Notes: generated by a model from the letters alone, not told the origin. Counted from the stretch's first letter, positions 1 through 38,601 are shown. The stretch: DNA of 38,601 nt from a virus (IMGVR_UViG_3300047586_000182:1-38601); one strand, 5' to 3'. A program made the numbers and translations.

Positions 1-109
1 CGCAAAAGGTCCGGCAGAGCGGGCCCCGCTAGGAAAGCAACGAGAGGCAATCAGAAAAGAGCAACAGAAGAGAGCAGCCCTGATGAAGCATATCTGGAGG
101 CCAGTATGA
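1..109 (+). CDS. C-terminal end of the ERF annealing protein (continues from window end)
   Basis: Read from base 2, after base 1 completes the codon left open at base 38601, this frame stays open for 36 sense codons and stops at TGA 107-109. The peptide is rich in Lys, Arg, Glu and Gln and ends in HIWRPV, a plausible charged tail. The stop overlaps the next start as ATGA, the same coupling used by several other gene pairs here. This indicates that the two window ends are contiguous in the virus. If the window were a linear fragment, this would be only a chance open stretch. Confidence 0.7.
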   Translation, partial: AKGPAERAPLGKQREAIRKEQQKRAALMKHIWRPV

Positions 110-381
110 AGATATTCAACCAGACTCGGTGGAACATGCTGACTGTCTCGCTAAAAGTTGCTGTAGCATGTCGATATTGCTATCTGCCATATTATTCGAA
201 TTTAATTGTTCAAACCGGGCTAACAAAAGAACAAGTCTGGCAGGGGCTTGTTCATAACATCGACGTTGGCGCAATAAAAGAGTATTGGGAATTGGTGGAT
301 GGGAGGTGGGTCAAGTGCTTCCGATTTGATGACCACTGCACCAATGATTACATCGATCAAGTGATCAAGGAGCTGACATGA
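106..381 (+). CDS. Hypothetical protein, 91 aa
   Basis: No family recognised. The start is supported by GGAGG at 95-99 and by ATGA overlap with the preceding frame; the end overlaps the next gene as ATGA. The protein is mixed helical with paired aromatics (CRYCYLPYYSN) and a central stretch, LTKEQVWQGLVHN, that looks like a helix-turn-helix or winged-helix segment. Because two clear winged-helix genes follow in the same overlapping operon, a DNA-binding role is possible but unproven. The same frame is open upstream to the window edge, but the Shine-Dalgarno site picks this ATG. Confidence 0.7.
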   Translation: MKIFNQTRWNMLTVSLKVAVACRYCYLPYYSNLIVQTGLTKEQVWQGLVHNIDVGAIKEYWELVDGRWVKCFRFDDHCTNDYIDQVIKELT

Positions 382-620
382 AGCTTGCAGAATATCTTAC
401 CAAGCACCGGCCCAGGCGCCGATTAGCTACACAACAGATGGCAGCACTAAGTTGGTTCCGGAAATCCCCCAGGACTCGTAAGGAGCTGGCCCAGGATCTA
501 GGGATCTCAGAGAATGCCGCCAAGTCCCTCATTTTCAGGATGAAAGGGAAGGGATTGGTACAGAGAAGCGCATTCATAGGGGACGAAATAATCTGGACGC
601 TGAAGGGAGGTAAGATCTGA
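378..620 (+). CDS. Winged helix-turn-helix protein, 80 aa
   Basis: Probable small DNA-binding regulator. Residues 20-60 (AALSWFRKSPRTRKELAQDL, then GISENAAKSLIFRMKGKGLV) have the pattern of a winged helix: a helix, a turn, a recognition helix and a GLV strand, as in MarR-like and phage Cox-like proteins. AAGGAG at 366-371 sits 6 nt before the ATG. It overlaps both neighbours by one to four bases, so the three genes are translationally coupled. The very basic N-terminus (KHRPRRRL) fits nucleic-acid binding. The target is unknown. Confidence 0.7.
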   Translation: MKLAEYLTKHRPRRRLATQQMAALSWFRKSPRTRKELAQDLGISENAAKSLIFRMKGKGLVQRSAFIGDEIIWTLKGGKI

Positions 621-841
621 TGGTCAGTGACAAGTTGATGAAAGAATGCCTGACGGCGATGTCGGGTGAATCTATTTCGTTGAGAGAATTGTGCAGACGG
701 ATGGATCGCAATGATAGCAATGTCAGGCGCACGCTTCTGGCTATGGAGAACCTGGGGATGGTCAGGCGAACGTCTCCAGAAGATAACGGGAAGGGGACTG
801 GCCGATATCCTAGAAAATGGGAAAAGTTGGTCAGTATTTGA
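620..841 (+). CDS. Winged helix-turn-helix protein, 73 aa
   Basis: Second small winged-helix protein in a row. ISLRELCRRMDRNDSNVRRT followed by LLAMENLGMVRR gives helix, turn, recognition helix and wing. GGGAGGT lies at 605-611 and the start overlaps the previous stop (TGATG). It resembles the upstream 80-aa protein in fold but not closely in sequence. The two could act together as early regulators or as an excisionase/repressor pair, but nothing in the sequence fixes this. Confidence 0.7.
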   Translation: MVSDKLMKECLTAMSGESISLRELCRRMDRNDSNVRRTLLAMENLGMVRRTSPEDNGKGTGRYPRKWEKLVSI

Positions 842-842
842 T

Positions 843-886
843 TAGTCTATATTTGAATAGTCAATATATGAACTAAATATATATAA
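843..886 (+). promoter_or_regulatory. Archaeal promoter with two tandem 15-bp repeats
   Basis: TAGTCTATATTTGAA (843-857) is followed directly by TAGTCAATATATGAA (858-872), 13 of 15 identical, and then by a TATA box AAATATATATAAAC (about 873-886). The ATG of the next gene is about 24 nt from the box centre, which would make its mRNA nearly leaderless, although GGGAGG also lies at 890-895. The repeats occupy the BRE and upstream region and look like an operator or activator site. Confidence 0.6.
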
Positions 887-902
887 ACATGGGAGGGAAA
901 GA

Positions 903-1313
903 ATGTTAGTGTCTGAGCAAGCATCCGAAAAGGTTGTACTCGCAGACCATACCCCCGGTGCGTCAACTTATCCAGGGACGCGAACCAGAGGGGGATGGGT
1001 ACCAATTCTTTTACGACTCGATGAATTTGATAGACCTAGAATTATAGACTGGATCTGTCCTTCATGCAAACAACTCACGGCTAATTATCGAAACTGCCCA
1101 AAATGCGGCCTGGAGGTCATGGGAGAGCCCATCATCAAAGATCCCTTAACCAGGGGCGCAAAGATCCATCAATACCGACAATGGGTGAACGCTCTATTTG
1201 AGAGGGAATTAGATGAATATGAAAGTAGAACACCGAGAGAAAAAGCCTCGCTGCCTATCCGCTCCAAACTTCCCACATCTCAGAGACGATCTGGGCGAAG
1301 AGGAAAGATTTAG
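903..1313 (+). CDS. Zinc-ribbon protein, 136 aa
   Basis: Residues 51-70 carry two CxxC knuckles (CPSCK and CPKCG, about 12 residues apart) that would bind one zinc ion, as in small archaeal zinc ribbons. The C-terminal 40 residues are very basic and probably disordered (RSKLPTSQRRSGRRGKI). The gene has its own TATA box and GGGAGG site. It is the last larger gene of the early block. A role in nucleic-acid binding or transcription is inferred only from the ribbon and charge. Confidence 0.7.
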   Translation: MLVSEQASEKVVLADHTPGASTYPGTRTRGGWVPILLRLDEFDRPRIIDWICPSCKQLTANYRNCPKCGLEVMGEPIIKDPLTRGAKIHQYRQWVNALFERELDEYESRTPREKASLPIRSKLPTSQRRSGRRGKI

Positions 1314-1339
1314 AAGAATACATATCAAGGAATAATAAT

Positions 1340-1501
1340 ATGAATAACAGAGTGATCGACCTGGACTTGTGGCTGGAAGGCGCGGCTCAGAGCCTTCCCA
1401 AGATCACCGTCACATCACAGGGACTCCGTTTCGAGGGCGAGACGAAGGAGTTCGATAGGCTCTGCTTGATCCTGGGTGGATGGCTTCAGCAATCGGTTTG
1501 A
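1340..1501 (+). CDS. Small hypothetical protein, 53 aa
   Basis: ATG at 1340 follows AAGG (1327-1330) and the frame runs to TGA 1499-1501. The product (MNNRVIDLDLWLEGAAQSLP...) alternates hydrophobic and charged residues in a way that suggests strands and one helix, ending LCLILGGWLQQSV. No family recognised. It closes the early block just before the long gene-free stretch, and a T-poor TTGAAAAATAATAAT element follows about 50 nt downstream. Confidence 0.55.
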   Translation: MNNRVIDLDLWLEGAAQSLPKITVTSQGLRFEGETKEFDRLCLILGGWLQQSV

Positions 1502-1638
1502 ACTATCCGGAATTTCCTGATAGTTGCCAGTGATAAGAGGCCATACGCTGTATTGAAAAATAATAATGTCGAAATATCCCAAAGGAAAACGTAAAAGGGC
1601 CGCTACCCGCTGCTTTCGTATCTTCGGGGCGGCTTTGT

Positions 1639-1722
1639 GCCACAGAAGCACAACCGGAAGTGCGCCCGGCCTGTAACTGTCAGGATACCGGATGGTTGAG
1701 GGTTCGAGTCCTTCGTGTGGCT
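1639..1722 (+). tRNA. tRNA-like cloverleaf, probably degenerate or an attachment-site remnant
   Basis: GGTTCGAGTCC at 1701-1711 is a perfect B-box/T-arm sequence, flanked by a 5-bp stem (GAGGG/CCTTC). The ends pair as an acceptor stem, GCCACA with TGTGGC (6 bp, then a G-G mismatch). A D-arm candidate GCAC/GTGC encloses a loop containing GG. A variable arm ACC-GGAT-GGT would make it a class II form of 84 nt. The anticodon arm does not fit: no 5-bp stem with a 7-nt loop and U33 can be drawn, and no anticodon can be named. There is no encoded CCA. A tRNA 3' half carried as an integrase attP site would give similar signals. Confidence 0.4.
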
Positions 1723-1847
1723 TTCATAATCGCCTGTGATATCCCACCAAGGATTGAGGCACATTCACCCACTTGCAGAAAAGCAGTGCCAGACCAATAG
1801 CCCGGTTCGCCATTGTGCCGGGCATCCTCCAAATGATCTCCTATACA

Positions 1848-1896
1848 AGGGCTGCGCAAAGATTGACCTCGGATCATGAGGGATAAGCGCAGCCTT
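1848..1896 (+). ncRNA. Strong hairpin in the structured stretch
   Basis: GGCTGCGC (1850-1857) pairs perfectly with GCGCAGCC (1887-1894), and a G-U and an A-U pair extend the stem to 10 bp. Inside it CCTC (1867-1870) pairs with GAGG (1878-1881) around a 7-nt loop. Just upstream GCCCGG (1800-1805) pairs with CCGGGC (1818-1823). The nested, GC-rich design suggests a functional RNA or a protein-binding DNA site rather than a simple terminator, since no T-run follows. Confidence 0.4.
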
Positions 1897-1997
1897 CAGG
1901 ATTATCCATTCTTCAAGCCACCAATTGGCTAGAAGCGGTAAGGTAACTACGCCACCCCCGGGGCTAATACCCCTGAGGGTCTACCTGTCATCTCTTC

Positions 1998-2600
1998 ATG
2001 GATGATGTCAGACCAATCGATATACCTCCGAAGAAGGGCCGGATTTCTATCCTCCTACTTTCGCCTGGCCCAGATTCTAATCATTTCGTCAATTGTGGGG
2101 AAGGGGGAAGATACACGGGTCGCAAGTCGAAGATTGAATCTTACCCTGATTGGAGAAAAATCGTTAAGCGTCTAGCATCTGGTGAAGAATACTCCAATAT
2201 AGTCCAAGATTATCCAGAGCTTACTTGGTTTGATTTAGATTATTATGCTAAAAATAAACTTCATAAGATAATATCAAAATCGGAGGATTTAAAATCTGAA
2301 GTAGAAAGCATCCAAGGCACCGACACCCTGGCCGAAGTCCGTGAGCTGAAAGTTAGGGCCTTAAACATCTTGGAGGAGGCTCAAAGTTCTGGAGATCTCA
2401 AAACCGCTCTTATGGGCATTCGAGAAGCTCGTGGTTGTCTTGAGACCTGCCTCAAAGCAGAAGGGCAGATCAAAGACGGGCCACAAATCACGATCATCAA
2501 TAACCCTGAGTGGGTAGATCTGAGAACAGTAATCATTATGGCGTTAGACGAATTCCCACAGGCAAAGGCGGCAGTAGTTCATGCCATCCGTGGAAGATGA
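1998..2600 (+). CDS. terS: Terminase small subunit, 200 aa (start uncertain)
   Basis: DNA-recognition subunit of the packaging motor. The part from about residue 45 (YPDWRKIVKRLASGEEYSNI) looks like an N-terminal helix-turn-helix; residues 110-160 (TLAEVRELKVRALNILEEAQ, then DLKTALMGIREARGCLE) form the long helices typical of the family, ending in NNPEWVDLRTVI. The gene overlaps the large subunit by 20 nt. The first 35-40 residues look unlike coding sequence and the ATG at 1998 has no Shine-Dalgarno site. A purine-rich GGGGAAGGGGGAAG at about 2098-2111 may mark a later, non-AUG start. The structured stretch before it may be its binding site. Confidence 0.7.
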   Translation: MDDVRPIDIPPKKGRISILLLSPGPDSNHFVNCGEGGRYTGRKSKIESYPDWRKIVKRLASGEEYSNIVQDYPELTWFDLDYYAKNKLHKIISKSEDLKSEVESIQGTDTLAEVRELKVRALNILEEAQSSGDLKTALMGIREARGCLETCLKAEGQIKDGPQITIINNPEWVDLRTVIIMALDEFPQAKAAVVHAIRGR

Positions 2601-3333
2601 CTTTATCTATGGCGTTGATCCTGTCTTATGGGCGAAGGAAGTCCTGGGATATCATCCAGATGAATGGCAGGCTCAACTCCTTAGAAGCCACGCCAAGAAG
2701 ATAATTCTCAATTGCTCAAGGCAGTCTGGCAAGTCCACGACGTGCGCTGCGCTTGGTTTACATGAATCAATCTATCGCCGACCCTCGTTTGGACTGGTAA
2801 TTGCGCCGACACAAGACCAATCTTCAGAGCTGATGCTCAAGTTTGACGAGTTCCGGGGTGCTGTGGAGCTTCCAAGCAATTACCTGAGCACCGATACAAA
2901 GCTTGCCGTCCGGTTCGCCAATGGCAACCGATTCATAGCACGTCCTGGGTCTGAGAAGAGCGCTAGAAGCTTTTCGGCTGTGACCTTGCTTCTGGAGGAT
3001 GAGGCCGCCCGGGTGGACGACGCACTTTATAATTCTGTCAGACCCATGCTTGCCGTCTCTAATGGCAGGCATATCCTGATGTCTACTCCCTTCGGCAAGC
3101 AGAATCATTTCTTCAAGATTTGGGATGAGCAGCGGGATATGTGGGAACGGATTGAAATCCCTGCCGAAATGTGCCCACGCATAACGAAAGAGTTCTTGGA
3201 AGAAGAGAGGCTTACCAATCCCTGGTTTGAACAGGAGTATCATTGCGTGTTCTTGGACGCAGAGGGCTCAATATTTTCCTCTGATCTCTTCAAGAGCCTG
3301 GCAAATCCCTCGGTGAGTGCATTGAAAATTTGA
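2581..3333 (+). CDS. terL: Terminase large subunit, ATPase part (ends at in-frame UGA)
   Basis: N-terminal ATPase half of the genome-packaging motor, 250 aa. It has the Walker A region CSRQSGKST (residues 45-53), the adenine-side motif IAPTQDQS, Walker B VTLLLEDEAARV (residues 134-145) with the acidic pair, and the coupling motif STPFGKQNHFF. The frame stops at TGA 3331-3333, right at the linker between ATPase and nuclease. The nuclease half continues in exactly the same frame 12 nt later, so one UGA codon divides an otherwise full-length terminase. See the next entry. Confidence 0.9.
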   Translation: MPSVEDDFIYGVDPVLWAKEVLGYHPDEWQAQLLRSHAKKIILNCSRQSGKSTTCAALGLHESIYRRPSFGLVIAPTQDQSSELMLKFDEFRGAVELPSNYLSTDTKLAVRFANGNRFIARPGSEKSARSFSAVTLLLEDEAARVDDALYNSVRPMLAVSNGRHILMSTPFGKQNHFFKIWDEQRDMWERIEIPAEMCPRITKEFLEEERLTNPWFEQEYHCVFLDAEGSIFSSDLFKSLANPSVSALKI

Positions 3334-3345
3334 GGTAAGTATGGT

Positions 3346-3990
3346 ATGATTCAAAGAAGATATCTGCTTGGTTGTGACTTGGCGAAGTCTTTGGATTTTA
3401 CGAGCTTTGCAGTTATCGAAATGATATGGAGCCAAGAAATCAGAGATTTTGTTTATCACTTGAAAGGTCTTGATCGCATCAAAGGCGTAGACTATCCGAC
3501 AATCACAGATCTGATCATAGAAGCAGTTAAACGACTCGCTCAGGAGGGACGTCAGACAACCAGTGATGGCCCGCATCTTTGCCTGGACGCAAGTGGTCTG
3601 GGCGCACCGATCAGAGACTACCTTAAGCAAACCGGGGTGTTCTTTGGTGGGATGCGTGGTCAACAGATTTATCCGGTGGTATTCACCGGGGGGGAAGCAG
3701 CACGTCATGACTTAGTAACCAAGAATTACAACATCAGCAAGTCTCTGATTATATCGAACTTCTTGAGCCTGATGCAACATAAGAGATTTGACTATGCGCC
3801 GGATCTCCAGACCCTTTCACTTCTCGAAAAAGAAATTTCCAGTTTCAAGTATCACCTAACACCATCGGGTCATACTGGATTTGATGCCGAAAGTGGTGCT
3901 CATGATGATCTAATCTGCGCGGTCTGCATTCCCCTCATAATCGGTGAGTGGAGATACAATCGAGGACCGAAAGCACAGGGCGCGAAATAA
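3346..3990 (+). CDS. terL: Terminase large subunit, nuclease part
   Basis: C-terminal RNase H-like nuclease domain, 214 aa, that cuts concatemers at headful or at a site. Acidic catalytic positions are visible: Asp in LLGCDLAKSLDF, Asp in LCLDASGLG, and the Asp pair in GAHDDLICAV. GAGGT at 3332-3336 lies 9 nt before the ATG, so it can be translated on its own by reinitiation. It is in the same frame as the ATPase half; reading the single UGA as sense would give a 469-residue protein, a normal TerL length. A split motor, readthrough, a mutation and a sequencing error are all open. Confidence 0.88.
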   Translation: MIQRRYLLGCDLAKSLDFTSFAVIEMIWSQEIRDFVYHLKGLDRIKGVDYPTITDLIIEAVKRLAQEGRQTTSDGPHLCLDASGLGAPIRDYLKQTGVFFGGMRGQQIYPVVFTGGEAARHDLVTKNYNISKSLIISNFLSLMQHKRFDYAPDLQTLSLLEKEISSFKYHLTPSGHTGFDAESGAHDDLICAVCIPLIIGEWRYNRGPKAQGAK

Positions 3991-4006
3991 GCGTTGGGGT
4001 ACTGTT

Positions 4007-4795
4007 ATGACACCAGACGCGCAGATACTTAAGCTCCTGGCGGATTGGAGCCCGGATGTCACTAATCTCCTCAAGCAATCTGGGTATTTCTCCATGCCAG
4101 AAGGTGTCACCAAAGAGGAAATAGCCAAAACCATCGGTTTCAACAAAGGTGGCAAGCTCTACAACCAAGTCCTAAATGCATCCCTCCAAAAGAATGGGGG
4201 CGCCATTGTCGACGGGAAAATCGTGCTTGCCAACCCGGATGAGATAAACATCGCCCGCCTGGTTCTGGATGAATACTCTCTTCGAGCTTTCAAAGCAGGC
4301 GCCAGGGAGGTGGCCGGGAAACTCGGGATCCCCTTTTCACAATATGACTGGAACGAAGCCGCACAAACGCACTTCGAGGATCACGGCCTTGAACTTGTGA
4401 AGAATCTTACTACCACAGATCTTGATTCACTTAAGCAAAGAATCCAGTATGACTTCAATCTGAATCCCAAAGCCTTTGCCGCCAAGTACGCTGATTCCTA
4501 TTCATGTTCACCTTCGAGGCTGGAGCGCCTGAAACGCACGGAGACACATACCGAAACACAAGCAGGAGGATATGGCTTTGCAGGAGAAGCGGATTGCCAG
4601 TATGCCCAATGGATGTGTCATCCCCTGGGCAAGTATCCCCGGCCTTCTCATAGGGCCTGCTGGTATGAAGTGGTCAAATATGGTGAGCCATTCAGCATAG
4701 GGCAAGTCTGGCCATCCGATCCAAACTGTCGTTGTTTTTTGTTATTCTATCTGGATAAAGATCACTTAGACCGAAAGATGCAGAAGGCGACGTAA
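4007..4795 (+). CDS. Minor head protein, phage Mu gpF-like / SPP1 gp7-like
   Basis: Head morphogenesis protein of about 262 aa that probably acts inside the procapsid near the portal. The C-terminus has the family pattern: RLKRTETHTETQAGGYGFA, then a Cys/His-rich part with CQYAQWMCHP and a final SDPNCRCFLL, which matches the HPNCRC signature of Mu gpF-like proteins. The start at 4007 (MTPDAQILKLL) is preferred to an upstream ATG at 3944 because that one would overlap the terminase and code for a basic, atypical leader. Placement before rather than after the portal gene is unusual. Confidence 0.75.
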   Translation: MTPDAQILKLLADWSPDVTNLLKQSGYFSMPEGVTKEEIAKTIGFNKGGKLYNQVLNASLQKNGGAIVDGKIVLANPDEINIARLVLDEYSLRAFKAGAREVAGKLGIPFSQYDWNEAAQTHFEDHGLELVKNLTTTDLDSLKQRIQYDFNLNPKAFAAKYADSYSCSPSRLERLKRTETHTETQAGGYGFAGEADCQYAQWMCHPLGKYPRPSHRACWYEVVKYGEPFSIGQVWPSDPNCRCFLLFYLDKDHLDRKMQKAT

Positions 4796-4799
4796 GCAC

Positions 4800-4952
4800 A
4801 TGGACACCAACTTCTGGGACAATCTAATCAACGGCCTTGAGTATGAAGATCTGGAATGGCTTGAGATCCATATTCATCGTCGTAAGGAATCACTGAAAAG
4901 TGCGGTCATATCCCGGAAGATGTTGATCACCGACTTAGGCAATTGCAGGTAA
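4800..4952 (+). CDS. Small hypothetical protein, 50 aa
   Basis: ATG 4800 follows the minor head stop by 4 nt and the frame ends at TAA 4950-4952. The product (MDTNFWDNLINGLEYEDLEW and on) is one or two amphipathic helices with many acidic residues in the first half and basic ones in the second. No family recognised. Its tight packing between head genes and coding-like composition support it; the Shine-Dalgarno site (AAGG) is weak. Confidence 0.5.
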   Translation: MDTNFWDNLINGLEYEDLEWLEIHIHRRKESLKSAVISRKMLITDLGNCR

Positions 4953-4971
4953 ACTCGTAGGTAAACTCGTA
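4948..4971 (+). repeat. Tandem 12-bp duplication before the portal gene
   Basis: GGTAAACTCGTA occurs twice in tandem (4948-4959 and 4960-4971), followed by a partial third GGTA. The first copy contains the stop codon of the 50-aa gene and the last copy supplies the AGGT used as ribosome-binding site for the portal ATG at 4982. It looks like a recent slippage duplication of the intergenic spacer. Confidence 0.7.
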
Positions 4972-4981
4972 GGTACTTCTC

Positions 4982-6331
4982 ATGCTCTACTATTCCGAGA
5001 TCGAAAGCATTCTAGCCATAGGCTCCCCATTTCCCCCAACATCCGAGGAGGCCAGGCTCAAGCAGTACACCCAAAATACGCAATTGTGGGATGGTGAGCA
5101 TGAGAAAGTGTTCCACGCACTGCTTCGCTTATTTCCAAGTTCCACGCCGGAGTTCGACAAAATCGTCCTGATCTTGGGATTCCATAAGCGTCTGTCACTC
5201 CTCTGGGCCGATCTCCTCGTATGCGAACCCCCATCACTCCAGACACCCGACGATCTCGCAGTTTCTGCCCTTGTCGATAGTACACGTATTTGGTACAAGG
5301 CATATCAGACCGTCTTAGATGCCTCTAGATACGGCAACGGTGTCTTTGAGATTTGGATAGATGAGGAGAAAGTGCCTCACTTACAGGGCGTGAACCCGTC
5401 CAAGTGGTTCCCTCTGGTCGATGAGAATCAGAGAATAGCGGCTCACCTGATAGCCTGGGTCAACGAATCCTACGTAGACCACATCCTGACAAAGGTCTTG
5501 ATGGTCAAGATACATACCCGGGATGTCGTCGAGACCCGAAAATATCTGGTCAAAGAAAATAAGATCGCTAGTCCTGCTTATGATGTCCTGTCAGTACCGA
5601 ACCCAACAGGCGAATTCCTTGTCATCCCTATAAGCAACCTCCAGACGACATCAGATACACTCTATGGAGAGGATGACTATTCTTCACTGGATAGCCTCAT
5701 CAAGCGTATGGAAGTCACCCTGACCAGGATAGGCCGTATCCTGGACGTTCATTCGGATCCCATCTTAGCAATACCCGAGGGTGTTGGCCGGAAAGATCAG
5801 ATGACTGGTGAGGTGGCTTATGATTCGCATAAGCGAGTCATGGAGCTGAATGATGCGACCATGAAGCCGTCTTACATCGAATGGGGGGGCCAATTGACAG
5901 CAGCCTTCCAATACCTGGATTGGCTGCTGAATAGAGTCTATTTCGTGTCCGAGACATGCCCACAAGCTTTCGGCCTGGACATGGCGGGTGGTGGTAGGTT
6001 GAGCGGTGTTGCTCTCCGGCTGATGATGATTGCCCCCCTGAAGAGGGTGGAGAGGTTCAAGCTCTCATTAGATCCGGCTGCTAAACAGGTTATCAAGGTT
6101 CTCGGACTATGCCTGCCTACACCAATTGATCTCACGAATATCATGATCAACTGGAAGGATGGCCTGCCTGAAGATAAGGACGGCGAGATGACTCTTGAGG
6201 TCAATGCAACAACCAACGGCCTGTCCTCAAGGTCTGCTGCCATGAAGAGGCTTTATGGGTTCAATGACGACCAGGTGAAGGCAGAGTTCGGGCAGATGCT
6301 GGATGAGCCACCTGCTGTGAAGGGGTTATGA
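4982..6331 (+). CDS. Portal protein, SPP1 gp6-like family
   Basis: Dodecameric portal at the capsid vertex through which DNA is packed, 449 aa, a usual length. Family features include the N-terminal helical part with GFHKRLSLLWADLLVCEPP, the clip/stem region ASRYGNGVFEIWIDEEKVP, SNLQTTSDTLYGEDDYSSLD, and the C-terminal MAGGGRLSGVALRLMM followed by a long helix with regular basic residues. It lies among terminase, minor head and scaffold genes as expected. AGGT within the duplicated spacer is the likely Shine-Dalgarno site. Confidence 0.88.
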   Translation: MLYYSEIESILAIGSPFPPTSEEARLKQYTQNTQLWDGEHEKVFHALLRLFPSSTPEFDKIVLILGFHKRLSLLWADLLVCEPPSLQTPDDLAVSALVDSTRIWYKAYQTVLDASRYGNGVFEIWIDEEKVPHLQGVNPSKWFPLVDENQRIAAHLIAWVNESYVDHILTKVLMVKIHTRDVVETRKYLVKENKIASPAYDVLSVPNPTGEFLVIPISNLQTTSDTLYGEDDYSSLDSLIKRMEVTLTRIGRILDVHSDPILAIPEGVGRKDQMTGEVAYDSHKRVMELNDATMKPSYIEWGGQLTAAFQYLDWLLNRVYFVSETCPQAFGLDMAGGGRLSGVALRLMMIAPLKRVERFKLSLDPAAKQVIKVLGLCLPTPIDLTNIMINWKDGLPEDKDGEMTLEVNATTNGLSSRSAAMKRLYGFNDDQVKAEFGQMLDEPPAVKGL

Positions 6332-6477
6332 TGTTGTCAGATCAAGATGAATGGTCAAAGCAAATACAGGACGCTTGTGATCAAATGGTTGAAATCAGGC
6401 GTAGTTTTTGTGCAAGACAAGATCGATTAAAACCGCTCACTGGTTGGCAAGATGTGCATCCTTGGAGATTATTCTAA
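6331..6477 (+). CDS. Small hypothetical protein, 48 aa
   Basis: Starts at the second ATG of ATGATG overlapping the portal stop; AAGGGG at 6320-6325 gives proper spacing for 6331. The product (MLSDQDEWSKQIQDACDQMV and on) is a short amphipathic helix followed by GWQDVHPWRLF. No family recognised. It is the first of three micro-genes packed end to end between portal and scaffold. Confidence 0.55.
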   Translation: MLSDQDEWSKQIQDACDQMVEIRRSFCARQDRLKPLTGWQDVHPWRLF

Positions 6478-6585
6478 ATGGGCGACTACGATGCTGCTAT
6501 CGGGCGAAAGGACACGCCTTTCGTGGTGACTGAAGAAGTATCACTAAAGAAAGGATCGAACAAGAAGGCAAAGGAGAAAAAGTGA
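6478..6585 (+). CDS. 35-aa peptide resembling the capsid N-terminus
   Basis: ATG directly after the previous stop (TAAATG), ending at TGA 6583-6585, which overlaps the next start. It reads MGDYDAAIGRKDTPFV and then a lysine-rich tail. The first 16 residues match the major capsid N-terminus (TDYDQGIGRGDTLFL) at about 9 positions. Synonymous positions differ, so it is not a recent DNA duplication. Such a peptide might bind the same partner as the capsid arm, for example scaffold or portal; that is inference. Confidence 0.55.
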   Translation: MGDYDAAIGRKDTPFVVTEEVSLKKGSNKKAKEKK

Positions 6586-6707
6586 TGGCAACCAAATGCA
6601 CTGCAAAGAGCGGCTCGGGCCTGAAGACCTTCCGGTCCAAGGCCGCTGCAGATCGGGCTAACCATTCTGATAAGGTAATAATCGAGCATACTAAACCTAA
6701 AAAATAA
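6585..6707 (+). CDS. Basic 40-aa protein
   Basis: ATG overlaps the previous stop (TGATGG) and the frame ends at TAA 6705-6707. The product (MATKCTAKSGSGLKTFRSKA and on) is strongly basic, with nine lysines and little hydrophobic core, so it may be disordered or bind nucleic acid. GGAGAAAAAG upstream could act as ribosome-binding site. Last gene of this block; a T-run with AATAATAG follows at once. Confidence 0.5.
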   Translation: MATKCTAKSGSGLKTFRSKAAADRANHSDKVIIEHTKPKK

Positions 6708-6708
6708 T

Positions 6709-6784
6709 CCTTTTTCTCAATAATAGTTTTCTTATTCGTGCAGTTCCAGGTCTGTAAAACCTGAGACAATTAGTCCCGGGGACT
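6709..6784 (+). terminator. T-run/AATAATAG block-boundary element and small hairpin
   Basis: CCTTTTTCTCAATAATAG at 6709-6726 follows the micro-gene block; similar elements occur at four other gene-block boundaries. Oligo-T is the known signal for archaeal termination. A small hairpin, AGTCC (6772-6776) with GGACT (6780-6784), lies just before the scaffold ribosome-binding site and could affect its translation. Confidence 0.4.
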
Positions 6785-6801
6785 TTAAACCCGTGATTTA
6801 C

Positions 6802-7386
6802 ATGGCAGAAAATGATATTCTCAATCCGGCTAAACCAGTCGCGCTAACTCCCAATCCCGCCGTCGTGGATGCTGGAGCAAATGAACCGACAGATGAACCG
6901 ATGGATCAGAAATCTTACACTCCTGAAGAGGTCGAGAAGAAGATCCAGAGGCGTCTAAAGAACATGACCAAAGAGAGAGACGCTCTCACCGGAAAACTCA
7001 CAGAATACGACGCGCTCAAGAAAGATGCGGGGGAATATCGGAAACTCAAGGAATCTCAAAAGTCTGAGGTCGAGCGCCTCGCTGGAGAGAAACTTGTAAT
7101 CGAAGCCCGGGCCCAGAAAGCCGAGGCCTATTTCAAGACCCTGCAGACCGATCTCCTTAGGCAGAAACTCGCCGCCAAATCTATCCTGCCCTCTGAGTGG
7201 TGGGAAGATGTGAAAGGCGACACAGAAGTCGAAGTTCAAGCCAGCATAACGGGCCTCGTCAAGAAGCTCAAGCTGGACAAACAGAGAGTAGGCGGCCCAA
7301 CACCACAAGGCGGAGCACCTGTTGTCAAGGCGAATGCAAATGTCAATGATGCTCTTTTCCGTTTTGTGGGTGCTGGTGGAAGATAA
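6802..7386 (+). CDS. Capsid scaffolding protein
   Basis: About 194 aa, lying directly before the major capsid gene. Residues 35-125 form a long charged coiled coil (KKIQRRLKNMTKERDALTGK and on), followed by a predicted helical turn and a C-terminal NDALFRFVGAGGR, which fits the capsid-binding ends of scaffold proteins in this position. It would fill the procapsid and leave or be degraded. ATG 6802 is preferred to the in-frame GTG at 6793, because that GTG forms part of the GTGAT Shine-Dalgarno site, 4 nt before the ATG. Confidence 0.78.
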   Translation: MAENDILNPAKPVALTPNPAVVDAGANEPTDEPMDQKSYTPEEVEKKIQRRLKNMTKERDALTGKLTEYDALKKDAGEYRKLKESQKSEVERLAGEKLVIEARAQKAEAYFKTLQTDLLRQKLAAKSILPSEWWEDVKGDTEVEVQASITGLVKKLKLDKQRVGGPTPQGGAPVVKANANVNDALFRFVGAGGR

Positions 7387-7406
7387 AACTACAAAAGGTG
7401 ATATAA

Positions 7407-8426
7407 ATTACTGATTATGACCAAGGCATAGGGCGCGGAGACACTCTATTTCTCCAGCCTGAACAGGTAAAGAAGGTCGTCGAAGCGGCCATGACTAAAT
7501 CCAGTTGCATGCCACTCATGCAGCAGATGCAACCAATCACAGCCAAGACTGCCAGTATCCCCGTCCTGGATATGTTCCCAACGGCATTCTTCGTGACCGG
7601 GGAACTGGGTGATGGTGTCGGCACGGCAGTCCAGAGAGGCCTGCGCAAGTCCTCTAAAGAGATGTGGCGAGGCGTAACCATGACGGCTGAAGAGCTGTCG
7701 GTAATCATCCCCATAAGTAAGTCCCTCATCTCGGATGCCGCTGCCCAGGGATTTGATCTCTTTGCGATGGTCCAGCCCCGGCTTGAAGAGGCTTTTGCCG
7801 CCAAGTTCGATGCTGCAGTGCTGCACGGACTCGGCAAGCCCACAACCTGGCCACTCGGCATAGTTGACCAGGCTATTGCAGCAGGTCACTCTGTTGCCCT
7901 GGGAACAGGTGCCGACATGTACGATGATATCTTTGGGGAATCCGGTCTCATGTCTCTTGTGGAGAATGATGACTTTGACATCAACGGAAATGTAGGCGCA
8001 CTCTCCATGAAATCCAAGCTCAGAGGCTTGAGAGCCACTACAGGCCAGCCGCTCGAAGGTGAGCCCATGTTCTGGTCCGAGTCTGGAGGACAAGACGATG
8101 AGAATCCCGGATTGCCCGCTCAGAGAAACTACATCCTGGATGGAACTCCGCTGAACTTCTCCAAGAACAAGGGACTCAACAAGGCCATTGCACTTCTGGT
8201 GTCCGGAGACTGGCAGCAGGCCGTCTGGTCCTACCGGCAGGAACTGGAGTACACTCTCTCCGATAGTGCCGTCATGAACGATGCGTCGGGCGTCATAACC
8301 ATGAACGCCTACCAGCAGAACGCCGTCTTCATGAAGGCTACCATGAGGCTTGCTTGGGCTCTGCCGAACCCAATCACCCTGGAGAATGACACCACCCAAT
8401 TCCCGTTCGCCGTCTTAACGGCCTGA
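7407..8426 (+). CDS. Major capsid protein, HK97 fold, probable ATT start
   Basis: 339 aa if begun at ATT 7407. The capsid core pattern is clear: MTKSSCMPLMQQMQPITAKT, then SSKEMWRGVTMTAEELSVII, PISKSLISDAAAQGFDLFAM and LEEAFAAKFDAAVLHG, as in HK97-type major capsid proteins. The first in-frame ATG is 7491, which would cut off TDYDQGIGRGDTLFLQPEQV, a stretch that looks coding and is echoed by a 35-aa peptide upstream. GGTGAT at 7397-7402 lies 4 nt before ATT, the same spacing as scaffold. No other ATG, GTG or TTG fits, and TAA at 7404 closes the frame just upstream. Confidence 0.88.
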   Translation: MTDYDQGIGRGDTLFLQPEQVKKVVEAAMTKSSCMPLMQQMQPITAKTASIPVLDMFPTAFFVTGELGDGVGTAVQRGLRKSSKEMWRGVTMTAEELSVIIPISKSLISDAAAQGFDLFAMVQPRLEEAFAAKFDAAVLHGLGKPTTWPLGIVDQAIAAGHSVALGTGADMYDDIFGESGLMSLVENDDFDINGNVGALSMKSKLRGLRATTGQPLEGEPMFWSESGGQDDENPGLPAQRNYILDGTPLNFSKNKGLNKAIALLVSGDWQQAVWSYRQELEYTLSDSAVMNDASGVITMNAYQQNAVFMKATMRLAWALPNPITLENDTTQFPFAVLTA

Positions 8427-8444
8427 AGTGCAGGAGGTAATAAC

Positions 8445-9359
8445 ATGGGACTATATCCATTAAGGGCTGGCGGCATTGCCGTCCAGACCGATGTTCCGGG
8501 GCAGGCAAACAGCCTCAAGGACATTGTAGAACAGCACTGGGCCGCTCCGGTGGCCACAGATGATAACAAAATCCTGGAAGTCGAGACTATTCCCGCACTA
8601 GGGAAGGTCTTCACCGCAAGTGACGGGCTGGGCGGTGTTGCCCAGACGCTCAAGGTCACAGTAGGCGGAGTTGCAGGTGACATCAAGGCCGTGAACATCG
8701 CTATTGCAGGCACCGACTCTCTTGATCAGCCTCTCAGCGAGAACTTCCTCCTGACGGTGAATACCGCAGGTGTCGTCCAGGGCGTGTCTCTGTTCAAGAC
8801 CGTCACTTCGATTACTTCCCCTGCCCAGGATGGGCCCGGCGTGACCATGAAGGTTGGAACTGCCACAGATGATGATGCCGTTCTGCCTGTCGAGACTATT
8901 CCGGCCGCCGGGCTGGTATATGCCATCGGAGCGATTGACGGCCAGCCGGACGTAAGTCGAGGACTGTTCATCACAGTTGCCGGCACAGCGGGAGATACCA
9001 CTGCAGGAAACATAGCGGTCGATGGCACGGACATCAAAGGCGAAGCTCTAAGCGAGAACTTCTTGACGACCCTGAATACAAACACTGTCATACAGGGTCT
9101 GAATGCCTTCAAGACCGTCCGTAGGATCGCGGTTCCGGCACAGGATGGTGGCGGAGTGACTGTGATGGTTGGTGTAAACGATCTGCTAGGCCTGAACACT
9201 AAGCTGTCCTTGGACACGGTCGCCTTCGCCTCCCTGGGTGGCACCAAAGAAGGCACTGCACCAGCCGTAACCACAAGCGCAACTATCCTGGCATTGAATA
9301 CGGTTGACCTGTTCAGTGCTCTGAATGGCACCGCCGTGAAGATAGGCTATATCATCTGA
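8445..9359 (+). CDS. Head protein with two tandem related domains (possible decoration protein)
   Basis: 304 aa, with AGGAGGT before the ATG. Residues about 45-145 and 148-245 are an internal duplication: each has a VETIPA start, a beta-rich VTVGG/VTVAG part, SENFLLTVNT versus SENFLTTLNT, LFKTVTSI versus AFKTVRRI, and PAQDGPGVTMKVG versus PAQDGGGVTVMVG. The beta-sandwich-like pattern, and position right after the capsid gene, suggest a capsid decoration or stabilising protein. The C-terminus ends in LFSALNGTAVKIGYII. Function is inferred from place and repeats only. Confidence 0.65.
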   Translation: MGLYPLRAGGIAVQTDVPGQANSLKDIVEQHWAAPVATDDNKILEVETIPALGKVFTASDGLGGVAQTLKVTVGGVAGDIKAVNIAIAGTDSLDQPLSENFLLTVNTAGVVQGVSLFKTVTSITSPAQDGPGVTMKVGTATDDDAVLPVETIPAAGLVYAIGAIDGQPDVSRGLFITVAGTAGDTTAGNIAVDGTDIKGEALSENFLTTLNTNTVIQGLNAFKTVRRIAVPAQDGGGVTVMVGVNDLLGLNTKLSLDTVAFASLGGTKEGTAPAVTTSATILALNTVDLFSALNGTAVKIGYII

Positions 9360-9371
9360 ACCTGAGGTTGT

Positions 9372-9656
9372 ATGAAGGTCAAGATGCTCAAACCGACCGC
9401 CTACGAAGGCACTCCCCGAAAAATCGGGGAGGTCTTCGAGGTGGAAGATGAAGGGACAGCCAGACGGTGGATAGATCGAAAGATCGCCGAGGAAGTGCCG
9501 GGCCAAAGGGCAGTGCCTGATGAGATAATCCGTGATGGTCCCGCGAGAACCATGGAACTGAATGACAAGTCCGAAGTTGCTCCGACCGATGTTTCAGAGA
9601 CTTTCGATTCACAACCACCCAAAGCCACTACAAAGAAAGAAAAGAAATCTTGGTAA
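9372..9656 (+). CDS. Small head-associated protein, 94 aa
   Basis: The first 40 residues (VKMLKPTAYEGTPRKIGEVF, then EDEGTARRWIDRKIAE) are like short phage proteins with a KIGEVFEVDEETARRWI motif, often encoded between capsid and connector genes. The rest is acidic, then ends in a lysine-rich tail (TTKKEKKSW), probably disordered. GAGG lies upstream of the ATG. Function unknown. Confidence 0.65.
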   Translation: MKVKMLKPTAYEGTPRKIGEVFEVEDEGTARRWIDRKIAEEVPGQRAVPDEIIRDGPARTMELNDKSEVAPTDVSETFDSQPPKATTKKEKKSW

Positions 9657-9668
9657 TCTGGTGTTGAT

Positions 9669-10178
9669 ATGGTCGATCTAGCTCCTTATGTATCGGTTGC
9701 GAACGCCGAAACATGGTTGACTGCCCACATAACGAACTTGGCAGCGTGGACAGCCGCCACAGCGGGCCAAAAAGCAGCGGCTCTGATGGAAGCTAGCGAC
9801 CATATAGATGCCCTGCCACTGAAGGGCCTGCGGTATTTCCCTATAGTCACTCAGACCCGGGAGTTTCCCCGGTTCGACCCGAGTCTGTATAGAGCCAACA
9901 CAGACGCGCTCTACTTGTCGGCTTACGATCCTTCGGTCGTGCCCCGAGAAGTCCTGGATGCAGTCTGCTATGAGGCTCTGGCAATATTAGACCGCCTGGG
10001 AGATGCAGATCTGCCCTTGCGAGACAAGCTCCAAGATACCGGCGTGGCTTCCGTAGGCTTCGGGGGACGATCAGAGTCATACCTGCCAGGAGCAAACAAT
10101 CTTTATCATGGTCTGCTCTCCAAGAGGGCTTATAATCTGCTCAAATACTGGATAGCGATGAGCATGGAGTCTATCTAA
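9669..10178 (+). CDS. Head-tail connector (adaptor-type) protein
   Basis: 169 aa. Starts with YVSVANAETWLTAHITNLAA, an N-terminal pattern common in phage adaptor proteins of the gp15/gp6 connector type, followed by ALMEASDHIDALPLKGLRY and VPREVLDAVCYEALAILDRL. Such proteins bind the portal and form the first neck ring. The end overlaps the next gene (TAATGAG). Place after capsid genes supports the call, the exact family does not follow from sequence alone. Confidence 0.65.
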   Translation: MVDLAPYVSVANAETWLTAHITNLAAWTAATAGQKAAALMEASDHIDALPLKGLRYFPIVTQTREFPRFDPSLYRANTDALYLSAYDPSVVPREVLDAVCYEALAILDRLGDADLPLRDKLQDTGVASVGFGGRSESYLPGANNLYHGLLSKRAYNLLKYWIAMSMESI

Positions 10179-10726
10179 TGAGTGGATTCCTCACAGCAGG
10201 CGCTCTATTGCTGACCTACAAACCTGCTGAACTCTATAATGATCTGAGTGCTTCGTCTCTAGTACTCCCAGGGACATTACCATCGGTTCCCTTCAGATGT
10301 GCGATCATCCTATCTGCCTTGGAGGGGCACGCCGATGTATTTGGTGATGTCTACGTCAATGCCGAAAAGATCAGTTTCAGTATAGCGGGTCGAAAGACGA
10401 GTACCGTTCTGATGACATCGCTTCCTGCCATTACCACAGCCAATCTTGATTGTCAGATTCAGATCATAGCTCTCAATTCTGGGGGGGTGGAGCTCCAGCA
10501 AGAGACCAGGACACCAATATCTTGTGACTGGTCGGATGCCACATCTTGGTATCAGTCTGTTGGGGTCTGGGTTAGAGCCGATTCTAGCTGTGAGACGGAC
10601 AAGTTGGATATCGTGATCGACGACAAAGTTCTGTACAATGGCAGAACTTACACAGTCAAAAATGTTAAAGTGAAGGGGAAAACATTGGGCGGAAAAGTTC
10701 TAACGAAAGTATTACAATTTGCCTGA
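10178..10726 (+). CDS. Hypothetical neck or head-completion protein, 182 aa
   Basis: Overlaps the connector stop by one base. Mostly beta: repeated hydrophobic-polar alternation and an end KLDIVIDDKVLYNGRTYTVK followed by KTLGGKVLTKVLQF, which recalls the beta-barrel of head-closure proteins of the SPP1 gp16 type. Four cysteines are scattered. Family not recognised with certainty. A T-run/AATAATAAT element follows directly and separates it from the DGR. Confidence 0.55.
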   Translation: MSGFLTAGALLLTYKPAELYNDLSASSLVLPGTLPSVPFRCAIILSALEGHADVFGDVYVNAEKISFSIAGRKTSTVLMTSLPAITTANLDCQIQIIALNSGGVELQQETRTPISCDWSDATSWYQSVGVWVRADSSCETDKLDIVIDDKVLYNGRTYTVKNVKVKGKTLGGKVLTKVLQFA

Positions 10727-10728
10727 AT

Positions 10729-10747
10729 CCTTTTTTGAAATAATAAT
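10729..10747 (+). terminator. T-run/AATAATAAT element before the DGR
   Basis: CCTTTTTTGAAATAATAAT directly follows the head block and precedes the DGR target gene. It matches elements at 1551, 6709, 14527 and 20931. Probably ends head transcripts or marks an RNA-processing site. Confidence 0.4.
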
Positions 10748-10777
10748 CTGAATACATCGTCGCTTGGTGGTTGAAGT

Positions 10778-12349
10778 ATGACACTAGATGCAATCTTAAG
10801 TAGATATTTGAAGGCCCGGGATTCGGATTTCGGGGGCAAGAAGATCATAAATCTTGGCGCGCCTACTGAATCGGGCGATGCGGTCCGCTGGGATGAATTA
10901 CAAGTTGGCCTCAATTACATCATCGGCGTCGAGTGGGACACGTCGTGCAGCTCTCCGGCTCTTACTCAGATCGATGCCTATGGCACGGCCATTACCCAGA
11001 AGTCACACGCCTGGTTCGATGCACATCCCATATGGGGGAACATGCGACGCTGCCTGCTATCGGTTGCCGGAGTTCCAACATTTGGCCAAGATGCCCGGGG
11101 AATCAACCTCAATTTCGATGGTTCTATGGGCCAGGCGATGGTCAGGATACCGAAGTGCTACATCAAGAGTGAAAAGGTCGGAACCAAGATCCGTTGGTGG
11201 ATCTCCCCGGTGGCCTTCACAGGCTTTGAGGTTCACCCGGCCTTTCTCCAAAGGGGCGGCACAGAAAGGGCACAGCTCTACCTGGGCGCTTATACTGCCT
11301 GCCTGGGTATCACCCCCGGGACGGGCGTGAAGTACCTGCTCTCTAAGACCGGAGAACAGCCGTTCACTGGAGAATGTATTGTTGAACTGCCCTTTGGCAC
11401 AGGCAGTAGCGCGCCTGTAGTCGGAGAGACGCTGACCGGGGCGAGCTCTGGTAAGACTGGCATAGTGATAGGTCATTATGTTTCATCAGGCTCATTCGGG
11501 AGCAGCAACGCGGTCGGAAAGGTCTACCTGAAGCAACCTGGCGTCGCTACTAATCTGTTCACCAACCCCGAAAATATGCAGAGGACCGGCCCGACAACTA
11601 TCATGGCCACGACCGCCACCGGGGCAGTATTGTCTCTCACCAGGCAGCTCGCTGAGACCTATGGAAATAATATTGGATCTTCTCGGTGGGGCTGTGAAAA
11701 CATCTGGTCGCTTGATCTCGTCACCATGCTCTATCTGGTCGAATATTGCAACTGGAACTCGCAAAGTATTTCGGCAGGCATCGGGCAGGGGATAGTCAAT
11801 AAAGCAGGTGGATCGGGATTCGCAGGAGAGAACAACGGTGCCTTTTCTGCAAATAGTAACATTGCCGTTAACGGGACAGGTACAGGAACAGGAACAGATG
11901 GTCTAACGCCGGTTGTTTTCAGAGGCATCGAGAATCCCTGGGGAAACGTCTGGCAGTTCGTCATCGGTCTGGATGCTCTGGATGCTGCTTATCGTATCCT
12001 GAATCGAAACGGAACCGGAGTCCCGGCTTGCCCTCTGACGGCTGGAAACTACGAAAGTTCGGTAGCTGCTCCGATTGCTTATAATGTCTCCACCATGCCA
12101 GACGGATACGCAGAAGATCTGCTGTACGAAGATCTTACTAAGTATCTTCGCTTACCGGATTTAGCAGGTGGTTCATCTGCGACATATATATGCGATTATA
12201 TCTATTGGCATAGATCGGGGCAAGTGAATGTTTGGATCGTCGGTGGCTATTGGGTTAATGGCGCGTCTGCGGGGGTCGGTTGTCGCGATGCGAGTCGCGG
12301 TTCGTCGTTTTCGTATCCTGCGTTTTCCGCTCGGCCCGAGTTCGTGTGA
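10778..12349 (+). CDS. DGR target protein, tail-tip/receptor-binding type with C-type-lectin fold
   Basis: 523 aa. The N-terminus (TLDAILSRYLKARDSDFGGK, KIINLGAPTESGDAV) resembles a fibre attachment segment. From about residue 75 it has the formylglycine-generating-enzyme/C-type-lectin pattern: WFDAHPIWGNMRRC, IPKCYIKSEKVG, IWSLDLVTMLYLVEYCNWNS, ENPWGNVWQFVIGLDAL, and the end region GGYWVNGASAGVGCRDASRG. The last 38 codons are the variable repeat (12230-12340), which places changing residues on the ligand-binding face as in BPP-1 Mtd. Its place before tail genes and its retroelement suggest a host-binding protein. The gene lies away from the other fibre genes. Confidence 0.9.
   Translation: MTLDAILSRYLKARDSDFGGKKIINLGAPTESGDAVRWDELQVGLNYIIGVEWDTSCSSPALTQIDAYGTAITQKSHAWFDAHPIWGNMRRCLLSVAGVPTFGQDARGINLNFDGSMGQAMVRIPKCYIKSEKVGTKIRWWISPVAFTGFEVHPAFLQRGGTERAQLYLGAYTACLGITPGTGVKYLLSKTGEQPFTGECIVELPFGTGSSAPVVGETLTGASSGKTGIVIGHYVSSGSFGSSNAVGKVYLKQPGVATNLFTNPENMQRTGPTTIMATTATGAVLSLTRQLAETYGNNIGSSRWGCENIWSLDLVTMLYLVEYCNWNSQSISAGIGQGIVNKAGGSGFAGENNGAFSANSNIAVNGTGTGTGTDGLTPVVFRGIENPWGNVWQFVIGLDALDAAYRILNRNGTGVPACPLTAGNYESSVAAPIAYNVSTMPDGYAEDLLYEDLTKYLRLPDLAGGSSATYICDYIYWHRSGQVNVWIVGGYWVNGASAGVGCRDASRGSSFSYPAFSARPEFV
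12230..12340 (+). other. DGR variable repeat (VR)
   Basis: 111 bp at the 3' end of the target gene aligning without gaps to the template at 12711-12821. All 24 differences lie at template adenines; 8 of 32 template adenines are unchanged, and no G, C or T of the template differs. Identity ends with GCCCGAG; beyond it two non-adenine differences occur, consistent with the IMH (VR) versus IMH* (TR) border. The repeat ends 9 bp before the last base of the stop codon. Confidence 0.96.
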
Positions 12350-12372
12350 ATGCGTAGCACGGAAGACGAAAG

Positions 12373-12681
12373 ATGGAATACCAAAGGTTTTCTGAGTTTG
12401 CGAAAGAGGATAAGCATCTCGAAGGCCCGAAGAGGAGGATTGACGAGGCTTTAAACCTCGAACTCCTCATCACGGGCTACAAAATAGGTAAAAGCCGGTA
12501 CAAGAATAGAAATAGCAACGAAGATATGGATTATCTATCTTTGCAAATAGAAATCAACGGCGAAAAGTTTGTAATCTTTACCGGCTCATGCGTGTTGGCG
12601 GAGCAAGTAGAAAAATACAAAGACAAAATACCATTCTTGGCTAAGATTGTCAAGATAGATAGATATTATTCATTGTCCTAA
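12373..12681 (+). CDS. DGR-embedded accessory protein, 102 aa
   Basis: Encoded between variable and template repeats, where other DGRs carry an accessory gene such as avd. It is not the usual four-helix Avd: the middle (LELLITGYKIGKSRYKNRNS, DYLSLQIEINGEKFVIFTGS) is beta-rich, followed by a helix (LAEQVEKYKDK) and FLAKIVKIDRYYSL, which looks like an OB-like barrel that could bind nucleic acid. Weak Shine-Dalgarno site (GAAG). A role in template or target handling is a guess from position. Confidence 0.65.
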   Translation: MEYQRFSEFAKEDKHLEGPKRRIDEALNLELLITGYKIGKSRYKNRNSNEDMDYLSLQIEINGEKFVIFTGSCVLAEQVEKYKDKIPFLAKIVKIDRYYSLS

Positions 12682-12710
12682 ATCGTTGGATTGGTTAGGT
12701 CACGAAAGTT

Positions 12711-12821
12711 GTTTGGATCGTCAGTAGCAATTGGGATAATAGCACGAATGCAGGGGTCAGTTATCGCAATGCGAATAACGATTCGTCGAATTCGAATCAT
12801 ACGATTTCCACTCAGCCCGAG
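12711..12821 (+). other. DGR template repeat (TR)
   Basis: Non-coding 111-bp copy of the variable repeat, on the same strand and upstream of the reverse transcriptase gene. Read in the VR frame it is rich in AAY and AGY codons (N, S, D, T), the usual design that gives wide diversity and few stop codons when adenines are changed. It holds 32 adenines. The region 3' of it (12822-12942) would be part of the template RNA. Confidence 0.95.
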
Positions 12822-12884
12822 CTCGGGAGAGCTAAGTCTCGAACAGTGACTTAACCAGAACCGCAAGGTCGAACACATTACGAA

Positions 12885-12929
12885 CTGAGGTACGGTGTTA
12901 GTACCGAAAGGGAAAGCTCGGCACCTCAG
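12885..12929 (+). ncRNA. Hairpin in the TR-RT spacer RNA
   Basis: CTGAGGT (12885-12891) pairs perfectly with ACCTCAG (12923-12929). An alternative inner stem GGTAC/GTACC (12890-12905) competes with it. In the BPP-1 DGR the spacer between template and reverse transcriptase is needed for cDNA priming, so this structure may do the same here or regulate translation of the enzyme. Confidence 0.45.
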
Positions 12930-12942
12930 CGAGACTATTTTC

Positions 12943-13989
12943 ATGAAGCGACACGGGAACCTTTACGGCCAGATATGTGATATGGAGAACCTCAAGCTAG
13001 CACATGTCAATGCTCGAAAAGGCAAGCTCCATTACAGCGAAGTTCAAAAGGTCAATCAGAACCCTGAGAAGTATCTGGGCGACCTGCAAAGAATGCTTCT
13101 CAATAAGACCTACAAGACCGCGCCCTATAAGCTCATGGAAGTTTACGAGCCGAAGAAGCGCACTATCTACAAGTTGCCATATTACCCTGATCGAATAGCC
13201 CATCATGCGATCATGAGTGTGCTACAGCCTATATGGGACAGGACATTCATAGACGATGTTTACTCTGCCATCCCAGGGCGAGGGCTTCACGCCGGCCTGA
13301 TAAGGTTAAGACAGTTCATGAGAGACGAGCCAGGTACTCAATATTGCCTTAAGTTTGATATCAGCAAGTTCTATCCCTCCGTGGACCACGAAATACTTCT
13401 TGAACTCATTCGGCACAAGATCAAGTGCAAGGATACTCTATGGCTGCTTGAAGAGATCATTCGAAGCCCGGGCGGAAACAAGAACATCCCGATAGGCAAT
13501 TACCTTTCTCAGTATTTCGCTCAGATCTATTTGGATCCTCTAGATCGATGGATCAAAGAAGAAAACCACATGCACTATTACATCCGATATGGTGACGACG
13601 GCGTTGTCCTTCATAGTAATCGGCAATTCTTGAAGGATTTGCTAACCGGGATCGCAGGCTTCATGAAAGAACACCTCGATTTGACCATCAATCCCAAGAG
13701 CCGCGTGTTCCCAGTCGATTCGGTCGGGATAGATTTCCTGGGATATCGGACATTCCGAGACTATTCACTTCTGAGGGCAAGTGCGGCAAAGAGATTCAAG
13801 AAAAAGATTCACTTCATAGAAGAAAATCATGCTTCAATGGAACCTCAGACGATTGTAAGCACGATCATGTCCTATCTCGGATGGATCGGGTTCTGCAACG
13901 GTTACAATCTTCAGAGAAAATACGTCACTGAAAATGAGAATATACAATTGATCCTGAATCGTGCGTCGGAGACACTACATGCGAGATAG
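12943..13989 (+). CDS. DGR reverse transcriptase
   Basis: 348 aa, group II-intron-like reverse transcriptase that copies the template RNA with errors at adenines. Motifs: KLPYYPDRIAHHAIMSVLQP (motif 1-2 region), CLKFDISKFYPSVDH (motif A with the first Asp), the DGR signature IPIGNYLSQYFAQIYL (GxxxSQ instead of QG of other RTs), RYGDDGVVL (YGDD catalytic motif C), then VGIDFLGYR. ATG 12943 (MKRHGNLYGQICDMENL) matches usual family starts; an upstream in-frame GTG at 12895 lies inside the spacer hairpin. No maturase or endonuclease domain. Confidence 0.96.
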   Translation: MKRHGNLYGQICDMENLKLAHVNARKGKLHYSEVQKVNQNPEKYLGDLQRMLLNKTYKTAPYKLMEVYEPKKRTIYKLPYYPDRIAHHAIMSVLQPIWDRTFIDDVYSAIPGRGLHAGLIRLRQFMRDEPGTQYCLKFDISKFYPSVDHEILLELIRHKIKCKDTLWLLEEIIRSPGGNKNIPIGNYLSQYFAQIYLDPLDRWIKEENHMHYYIRYGDDGVVLHSNRQFLKDLLTGIAGFMKEHLDLTINPKSRVFPVDSVGIDFLGYRTFRDYSLLRASAAKRFKKKIHFIEENHASMEPQTIVSTIMSYLGWIGFCNGYNLQRKYVTENENIQLILNRASETLHAR

Positions 13990-14284
13990 ATCAAATATTC
14001 AGAAGACCTGGTATGAATTGGGTCGGATCAAAAAGAGCGTCGGAGGCTGGGCCATCAAAGACCTCCTCATTCGCTGGAATGAAATACAAGAGACCAAGCA
14101 GACCGACATGGGCGAACAGATAGAATTCATATACGATGCATATCGGTTCGATTACCCATTGCCTGCTGAAGTGCAGCTCGGGCAAGAGGCGGTAGAGTAC
14201 TACCTAAAGCAGGCGAAAACTGCTATCATCCAGCAAGCACAAGATTTGGTGGCACAGGAGGCGGGTTTTCTTGACACTAACTGA
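13979..14284 (+). CDS. Hypothetical helical protein, 101 aa
   Basis: Overlaps the reverse transcriptase stop by 11 nt; GGAG in the enzyme's last codons serves as ribosome-binding site for ATG 13979. Contains WYELGRIKKSVGGWAIKDLL and a C-terminal helix rich in Gln/Ala (QAKTAIIQQAQDLVAQEAGF). Close coupling to the DGR could mean it helps that system, or it is simply the next gene in the block. No family recognised. Confidence 0.6.
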   Translation: MRDRSNIQKTWYELGRIKKSVGGWAIKDLLIRWNEIQETKQTDMGEQIEFIYDAYRFDYPLPAEVQLGQEAVEYYLKQAKTAIIQQAQDLVAQEAGFLDTN

Positions 14285-14516
14285 TGCGCAGAAGAAGCGC
14301 ATAGAGGACTTGGCGCTAGGAGAAGCTATCACATCGCAGGTATCAGTGCACGATCAAGTAGCTGCCCTGAGAAAGCAGGTAGTGGCGCTATCGACATCCG
14401 GCAAGGTCGCACTTGTGGATGAGATGACCGCCCTGGAGGCCACGGTATCTGATGAGAAGGCCAAACGAGTGCCCAAGGTTGCCGTTCCTGGTAAGAAAGT
14501 GGCAGCCAACAAGTAA
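14271..14516 (+). CDS. Small helical protein, 81 aa, TTG start
   Basis: AGGAGG at 14256-14261 points to TTG 14271, overlapping the previous gene by 14 nt. The peptide starts LTDAQKKRIEDLALGEAITS, then a coiled-coil-like stretch and a basic tail (VPKVAVPGKKVAANK). The N-terminal half is typical of short phage helical proteins. Function unknown. Confidence 0.6.
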   Translation: MTLTDAQKKRIEDLALGEAITSQVSVHDQVAALRKQVVALSTSGKVALVDEMTALEATVSDEKAKRVPKVAVPGKKVAANK

Positions 14517-14526
14517 ATTCCTATTA

Positions 14527-14546
14527 TTTTTTCTTGATAATAATTT
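14527..14546 (+). terminator. T-run/TAATAA element before the membrane cassette
   Basis: TTTTTTCTTGATAATAATTT directly after the 81-aa gene. Another copy of the block-boundary element (see 10729 and 20931). A GAGGTGAT ribosome-binding site follows 10 nt later. Confidence 0.4.
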
Positions 14547-14570
14547 CAATTTTCTGAGGTGATCTTAGTT

Positions 14571-15005
14571 ATGGCATTTCCAAAATTAGAAGAAGTTAAG
14601 AATATATCCGTAGTGCTAGGCAGTTTCCTCCTGGCAGGACTGACCGCATTTGCACCGAACATTCCGACTGAAATGAGAACTCCTGTTCTATTCGCGACGC
14701 TCATACTGTCTGCACTCTTGGCAGGAAGCTACCAGGGCCACAGATTCTCCACGAATGGTCTAATCACATCTGCGCAACCTCTCTTGTCGTCTGCATCTGC
14801 CGTTTTTGGAGACATAAAGAACCTGTCCCCGGAAGCGATGGCGATCATATCCACGTTACAGGCCGGGCAGTCTCCGACGATTGACCAGCTCATGGCAATT
14901 CAGCCTGATCTAGCTCAGCTTACGAAAGATGCAGAGGCTGCGGCCAAAGTGGGATTCACCAAGATCGAAACCCCAACCGCACCCATCCAGGAGGTCGTGA
15001 AATGA
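14571..15005 (+). CDS. Membrane protein with two hydrophobic segments, 144 aa
   Basis: Start at ATG 14571 after GAGGTGAT (14556-14563). Hydrophobic segments at about residues 12-30 (VVLGSFLLAGLTAFAP) and 38-58 (PVLFATLILSALLAG), then a soluble C-terminal part with SPEAMAIISTLQAGQSPTID. Size and topology would suit a holin-like or envelope protein, but no family is recognised. First of four overlapping membrane/secreted genes. Its stop overlaps the next ATG. Confidence 0.6.
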   Translation: MAFPKLEEVKNISVVLGSFLLAGLTAFAPNIPTEMRTPVLFATLILSALLAGSYQGHRFSTNGLITSAQPLLSSASAVFGDIKNLSPEAMAIISTLQAGQSPTIDQLMAIQPDLAQLTKDAEAAAKVGFTKIETPTAPIQEVVK

Positions 15006-15328
15006 TTCTTGAAATTATCATGTTGGCTATTCTTGGGATAGCCTTTGTGTGTCTGGCTCACAGATTCTACTACAAGATGCTTCCACTTTCGGTGGCTTTG
15101 GATAAGGCGCTCGCCCAGGTGTGCATACTTAATGAGGCGTGGGCGAAGGCGCTCTCCCAAGTGAACGCACTCACGACCGAGTTGGGGATTACTCAAAAAG
15201 AACTCGCGGACAGTCGGGCCGAGATTCAATTATTGCGGGACGATCTGGAGACAACCCGTGGAGACCTGGGAAAGACACGAACCTCCCTGGCATCTTGCCA
15301 AACAGCGATCGAAAATGATCGAAAGTGA
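15002..15328 (+). CDS. N-terminally anchored coiled-coil protein, 108 aa
   Basis: Residues 2-20 form one membrane segment (ILEIIMLAILGIAFVCLAH), followed by a coiled coil (ITQKELADSRAEIQLLRDDL and on) to near the C-terminus. The shape, an inner-membrane anchor with a long external rod, resembles the i-spanin of bacterial phages, though an archaeal host has no outer membrane. ATGA overlap with the gene before. Function by analogy only. Confidence 0.6.
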   Translation: MILEIIMLAILGIAFVCLAHRFYYKMLPLSVALDKALAQVCILNEAWAKALSQVNALTTELGITQKELADSRAEIQLLRDDLETTRGDLGKTRTSLASCQTAIENDRK

Positions 15329-15352
15329 TTTCGTCCCAGGAGGCAGAACGAT

Positions 15353-16147
15353 TTGGAATTTCTCACACAAGACGACATTAGAAAATATGCCTACACATCC
15401 CTTATTCTGGCCCTGATCTGCCTTCTGTCGATCATCTACTTAGTTGCTGTGGGCGGACTGAGCAACATCTACTACACCGAAGATATCCAGGGAACCGATG
15501 TCCAACACTTGGATGCCCGAACCTATAGCGATGAAACCTCCGTCACCGCCTCGGCCAATAACGCCACTTCTGCAAAACTGCATATCGCAGTTGACAGAGG
15601 GGTCCAAGACGGAAGCGGGGGCGAAAGTGGCCAGACCACAACCAGTGATTTTGAAGTGGCTGGAGCAAAAGGTGGCTGGGGGGACAAGTATTACATCGTC
15701 GCCTCCAATGACGGTTTGAAGCAAGTACGAAAGGCTGATAAGTTCGTTGGTGATTTCATCGGGTCCTCGAAGTCCGTGATCATCGAGACCGGTGTACCAA
15801 GTCTGGATAATACCGTAGATATGCTGGGCAGCAGTCAGTTCCACGGCGAGATTATCAACGGCATGACTGGAAGACCTGTCACCACCGATGAGATCGATGT
15901 CGTCATGGCCGGCAAGTTCGGTTCATATCTCAACGCCTCAATTCCCAAGGCAAATGTGACTCAAACAGACTGGTTAGCATTCTGCGCTCAGTCATACCAT
16001 GATGTCAGCATGGCTTCAGAAGGCGGGTACTATATCCTTCCGGCTGGTTATGATATTGACAAGTCGGGAAACCTTGCCAGAAATTCAACTGACTGGCAGG
16101 TAAACGCAACCACTAAGAGGATTGAATTGAAACCCGGAGTGATTTGA
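15353..16147 (+). CDS. Membrane-anchored external protein, 264 aa, TTG start
   Basis: AGGAGG at 15338-15343 selects TTG 15353. One membrane segment at residues 14-37 (TSLILALICLLSIIYLVAVG) is followed by a 225-residue external domain rich in Ser, Thr, Asp and Gly, with several N-x-S/T sites such as NAT and NST that could be glycosylated in archaea. No enzyme motif seen. It may act at the host envelope or sit in virions. The stop overlaps the next start (TGATG). Confidence 0.62.
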   Translation: MEFLTQDDIRKYAYTSLILALICLLSIIYLVAVGGLSNIYYTEDIQGTDVQHLDARTYSDETSVTASANNATSAKLHIAVDRGVQDGSGGESGQTTTSDFEVAGAKGGWGDKYYIVASNDGLKQVRKADKFVGDFIGSSKSVIIETGVPSLDNTVDMLGSSQFHGEIINGMTGRPVTTDEIDVVMAGKFGSYLNASIPKANVTQTDWLAFCAQSYHDVSMASEGGYYILPAGYDIDKSGNLARNSTDWQVNATTKRIELKPGVI

Positions 16148-16716
16148 TGAAAAAAATGTTAATTGCCATCTTTGCAATGATGGCTATTATGGTTGGAATG
16201 GCCCCGGCCATAACCCCCACAAATTACAACTATTGGCAGCCGCTCGACATTGGACTATGGTACAATAAGATGCCACAGGTCGTCTATGTTCCAGTCTACG
16301 TGAATACCGAGCCTTCTGTTGTTGGCACTCCGTCCAGTGTAGTTCCTACCAACAGGAGTAATGTAAGTATTCCCGCAGGCGTTTCTCCGGGTCCAAAAAT
16401 CAATCCCCATGCATCTCCGAGAATCACAAACGTGTTTAGTGAGAAGGATTTTAAGACCACGCTCGGCAATCCCATGCGTTCTGTGGTCTCCTTTGTGGAC
16501 ACGTCTAAAGGGAGCATGCCTGGGGGGACTAGCACCATATCGGTGACAAACTTCTATAATGCCTTCACTGGGCAAACTGAATATATGATGAATGCCGGAC
16601 CTACCAGACCAGAGAAGTCGCCCGATCCCGCCATGCTTCCCGGGAACTCCACCACGGACATAAATGTCGCCTATCAGTGGTACGAGAGTCAACTTCAGAG
16701 ATTTGAGATGTTGTGA
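16147..16716 (+). CDS. Secreted protein with signal peptide, 189 aa
   Basis: MKKMLIAIFAMMAIMVGMAP is a typical cleavable signal peptide ending near APA-I. The mature part is Pro/Ser/Thr/Asn-rich with YWQPLDIGLWYNKMPQVVYV and several N-x-S/T sites (NRSN, NVS, NST). GGAGTGAT lies before the ATG. A viral protein exported on its own suggests action on the cell surface, such as S-layer or exclusion of other viruses. Family unknown. Confidence 0.65.
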   Translation: MKKMLIAIFAMMAIMVGMAPAITPTNYNYWQPLDIGLWYNKMPQVVYVPVYVNTEPSVVGTPSSVVPTNRSNVSIPAGVSPGPKINPHASPRITNVFSEKDFKTTLGNPMRSVVSFVDTSKGSMPGGTSTISVTNFYNAFTGQTEYMMNAGPTRPEKSPDPAMLPGNSTTDINVAYQWYESQLQRFEML

Positions 16717-16732
16717 TTCCGAGGAAATTGCA

Positions 16733-17164
16733 ATGCCAGGAATCGATATCAAGTTCACCAATGCCGACAAGATCATCCAAGGCCTCAATGATAGGGTCAA
16801 GACCATTGAAGATACCCTGGAGAAGACTGCTAAGGGCATGGGTGTCCTTGCCTGCAATGAGATCCACCCACGGACTCACAAGAAGACCGGCAACTGGGAT
16901 GGCACGATTCACGCCGAGGTCTCGAAACTGGGGCCGATGAAGTACGAACTCTGGGTAGGTTCACGAGGCGCTTTCAATGGTAGTGGATACAACTACGGAG
17001 CCAAGCAAGAGGCCCTGAATCATCCCATCGAACAGGGTTGGAACGCGGCTCAGAGCGAGATGCAAGATCTATTCCAGCGGAACATCACCGCAGGACTACA
17101 GGGAAAGAGCATCACACAGAACGTGGCAGCCCCAGATGAAATGGGCATGATGGCAGGAGTTTGA
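16733..17164 (+). CDS. Neck/tail completion protein, HK97 gp10-like
   Basis: 143 aa from ATG 16733, chosen by GAGG at 16721-16724. The helix ADKIIQGLNDRVKTIEDTLE, then HKKTGNWDGTIHAEVSK, ELWVGSRGAFNGSGYNYGAK and the helix near the end follow the pattern of gp10-like proteins (R-T-G-L-R, then Y-A-x-Y-x-E). These proteins complete the tail top. It is followed in order by a terminator-like protein and tail tube, as expected. Confidence 0.65.
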   Translation: MPGIDIKFTNADKIIQGLNDRVKTIEDTLEKTAKGMGVLACNEIHPRTHKKTGNWDGTIHAEVSKLGPMKYELWVGSRGAFNGSGYNYGAKQEALNHPIEQGWNAAQSEMQDLFQRNITAGLQGKSITQNVAAPDEMGMMAGV

Positions 17165-17166
17165 AA

Positions 17167-17613
17167 ATGGCAGATGCTAGTTTCATGGTCGCCCTAATCG
17201 CCCAGGTTTTGCAGAACGATGACATCCTGAGTGGCCTGGCGGATTTCGTCATTCCTGGGTTCAACAGACACAACGCGGATGAGTCCCTCAAAGGCCCTCA
17301 TCAGGCCTGCATAGGGGTCAGGAACTTCCAGTCCATCACCGAGGCATTGCCAGGGTGCTACTTCCATAGTGGAACTGAAGAGAATGACGGTATCGAGTTT
17401 CATGTTATCCATATCAGTGATAATGATGTATATGCGCATTCAATAGTCGCAAGGATCAAAGATCTACTGAAAGCCGGGTTGTATTGCACCTTCGGCGGCG
17501 TGAACTATCGAGTCCGCCTGCTAAACCTCACCTTCAATGCTCTGAATGATGATCAATTCACAGATAGGATACAGATCATTGGCACATGCCGGTTGAAGTA
17601 TCTAGATTCTTAG
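17167..17613 (+). CDS. Tail terminator-like protein
   Basis: 148 aa. Starts at ATG 17167 with GGAG upstream; an in-frame TTG at 17161 is less likely. The order helix (ASFMVALIAQVLQNDDILSG), beta strands (GIEFHVIHISDNDVYAHSIV), helix and a C-terminal strand (QIIGTCRLKYLDS) is like small tail-terminator proteins that cap the tail tube. Position between gp10-like and tube genes supports the call. Confidence 0.6.
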   Translation: MADASFMVALIAQVLQNDDILSGLADFVIPGFNRHNADESLKGPHQACIGVRNFQSITEALPGCYFHSGTEENDGIEFHVIHISDNDVYAHSIVARIKDLLKAGLYCTFGGVNYRVRLLNLTFNALNDDQFTDRIQIIGTCRLKYLDS

Positions 17614-17623
17614 GAGGTTACTT

Positions 17624-17776
17624 ATGGCGGAATTTGTAGAGCATTGTCTAGCATGTGGATTTGAACGCATCACCACAGTATCAGATTGCGGAAGGGTTAC
17701 TTTCAATGCGTTTTGTGGTCAATGTGGGCAACCTACAGATTTTCCCCTTTCTAAAATAGGAAAGATTGATAGCTAG
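17624..17776 (+). CDS. Zinc-ribbon microprotein, 50 aa
   Basis: A strong AGGAGGT (17612-17618) precedes ATG 17624. The peptide has two CxxC knuckles: HCLACG and FCGQCGQ, 21 residues apart, and one more Cys. It would bind one zinc. Such a gene inside a tail block is odd; it might be a regulatory or host-takeover peptide. It ends just before two palindromes. Confidence 0.7.
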   Translation: MAEFVEHCLACGFERITTVSDCGRVTFNAFCGQCGQPTDFPLSKIGKIDS

Positions 17777-17780
17777 TTAT

Positions 17781-17839
17781 CTGGATATCCAGTTTTCTCA
17801 ATCACGATTACAGTTTTTTCCAATCTATTCGAATAGATT
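17781..17839 (+). promoter_or_regulatory. Two perfect palindromes before the tail-tube gene
   Basis: CTGGATATCCAG (17781-17792) and AATCTATTCGAATAGATT (17822-17839) are perfect palindromes of 12 and 18 bp. A T6 run lies between them and the second is followed by TTTT, then AAGGAG and the tail-tube ATG. They could be protein sites, or an RNA hairpin that ends upstream transcripts or boosts and protects the highly expressed tube message. Confidence 0.5.
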
Positions 17840-17857
17840 TTCAAGGAGTTTTAAGAA

Positions 17858-19198
17858 ATGGCAACAATAGGAGCCGTTAGCCCGACGAACCTAACCCTCG
17901 GGCTTGCGACCGAAACTACATCAGGTGTCTTGGCAACATCGCCAACCCTGGGCGTGGTGCTCGGCGCGGAATCGAGACCGAAGAATGTTAAACCATCCGG
18001 CCAACGGCAGGCATATGGCAACCCAGACCCTATCCTGACCTGGAGAAAGACAGAGACAACGGATATGTCCCTGCCAATGCTGCCCCTCATAGAGGACAAC
18101 GGCCTGGGAGAACTTCTGCTTGCTCACTTCGGGTCAGATACGCCCACGCGAGTGGCATCCTCTGCCGGGTACATTCATGCGTTCACCAGGACCGCCCCAA
18201 TAAAGACTCTCACGATGTGGGTTCACGACGGGTTACACGACAAGGCAATCAGGATGTGCGCTGTCGATACTCTGAACATCACGGCAAAGAAAGATGATGG
18301 TGACGTCCAGATCTCTTGTGACCTGAAGGGCGCAGATATGGCGGAGTCTTCCACCTTCGGCACACCGACATATGTAGATCTTGGATTGGCCCAGCCTAAA
18401 GCCCTGAGCGCATTCCAAGCCCGGCTAGAATGGGGCCAACCCCTTGCCAATATCAGAGATACCTGGACTCAACTTAAGTTCGCCTCCAAGATGAACGTCG
18501 TCCTGGGCGCAAATAGCAAGGACGGCAATCACTTTGCCGGATCTGGGTCTCCACGCCTCGTGACATCGAGCAAGACAGATACCACTTTGGATATCGACTT
18601 CATAGACACTGACGGTGAAGAAGAACGCAGGATAAGGGCAGGCCAGATGGTTGCGGCCACGGCCACGCAACAGGCAGATAATGCAAGTTTGATCAACTAC
18701 AGGTTCACCATCTTCGGCAACCAGGCGGATGCCACCAACTCTCCCTGGGGGGAGGCCGATATAGCAAACACAGGCGCAGTCACCATGACCATAGGCGGAA
18801 CCTACTCAGGCGGATCCACTGTGACCATGTACGAGCTAAAGGTCTCGACTGCCGCATCTCCAAACAAGTATATGTGGAGAAGCTGCACTGGCGGGGTTTG
18901 GTCTGCCTGGTCTACTGAGATTGCCATGCTTGTGACTGCAACGGCAGTAGGTGCAGAGGGAATCACCGTGATCTTCTCAAGCCTTGCCGCAAACGCTCTC
19001 GGAGACAGGTTCTATGTCTACAGCCACCCAATGAGGTATCTGCGTGTTGTGTCCTTAAACAATCGCTACGAATCTCTGGCTGATCAGGGTGGCCGAGATT
19101 TCGACGCTAAGACCGCAAGCTGCTATCATACCAGTGGACCGGGCGCAACAAAGCCTCTCTTGAGCATGTGCATCGCAAAAAGTGCAGCATATTCTTAG
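17858..19198 (+). CDS. Major tail (tube) protein
   Basis: 446 aa. Starts MATIGAVSPTNLTLGLATET with TSGVLATSPT, a usual tail-tube opening, then beta-rich body with ILTWRKTETTDMSLPM and GADMAESSTFG, and a later Ig-like insert (about residues 300-400: GAVTMTIGGTYSGGSTVTMY, WSAWSTEIAMLV) before the C-terminal YLRVVSLNNRYESLADQGG. Longer than the 150-300 aa of many tubes, which the added domain explains. Placement before chaperones and tape measure fits. The isolated ribosome-binding site and palindromes suggest separate control. Confidence 0.72.
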   Translation: MATIGAVSPTNLTLGLATETTSGVLATSPTLGVVLGAESRPKNVKPSGQRQAYGNPDPILTWRKTETTDMSLPMLPLIEDNGLGELLLAHFGSDTPTRVASSAGYIHAFTRTAPIKTLTMWVHDGLHDKAIRMCAVDTLNITAKKDDGDVQISCDLKGADMAESSTFGTPTYVDLGLAQPKALSAFQARLEWGQPLANIRDTWTQLKFASKMNVVLGANSKDGNHFAGSGSPRLVTSSKTDTTLDIDFIDTDGEEERRIRAGQMVAATATQQADNASLINYRFTIFGNQADATNSPWGEADIANTGAVTMTIGGTYSGGSTVTMYELKVSTAASPNKYMWRSCTGGVWSAWSTEIAMLVTATAVGAEGITVIFSSLAANALGDRFYVYSHPMRYLRVVSLNNRYESLADQGGRDFDAKTASCYHTSGPGATKPLLSMCIAKSAAYS

Positions 19199-19242
19199 TT
19201 GCTCCAGAAGGCTTTGAGTTTGGTAATGATTGGGAGGAAAAT

Positions 19243-19512
19243 ATGACATTTTTAGGATCACAAAGAATAGCACTTGCAACAGGAACGCCTGTGGCGGCAA
19301 CCATCCCGGTGAACACAAATAGGCTGGTGATATTCCCAGAACCGGATGAAAACGAGATTCGGTTCGAGGTCAACGCAGTTGCCAGTGCGGTAAGCCCTGG
19401 GAAGGTGCCATTACTTGATCCGATCCTCCTGACCATAAACAATCTCAATTCCCTCTCTTTCTGGGGCATAACCGGCGACTACGTGGGCGTGCAGTACTAC
19501 AACCAGGTTTAG
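19243..19512 (+). CDS. Small tail-region protein, 89 aa
   Basis: GGGAGG (19232-19237) 5 nt before ATG 19243 fixes the start; the frame extends upstream but without a site. Beta-rich with TGTPVAATIPVNTNRLVIFP and ITGDYVGVQYYNQV at the end. No family recognised. It lies in the tail block after the tube gene. Confidence 0.62.
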   Translation: MTFLGSQRIALATGTPVAATIPVNTNRLVIFPEPDENEIRFEVNAVASAVSPGKVPLLDPILLTINNLNSLSFWGITGDYVGVQYYNQV

Positions 19513-19526
19513 GAGGTTAAAATTGA

Positions 19527-19742
19527 ATGTGGGCAATATTCCAAAACTTTCAACTGGGGAAAGAGAAGCATCCGGCCAACTATCTGGCCGGGACACTCGT
19601 TTCAGATGATGAATGGACGGAGGAAATACGAAATAGCAAACTGATCCCAAACGGCTGGATTCAGTATGATCCCGGCGTTTCCCCCGAGAAGGTGGAACAG
19701 AAACAATATTTTGCGAAAGAACCTTACGGAGATCCTGCATAA
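19527..19742 (+). CDS. Small tail-region protein, 71 aa
   Basis: AGGAGGT at 19511-19517 precedes ATG 19527. The peptide MWAIFQNFQLGKEKHPANYL and then AGTLVSDDEWTEEIRNSKLI has no recognised family. A terminator-like hairpin follows about 40 nt after the stop, so it ends this transcription block. Confidence 0.6.
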   Translation: MWAIFQNFQLGKEKHPANYLAGTLVSDDEWTEEIRNSKLIPNGWIQYDPGVSPEKVEQKQYFAKEPYGDPA

Positions 19743-19781
19743 TCATTTGTGAAAGAAAATTAATTTCTGTATTGACCTAAA

Positions 19782-19803
19782 AAGCCCTTATTTTTTCGGG
19801 CTT
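19782..19803 (+). terminator. Hairpin with T-run, likely terminator
   Basis: AAGCCC (19782-19787) pairs with GGGCTT (19798-19803) and the loop holds a T6 run. It follows the 71-aa gene and comes before a structured leader. Confidence 0.45.
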
Positions 19804-19816
19804 GATAACAAACTAT

Positions 19817-19884
19817 GAGCCGGGGCGTACAAAGCCTAGCCTTGCTCGCTAGGATCAGGTAGGTGGAAATCTACCCCCCGGCTC
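19817..19884 (+). ncRNA. Three-way-junction RNA in a leader (candidate cis-element)
   Basis: A perfect 9-bp closing stem GAGCCGGGG (19817-19825) / CCCCGGCTC (19876-19884) encloses two perfect hairpins: CCTAGC/GCTAGG (19835-19853, 7-nt loop) and GGTAG/CTACC (19858-19875, 8-nt loop). The joining strands are 9, 4 and 0 nt. It resembles riboswitch or ribozyme junctions in outline, and also a tRNA without its D-arm, but has no TTCGA T-loop. It lies 37 nt before the start of the 58-aa gene, in the probable leader of the tail-chaperone genes. Confidence 0.6.
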
Positions 19885-19921
19885 CCTCATCTTAACAGCA
19901 TTTTAAAAGGGAGAATTGAAA

Positions 19922-20098
19922 ATGTCTGAAGATACCCAAAAATATACAGATGCTTACAACCTGTTTGCATCCATCGCTAAAATCGCGCCAAAGGATTATA
20001 CCTCCTTTCAAGTAAAACACGACGGCGATGTTTTGACAGTTATACCTATTATTCCAAAGAATCTCACAAAGAAAGTAGTTAGAAAAGCAGGTTTTTGA
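19922..20098 (+). CDS. Small protein before the tail chaperone, 58 aa
   Basis: GGGAG upstream selects ATG 19922 over an in-frame TTG at 19916. The peptide MSEDTQKYTDAYNLFASIAK, then VKHDGDVLTVIPIIPKNL and a basic end KKVVRKAGF, has no known family. Its start context, GGGAGAATTGAAAATGTC, is identical to that of the next gene. Confidence 0.6.
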   Translation: MSEDTQKYTDAYNLFASIAKIAPKDYTSFQVKHDGDVLTVIPIIPKNLTKKVVRKAGF

Positions 20099-20111
20099 GG
20101 GAGAATTGAAA

Positions 20112-20693
20112 ATGTCAAAGAAATCCATAGAAGAGCCCGTTGAGGCTCAGATGAATGAAGCGCCGATGAATGAAGATGAGTACATAAATCTCGATAATAT
20201 CGAAGCATTGAATGAGGCCCTCAAGCCAAAAAGAACGTTCTATCCGATCACACTCCACAATGGCCAGAAGCTTAAGATCCCTGTTCTTGTCCTGGGTATG
20301 GCCCATGGAATGGAAGCGTCCGATGGAGAACATTACAAAAAGGACGAGCCCAACAATTCTAAAAAAGTGCGGAGAGTGTGGATTCGAAAAATGAACTCGG
20401 GTATCCTCGAAGGCTGGAAGATCGTTAATGACAAAGATTTTAACCTGGTTCAAAAAGGCGAAACCCGGACAGATTCCCATGTAAGACTATTACGCGACAA
20501 AAAGATACCGATTACTATCTTTAGCATGATAGATTACAATGGCCTGACTGAGACCATGTTTCCCGGATCCATGGACGACCCACAAGATGTCAGAGACCGT
20601 TTGGATGCAATCCATAACGGGTCTGGCGAAAGCGTTTCCAATCCTGGGCCCTCCGACGATGGCGGCGAGGCACTATTACCCGAAACTGTTTGA
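20112..20693 (+). CDS. Tail assembly chaperone, N-terminal (gpG-like) product
   Basis: About 193 aa, encoded right before the tape measure, where tail assembly chaperones lie. After an acidic leader it has FYPITLHNGQKLKIPVLVLG and RRVWIRKMNSGILEGWKIV, and ends with an acidic Gly/Ser/Pro tail. The end overlaps a second frame one base forward (to 20922), the arrangement seen where a frameshift yields a longer gpG-T form. ATG 20112 has GGGAG upstream. Confidence 0.6.
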   Translation: MSKKSIEEPVEAQMNEAPMNEDEYINLDNIEALNEALKPKRTFYPITLHNGQKLKIPVLVLGMAHGMEASDGEHYKKDEPNNSKKVRRVWIRKMNSGILEGWKIVNDKDFNLVQKGETRTDSHVRLLRDKKIPITIFSMIDYNGLTETMFPGSMDDPQDVRDRLDAIHNGSGESVSNPGPSDDGGEALLPETV

Positions 20694-20697
20694 AGAT

Positions 20698-20922
20698 ATG
20701 TCTGGGGAAGAATTGCTTCAGATCGATCTGGAATGCCTGTATGAATCCAATCGCCGAGAATCTGAAGCCTACGAGAAGCAGAAGAAAGACGGCAATTGGA
20801 ACCGCGATCATCCAGGGGCAGCGGAGTTTCCGGATCAAGAAACTCGCTGGGCGAATGCTGCTGCAGCCTTGATAGGGGAAGGGGAAAGGAAGGCAGAACA
20901 GGAGCCGAAAGAAGAAGAGTAG
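20698..20922 (+). CDS. Tail assembly chaperone, second (gpT-like) frame
   Basis: Frame lies +1 to the upstream chaperone and is open back over its last 100 nt. The peptide from MSGEELLQIDLECLYESNRR to the acidic end KAEQEPKEEE resembles second-frame chaperone domains (GEELL...I.LE.L...RR..EAYEK). ATG 20698, 5 nt after the stop, has no good ribosome-binding site, so it may be made by reinitiation or by +1 slippage at CCC-G (20679-20682) or at GTT-TGA (20688-20693). Confidence 0.6.
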   Translation: MSGEELLQIDLECLYESNRRESEAYEKQKKDGNWNRDHPGAAEFPDQETRWANAAAALIGEGERKAEQEPKEEE

Positions 20923-20930
20923 TCTTCTTT

Positions 20931-20953
20931 CTTCTTTTCTTGAAAATAATAAA
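20931..20953 (+). terminator. T-run/AATAATAA element before the tape measure
   Basis: TTCTTTTCTTGAAAATAATA is the core. It follows the chaperone frames and precedes the tape measure start. Another copy of the block-boundary element. Confidence 0.4.
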
Positions 20954-20976
20954 GCATATTGATAATAACTTTGGCG

Positions 20977-23900
20977 GTGATTTTAACGGGAGCGGAAGAT
21001 CTTGCATATAGGGCCACACTTGACCTCAGTTCTTGGGCCAATAGCATCAAGCAAATGACCTCAGATGTCGGGAATACCGCCAAGGGGTTGGCTTCCGGGA
21101 TCGAGAAGGGGGCAGGGGATTTCGGAGCGCTGGGCGGCAAGCTAGGTTCTCAGCTTGTCTCTGGTCTGACATCACAATTCGGCACTTTGGGGAAGTTGGG
21201 AGGTACACTTGGGAGCGTGCTCACTACGGCAATGGCCAGTCCTGCGGCAGGTGCGGTTGCAGGCGTGGCGGCTTTTGCTGCTGTCGGGGCGGCTATCACT
21301 TCTTGTGCTGATGTAGCCGGAGGCTTTGACAAAACTATGGCTCAGGTTGCTTCTGCCACGAGAGAGTCTTATTCCAGTCTTGCTAGTGGAATAGAGGACA
21401 TGACCCGAGGAACTGGCACAAGCATGACAGAAGCCGGAGCCGCTGCCCTTCAGCTCTCCGATACCTTCAAAAATAATAAAGATATTCTGGATGCACTTCA
21501 CGGTTCTCTGCTGCTGTCAAAGGGGGCGCACGAGGATCTCTCTAGTGCCATCACAACCACATCAGGCGTACTAACACAATTTAATTTATCTGCTACAGAC
21601 TCAGATCGAGCCGCAAACGTATTCGTTGCCGGAGCCCAGCACTCCAAAGAGTCTGCTCAACAGTTGGGAGAGGCTGTAGAGGCCGTCGGACCTACAGCAA
21701 AGAATCTGGGCATGTCTTTGGAAGAGACAACTGCCGTGATGATGGCCTTCGGAGACTCCAATATGAAGGGAGCTGAGGCGGGGTCAGCCTTTGCCACGTC
21801 CATGAAGGGCTTGACAAAGGACAACAAATCTGTGACTGACAGTTTGTCCGCTATGGGTCTCACCTTCGACCAGATCAATCCCCAAATGCACTCAATGGAT
21901 GATATCATAAACACCCTGGCTGCACATCACATAACCCTGGCTGAGGCACAAACCCTGTTTGGCCGATCTGGGGCTGCCTTGTTCTCCATCGTCGAAGATG
22001 GCACCGGAAAGCTCGGAGCATATCAATCCGAGATAACAGGAACCTCTGCTGCTGTGACTGCTGCGAAAGTCGCGGGGGACAACTACGAATCCACCATGAA
22101 GAAATTCGGTGTGGCTGTCGAAACCGCTGAAATAGCCTTGGGGAATGTGTTCATCCCGGCCCTGACAAGTACCTTGGGGGTCATGACAGAGCTAACCGTT
22201 GAATCCGTTCTTTTCTGTGAACGATTGGGTGAGATCCCTGCGAAGGTGGCGGAAGCCGGGCAAGGCGCGTCCAATTGGCTTTACAACGCAACGGGCGGGC
22301 AACTCGGCTATGATGAGATGAAGACCCTTATGCCTAGCGCCAGCGTTCAACCCGCGGCTCTGGATATGGGTAAGATGGTAGGTGACACCTACGCAGATGG
22401 TGTGAGCCAGGGCATTGATGCTAAGACGGGAGAGGTCGCTGATCAAGTAAGCGAAACCCTGGGCGGCACAGCAGCTCTGGCAGCTTCTGCTGATGCTGCC
22501 GATAAGGTTGCCAAGGAGTTCACGAAGGCCTATGGCAGCCAGTTCGAAGCCGGAATGACCCTAATCAATGACAAGTGGGTCAGCAACCAGGACAGCGCCA
22601 AAGGCATTGTTCCCACAATCGGGAAAACTAGTATAGTTGGCTTTGATTTTGTCATTGATTCAAACTACGATCTGATGACTCCTACGGGAGTGGAACATTT
22701 CAGTGGCTCGGCAGATTGGGCATCGCGCGGGCCCTCTGTCATGAAGGCAATGCTTGGCAGGTCGATGACGGCATTGGAAAGCGCAGAACTGTCCGGGGAT
22801 GTCGCTGCCCAAATCAAACTCAAGGCTGCGGTTAAGGTTGATGCAACCTTTGACCTCACACCAGCTCTGAAAAACATGGATACTTTTGCTCCTCAGTTCG
22901 AGGACAAGTTCAAGTCCCTCATGGGATCCGTTGCCGCCAATATGACGGCTTACGGCAAGACTGAGATGAAGGCGACCGGGCAGGCGTTCATAGACGCTCT
23001 GGCCGGACCCATCGGAATATCTGGCTGGGGTAAGTTAGAAACTTCATTTGAGGCCCTGAAAGGCGAAATGGATAAAGGCACGGAATCCATTTTCGAAAAG
23101 GCTGATGCAGATAAACAAGTTCAGCTATGGAAAGACAAACTCGTTGCTGGAATAGCAGACGCAGGAACCTTCGTTAAGGATTCGATGGGCACCATAGGCA
23201 AGGATGCCACTCAAGCCTTTTCAGATGGGGTCATTTCCGATTCCGAGAAGACTATGCTCCTGGGCCTGCAACCTGAGCTCGATCTTCTGAAACAGGAATC
23301 TCCAAAAGAATTCAAGGCAGCCGGGGGAGACTCCATCCAGGCCATGATAGACGCTATCAAAGCTGGAGATCTACCTGGAGCTATGGCTGCAATAGGAAAG
23401 TTAGCTGGCGAAGGGTTTAAGGAAAACGTCCTGGGCGGCATGTCCGGAGTTATTCCATCGATAGCACAGATCTTCAACGATCCTTCATTGAGAAGCCAGA
23501 TCAAAGACCCGCTCCGATATTATACAGGCCTCGAAGGGCCCGCCATAGAGCAAGCGTTGGATGATATCAATTCCAAGCTAAAAACTGGCATGTACACCGC
23601 AGACCAAGCCGATAGTGAGTATATTTCTCAGATGGTCAAGAACTGGGATCTACTTCCGCCTGCAATACAAAAATATACTAAAGAACTCTTAACAATCAAC
23701 CCGGCCACTCAACAGGGTATGATTTCAATCGAACAGTACACAACGCTTGTAAAAGCCTATGATGCTTCGCTAGCAGGTGCTACATCCACAACACAAAAGG
23801 CAACGGTGGGTATTACAACTTATGATGCTGCCTGCAAACAATTAGAATCAACGCATTCTGCCACGAGTGGCCAATTAACAACCCTAGACAATCAGTACAA

Positions 23901-26900
23901 AGCAGGGACGGTCTCAGTAGACCAGTACAAGACCAAAATAATTGAGTTGGCAAATGACTCCTTGCCAAAGGCCAAAGCCTCCACTGATGCTTATGGCAGT
24001 AGTGTAGATCGAATAACTCAGACCAGCCTTCCAGGATTCAACTCGGGGCTGGATACGACCAACTCCAAACTAATCGAAACCGGGACTAACATTTCCCCAC
24101 TGGCGGAGATCTCCGGAAAAGGCATTGAAGTAAAATTCTCACCGGCGATGGTGGTCGCAGATAACGCAAAGGCCCGGCTCATCGAGGGGACCGACTATTT
24201 TGTGAAGGGCGCACAAGAAGTTACGGCAAATCTATCTGGTATATTATCTACCTTGCCCGGCTTAATCGCCGCTGCCCAGGCTCGTGCTGCAAATGGAAAC
24301 ATAACTGACAAGACTTTGACATTTAATCAGCCTTCGTCTTCATCATCCGCTTATTCGGTGCCTCTGGCGTCCCCTTCGAACGCATCTGTTATGCAGGCCG
24401 TCCCTGTCGTCGTAACAAATACAACAGGCAATCCTGCTATCATCAAGAACCCCAGTGTTGGCACGATTCCCACGGGCTCAGATGGGAGCATAGATTATGC
24501 TCGACTCGAGTCCATTTATGAGATATCATACAAGGCTGCCGGAGAATCGACAACCGCTGCCGGAAAATCCACAGTAGCCGCAAATGCACAGACCTTAGCT
24601 GCGATCGATTCAACCAATGCCGCTCATGAACAGACGTTGGCAAGTCAATCATCTATCACCGGCACAAAGTCGGTATTCGACGACCTATCTAAATTTAATA
24701 GCCAGTTTAGTGGATCTTCGACCCAGGCAATAGACGGCATGGACCGGGTTGCCACTGCAACCACTCAGGGAGCAACATCTCTCAACCAGGGGTATGCAGC
24801 CGTTCGTATGGGCATGACGGAAGACGGCAGACAGATAGAAGTCATCGGCCGGGTTGCTCAGCAACAGTTTGAAGCCGCTGGTGGAAAGTGGGTCACTGCG
24901 TCAGGAGCGGGTGCCGATGCCGTCAGGTTGGCCGGGGAAGTAAGTGCCAATTTTACCACAGGCGCATCCAAGACAGCCGCAGGTGATACGACAGGTGCCA
25001 GTTCTCAGTTCAAGATTGACATAGCTGGAACAGGAGCCGGACTGAAGACCGATGGCTCGATCATGGGAACTGGCCTCAAGCAAGATGGAGTAACCACAGG
25101 CCAATCCATAACCAGCGCAGGAACGAGCTTTTTCAGTGACATCAAAGGAGCTAGCCAGATTCTTTCCAATGTCTTTGCCACTCTCCCGGGAATGATCGCC
25201 GCCGCCCAGGCACGTGCTGCTGGCGGGAACATCACCGACAAGACTTTGACCTTTAATCAACCTTCATCTTCGTCGTCTGGATCCGGAAGTACCATAACTG
25301 ACAAGACCCTGAATTTTACACCCGTACCATCTGGTCAGATGGGCTCGTTCTTCGATTCTCCTGTTGCATCGACTTCGGCCTATTCCGTGCCGTTGGTATC
25401 TTCTTCGAGCACTTCAGCGTCTCAGGCCGTTCCTGTGGTCGTCATGAATACTGCCAGTAATCCAACCACATCCAAGGTTATCAGCAATCCTTATGACGCG
25501 ATAACCAGGACGCCTAACCCATGGCTTGATGCATATTCGACCGAGTCTTTGGTCAATATAAGCGCACCCACGGCGCAATTCGCTTCACCGGCAAAAGGTG
25601 GTAGTGGATTTGGCTATTCCGAAACGGGGCAAGCTCCAATTGATTACTTGGCAGCAGAGCAAACGCCATTGTTATCCGTGGACCAGAAAGCATTGGAAGC
25701 CTATTATAACTCCCTGAATCTCTCTCTACAACCAACGGGGGATTTAGCCAGCAACGTACACGATCTGTACTATGCAGCAGACACAGCCAACCCAGCAGTA
25801 TCCAAGACAAATGCCCAACTGGACAGCACCAAATCTCAGTTGATCGACCTAGGGAATGGTGTCTATAAGCTCACCAACCCGATCCCTGATGCTTGCGTGT
25901 CTTCGGATTACTATAACAAATCTTTGTCAATGCAAGACACAATGTTCAAGCAGGCCAGCCTAACCTTTAATGACCAACTGACACCAGCGCAACGGGCAGC
26001 TTACGAGGGCACTGCTAATCTAGCCACTAAAATGAAAGATGTGGGTCTATGCGTTACAGACACGGCTGGGTTTAGCACGAACTTGATGACGGCCCTGGAC
26101 AAGACCGACACTAGTTTTGTGGGGTCGACCGCAGATTATGAGAGGTTGGGTCTCGGAGCCAAAACCAGTTCAGTTCAGGTCGGGGCCATGGGTCAAAATG
26201 TCACCGATCTTGGAGGATCGTCCATCAAAACCGGTGTCCAAGTCGAGACCACAGGCAACGGCATAACCATCCTAGGTGATCAATCCCAGGCCACCGGCGT
26301 CCATGTCGGAGCACTGGCGAGCAGTTTCGGTGATCTTAGTGTCACCATGATAGCCGTAGCAAGTGGCGCAAAGTACGTGTCCGACGCATACAAAACGATG
26401 ATCGATACGGTACGCCAAAACGTCGTATCGAGTGGAGGTTTCAACAGTTCCAGCTTGAGCCCAATATCCTCAAAAGATCTACTTGCGCAGACTGGCGACA
26501 ATCACGCAGATTATACAGACTACTCTTTCCCGGAGCGCAAAGCCGTCCCGGGTCTCAGCGATGCATCTAGCGCAGCATTTCAGTTGTCAGCCGATTTGGT
26601 TGAGGCCAGCGCTGAAACAAACACATTCTGTGAGGCAATTTCGCCGGGTGGATTGATCCAGGAAGTTATCACCCATCCCTTCATAGAATCGTACATAGGA
26701 GATACAAAGTATTATGCCGAGTTCAAAGCACAGCAGGGACTACAAACTCCCGCCGTCAATACCTTGGATCCCCTCGCAAAAACTGTTCAATATGGCTCGG
26801 CCCTCAAAGCAGACCTCAAAACTGGCGGAGATTACATCACCACGGCGGCCAAGGATGCTCAAGTCATTGGCATTCAGACCGCGAACCAGCAATCTCAGAT

Positions 26901-28677
26901 AGACGTCACCGGATCTCTGAAGTCATCCGGCCTGGTAGAAACGTCCCTAAACAGCGGAGCATCCTCTCTAAATCAGTCTGCCGTGAATATCAGCGCCTCA
27001 TCCGCAAACTCGGCTAACGCGAGTAATGCTAACCTTGCGGCGATCACGGGCACGTATAGTCAGGTCAATCAGCAATCCTTGAACACCTCCGCAATTCAAA
27101 GTAACATTGGCGTCCAGGGAGCCACCCAGCAAAGCAATATCGGAACACAAAGCGCGACAAGCATCAACTCTCAAAACGAAGGTTCGGCTGGAAACATCAA
27201 CAATGGTAACCAAGTCTCGGCAGGCACGATCAATTTATCCAGTACATCAACTTGGGCAGGTATAGGTGCCAATTCGACGGGTACTTGGGCAGATATCGGT
27301 GGTAAAGCCACCTCGACTTATGATGCGATAAACGCCAAAAACATCAGCGCAGGCGACAGTCTGTGCAATGGTCTTAGGGGCGCGGCAGACTACTTGGGCA
27401 GCACCATCGCGGCATCTGCTGGAGGATCGTATACTTCAGGATCGGGCAGCAGTGGCGGAAGCTACCAGTTCCCGACTCGCGCTAACGGAACGTGGGGCGG
27501 AACATCCATCAATGGCGGAGGTTCTTGGATCAGCGGATCTGGCGTACCAGGAATGAATGGTGGAACTTACTTTGGATCCACATCACCAAGTGGAAATGTT
27601 TCTTGGGGTGGAACTGCGGCAAGTAATGCCGCGGCGGGCGGAGGTTCCGGATCAGCCGGAAGCGTTCAGTGGGCTACAGGCGGAATCATCAATCATCCGA
27701 CATTCGGACTTGCCGGGGAATCGGGTAGAGAGGCCTTCGTACCTTTGGATGATAAAGCCGCTGGCTGGGCAATCCTGAGTAAAATCTTGCCTGAGTTCGG
27801 CGTGCAACCCTTTGCCACAGGCGGAATCGTTGGCAGTGGAAACGCCATCCGTGTGCAGCAGACAGCAACGCATACCCAGTTAGACGAGATGGATGCCGCG
27901 CTGAATAGAGGAGCATCTGCACTGAACATGGCGGCGGCGAATGTCACCACGTCTTCAGAGACTTGGGCAAGAACGAATACCTCCATCATCAGTACATATA
28001 CCCTGATGGGTCAACAGCAAGTAGCAACCCACTCAAAGCTAGATGAGATGGACTCCGCCAGCACAAAGACAATCAATTCACAGAATATGACAACCTGGAA
28101 CTCAATAGGGAACAGTCAGGTTGATACCTGGGGTCGAGTGGGCGCCCAGTGGAGCAGCCTAAACAACCAGGTCGCCCTACAGCAAGCGGCAACGCACGCA
28201 AAGACCGACGCGATGAATGGAACCACTAGCGCACAATCAGACATAATAATATATGATCCTGAGACAACCAGGCTCAGGGCTTCAATCTATGGTGAACAGT
28301 CGACAACAGCGCCGTCGTTAGCAGGAACCGATATGATGATGGCCTCGGGCGGAATCGTGGACAGGGCGACCATAGGTATTTTCGGCGAAGCTGGTCGCGA
28401 AGCCCTTGTCCCTCTCGATGACAAAACGGCGGGCTGGAACATCCTTCGCCAGATCTTGCCAGAGTTCGGCATACAACCTTTCGCAGAGGGCGGCATAGTT
28501 GGTCAGGCTCAGGCAAGTGTCAACAATTTCACAATCAACACCACAACGCGCACGGATTCCAATGCAAGTGACCGGGAGACCCTGATCATTGTTGTGGATA
28601 TGTCTGGCAAAGAAATTGGCCGACAGATCGCCAAAGGAAACAACAAGAGATTGAAGCTCAAGATGGGGAAGCAGTGA
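20977..28677 (+). CDS. Tail tape measure protein, about 2566 aa
   Basis: Sets tail length. Residues about 115-330 are a TP901-type tape measure domain (FDKTMAQVASATRESYSSLA, GTGTSMTEAGAAALQLSDTF, NLGMSLEETTAVMMAFGDSN). The long middle is helical, then low-complexity Ser/Thr/Asn/Gln-rich with internal duplications; the C-terminal third has Gly/Ser-rich linkers and two GEAGREALVPLDDK-type modules. At about 1.5 angstrom per residue it predicts a tail near 380 nm. GTG 20977 is given as start, but it lies inside GGTGAT; ACG 20986, 4 nt after that site, and TTG 20959 are alternatives. No lytic enzyme domain was seen. Confidence 0.88.
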   Translation: MILTGAEDLAYRATLDLSSWANSIKQMTSDVGNTAKGLASGIEKGAGDFGALGGKLGSQLVSGLTSQFGTLGKLGGTLGSVLTTAMASPAAGAVAGVAAFAAVGAAITSCADVAGGFDKTMAQVASATRESYSSLASGIEDMTRGTGTSMTEAGAAALQLSDTFKNNKDILDALHGSLLLSKGAHEDLSSAITTTSGVLTQFNLSATDSDRAANVFVAGAQHSKESAQQLGEAVEAVGPTAKNLGMSLEETTAVMMAFGDSNMKGAEAGSAFATSMKGLTKDNKSVTDSLSAMGLTFDQINPQMHSMDDIINTLAAHHITLAEAQTLFGRSGAALFSIVEDGTGKLGAYQSEITGTSAAVTAAKVAGDNYESTMKKFGVAVETAEIALGNVFIPALTSTLGVMTELTVESVLFCERLGEIPAKVAEAGQGASNWLYNATGGQLGYDEMKTLMPSASVQPAALDMGKMVGDTYADGVSQGIDAKTGEVADQVSETLGGTAALAASADAADKVAKEFTKAYGSQFEAGMTLINDKWVSNQDSAKGIVPTIGKTSIVGFDFVIDSNYDLMTPTGVEHFSGSADWASRGPSVMKAMLGRSMTALESAELSGDVAAQIKLKAAVKVDATFDLTPALKNMDTFAPQFEDKFKSLMGSVAANMTAYGKTEMKATGQAFIDALAGPIGISGWGKLETSFEALKGEMDKGTESIFEKADADKQVQLWKDKLVAGIADAGTFVKDSMGTIGKDATQAFSDGVISDSEKTMLLGLQPELDLLKQESPKEFKAAGGDSIQAMIDAIKAGDLPGAMAAIGKLAGEGFKENVLGGMSGVIPSIAQIFNDPSLRSQIKDPLRYYTGLEGPAIEQALDDINSKLKTGMYTADQADSEYISQMVKNWDLLPPAIQKYTKELLTINPATQQGMISIEQYTTLVKAYDASLAGATSTTQKATVGITTYDAACKQLESTHSATSGQLTTLDNQYKAGTVSVDQYKTKIIELANDSLPKAKASTDAYGSSVDRITQTSLPGFNSGLDTTNSKLIETGTNISPLAEISGKGIEVKFSPAMVVADNAKARLIEGTDYFVKGAQEVTANLSGILSTLPGLIAAAQARAANGNITDKTLTFNQPSSSSSAYSVPLASPSNASVMQAVPVVVTNTTGNPAIIKNPSVGTIPTGSDGSIDYARLESIYEISYKAAGESTTAAGKSTVAANAQTLAAIDSTNAAHEQTLASQSSITGTKSVFDDLSKFNSQFSGSSTQAIDGMDRVATATTQGATSLNQGYAAVRMGMTEDGRQIEVIGRVAQQQFEAAGGKWVTASGAGADAVRLAGEVSANFTTGASKTAAGDTTGASSQFKIDIAGTGAGLKTDGSIMGTGLKQDGVTTGQSITSAGTSFFSDIKGASQILSNVFATLPGMIAAAQARAAGGNITDKTLTFNQPSSSSSGSGSTITDKTLNFTPVPSGQMGSFFDSPVASTSAYSVPLVSSSSTSASQAVPVVVMNTASNPTTSKVISNPYDAITRTPNPWLDAYSTESLVNISAPTAQFASPAKGGSGFGYSETGQAPIDYLAAEQTPLLSVDQKALEAYYNSLNLSLQPTGDLASNVHDLYYAADTANPAVSKTNAQLDSTKSQLIDLGNGVYKLTNPIPDACVSSDYYNKSLSMQDTMFKQASLTFNDQLTPAQRAAYEGTANLATKMKDVGLCVTDTAGFSTNLMTALDKTDTSFVGSTADYERLGLGAKTSSVQVGAMGQNVTDLGGSSIKTGVQVETTGNGITILGDQSQATGVHVGALASSFGDLSVTMIAVASGAKYVSDAYKTMIDTVRQNVVSSGGFNSSSLSPISSKDLLAQTGDNHADYTDYSFPERKAVPGLSDASSAAFQLSADLVEASAETNTFCEAISPGGLIQEVITHPFIESYIGDTKYYAEFKAQQGLQTPAVNTLDPLAKTVQYGSALKADLKTGGDYITTAAKDAQVIGIQTANQQSQIDVTGSLKSSGLVETSLNSGASSLNQSAVNISASSANSANASNANLAAITGTYSQVNQQSLNTSAIQSNIGVQGATQQSNIGTQSATSINSQNEGSAGNINNGNQVSAGTINLSSTSTWAGIGANSTGTWADIGGKATSTYDAINAKNISAGDSLCNGLRGAADYLGSTIAASAGGSYTSGSGSSGGSYQFPTRANGTWGGTSINGGGSWISGSGVPGMNGGTYFGSTSPSGNVSWGGTAASNAAAGGGSGSAGSVQWATGGIINHPTFGLAGESGREAFVPLDDKAAGWAILSKILPEFGVQPFATGGIVGSGNAIRVQQTATHTQLDEMDAALNRGASALNMAAANVTTSSETWARTNTSIISTYTLMGQQQVATHSKLDEMDSASTKTINSQNMTTWNSIGNSQVDTWGRVGAQWSSLNNQVALQQAATHAKTDAMNGTTSAQSDIIIYDPETTRLRASIYGEQSTTAPSLAGTDMMMASGGIVDRATIGIFGEAGREALVPLDDKTAGWNILRQILPEFGIQPFAEGGIVGQAQASVNNFTINTTTRTDSNASDRETLIIVVDMSGKEIGRQIAKGNNKRLKLKMGKQ
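24250..24345 (+). repeat. Tape-measure internal repeat, copy 1 (copy 2 at 25180-25275)
   Basis: Codes for TLPGLIAAAQARAANGNITD and KTLTFNQPSSSSS; the copy 930 bp downstream codes for TLPGMIAAAQARAAGGNITD and the same end. A second shared part follows each (SAYSVPL, QAVPVVV). DNA identity is high but not complete, so this is an old in-frame duplication that added length to the ruler. Confidence 0.75.
27673..27835 (+). repeat. Tape-measure C-terminal module, copy 1 (copy 2 at 28342-28504)
   Basis: Both copies contain GGI...GE(S/A)GREA(F/L)VPLDDK, then AGW.IL..ILPEFG(V/I)QPFA and end in GGIVG. This is a common ending of tape measure proteins, normally present once. The two are 669 bp apart, separated by a Gln/Ser/Asn-rich linker. 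Confidence 0.75.
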
Positions 28678-28678
28678 G

Positions 28679-29194
28679 ATGGCAACTACTAAATTCGGGA
28701 TGACTCTGCCACTGATGACAGACGCGCCTTTCACGACCATTCCGGGATTGGCATCGGCATTACAAGCGCTCGACGACCTGGCCATGAGTGGAGAGCAGGC
28801 ATTCAACATGTGTGAAGTGAATAAGCCCGGGACACCCCTCAACGGTCGGGCTTGTCTCTACTTCAAGAACGATGACAAGCTATACAAATTGACATCGCTA
28901 GGAGTGGAAGTCCCGGTCGGGAGTGAGTATGCTAATGTCTTTGGCCCGGCCACAAACCGGGATCAGTATATCCCACACTGGAACGGGGTGAACCTGAAGA
29001 CTCTTGCGGAGGGTGATCCTCTCACAAAGCTTTACAGTACATGCTTCCCGGTTCATGCTGCACCCATAGCTGACATAAACATTCTGAATGGCATGGCAGA
29101 AGCATTCACTCCACCAGACGGAGTACCAACACCGTTAGCAGACAACACCTATACACTAAACGTGGCCGATGGCGGCTATCTAATTATAAAATAG
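28679..29194 (+). CDS. Hypothetical tail-tip protein, 171 aa
   Basis: Starts one base after the tape measure stop. N-terminus MATTKFGMTLPLMTDAPFTT, then a helix (IPGLASALQALDDLAMSGEQ) and a beta part with RACLYFKNDDKLYKLTSLG like small fibre-shaft or baseplate proteins. No family recognised. Downstream position suggests a distal tail part. Confidence 0.6.
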   Translation: MATTKFGMTLPLMTDAPFTTIPGLASALQALDDLAMSGEQAFNMCEVNKPGTPLNGRACLYFKNDDKLYKLTSLGVEVPVGSEYANVFGPATNRDQYIPHWNGVNLKTLAEGDPLTKLYSTCFPVHAAPIADINILNGMAEAFTPPDGVPTPLADNTYTLNVADGGYLIIK

Positions 29195-29204
29195 GAAGGT
29201 TTTA

Positions 29205-29783
29205 ATGACACTTACAGGAACTGGCAGCGCTGTAATCTTAAACTCCGCAACACCGAAGATACAGTTACATGGCACAGAGGGAAGTGCCGGAAATATATCT
29301 CTGAGAGAGAACGCCGGGAAGATCGAGCTTTACGACGAAACCGGGGCCGTGGTTCTGCGGACGCTCTACCCCGAATACATGATAGTATTGAGAAAACATA
29401 TTCCGATACTCTCCACCACGGGCGGAGCTGAAACCGCCTCCACCACATGGAAAGAGCCGGTATTCTATGCGCCTCCTGGATCAAGTTTTCAGGTCATTGA
29501 TGCGGGTGTTATTCCGGATTATGGCACCGTGTTCGGTCAGGTCACGAGTTACTTTTCGCTAGGACTCGTAAACAAAGGCACTGATGGAACCGGCACTACC
29601 GCCGTTAGCGCAGTGAAAGCCTTCTCGACAGCAGCGACCGTGTTGCAGGCGATGAGTTTCGGGGCTATAGTAGCACCCAATGTGGCCGCTGGCGAAGTTC
29701 TGGCAGTTGAGAAGACCATAACATCCAGCGGTATGATCTGCCAGGGTTGCACATTCTACGTCGTTCTGAAGAGAATATCTTAG
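29205..29783 (+). CDS. Hypothetical tail protein, 192 aa
   Basis: GGAAGG precedes ATG 29205. Beta-rich with KIQLHGTEGSAGNISLRENA followed by GKIELYDETGAVVLRTLYPE, a pattern common in phage fibre heads (peptides carrying image-like beta repeats). The C-terminal half is Ala/Gly/Thr-rich and ends CQGCTFYVVLKRIS. Function inferred from context only. Confidence 0.58.
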   Translation: MTLTGTGSAVILNSATPKIQLHGTEGSAGNISLRENAGKIELYDETGAVVLRTLYPEYMIVLRKHIPILSTTGGAETASTTWKEPVFYAPPGSSFQVIDAGVIPDYGTVFGQVTSYFSLGLVNKGTDGTGTTAVSAVKAFSTAATVLQAMSFGAIVAPNVAAGEVLAVEKTITSSGMICQGCTFYVVLKRIS

Positions 29784-29805
29784 ATTTCTATTTCTGGGAG
29801 GTATA

Positions 29806-31623
29806 ATGTTTTTCATCACCGTTGGAAGCCAGCACCTCTACACAGGCGACACCTGGAATGACAATCCGTTCGAGCCATGGATTGTCAACCCTATGGGAAC
29901 CTGGATAGAACGCTCGAATCTTCGGGATTCGTTATACCTCACGGAATCGCTCGAAATTGCACTTGCTGTATTTGGCCGGAGCACTGCAACAGTCGCCATT
30001 TGGGACGAAAACGCAGAATGGGAGTATCAGCAAGGCCAGATAGTCGAGATCTTTGATCACACCTACACAAAATTATTCAGTGGTGTAATTGAGACTATCG
30101 AAAAGGAGAGGATACTGGGGCCGGTGCGGCATTATGTCCACAAGCTCTCTTGCGTAGACTGGACCTGGGCGGCAGAAAAACGCTTGGTAACTCTCGGCGT
30201 CGATGGTATGCTTGCAGGAGATATAGTCCTCCTTCTTTGGAATACTATTCTCAAAGATGAAGGTATTACCATCGGAGAGGTTCAGGATGGAGCGGTTATT
30301 CCTGAATTTCGGGCAGGATTCGCACAAATAAGCGAGGCTCTAAAAAGCCTGGCGGAATACTCAGATTTTATTTGGTTCATAAACGAGAACAGGCAACTGT
30401 ATTTCATTGCGCCCACTACCTATGTAGCACCCCGCGCCCTGGAAGATGAGGACATTATTGAGTCATCCTACGATTATGAGATAGGCAATCCTGAATATGT
30501 CAACAGGCAATATATTTCTGGTGCAAAATGTAACACGGATCTAAAAATAAGAGAGTTTGCCGGGGATGGCAAGACCCGAGTCTTCAAACTTGATTGGCCG
30601 GTCGCTGTGGCACCAACGATGACTTTGAACGGTACTCCTGTGACCTTGGGGACTGACCAGGTAGACACCGGAAAAGACTTTTACTGGAATCTCGACAACG
30701 ACTCAATCACCCAGGATTCAGAGGGCACGATACTAACAGTTGCGGACACTTTACATGTTGAATATATCGGGCTTTATAATAGTATCAATTCTGCGACTGA
30801 TTACGAAGAGGTCGCCAAAAGAGCATCCCTGGACGGAACTAGCGGCATAGTCGAGGCCATCGCAGATGGATCGCTCCTCACAACGGCAACCGCCGCTATT
30901 GCAGCAGCGACCGCAAAGCTCACCCGCTACGCGAGAGATGCTGAGAAATTTACTTTTGACACCCCGAATGGCTCTGAATTCGCCTGCGGGCAGATGCTAG
31001 ACATCCACTTTAGTGCATTCGATTTCACAAAACCTTTCCTGATAACCAATATCGTTATCACTGAACCCACAGAAGATAACGATGTTGACACTTGCGTAAA
31101 TTATTCTATTACTTGCATTGACGGTCCGGCCAGCACTGATTATGACAGTGTGATCCTGGCCATGAATATAGCGACCAAGACCGGAAAAGTGGAGTTGGGA
31201 ACGGTCACAAGCGATGCCCTTCTAGTCTACAGGGGATTCATAAAGACATGGCTTGAGGCCGATTATCCAAATCCGTTCAATTGTGGTGTGGTTGCCGACG
31301 ATGAGTTACCAGGGGATCCTTATGTCCCTGGGTTTGATCCAGACGACCGCTGGAAGTATCTTGTGGTCTATCAGGGTGGGCATGAGATCTTCCGAAAAGC
31401 TCTGCTCTCTGTAGAACATGCGACTGATAGAGATTATGCAAGCTGCTTTGTCTCCTCCTTGGAAGCAGTCGGAAATATCTCGCATTTAGGACTATGGGGC
31501 GGAGAACAATGTTCCGATGTCCCAGGAAGCGGCATAGAGCTAGACAAACAGGTCTACGTCCGAAGCAAAACGTTAACGGAGTCGTTGCAAGTAGTTTTCA
31601 CGGAGATACGAGGCTGGTCTTAA
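29806..31623 (+). CDS. Tail hub/baseplate protein, gp27/gp44-like
   Basis: 605 aa with GGGAGGT before the ATG. Features of hub proteins: an N-terminal ESLEIALAVFGRSTATVAIW, QQGQIVEIFDHTYTKLFSGV IETIEKE (a split beta-barrel), then LVTLGVDGMLAGDIVLLLWN and FADGKTRVFKLDWPV-like strands; the family is common in siphoviruses and Mu-like phages. It would form the base of the tail tube under the tape measure. The stop overlaps the first collar gene (TAATG). Confidence 0.68.
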   Translation: MFFITVGSQHLYTGDTWNDNPFEPWIVNPMGTWIERSNLRDSLYLTESLEIALAVFGRSTATVAIWDENAEWEYQQGQIVEIFDHTYTKLFSGVIETIEKERILGPVRHYVHKLSCVDWTWAAEKRLVTLGVDGMLAGDIVLLLWNTILKDEGITIGEVQDGAVIPEFRAGFAQISEALKSLAEYSDFIWFINENRQLYFIAPTTYVAPRALEDEDIIESSYDYEIGNPEYVNRQYISGAKCNTDLKIREFAGDGKTRVFKLDWPVAVAPTMTLNGTPVTLGTDQVDTGKDFYWNLDNDSITQDSEGTILTVADTLHVEYIGLYNSINSATDYEEVAKRASLDGTSGIVEAIADGSLLTTATAAIAAATAKLTRYARDAEKFTFDTPNGSEFACGQMLDIHFSAFDFTKPFLITNIVITEPTEDNDVDTCVNYSITCIDGPASTDYDSVILAMNIATKTGKVELGTVTSDALLVYRGFIKTWLEADYPNPFNCGVVADDELPGDPYVPGFDPDDRWKYLVVYQGGHEIFRKALLSVEHATDRDYASCFVSSLEAVGNISHLGLWGGEQCSDVPGSGIELDKQVYVRSKTLTESLQVVFTEIRGWS

Positions 31624-32321
31624 TGAGCTATTCCAGGACGATTTGGGTCGAGCATTCGATGAACGAATCTCAGAAAATAGCCGCCCTCAACAATCTTGAA
31701 ACCCAGTATGATGCGTCTATTGCCGCCGTTATTGCCCATCGGCACGATTCTATCTACTTCACAAAATCAGAAGCTAACTCTCGGTTCTTTGGGGCCAGCA
31801 ACGATGGTGTAGGCTCTGGGGCAAATGCTGGTACCCTGGACGGTTACACAGCCGACGCTATTAGCTCATCATCCATTGCGCCAGGCTTCATCGTGATGTA
31901 CGCAGGCACGGATTATGCTCTTCCAGGCGGCTGGGAGGAATACGCCGCTGCAAATGGAAAATTCCCTGTAGGTGCTGGCGCGACCTATGCAGTGAAGACG
32001 GTCGGTGGAAACCAGATGACAGGATCGCCACTGAACCCACATGGCACGATCTCTGGCTTTGCGATGGACCTCGGAACGATGCCCCCGCATACACACACAT
32101 TCACACAATATTATAATCCGAAGGTCGACAATAGGGCAGTAGGCACGCCCACAATGTACTGTTACGTGAACGCGAGTCTCTTGACGCACACCGGTTATGC
32201 CTACGATGATGTTGGTGGAACGGCCGCAGGTGCCTCGCATTCGCACGAATGCACCGTCAGCCTAAACAGCATCGATCATACTCCGCCTAACGTGATTTTA
32301 AGATTTCTAAAAAAGTCGTGA
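31623..32321 (+). CDS. Tail collar/fibre protein 1
   Basis: 232 aa from ATG 31623 overlapping the hub stop; an upstream in-frame ATG is inside the hub gene. Pattern: N-terminal helix with WVEHSMNESQKIAALNNLET, HRHDSIYFTKSEANSRFFG, then the collar domain GGWEEYAAANGKFPVGAGAT, and His-rich PPHTHTFTQYY and SHSHECTVS, a metal-binding HxH style as in T4 gp12-like tips. Ends in NHTPPNVILRFL-type sequence. First of three paralogues. Confidence 0.72.
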   Translation: MSYSRTIWVEHSMNESQKIAALNNLETQYDASIAAVIAHRHDSIYFTKSEANSRFFGASNDGVGSGANAGTLDGYTADAISSSSIAPGFIVMYAGTDYALPGGWEEYAAANGKFPVGAGATYAVKTVGGNQMTGSPLNPHGTISGFAMDLGTMPPHTHTFTQYYNPKVDNRAVGTPTMYCYVNASLLTHTGYAYDDVGGTAAGASHSHECTVSLNSIDHTPPNVILRFLKKS

Positions 32322-32328
32322 GGTTTCC

Positions 32329-33027
32329 ATGCTTTACTCAAAGCTCAATTTAGCGGATGATATTGATGACATCACCGCGCGCGCTATGAATTGTATGGAA
32401 ACTATAGCAGAGGACTGCTTATCAGACATATCTACCCACGACCACGATTCTCTATATTTGACAAAAGTTCTGGCAAATGCGTCTTACTGGTCAGTTGACA
32501 ATGGGCATTTATGTAACGCTGACATGTTGCAAGGCTCTCATGCATCGGATCTCTTGGGTCATGGAGCTAGCTTGCCAATAGGCGCAATGATCTTCTGGGA
32601 TGGTCTACTAGGCAGCATCCCGGCTGGATGGTATCTGGCAGACGGAAATAATGGCACCATGGACATGCGCAATTATTTCCCGGTCGGAACTTCTAGCACT
32701 TTCGCAATAGGAGCAACTCGCGGATCAGCCACAAACACGCCATCGGGATCTATATCCGACCAGGGGCACGCGCTCACTGTCGCTGAAATGCCTCGCCACC
32801 TTCACGACGTCATAGACTACTACTTTCTGCCAGGGACAGCGGTAGTAGCGGTCTATACGGGGGGGTCATTTGCCACTTATCAATATAATTATTCAACCAA
32901 AACAACTACTGTGGATTCGGTGGGGGGAGGAGCAGCGCACGTTCACAGCAGATCAACATGGTCGGCTGACGCAATATCCAATCTTCCACCATATATAGCA
33001 TTATATATAATAGAGAGGGTGTTCTGA
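32329..33027 (+). CDS. Tail collar/fibre protein 2
   Basis: 232 aa, GAGGT upstream. Same order as its neighbours: HDHDSLYLTKVLANASYW, then SLPIGAMIFWDGLLGSIPAG WYLADGNNGT, a collar domain, MDMRNYFPVGTSSTFAIGA, EMPRHLHDVIDYYFLPG, AHVHSRSTW and LPPYIALYIIERVF. His pairs match those of the first paralogue. One-base overlap with the next gene (TGATG). Confidence 0.72.
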   Translation: MLYSKLNLADDIDDITARAMNCMETIAEDCLSDISTHDHDSLYLTKVLANASYWSVDNGHLCNADMLQGSHASDLLGHGASLPIGAMIFWDGLLGSIPAGWYLADGNNGTMDMRNYFPVGTSSTFAIGATRGSATNTPSGSISDQGHALTVAEMPRHLHDVIDYYFLPGTAVVAVYTGGSFATYQYNYSTKTTTVDSVGGGAAHVHSRSTWSADAISNLPPYIALYIIERVF

Positions 33028-33695
33028 TGGGATACACGAAAACCGTTTGGGATGCCAGCACTCCGCTATCGGAAAGCAATCTCGCGCATCTCGAATCCCA
33101 GGCGGATGCCCTCGACTCGGCGATGCTGGCTGTGAATCATTCAGCAGATTATTACACGATTACCGAATATGTTAGTCGCTTTTTCAACATTACAGCAATG
33201 GGTCCGGGCAGTGGTGCGGATGCCGATTTACTGGGAGGACGTACGAAGGCCCAAGTATTAGCAGCTTCCGTCCCAGTGAGCACAGTCATTATGTGGCATG
33301 GGAATATTGCCTCTCTGCCCGCTGGTTTTCTGCGTTGTGATGGCAGCAACGGTACCCCGAACATGGGGAATCGTCTGCCATTCGGTGGAAATTATAATAT
33401 CAAGACTGCCGGAGGGCAGGCGAGCACTGCCTGGGCGGGCAACGTTTCTATCCAGTCACATGTGCTCACTATCCAGGAACTTGCGAACCATACACATAAC
33501 TGGTATGATGAATATCCTTCCGGACTCACTGATATGTGCACGAAATATGATACTCCATTAGCTACCGGAAATCAGAATTATTGCGTTACGAGTTTCACCG
33601 GTGGCGGCGGAGGACATAGTAGCAATGCGACTTTAACGGGAGTAAATGCTAATTATCCGCTTTGCAAAGCGGTTCACTTTCTGATCAAAACATAA
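33027..33695 (+). CDS. Tail collar/fibre protein 3
   Basis: 222 aa. MGYTKTVWDASTPLSESNLA, then VSTVIMWHGNIASLPAGFLR and CDGSNGTPNMGNRLPFGGNY are a clear phage collar domain; ELANHTHNWYDEY and GGGGHSSNATLTGV carry the His motifs. Start overlaps the second gene. Together the three may make a heterotrimeric or alternative tip; sequences differ enough to suggest different ligands. Confidence 0.72.
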   Translation: MGYTKTVWDASTPLSESNLAHLESQADALDSAMLAVNHSADYYTITEYVSRFFNITAMGPGSGADADLLGGRTKAQVLAASVPVSTVIMWHGNIASLPAGFLRCDGSNGTPNMGNRLPFGGNYNIKTAGGQASTAWAGNVSIQSHVLTIQELANHTHNWYDEYPSGLTDMCTKYDTPLATGNQNYCVTSFTGGGGGHSSNATLTGVNANYPLCKAVHFLIKT

Positions 33696-33711
33696 TTGAG
33701 GGAGAATTAAA

Positions 33712-34038
33712 ATGGAACAAACCGATGTAGAATCTATGAGTCCTCGCGAACTATTCCGCGAGCTGGGATTGACTGAGCGAAAACTAATGGCCGCAAAGAA
33801 GTCCATGCAGTCGGCCCAGGAGACTTACGGCAAGGCCCGCCAGGAGATAGCCGAGCGGGCCAGGCCCGAAGGTGTGGAGTGGTTCTGTGAGAAGTATCTC
33901 AGGTCAGAGAAGGACGCCATCACAGTCTGCATAGGCGTCCTGGAGGATCTGCAGGGCACGTACAACCAGATTGGCCGAGAGATCGACCTCAGAAGGATGG
34001 AGCTCGACCAAGAGAAGATTAAGATGGGGCTATCTTAG
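33712..34038 (+). CDS. Hypothetical coiled-coil protein, 108 aa
   Basis: GAGGGAGAATTAAAATGG forms the start context, almost the same as at 19922 and 20112. Helical throughout, with KLMAAKKSMQSAQETYGKAR and a C-terminal coiled coil (RREIDLRRMELDQEKIKMG-like). Last rightward gene of the tail block; its stop overlaps the stop of the convergent leftward gene by 3 bp. Function unknown. Confidence 0.62.
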   Translation: MEQTDVESMSPRELFRELGLTERKLMAAKKSMQSAQETYGKARQEIAERARPEGVEWFCEKYLRSEKDAITVCIGVLEDLQGTYNQIGREIDLRRMELDQEKIKMGLS

Positions 34039-34235
34039 GCCTCATCTTTCTTAGTTTCGAGTTCGTGGATGTAATCTATTAGGGCGTCCGTACTTTCTTC
34101 CACCATAAGATATCCATGCGTGCCGTCAGCACGAGCTTTTATAAATATCGACACTTTGTCCTTGGCAGATGTAGCGTTATCGAATGCGACTTGGACGGCT
34201 TTCTCTTTGATATCATTACTCTTAAAAGGCCACAT
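34035..34235 (-). CDS. Small hypothetical protein, 66 aa
   Basis: On the minus strand, AAGGAGGT lies 7 nt before the ATG (34235), which makes this start far better than an upstream one overlapping the integrase. The peptide MWPFKSNDIKEKAVQVAFDN, ATSAKDKVSIFIKARADGTH and an acidic helix is helical-beta. Encoded just downstream of the integrase in the same direction; it could be a late member of the lysogeny operon. No family recognised. Confidence 0.65.
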   Translation of the reverse strand: MWPFKSNDIKEKAVQVAFDNATSAKDKVSIFIKARADGTHGYLMVEESTDALIDYIHELETKKDEA

Positions 34236-34252
34236 ATTCAACCTCCTTATAC

Positions 34253-35164
34253 TTAGATCCCTAATTGTGGTATATGCGCTAGGTAGCTTTTCCTCACATC
34301 TTCTGGTGAGATGTGGACGTAGGGCCCCATGCTGCCTCTTGGCGCATCTCCTCTGAGCCAGGCAATATATCGCTCTTCCATGCCTGCCCGATAGAGCCAG
34401 GTAGTGAAGGCGTGCCTGCAGCAATGCGGCGTGAACCTGTGCTCTAGGAGCTTGCTGCCCGGGTCATGCAGACTGGCACGGATAGCGTGCTTCTCGACTG
34501 CTGCCTCCAGACCCCGGAGGGATAGACGCGAGGAGTTCTTGCTCGGGAACAGGGCCAGGCCTCCATGAGTCGATCTATTTTTGCGGGCCAGGAACCATGC
34601 CGCCAGAACTTCCTCCGTCTCAGCGTCAAAGAATAGCAACCTATTAGAGCGCTTCGATGTGGGTTTGAGGCGGATTTCTCTTTTTAGAAGATTTACATCC
34701 CCTACGTCCAGCGCTAGCATTTCGTTGGCCCGCATCCCGGTCTTGAAAAGGAGCATGAGCATGGCCTTGGCCCGGCTGTCCAGGATCAAGTTCACCAGGC
34801 GGCCCGCATCCTCCACAGAGATGAGCTGCCGGACATCCTGGGCGAGCTGCTCCTTATACTGATGGACGTAGCGGCGCCGGAACGGAGGGACCGGGTTGCT
34901 CGAAACAAGCCCCTCCTCGGCCAGGTACTCGTAGAAATTGGAGAGATGAGAGAAGGCCTTGTCGATGGTGGACTGCTTGAGGTCACGGCCGTGGAGGGCC
35001 ATAAGGTAGGCCTTCAGGTCTGATCTGGTGGCCTCTTCCGGGGCTTTCTGGAGGCCTGTCAAGAACTCCTGGATGTAGGATACTGAGGTGCCAGAATACT
35101 TGTGACCCCGGAGCTGGCAATCCGAACGAAAGTCGTCTACGAGGGTCAATTTATCGGCATCCAT
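34253..35164 (-). CDS. int: Tyrosine recombinase (integrase)
   Basis: 303 aa. N-terminal SAM-like core-binding domain (TSVSYIQEFLTGLQKAPEEA, STIDKAFSHLSNFYEYLAEE), then the catalytic domain with Arg in FKTGMRANEMLALDVGDV, HCCRHAF (His-x-x-Arg of box II), a basic KPTSKRSNRLL strand and the nucleophile Tyr in MGPYVHISPEDVRKSY. Archaeal XerA-like. It would insert the genome at an attachment site, often a tRNA gene; the tRNA-like unit at 1639-1722 is the only tRNA-like candidate seen. Start overlaps the 48-aa membrane gene by 14 nt. Confidence 0.93.
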   Translation of the reverse strand: MDADKLTLVDDFRSDCQLRGHKYSGTSVSYIQEFLTGLQKAPEEATRSDLKAYLMALHGRDLKQSTIDKAFSHLSNFYEYLAEEGLVSSNPVPPFRRRYVHQYKEQLAQDVRQLISVEDAGRLVNLILDSRAKAMLMLLFKTGMRANEMLALDVGDVNLLKREIRLKPTSKRSNRLLFFDAETEEVLAAWFLARKNRSTHGGLALFPSKNSSRLSLRGLEAAVEKHAIRASLHDPGSKLLEHRFTPHCCRHAFTTWLYRAGMEERYIAWLRGDAPRGSMGPYVHISPEDVRKSYLAHIPQLGI

Positions 35165-35297
35165 TCCAGGGGAATGTGATAAAGGCGATCAGAAACGCGA
35201 GAATGGCACCCGCGCACATGCCCATTCCCAACAGATTAAATGGATCGAAATATGACAGGACCCGCCTTAGATTTTCGATCTCTTCATATAAAGTCAT
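35151..35297 (-). CDS. Small membrane protein, 48 aa
   Basis: Minus-strand frame from ATG 35297 to TAA 35151. First half is charged (MTLYEEIENLRRVLSYFD), second half a membrane segment (GMCAGAILAFLIAFITFPW). An ATG three codons upstream is also possible; GGAG is upstream. It overlaps the integrase start and is probably cotranscribed. Function unknown. Confidence 0.6.
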   Translation of the reverse strand: MTLYEEIENLRRVLSYFDPFNLLGMGMCAGAILAFLIAFITFPWNGCR

Positions 35298-35346
35298 CTT
35301 ATCCATCTCCATCTATAAAGCTGGCAATCAGCCCGGAAGTCATCGA

Positions 35347-35781
35347 TCAGGGACATTGAATTTCAGTACCAACCACGATTTTCATTTTATTGCAGCATGA
35401 CATTACACGATCAAGCGCCCTCTCAAATCGTGCCCATTTATCGAGCTTGCCGTTGTGTATTCCGACGCTTACACGATCTCCCAACACCGTGCTAGGAATC
35501 AGCCATACATGTTCAGGATTCAATGATTCACGATTGTCAAATGCCAGACAGAGAAAATAATCTGCCACTATATTATGGTTTATCGCAAAGTTCCAAGAAT
35601 ATGCAGTTCCTTGATAACGTCTACAAGAACTTTTGATATCGATCTTGAATCCTTTTCCACATATATAATCATACTTTGGATTATTTACGGGCATTCGTTC
35701 CATATGATCAAAGAATGTTGATAAAATTCTTTCCGAAACGTAAACTCCTAAATATGGCGCGCTGTTTTTTGCTTCTTCCAT
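35347..35781 (-). CDS. PD-(D/E)xK-like nuclease, putative
   Basis: 144 aa. NNPKYDYICGKGFKIDIKSS has the D-x(n)-(D)xK layout of a PD-(D/E)xK nuclease (IDIK as the core strand), followed by WNFAINHNIVADYFLCLAFD and PEHVWLIPSTVLG, like phage and archaeal proteins of unknown function near homing or restriction genes. Two Cys in CCNKM at the end. It may protect the provirus, or act in DNA processing; no modification gene is next to it. Confidence 0.6.
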   Translation of the reverse strand: MEEAKNSAPYLGVYVSERILSTFFDHMERMPVNNPKYDYICGKGFKIDIKSSCRRYQGTAYSWNFAINHNIVADYFLCLAFDNRESLNPEHVWLIPSTVLGDRVSVGIHNGKLDKWARFERALDRVMSCCNKMKIVVGTEIQCP

Positions 35782-35803
35782 CGACCTGACATTTATGACA
35801 CCT

Positions 35804-36277
35804 CTATGTGACTGTATCCGCGAATTTATCGATTATATCATTTCGGGCCTTGACAGGGCCAATTTTCATTTCAGTGTCATAATCTTTGACCCATTTGGAG
35901 TAAACCGTTCCCGATCCTATTTGTGTCCCAAACTGCCCTCCGGGTTTGTTGACACCGATCTCAGCCTTATCAGGGAATCCATACTCATTATAAAAGTTTA
36001 TGTAGGTTCTGAGGCCAGCATATAATACGTTTCCCACGCTAGGCACGCTGGTATTGTCAACCGTGACTGTCATTGAAACATGGTCTTCCCAGATGAAGCA
36101 AGATACTTCAAGCAATCCAGAGCTAGGGGCAAAAATACCAATTTCCTTTTCATAGTTCTCTTTCAATGGTTTTTGGTACTTGTCATTGACCCCAAGATAA
36201 TCATATACCGCTACACCAGGCACTGATAAGATCAAAAGAGCCCCTATCAGGATTATTGCTATACATTTTTCACTCAT
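35804..36277 (-). CDS. Exported or membrane-anchored protein, 157 aa
   Basis: N-terminus MSEKCIAIILIGALLILSVP is a signal peptide or anchor. The mature part is beta-rich (LLEVSCFIWEDHVSMTVTVD, VLYAGLRTYINFYNEYGFPD). GGGAGGAT lies before the ATG and an own promoter with operator palindrome lies about 110 nt upstream. A surface protein made from the lysogeny block suggests superinfection exclusion, by inference. Confidence 0.65.
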   Translation of the reverse strand: MSEKCIAIILIGALLILSVPGVAVYDYLGVNDKYQKPLKENYEKEIGIFAPSSGLLEVSCFIWEDHVSMTVTVDNTSVPSVGNVLYAGLRTYINFYNEYGFPDKAEIGVNKPGGQFGTQIGSGTVYSKWVKDYDTEMKIGPVKARNDIIDKFADTVT

Positions 36278-36387
36278 GAATTATCCTCCCTAAAGTTTTA
36301 GTCTTTAGCTCCTAAAGCTTATCTACATGACATTTGATTCATACTATACTATTCACTTAATATCTTATCCTTATCCAAACTAACTTA

Positions 36388-36413
36388 ATATATAAACATG
36401 TGATAATCACATG
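36388..36413 (-). promoter_or_regulatory. Promoter with operator palindrome for the leftward block
   Basis: On the minus strand CATGTGATTATCACATG (36397-36413), a perfect 8+1+8 palindrome, is followed at once by TTTATATATTAAG, a strong TATA box. The palindrome covers the BRE position, so a bound dimer would block TFB. The first gene starts near 36277, giving a leader of about 85 nt. Confidence 0.6.
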
Positions 36414-36419
36414 CTTTTT

Positions 36420-36602
36420 TCATTGAAATCTTCCAGATTTCTTTTCACATTCTTCGAAGGCTTTTAGCAGCTCCGCGAGGGCCTTGTCCTTGGACCTGTG
36501 GCCATGCTTTTTCTGAAATCTGTCCAATATCTCATGGACGTCCTCGGGCACCATGACGTTGACTCTTTTTAGGTCCATAGGAGCGAACATTATAGCATTC
36601 AT
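36420..36602 (-). CDS. Ribbon-helix-helix regulator (CopG/Arc-like), 60 aa
   Basis: PMDLKRVNVMVPEDVHEILD followed by RFQKKHGHRSKDKALAELLK has the RHH layout: basic beta strand (LKRVNVMVP) and two helices. Probable repressor. A TATA box (TTATATA) lies about 26 nt upstream of ATG 36602 and no ribosome-binding site is seen, as for a leaderless archaeal mRNA; the Met at residues 5 or 9 are alternative starts. Its promoter shares 12-bp repeats with the divergent early genes, which suggests autoregulation. Confidence 0.78.
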   Translation of the reverse strand: MNAIMFAPMDLKRVNVMVPEDVHEILDRFQKKHGHRSKDKALAELLKAFEECEKKSGRFQ

Positions 36603-36622
36603 ATTTAATACATCAACCCCAA

Positions 36623-36675
36623 CGTATATAAGTCTTATGTCTACGTCGACATCTACGTCGACATCTATTTATACC
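36623..36675. promoter_or_regulatory. Bidirectional promoter with tandem 12-bp repeats
   Basis: CTACGTCGACAT occurs twice in tandem (36641-36652 and 36653-36664). On the left a minus-strand TATA box (36623-36632) serves the RHH gene; on the right ATTTATACC (36667-36675) serves the early genes. Tandem short repeats are the usual operators of RHH proteins, so one regulator could switch both directions. Confidence 0.6.
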
Positions 36676-36709
36676 TCGACGCACTATATGGTGGTAGAGG
36701 TGCGATAAG

Positions 36710-36850
36710 ATGGTACACTCAAGAAAAGTTCCAGCGAGGATCTGCAACGCCGCTCGTGCGAAGCAGACCCCAGAAGATATTGAAGCTATCCGGCAATTCT
36801 GCCGAAACCAGATTAGAGCGCATGGCCTGAAGCCTATCGGGGAGGACTGA
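36710..36850 (+). CDS. Small early protein, 46 aa
   Basis: GAGGTG at 36697-36702 is 7 nt before ATG 36710 and a TATA box lies about 38 nt upstream. The peptide MVHSRKVPARICNAARAKQT, then PEDIEAIRQFCRNQIRAHGL, is basic and helical, with two Cys. First gene of the early operon; no family recognised. The stop precedes the next start by 2 nt. Confidence 0.6.
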   Translation: MVHSRKVPARICNAARAKQTPEDIEAIRQFCRNQIRAHGLKPIGED

Positions 36851-36852
36851 AG

Positions 36853-37440
36853 ATGGCAGAAGAAAACGAAAACAAATACGAGCTTCTGCTCGATGAATCC
36901 ATAGAAGTCCTGGGAACGAAGCTCTTCAGGATCCGGGCGAAATGCTCCTTTGGATCCATAGAAAAAGGCGAGAAAGGCGGCTACATCGAAGCTGAAAAGA
37001 ACCTTTCTCAAGCGAATAATGCCTGGGTCTACGATAATGCCTGGGTCTACGATAATGCCAGGGTCTCCGGGAATGCCAGGGTCTACGGGGGTGCCTGGGT
37101 CTCCGGGAATGCCAGGGTCTACGGGGGTGCCTGGGTCTCCGGGAATGCTGAGGTCTTCGGGGATGCCGAGGTCTCCGGGAATGCCTGGGTCTACGATAAT
37201 GCCAGGGTCTCCGGGAATGCCAGGGTCTCGAAAACTTCTGATATCATCGTGATCGGTCCGGTCGGATCAAGGGACGCTTTTCTGACAATCATAGTTCCGT
37301 CCGGCAAGGCGACTACTGGATGCTTTTCCGGCTCCCTGGATGAGCTAGAAGAAGCAGCCAAGAAAAATGAAAGACAAGACTATCTAGATCTACTACCAGG
37401 CATCCGGGCCATTGTCGCCAGAAGAAAGGATGTGGCCTGA
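36853..37440 (+). CDS. Beta-helix repeat protein, 195 aa
   Basis: Residues 56-127 are twelve 6-residue units of the form (N/G/D)A(W/R/E)V(Y/S/F)(G/D), as NAWVYD and NARVSG, a left-handed beta-helix typical of LbH and of phage proteins of unknown function. The N-terminal part (NKYELLLDESIEVLGTKLFR) and the C-terminal part (SSDELEEAAKKNE-like, then a helix) flank it. GAGG lies upstream. A possible structural mimic or anti-defence scaffold; role unknown. Confidence 0.7.
   Translation: MAEENENKYELLLDESIEVLGTKLFRIRAKCSFGSIEKGEKGGYIEAEKNLSQANNAWVYDNAWVYDNARVSGNARVYGGAWVSGNARVYGGAWVSGNAEVFGDAEVSGNAWVYDNARVSGNARVSKTSDIIVIGPVGSRDAFLTIIVPSGKATTGCFSGSLDELEEAAKKNERQDYLDLLPGIRAIVARRKDVA
37018..37233 (+). 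repeat. Twelve 18-bp tandem coding repeats
   Basis: Units such as AATGCCTGGGTCTACGAT and AATGCCAGGGTCTCCGGG follow one another for 216 bp. Neighbouring copies are nearly identical at the DNA level and alternate in higher-order pairs, so copy number can change by slippage or recombination without shifting the frame. Not CRISPR: no spacers. Confidence 0.85.
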
Positions 37441-37568
37441 TGCCCTTCCGCCACCAATACGGCTTCTCATCAGCCTGCAAGTGCTGCGTGTATGCCCGGG
37501 CCTGCAAGATGACTGATGATTCGTGTCTCTATGAGATCGAAAATGGGGATGATCACGATGAATATTGA
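37440..37568 (+). CDS. Cysteine-rich microprotein, 42 aa
   Basis: Start overlaps the previous stop (TGATG). The peptide contains SACKCCVYARACKMTDDSCL with five Cys in 17 residues, followed by an acidic tail (ENGDDHDEY). It would bind zinc or be disulphide-linked. Overlaps the next gene by 11 nt. Similar very small Cys-rich proteins occur in early phage operons; function unknown. Confidence 0.55.
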   Translation: MPFRHQYGFSSACKCCVYARACKMTDDSCLYEIENGDDHDEY

Positions 37569-38067
37569 GCTAACACAGGGAAAAGTAGCCAAGATCGACG
37601 ACCAGGACGCGGATCTATCAAATGTGAAATGGTATGCCCGACGAGATGGGCGCAATTCATGTTGGTATGCAAATCGGGTCGGTCCGAGAGACAATGGCAA
37701 GCAGCACACCATAAGCATGCATCGTGTCATCTTAGAGCGCATGATCGGCAGATCTATCAAAAAAGGCGAAGAAACTGATCACATCAACCACGATGGACTT
37801 GATAACAGACGTGCAAATCTGCGCTTGGCCACTCTCACAGAGAATCGACGCAATACACGAACATTGACAATATCTAAGCTTAGTCGGTTCAAGGGAGTGA
37901 CACTGGATAACAAAAGTAAGAAGTGGGTTAGTAGAATTACCGTTAATGGTCGTACCCACGCGCTCGGGTATTTCGATAGCGAAGAGAGCGCCGCAAAAGC
38001 TTATGATGACGCGGCAAAAAAGATGTTTCAGTCTTTTTGCTGTCCGAATTTCGCAGAGGAGGACTGA
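37558..38067 (+). CDS. HNH endonuclease with AP2 domain
   Basis: 169 aa from ATG 37558; the frame extends upstream, but the family begins with (M)..IELTQGKVAKID and GGGG lies at the right distance. HNH: His in SMHRVILERMIG, DHINHDGLDNRRANLRL and NRRNTRT. AP2-like C-terminal domain: SRFKGVTLDNKSKKWVSRIT, then GYFDSEESAAKAYDDAAKK. These are mobile, site-specific homing nucleases of phages. It probably entered the early block as a selfish gene; GAGGAGG at its end serves the next gene. Confidence 0.88.
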   Translation: MNIELTQGKVAKIDDQDADLSNVKWYARRDGRNSCWYANRVGPRDNGKQHTISMHRVILERMIGRSIKKGEETDHINHDGLDNRRANLRLATLTENRRNTRTLTISKLSRFKGVTLDNKSKKWVSRITVNGRTHALGYFDSEESAAKAYDDAAKKMFQSFCCPNFAEED

Positions 38068-38068
38068 G

Positions 38069-38601
38069 ATGGCCGGAATCATTTCTCAAGAGAAGATCCA
38101 AACGCCTCACATCTCAAAAGATGTTGAGGCATACGAATTTGAAGAGCATGTCTGGGCGCCCCATCCTAACGAGAAGCATTGCCAATGTCACCAGGCACCG
38201 GCAAAGGATCTGGCAGGCCTGGCCACGAAGCTCCTGAAGGTCATGAAAGCCTGTGCAGTGGTGCCGAAGGATAAGCAGAACGCCAAGCAAGGATACAAGT
38301 ATGCCAGCTCCGACGCCATCCTAGAGAAGGTCAACCCGGCCCTCTGTGAAGCAGGACTGGCGACCGTTTGCAGATTGGAGATTCTGGACAGGCAGCTCAG
38401 GACAACCGGCGCAGGGGCTATCTGGGAACTCGTTACGGTCCGGGCGAGAATCGCCATCATAGATACGGCCACCGGTGCATCAATCGAATCAGAAGGCATC
38501 GGGCAAGGATATGACGGCGGCGATAAGTCCCTTTCGAAGGCACAGACTCAAGCCAAAAAGTATGCTTGGCTCCTAGCTCTGAATGTCAGCGCAGGGGAGG
38601 A
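38069..38601 (+). CDS. erf: ERF-type single-strand annealing protein (continues at window start)
   Basis: The ERF core is clear: DLAGLATKLLKVMKACAVVP, YKYASSDAILEKVNPALCEA, TGAGAIWELVTVRARIAIID, IGQGYDGGDKSLSKAQTQA, KKYAWLLALNVS. ERF proteins pair DNA ends and help genome recombination or circularisation. GAGGAGG (38056-38062) precedes the ATG. The frame is open at the last base and continues at base 1-109, giving about 213 aa, a usual ERF length. Fits a virus without its own polymerase, using annealing with host replication. Confidence 0.88.
   Translation, partial: MAGIISQEKIQTPHISKDVEAYEFEEHVWAPHPNEKHCQCHQAPAKDLAGLATKLLKVMKACAVVPKDKQNAKQGYKYASSDAILEKVNPALCEAGLATVCRLEILDRQLRTTGAGAIWELVTVRARIAIIDTATGASIESEGIGQGYDGGDKSLSKAQTQAKKYAWLLALNVSAGE

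Follow-up and report, generated by a model that had tools for sequence, protein, structure and literature searches.

In the DGR (diversity-generating retroelement) of the Bordetella phage BPP-1, a target gene (Mtd) is followed by Avd, the template repeat (TR) and the reverse transcriptase (bRT). The RNA spacer between TR and reverse transcriptase recruits the reverse transcriptase complex and primes cDNA synthesis, and a hairpin after the variable repeat (VR) is helpful, but not strictly required (PMC12875486). A structure has been solved for TaqVP, the DGR variable protein of Thermus aquaticus (5VF4, PMC6328139). In the archaeal domain, a DGR is carried by ANMV-1 (KP703175), a putative ANME archaeal virus (PMC4372165). 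The initial annotation of the DNA presented here regarded DGRs of archaeal viruses as rare and named ANMV-1 as one known case; at least two more are deposited, vir525 (Methanosarcinales) and vir215 (Methanomassiliicoccales).

Here, we describe a complete DGR at positions 10778–13989 of a virus record of 38,601 bases (the window, by which we mean the whole stretch of DNA analysed). The order is target gene, VR, accessory gene, TR and reverse transcriptase (RT). With a probability of about 0.93, we consider this the working or very recently working DGR of a tailed virus, probably one of Methanomicrobia-type methanogens. The cassette type is already known, and the locus represents a further case in a little-studied branch associated with methanogens.

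Layout of the cassette and its target

The window encodes terminase, portal, capsid, tape-measure and integrase proteins. All parts of the DGR lie on the plus strand, and each component listed in the initial annotation was located in the order given there. The VR (12230–12340) aligns with the TR (12711–12821) over 111 bp without a gap, or 112 bp with the preceding T. Realignment reproduced the reported adenine pattern: the repeats differ at 24 sites, every one a template adenine (14 A>G, 7 A>T and 3 A>C), 8 of the 32 template adenines are unchanged in the VR, and none of the other 79 sites differs. This adenine-type pair is unique in the window, as judged by a scan of its entire length on both strands. 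The TR had been described as coding mostly AAY/AGY codons, which overstates their share, since they account for 12 of the 24 codons containing an A (8 AAY and 4 AGY). None of these 24 codons is convertible to a stop, and about 10^18.4 protein variants are encodable from the TR. Elsewhere in the window, three consecutive, similar-looking tail-collar-like proteins (31657–32321, 32329–33027 and 33027–33695) are encoded with no TR/VR pair. Besides that, a protein at 36853–37440 is built of repeated NARVYGGAWVSGNA-type units and matches the YdcK family below the cut-off.

The target gene (10778–12349) encodes a protein of 523 amino acids with relatives in the related viral contigs L002, L003 and L006. 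It matches phrog_5302, annotated as ‘tail protein’, at 7e-56, and among the predicted viral proteins matching its C-terminal domain the best named ones are mostly tail fibre proteins; Pfam and NCBIfam searches of the target returned nothing useful. The initial annotation had placed it at the tail tip: its identity as a tail protein is supported, whereas the phrog_5302 label says nothing of the tip. Structure prediction for the whole target from five sequences gave a pLDDT of only 28.9. The last 246 residues (11609–12346), which end with the VR, were modelled by AlphaFold from a 55-sequence alignment with a pLDDT of 86.1 and a pTM of 0.85. For this model, the best PDB match found by Foldseek was TaqVP (5vf4, E 2e-6), followed by weaker matches to Mtd and formylglycine-generating enzymes, and a sequence profile of the domain likewise found 5vf4 (E 1.2e-9). 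The predicted fold of the target C-terminus is therefore that of a C-type lectin, in line with the initial annotation, and the VR is predicted to encode the ligand face of this domain. By analogy with BPP-1, the target may bind a receptor of the host.

The two repeats are distinguished by the base triplet that directly follows them. A putative IMH at the VR end (12335–12343) reads CCCGAG and then TTC, and the corresponding putative IMH* at the TR end (12816–12824) reads CCCGAG and then CTC. This TTC/CTC difference is present in all seven loci compared (the window, L002, L003, L004, L125, Methanogenium L046 and L045), so that the one-base distinction between putative IMH and IMH* appears conserved across the clade. 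Downstream of the VR, the search for a hairpin revealed weak, unconserved folds only, none of them convincing. By comparison, the spacer of 121 bases that separates TR from RT (12822–12942) is conserved, and compensatory changes accompany its fold. Double changes were counted at 14 predicted pairs against a shuffle mean of 7.4 (0/500 shuffles reach 14), and slid controls gave 3–5. Since the fold of the single sequence is not unusual (z -1.3), the support for a structured spacer comes entirely from covariation. An Rfam search gave no match.

Reverse transcriptase relationships and the probable host

The RT (12943–13989, 348 amino acids) matches PF00078 at 1.9e-18 and the reverse transcriptase family phrog_1423 at 2e-118. 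The reported GxxxSQ and YGDD motifs are both present, as GNYLSQ at 13495 and YGDD at 13588. A start at ATG 12943 is favoured over the GTG that the ORF finder proposed at 12895, because the RTs of relatives begin at the ATG. In two quick trees, the RT falls into a clade (SH-aLRT 99 and 95) together with a Methanoregula MAG, the isolate Methanogenium cariaci JCM 10550, one Dehalococcoidales MAG and viral contigs. Kinship with the RT of ANMV-1 was considered but finds no support in the tree, which sets the ANMV-1/nanoarchaeal clade apart; the RT also lies outside the clades of vir525 and vir215.

The terminase distribution points in the same direction as the RT clade. TerL matches with E<1e-15 were obtained in 19/232 genomes of the class of Methanogenium (best 53% identity), compared with 1/227 and 1/155 genomes in two bacterial classes. 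TerS matches five of the terminase loci in the methanogen class, and the tape measure matches the Methanogenium locus at 31%. The large terminase itself is encoded by two ORFs, an ATPase part (2581–3333) and a nuclease part (3346–3990). In the loci of the methanogen class, the nuclease part is conserved at about 25%, far below the ATPase part at about 50%. From RT clade and terminase distribution, we infer that the host is quite likely a methanogenic archaeon, probably of the Methanomicrobia type.

The competing explanation that survives best is that the same DGR resides not in an archaeal virus but in a phage of bacteria, such as an anaerobe living in the same habitat. The major capsid protein is nearest to those of bacterial phages (best 37%) and found no match among the 231 genomes searched in the class of Methanogenium; the gene at 35347, also considered as a host marker, had no match in that class either, and as host markers both negative results are uninformative. 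In addition, the best RT match from an annotated phage comes from a Psychrobacillus phage (49%), and one member of the RT clade is found in the Dehalococcoidales MAG. Viral contigs are easily misbinned into MAGs. Against a bacteriophage, the RT clade has two further cellular members, both of them methanogens and one an isolate; TerL matches are far more frequent in the Methanogenium class than in the two bacterial classes, and TerS and tape measure match loci of methanogens as well. We therefore regard a bacteriophage as unlikely. The wording ‘archaeal-type tailed virus’ in the initial annotation is thus favoured by the RT clade, TerL, TerS and the tape measure, weakened by a capsid protein without a methanogen match, and best read as a deduction about the host.

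Rewriting judged from related viruses

On the question of activity, related viruses can stand in for reads, among them L002. Its RT is 90% identical, and it has its own TR/VR pair with 28 adenine-only differences. The two viruses are well diverged, because 76 sites (21%) differ within the 360 bp upstream of the VR. Despite this divergence, in neither virus do VR and TR differ at any non-A site. Between the two VRs, 18/27 shared template-A sites differ, but 0/66 shared non-A sites. The expectation that variation would be confined to template-adenine positions is hence upheld, by comparison across related viruses rather than by reads. Furthermore, the two TRs show eight differences that do not involve an A, and at 8/8 of these each VR tracks its own TR. 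Retrohoming into each VR from its own TR thus continued after the two viruses split; repeated retrohoming predicts such a pattern, and drift does not.

Independent adenine-only TR/VR pairs were also found in L003, L004, L005, L045 and Methanogenium L046. A more distant relative, with a target domain about 25% identical, is represented by three contigs (L030, L032 and L033) with the same flanks and the same TR; their VRs mutually differ at 18–22 of 33 template-A sites and at 0/80 others.

The cassette could alternatively be an inactive relic, a DGR that once worked and left its VR as a frozen variant. In favour of this, a search of IMG/VR with a degenerate TR/VR pattern found no conspecific VR variant, and the relative L006 (IMGVR_UViG_3300046496_000007, 10001–11902) is devoid of the cassette. 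In L006, a target gene 76% identical to that of the window is followed, after 24 bases, by a homolog of the window gene starting at 13979. Therefore, accessory gene, TR and RT (12350–13978 in the window) are missing exactly there, which shows that cassettes of this kind come or go. No relative of the RT was found in the 46.9-kb L006 record, which may be incomplete. Its VR-equivalent differs from the TR of L002 at 26/33 A sites and 24/79 others (p 2.6e-6) and, with the same reservation about the record, looks like a scarred VR left after loss of the DGR; service by a DGR in trans is conceivable. What makes a relic very unlikely for the window is that the frames of RT, accessory and target are all intact and that its VR, like that of L002, still agrees with its own TR at all non-A sites (79 in the window). 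Finally, the probability of an ordinary duplicated repeat, diverged by drift or editing (e.g. deamination) beside a group II intron-like or defence-type RT, is negligible: the RT does have a weak, sub-threshold match to the group II intron maturase model, but A changes to G, T and C on one strand exclude deamination and drift (hypergeometric chance of 24/24 differences hitting the 32 adenines, 7.8e-18), and the RT nests among DGR RTs whose loci carry their own adenine-only TR/VR pairs.

Altogether, a DGR that works or worked very recently is supported by the adenine-only changes, the TR/VR pairs of relatives, the lectin-type target, the RT family, the IMH/IMH* distinction and the covariation in the spacer. 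In such a DGR, the TR would be transcribed together with the spacer, in which, by analogy with BPP-1, priming from RNA would take place. A complex of the RT and the accessory protein, again modelled on BPP-1, would copy the TR, placing random bases wherever the template has an adenine. The VR, at the 3' terminus of the gene for the tail protein, would then be replaced by this cDNA, with retrohoming at the IMH as in BPP-1. In this way, up to about 10^18 variants of the tail would be within reach of the virus population, presumably as a means of tracking changes of host surface receptors.

The accessory family and known DGRs

The accessory gene (12373–12681) encodes 102 amino acids and is 96% identical in L002. 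Avd was tested as a candidate and rejected (no BLASTP match, hhalign probability 0.2%). We found no relative in Pfam, NCBIfam or, by profile search, the PDB, and in PHROGs some homologs of the protein belong to an unannotated family only. The fold may be beta-rich and OB-like, which is solely our own reading of the sequence. A profile grown from the protein found homologs beside DGR RTs in records labelled Desulfobacterales, Bacteroidales, Cloacimonadota, Omnitrophica and methanogens, as well as in vir525 and ANMV-1 (AJP62065.1, ‘hypothetical’). Among 89 DGR loci, 24 have the accessory family, 46 Avd, 19 neither and none both. The corresponding Fisher p of 2.5e-10 ignores RT kinship and is unusable as a probability; as the RTs are related and not independent, the mutual exclusion is suggestive only.

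The position of the gene differs between clades. It lies between VR and TR only in the clade of the window (window, L002, L003, L004, L125 and Methanogenium), upstream of a TR-like repeat in Methanoregula, and after the RT outside this clade, wherever its position is readable. A single relocation is compatible with the RT tree (AU p 0.39). By position and association, the protein would be an analogue of Avd, and the cassette appears to mimic the BPP-1 order target-Avd-TR-RT with an unrelated protein. Tentatively, and with odds slightly against us, we propose that DGRs with this family form a subtype that does without Avd and occurs across several bacterial phyla and in archaeal viruses. In methanogen-associated viruses, the gene would have relocated once, to the site between VR and TR that Avd occupies in BPP-1, and the protein would do Avd's job of holding template RNA and RT together. 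PMC10053308 refers to one protein that is linked to DGRs and lacks a Pfam family, which an earlier survey (its reference 12) had named. This protein may be the same family, and for this reason we do not claim its discovery.

If the host assignment holds, DGRs are thereby present in a second branch of methanogen-associated viruses, apart from ANMV-1. One member resides in the cultured Methanogenium cariaci JCM 10550, so that DGR biology in archaea may come within reach of culture experiments; a limited literature search found neither a published DGR of this species nor a survey of methanogen-virus DGRs. An uncurated accessory protein stands in the expected place of Avd in a large share of the sampled DGRs, and L006 offers a natural comparison, at one locus, with and without the cassette. 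Further study seems worthwhile for the accessory family, the cassette-less relative and the methanogen clade that includes a cultured member.

Compared with BPP-1, the locus shares the order target-accessory-TR-RT, adenine-only VR changes, a VR in a C-terminal lectin fold, the TR-RT spacer and IMH/IMH*. It differs in an accessory protein unrelated to Avd, an RT of another clade and in that no clear hairpin was found after the VR. TaqVP is the best solved match of the target domain by both structure and profile, but it shares only about 16% identity and is a bacterial, single-domain protein. ANMV-1 likewise combines the DGR of a putative archaeal tailed virus with a lectin-type target and the accessory family. 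However, its RT belongs to a different clade, its accessory gene lies 3' of the RT and its target shows no match to this target family in a profile search. In ANMV-1 (L151), the accessory homolog AJP62065.1 lies at 36106–36402, and a small annotated ORF, AJP62063.1 (34834–35028), overlaps the TR (34817–34932). The archaeal-virus DGRs of vir525 and vir215 have adenine-only TR/VR pairs as well, and the target of vir215 also belongs to phrog_5302. Their RTs are only 40–42% identical and fall into other clades; the accessory gene of vir525 follows the RT, and none was found in vir215. The closest cellular counterparts are Methanogenium cariaci JCM 10550 (L046) and the Methanoregula MAG (L044), with RTs 56–58% identical and in the same clade and the accessory gene upstream of the TR. 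In L044 (1–3531), accessory gene, TR-like repeat and RT are present, but no target gene adjoins upstream, and its VR may be located in another part of the genome. L046 has an adenine-only TR/VR pair like the window, but in this draft the reading frames of both RT and target are interrupted; in this cultured methanogen, tail genes surround the DGR (NZ_BBBG01000005.1).
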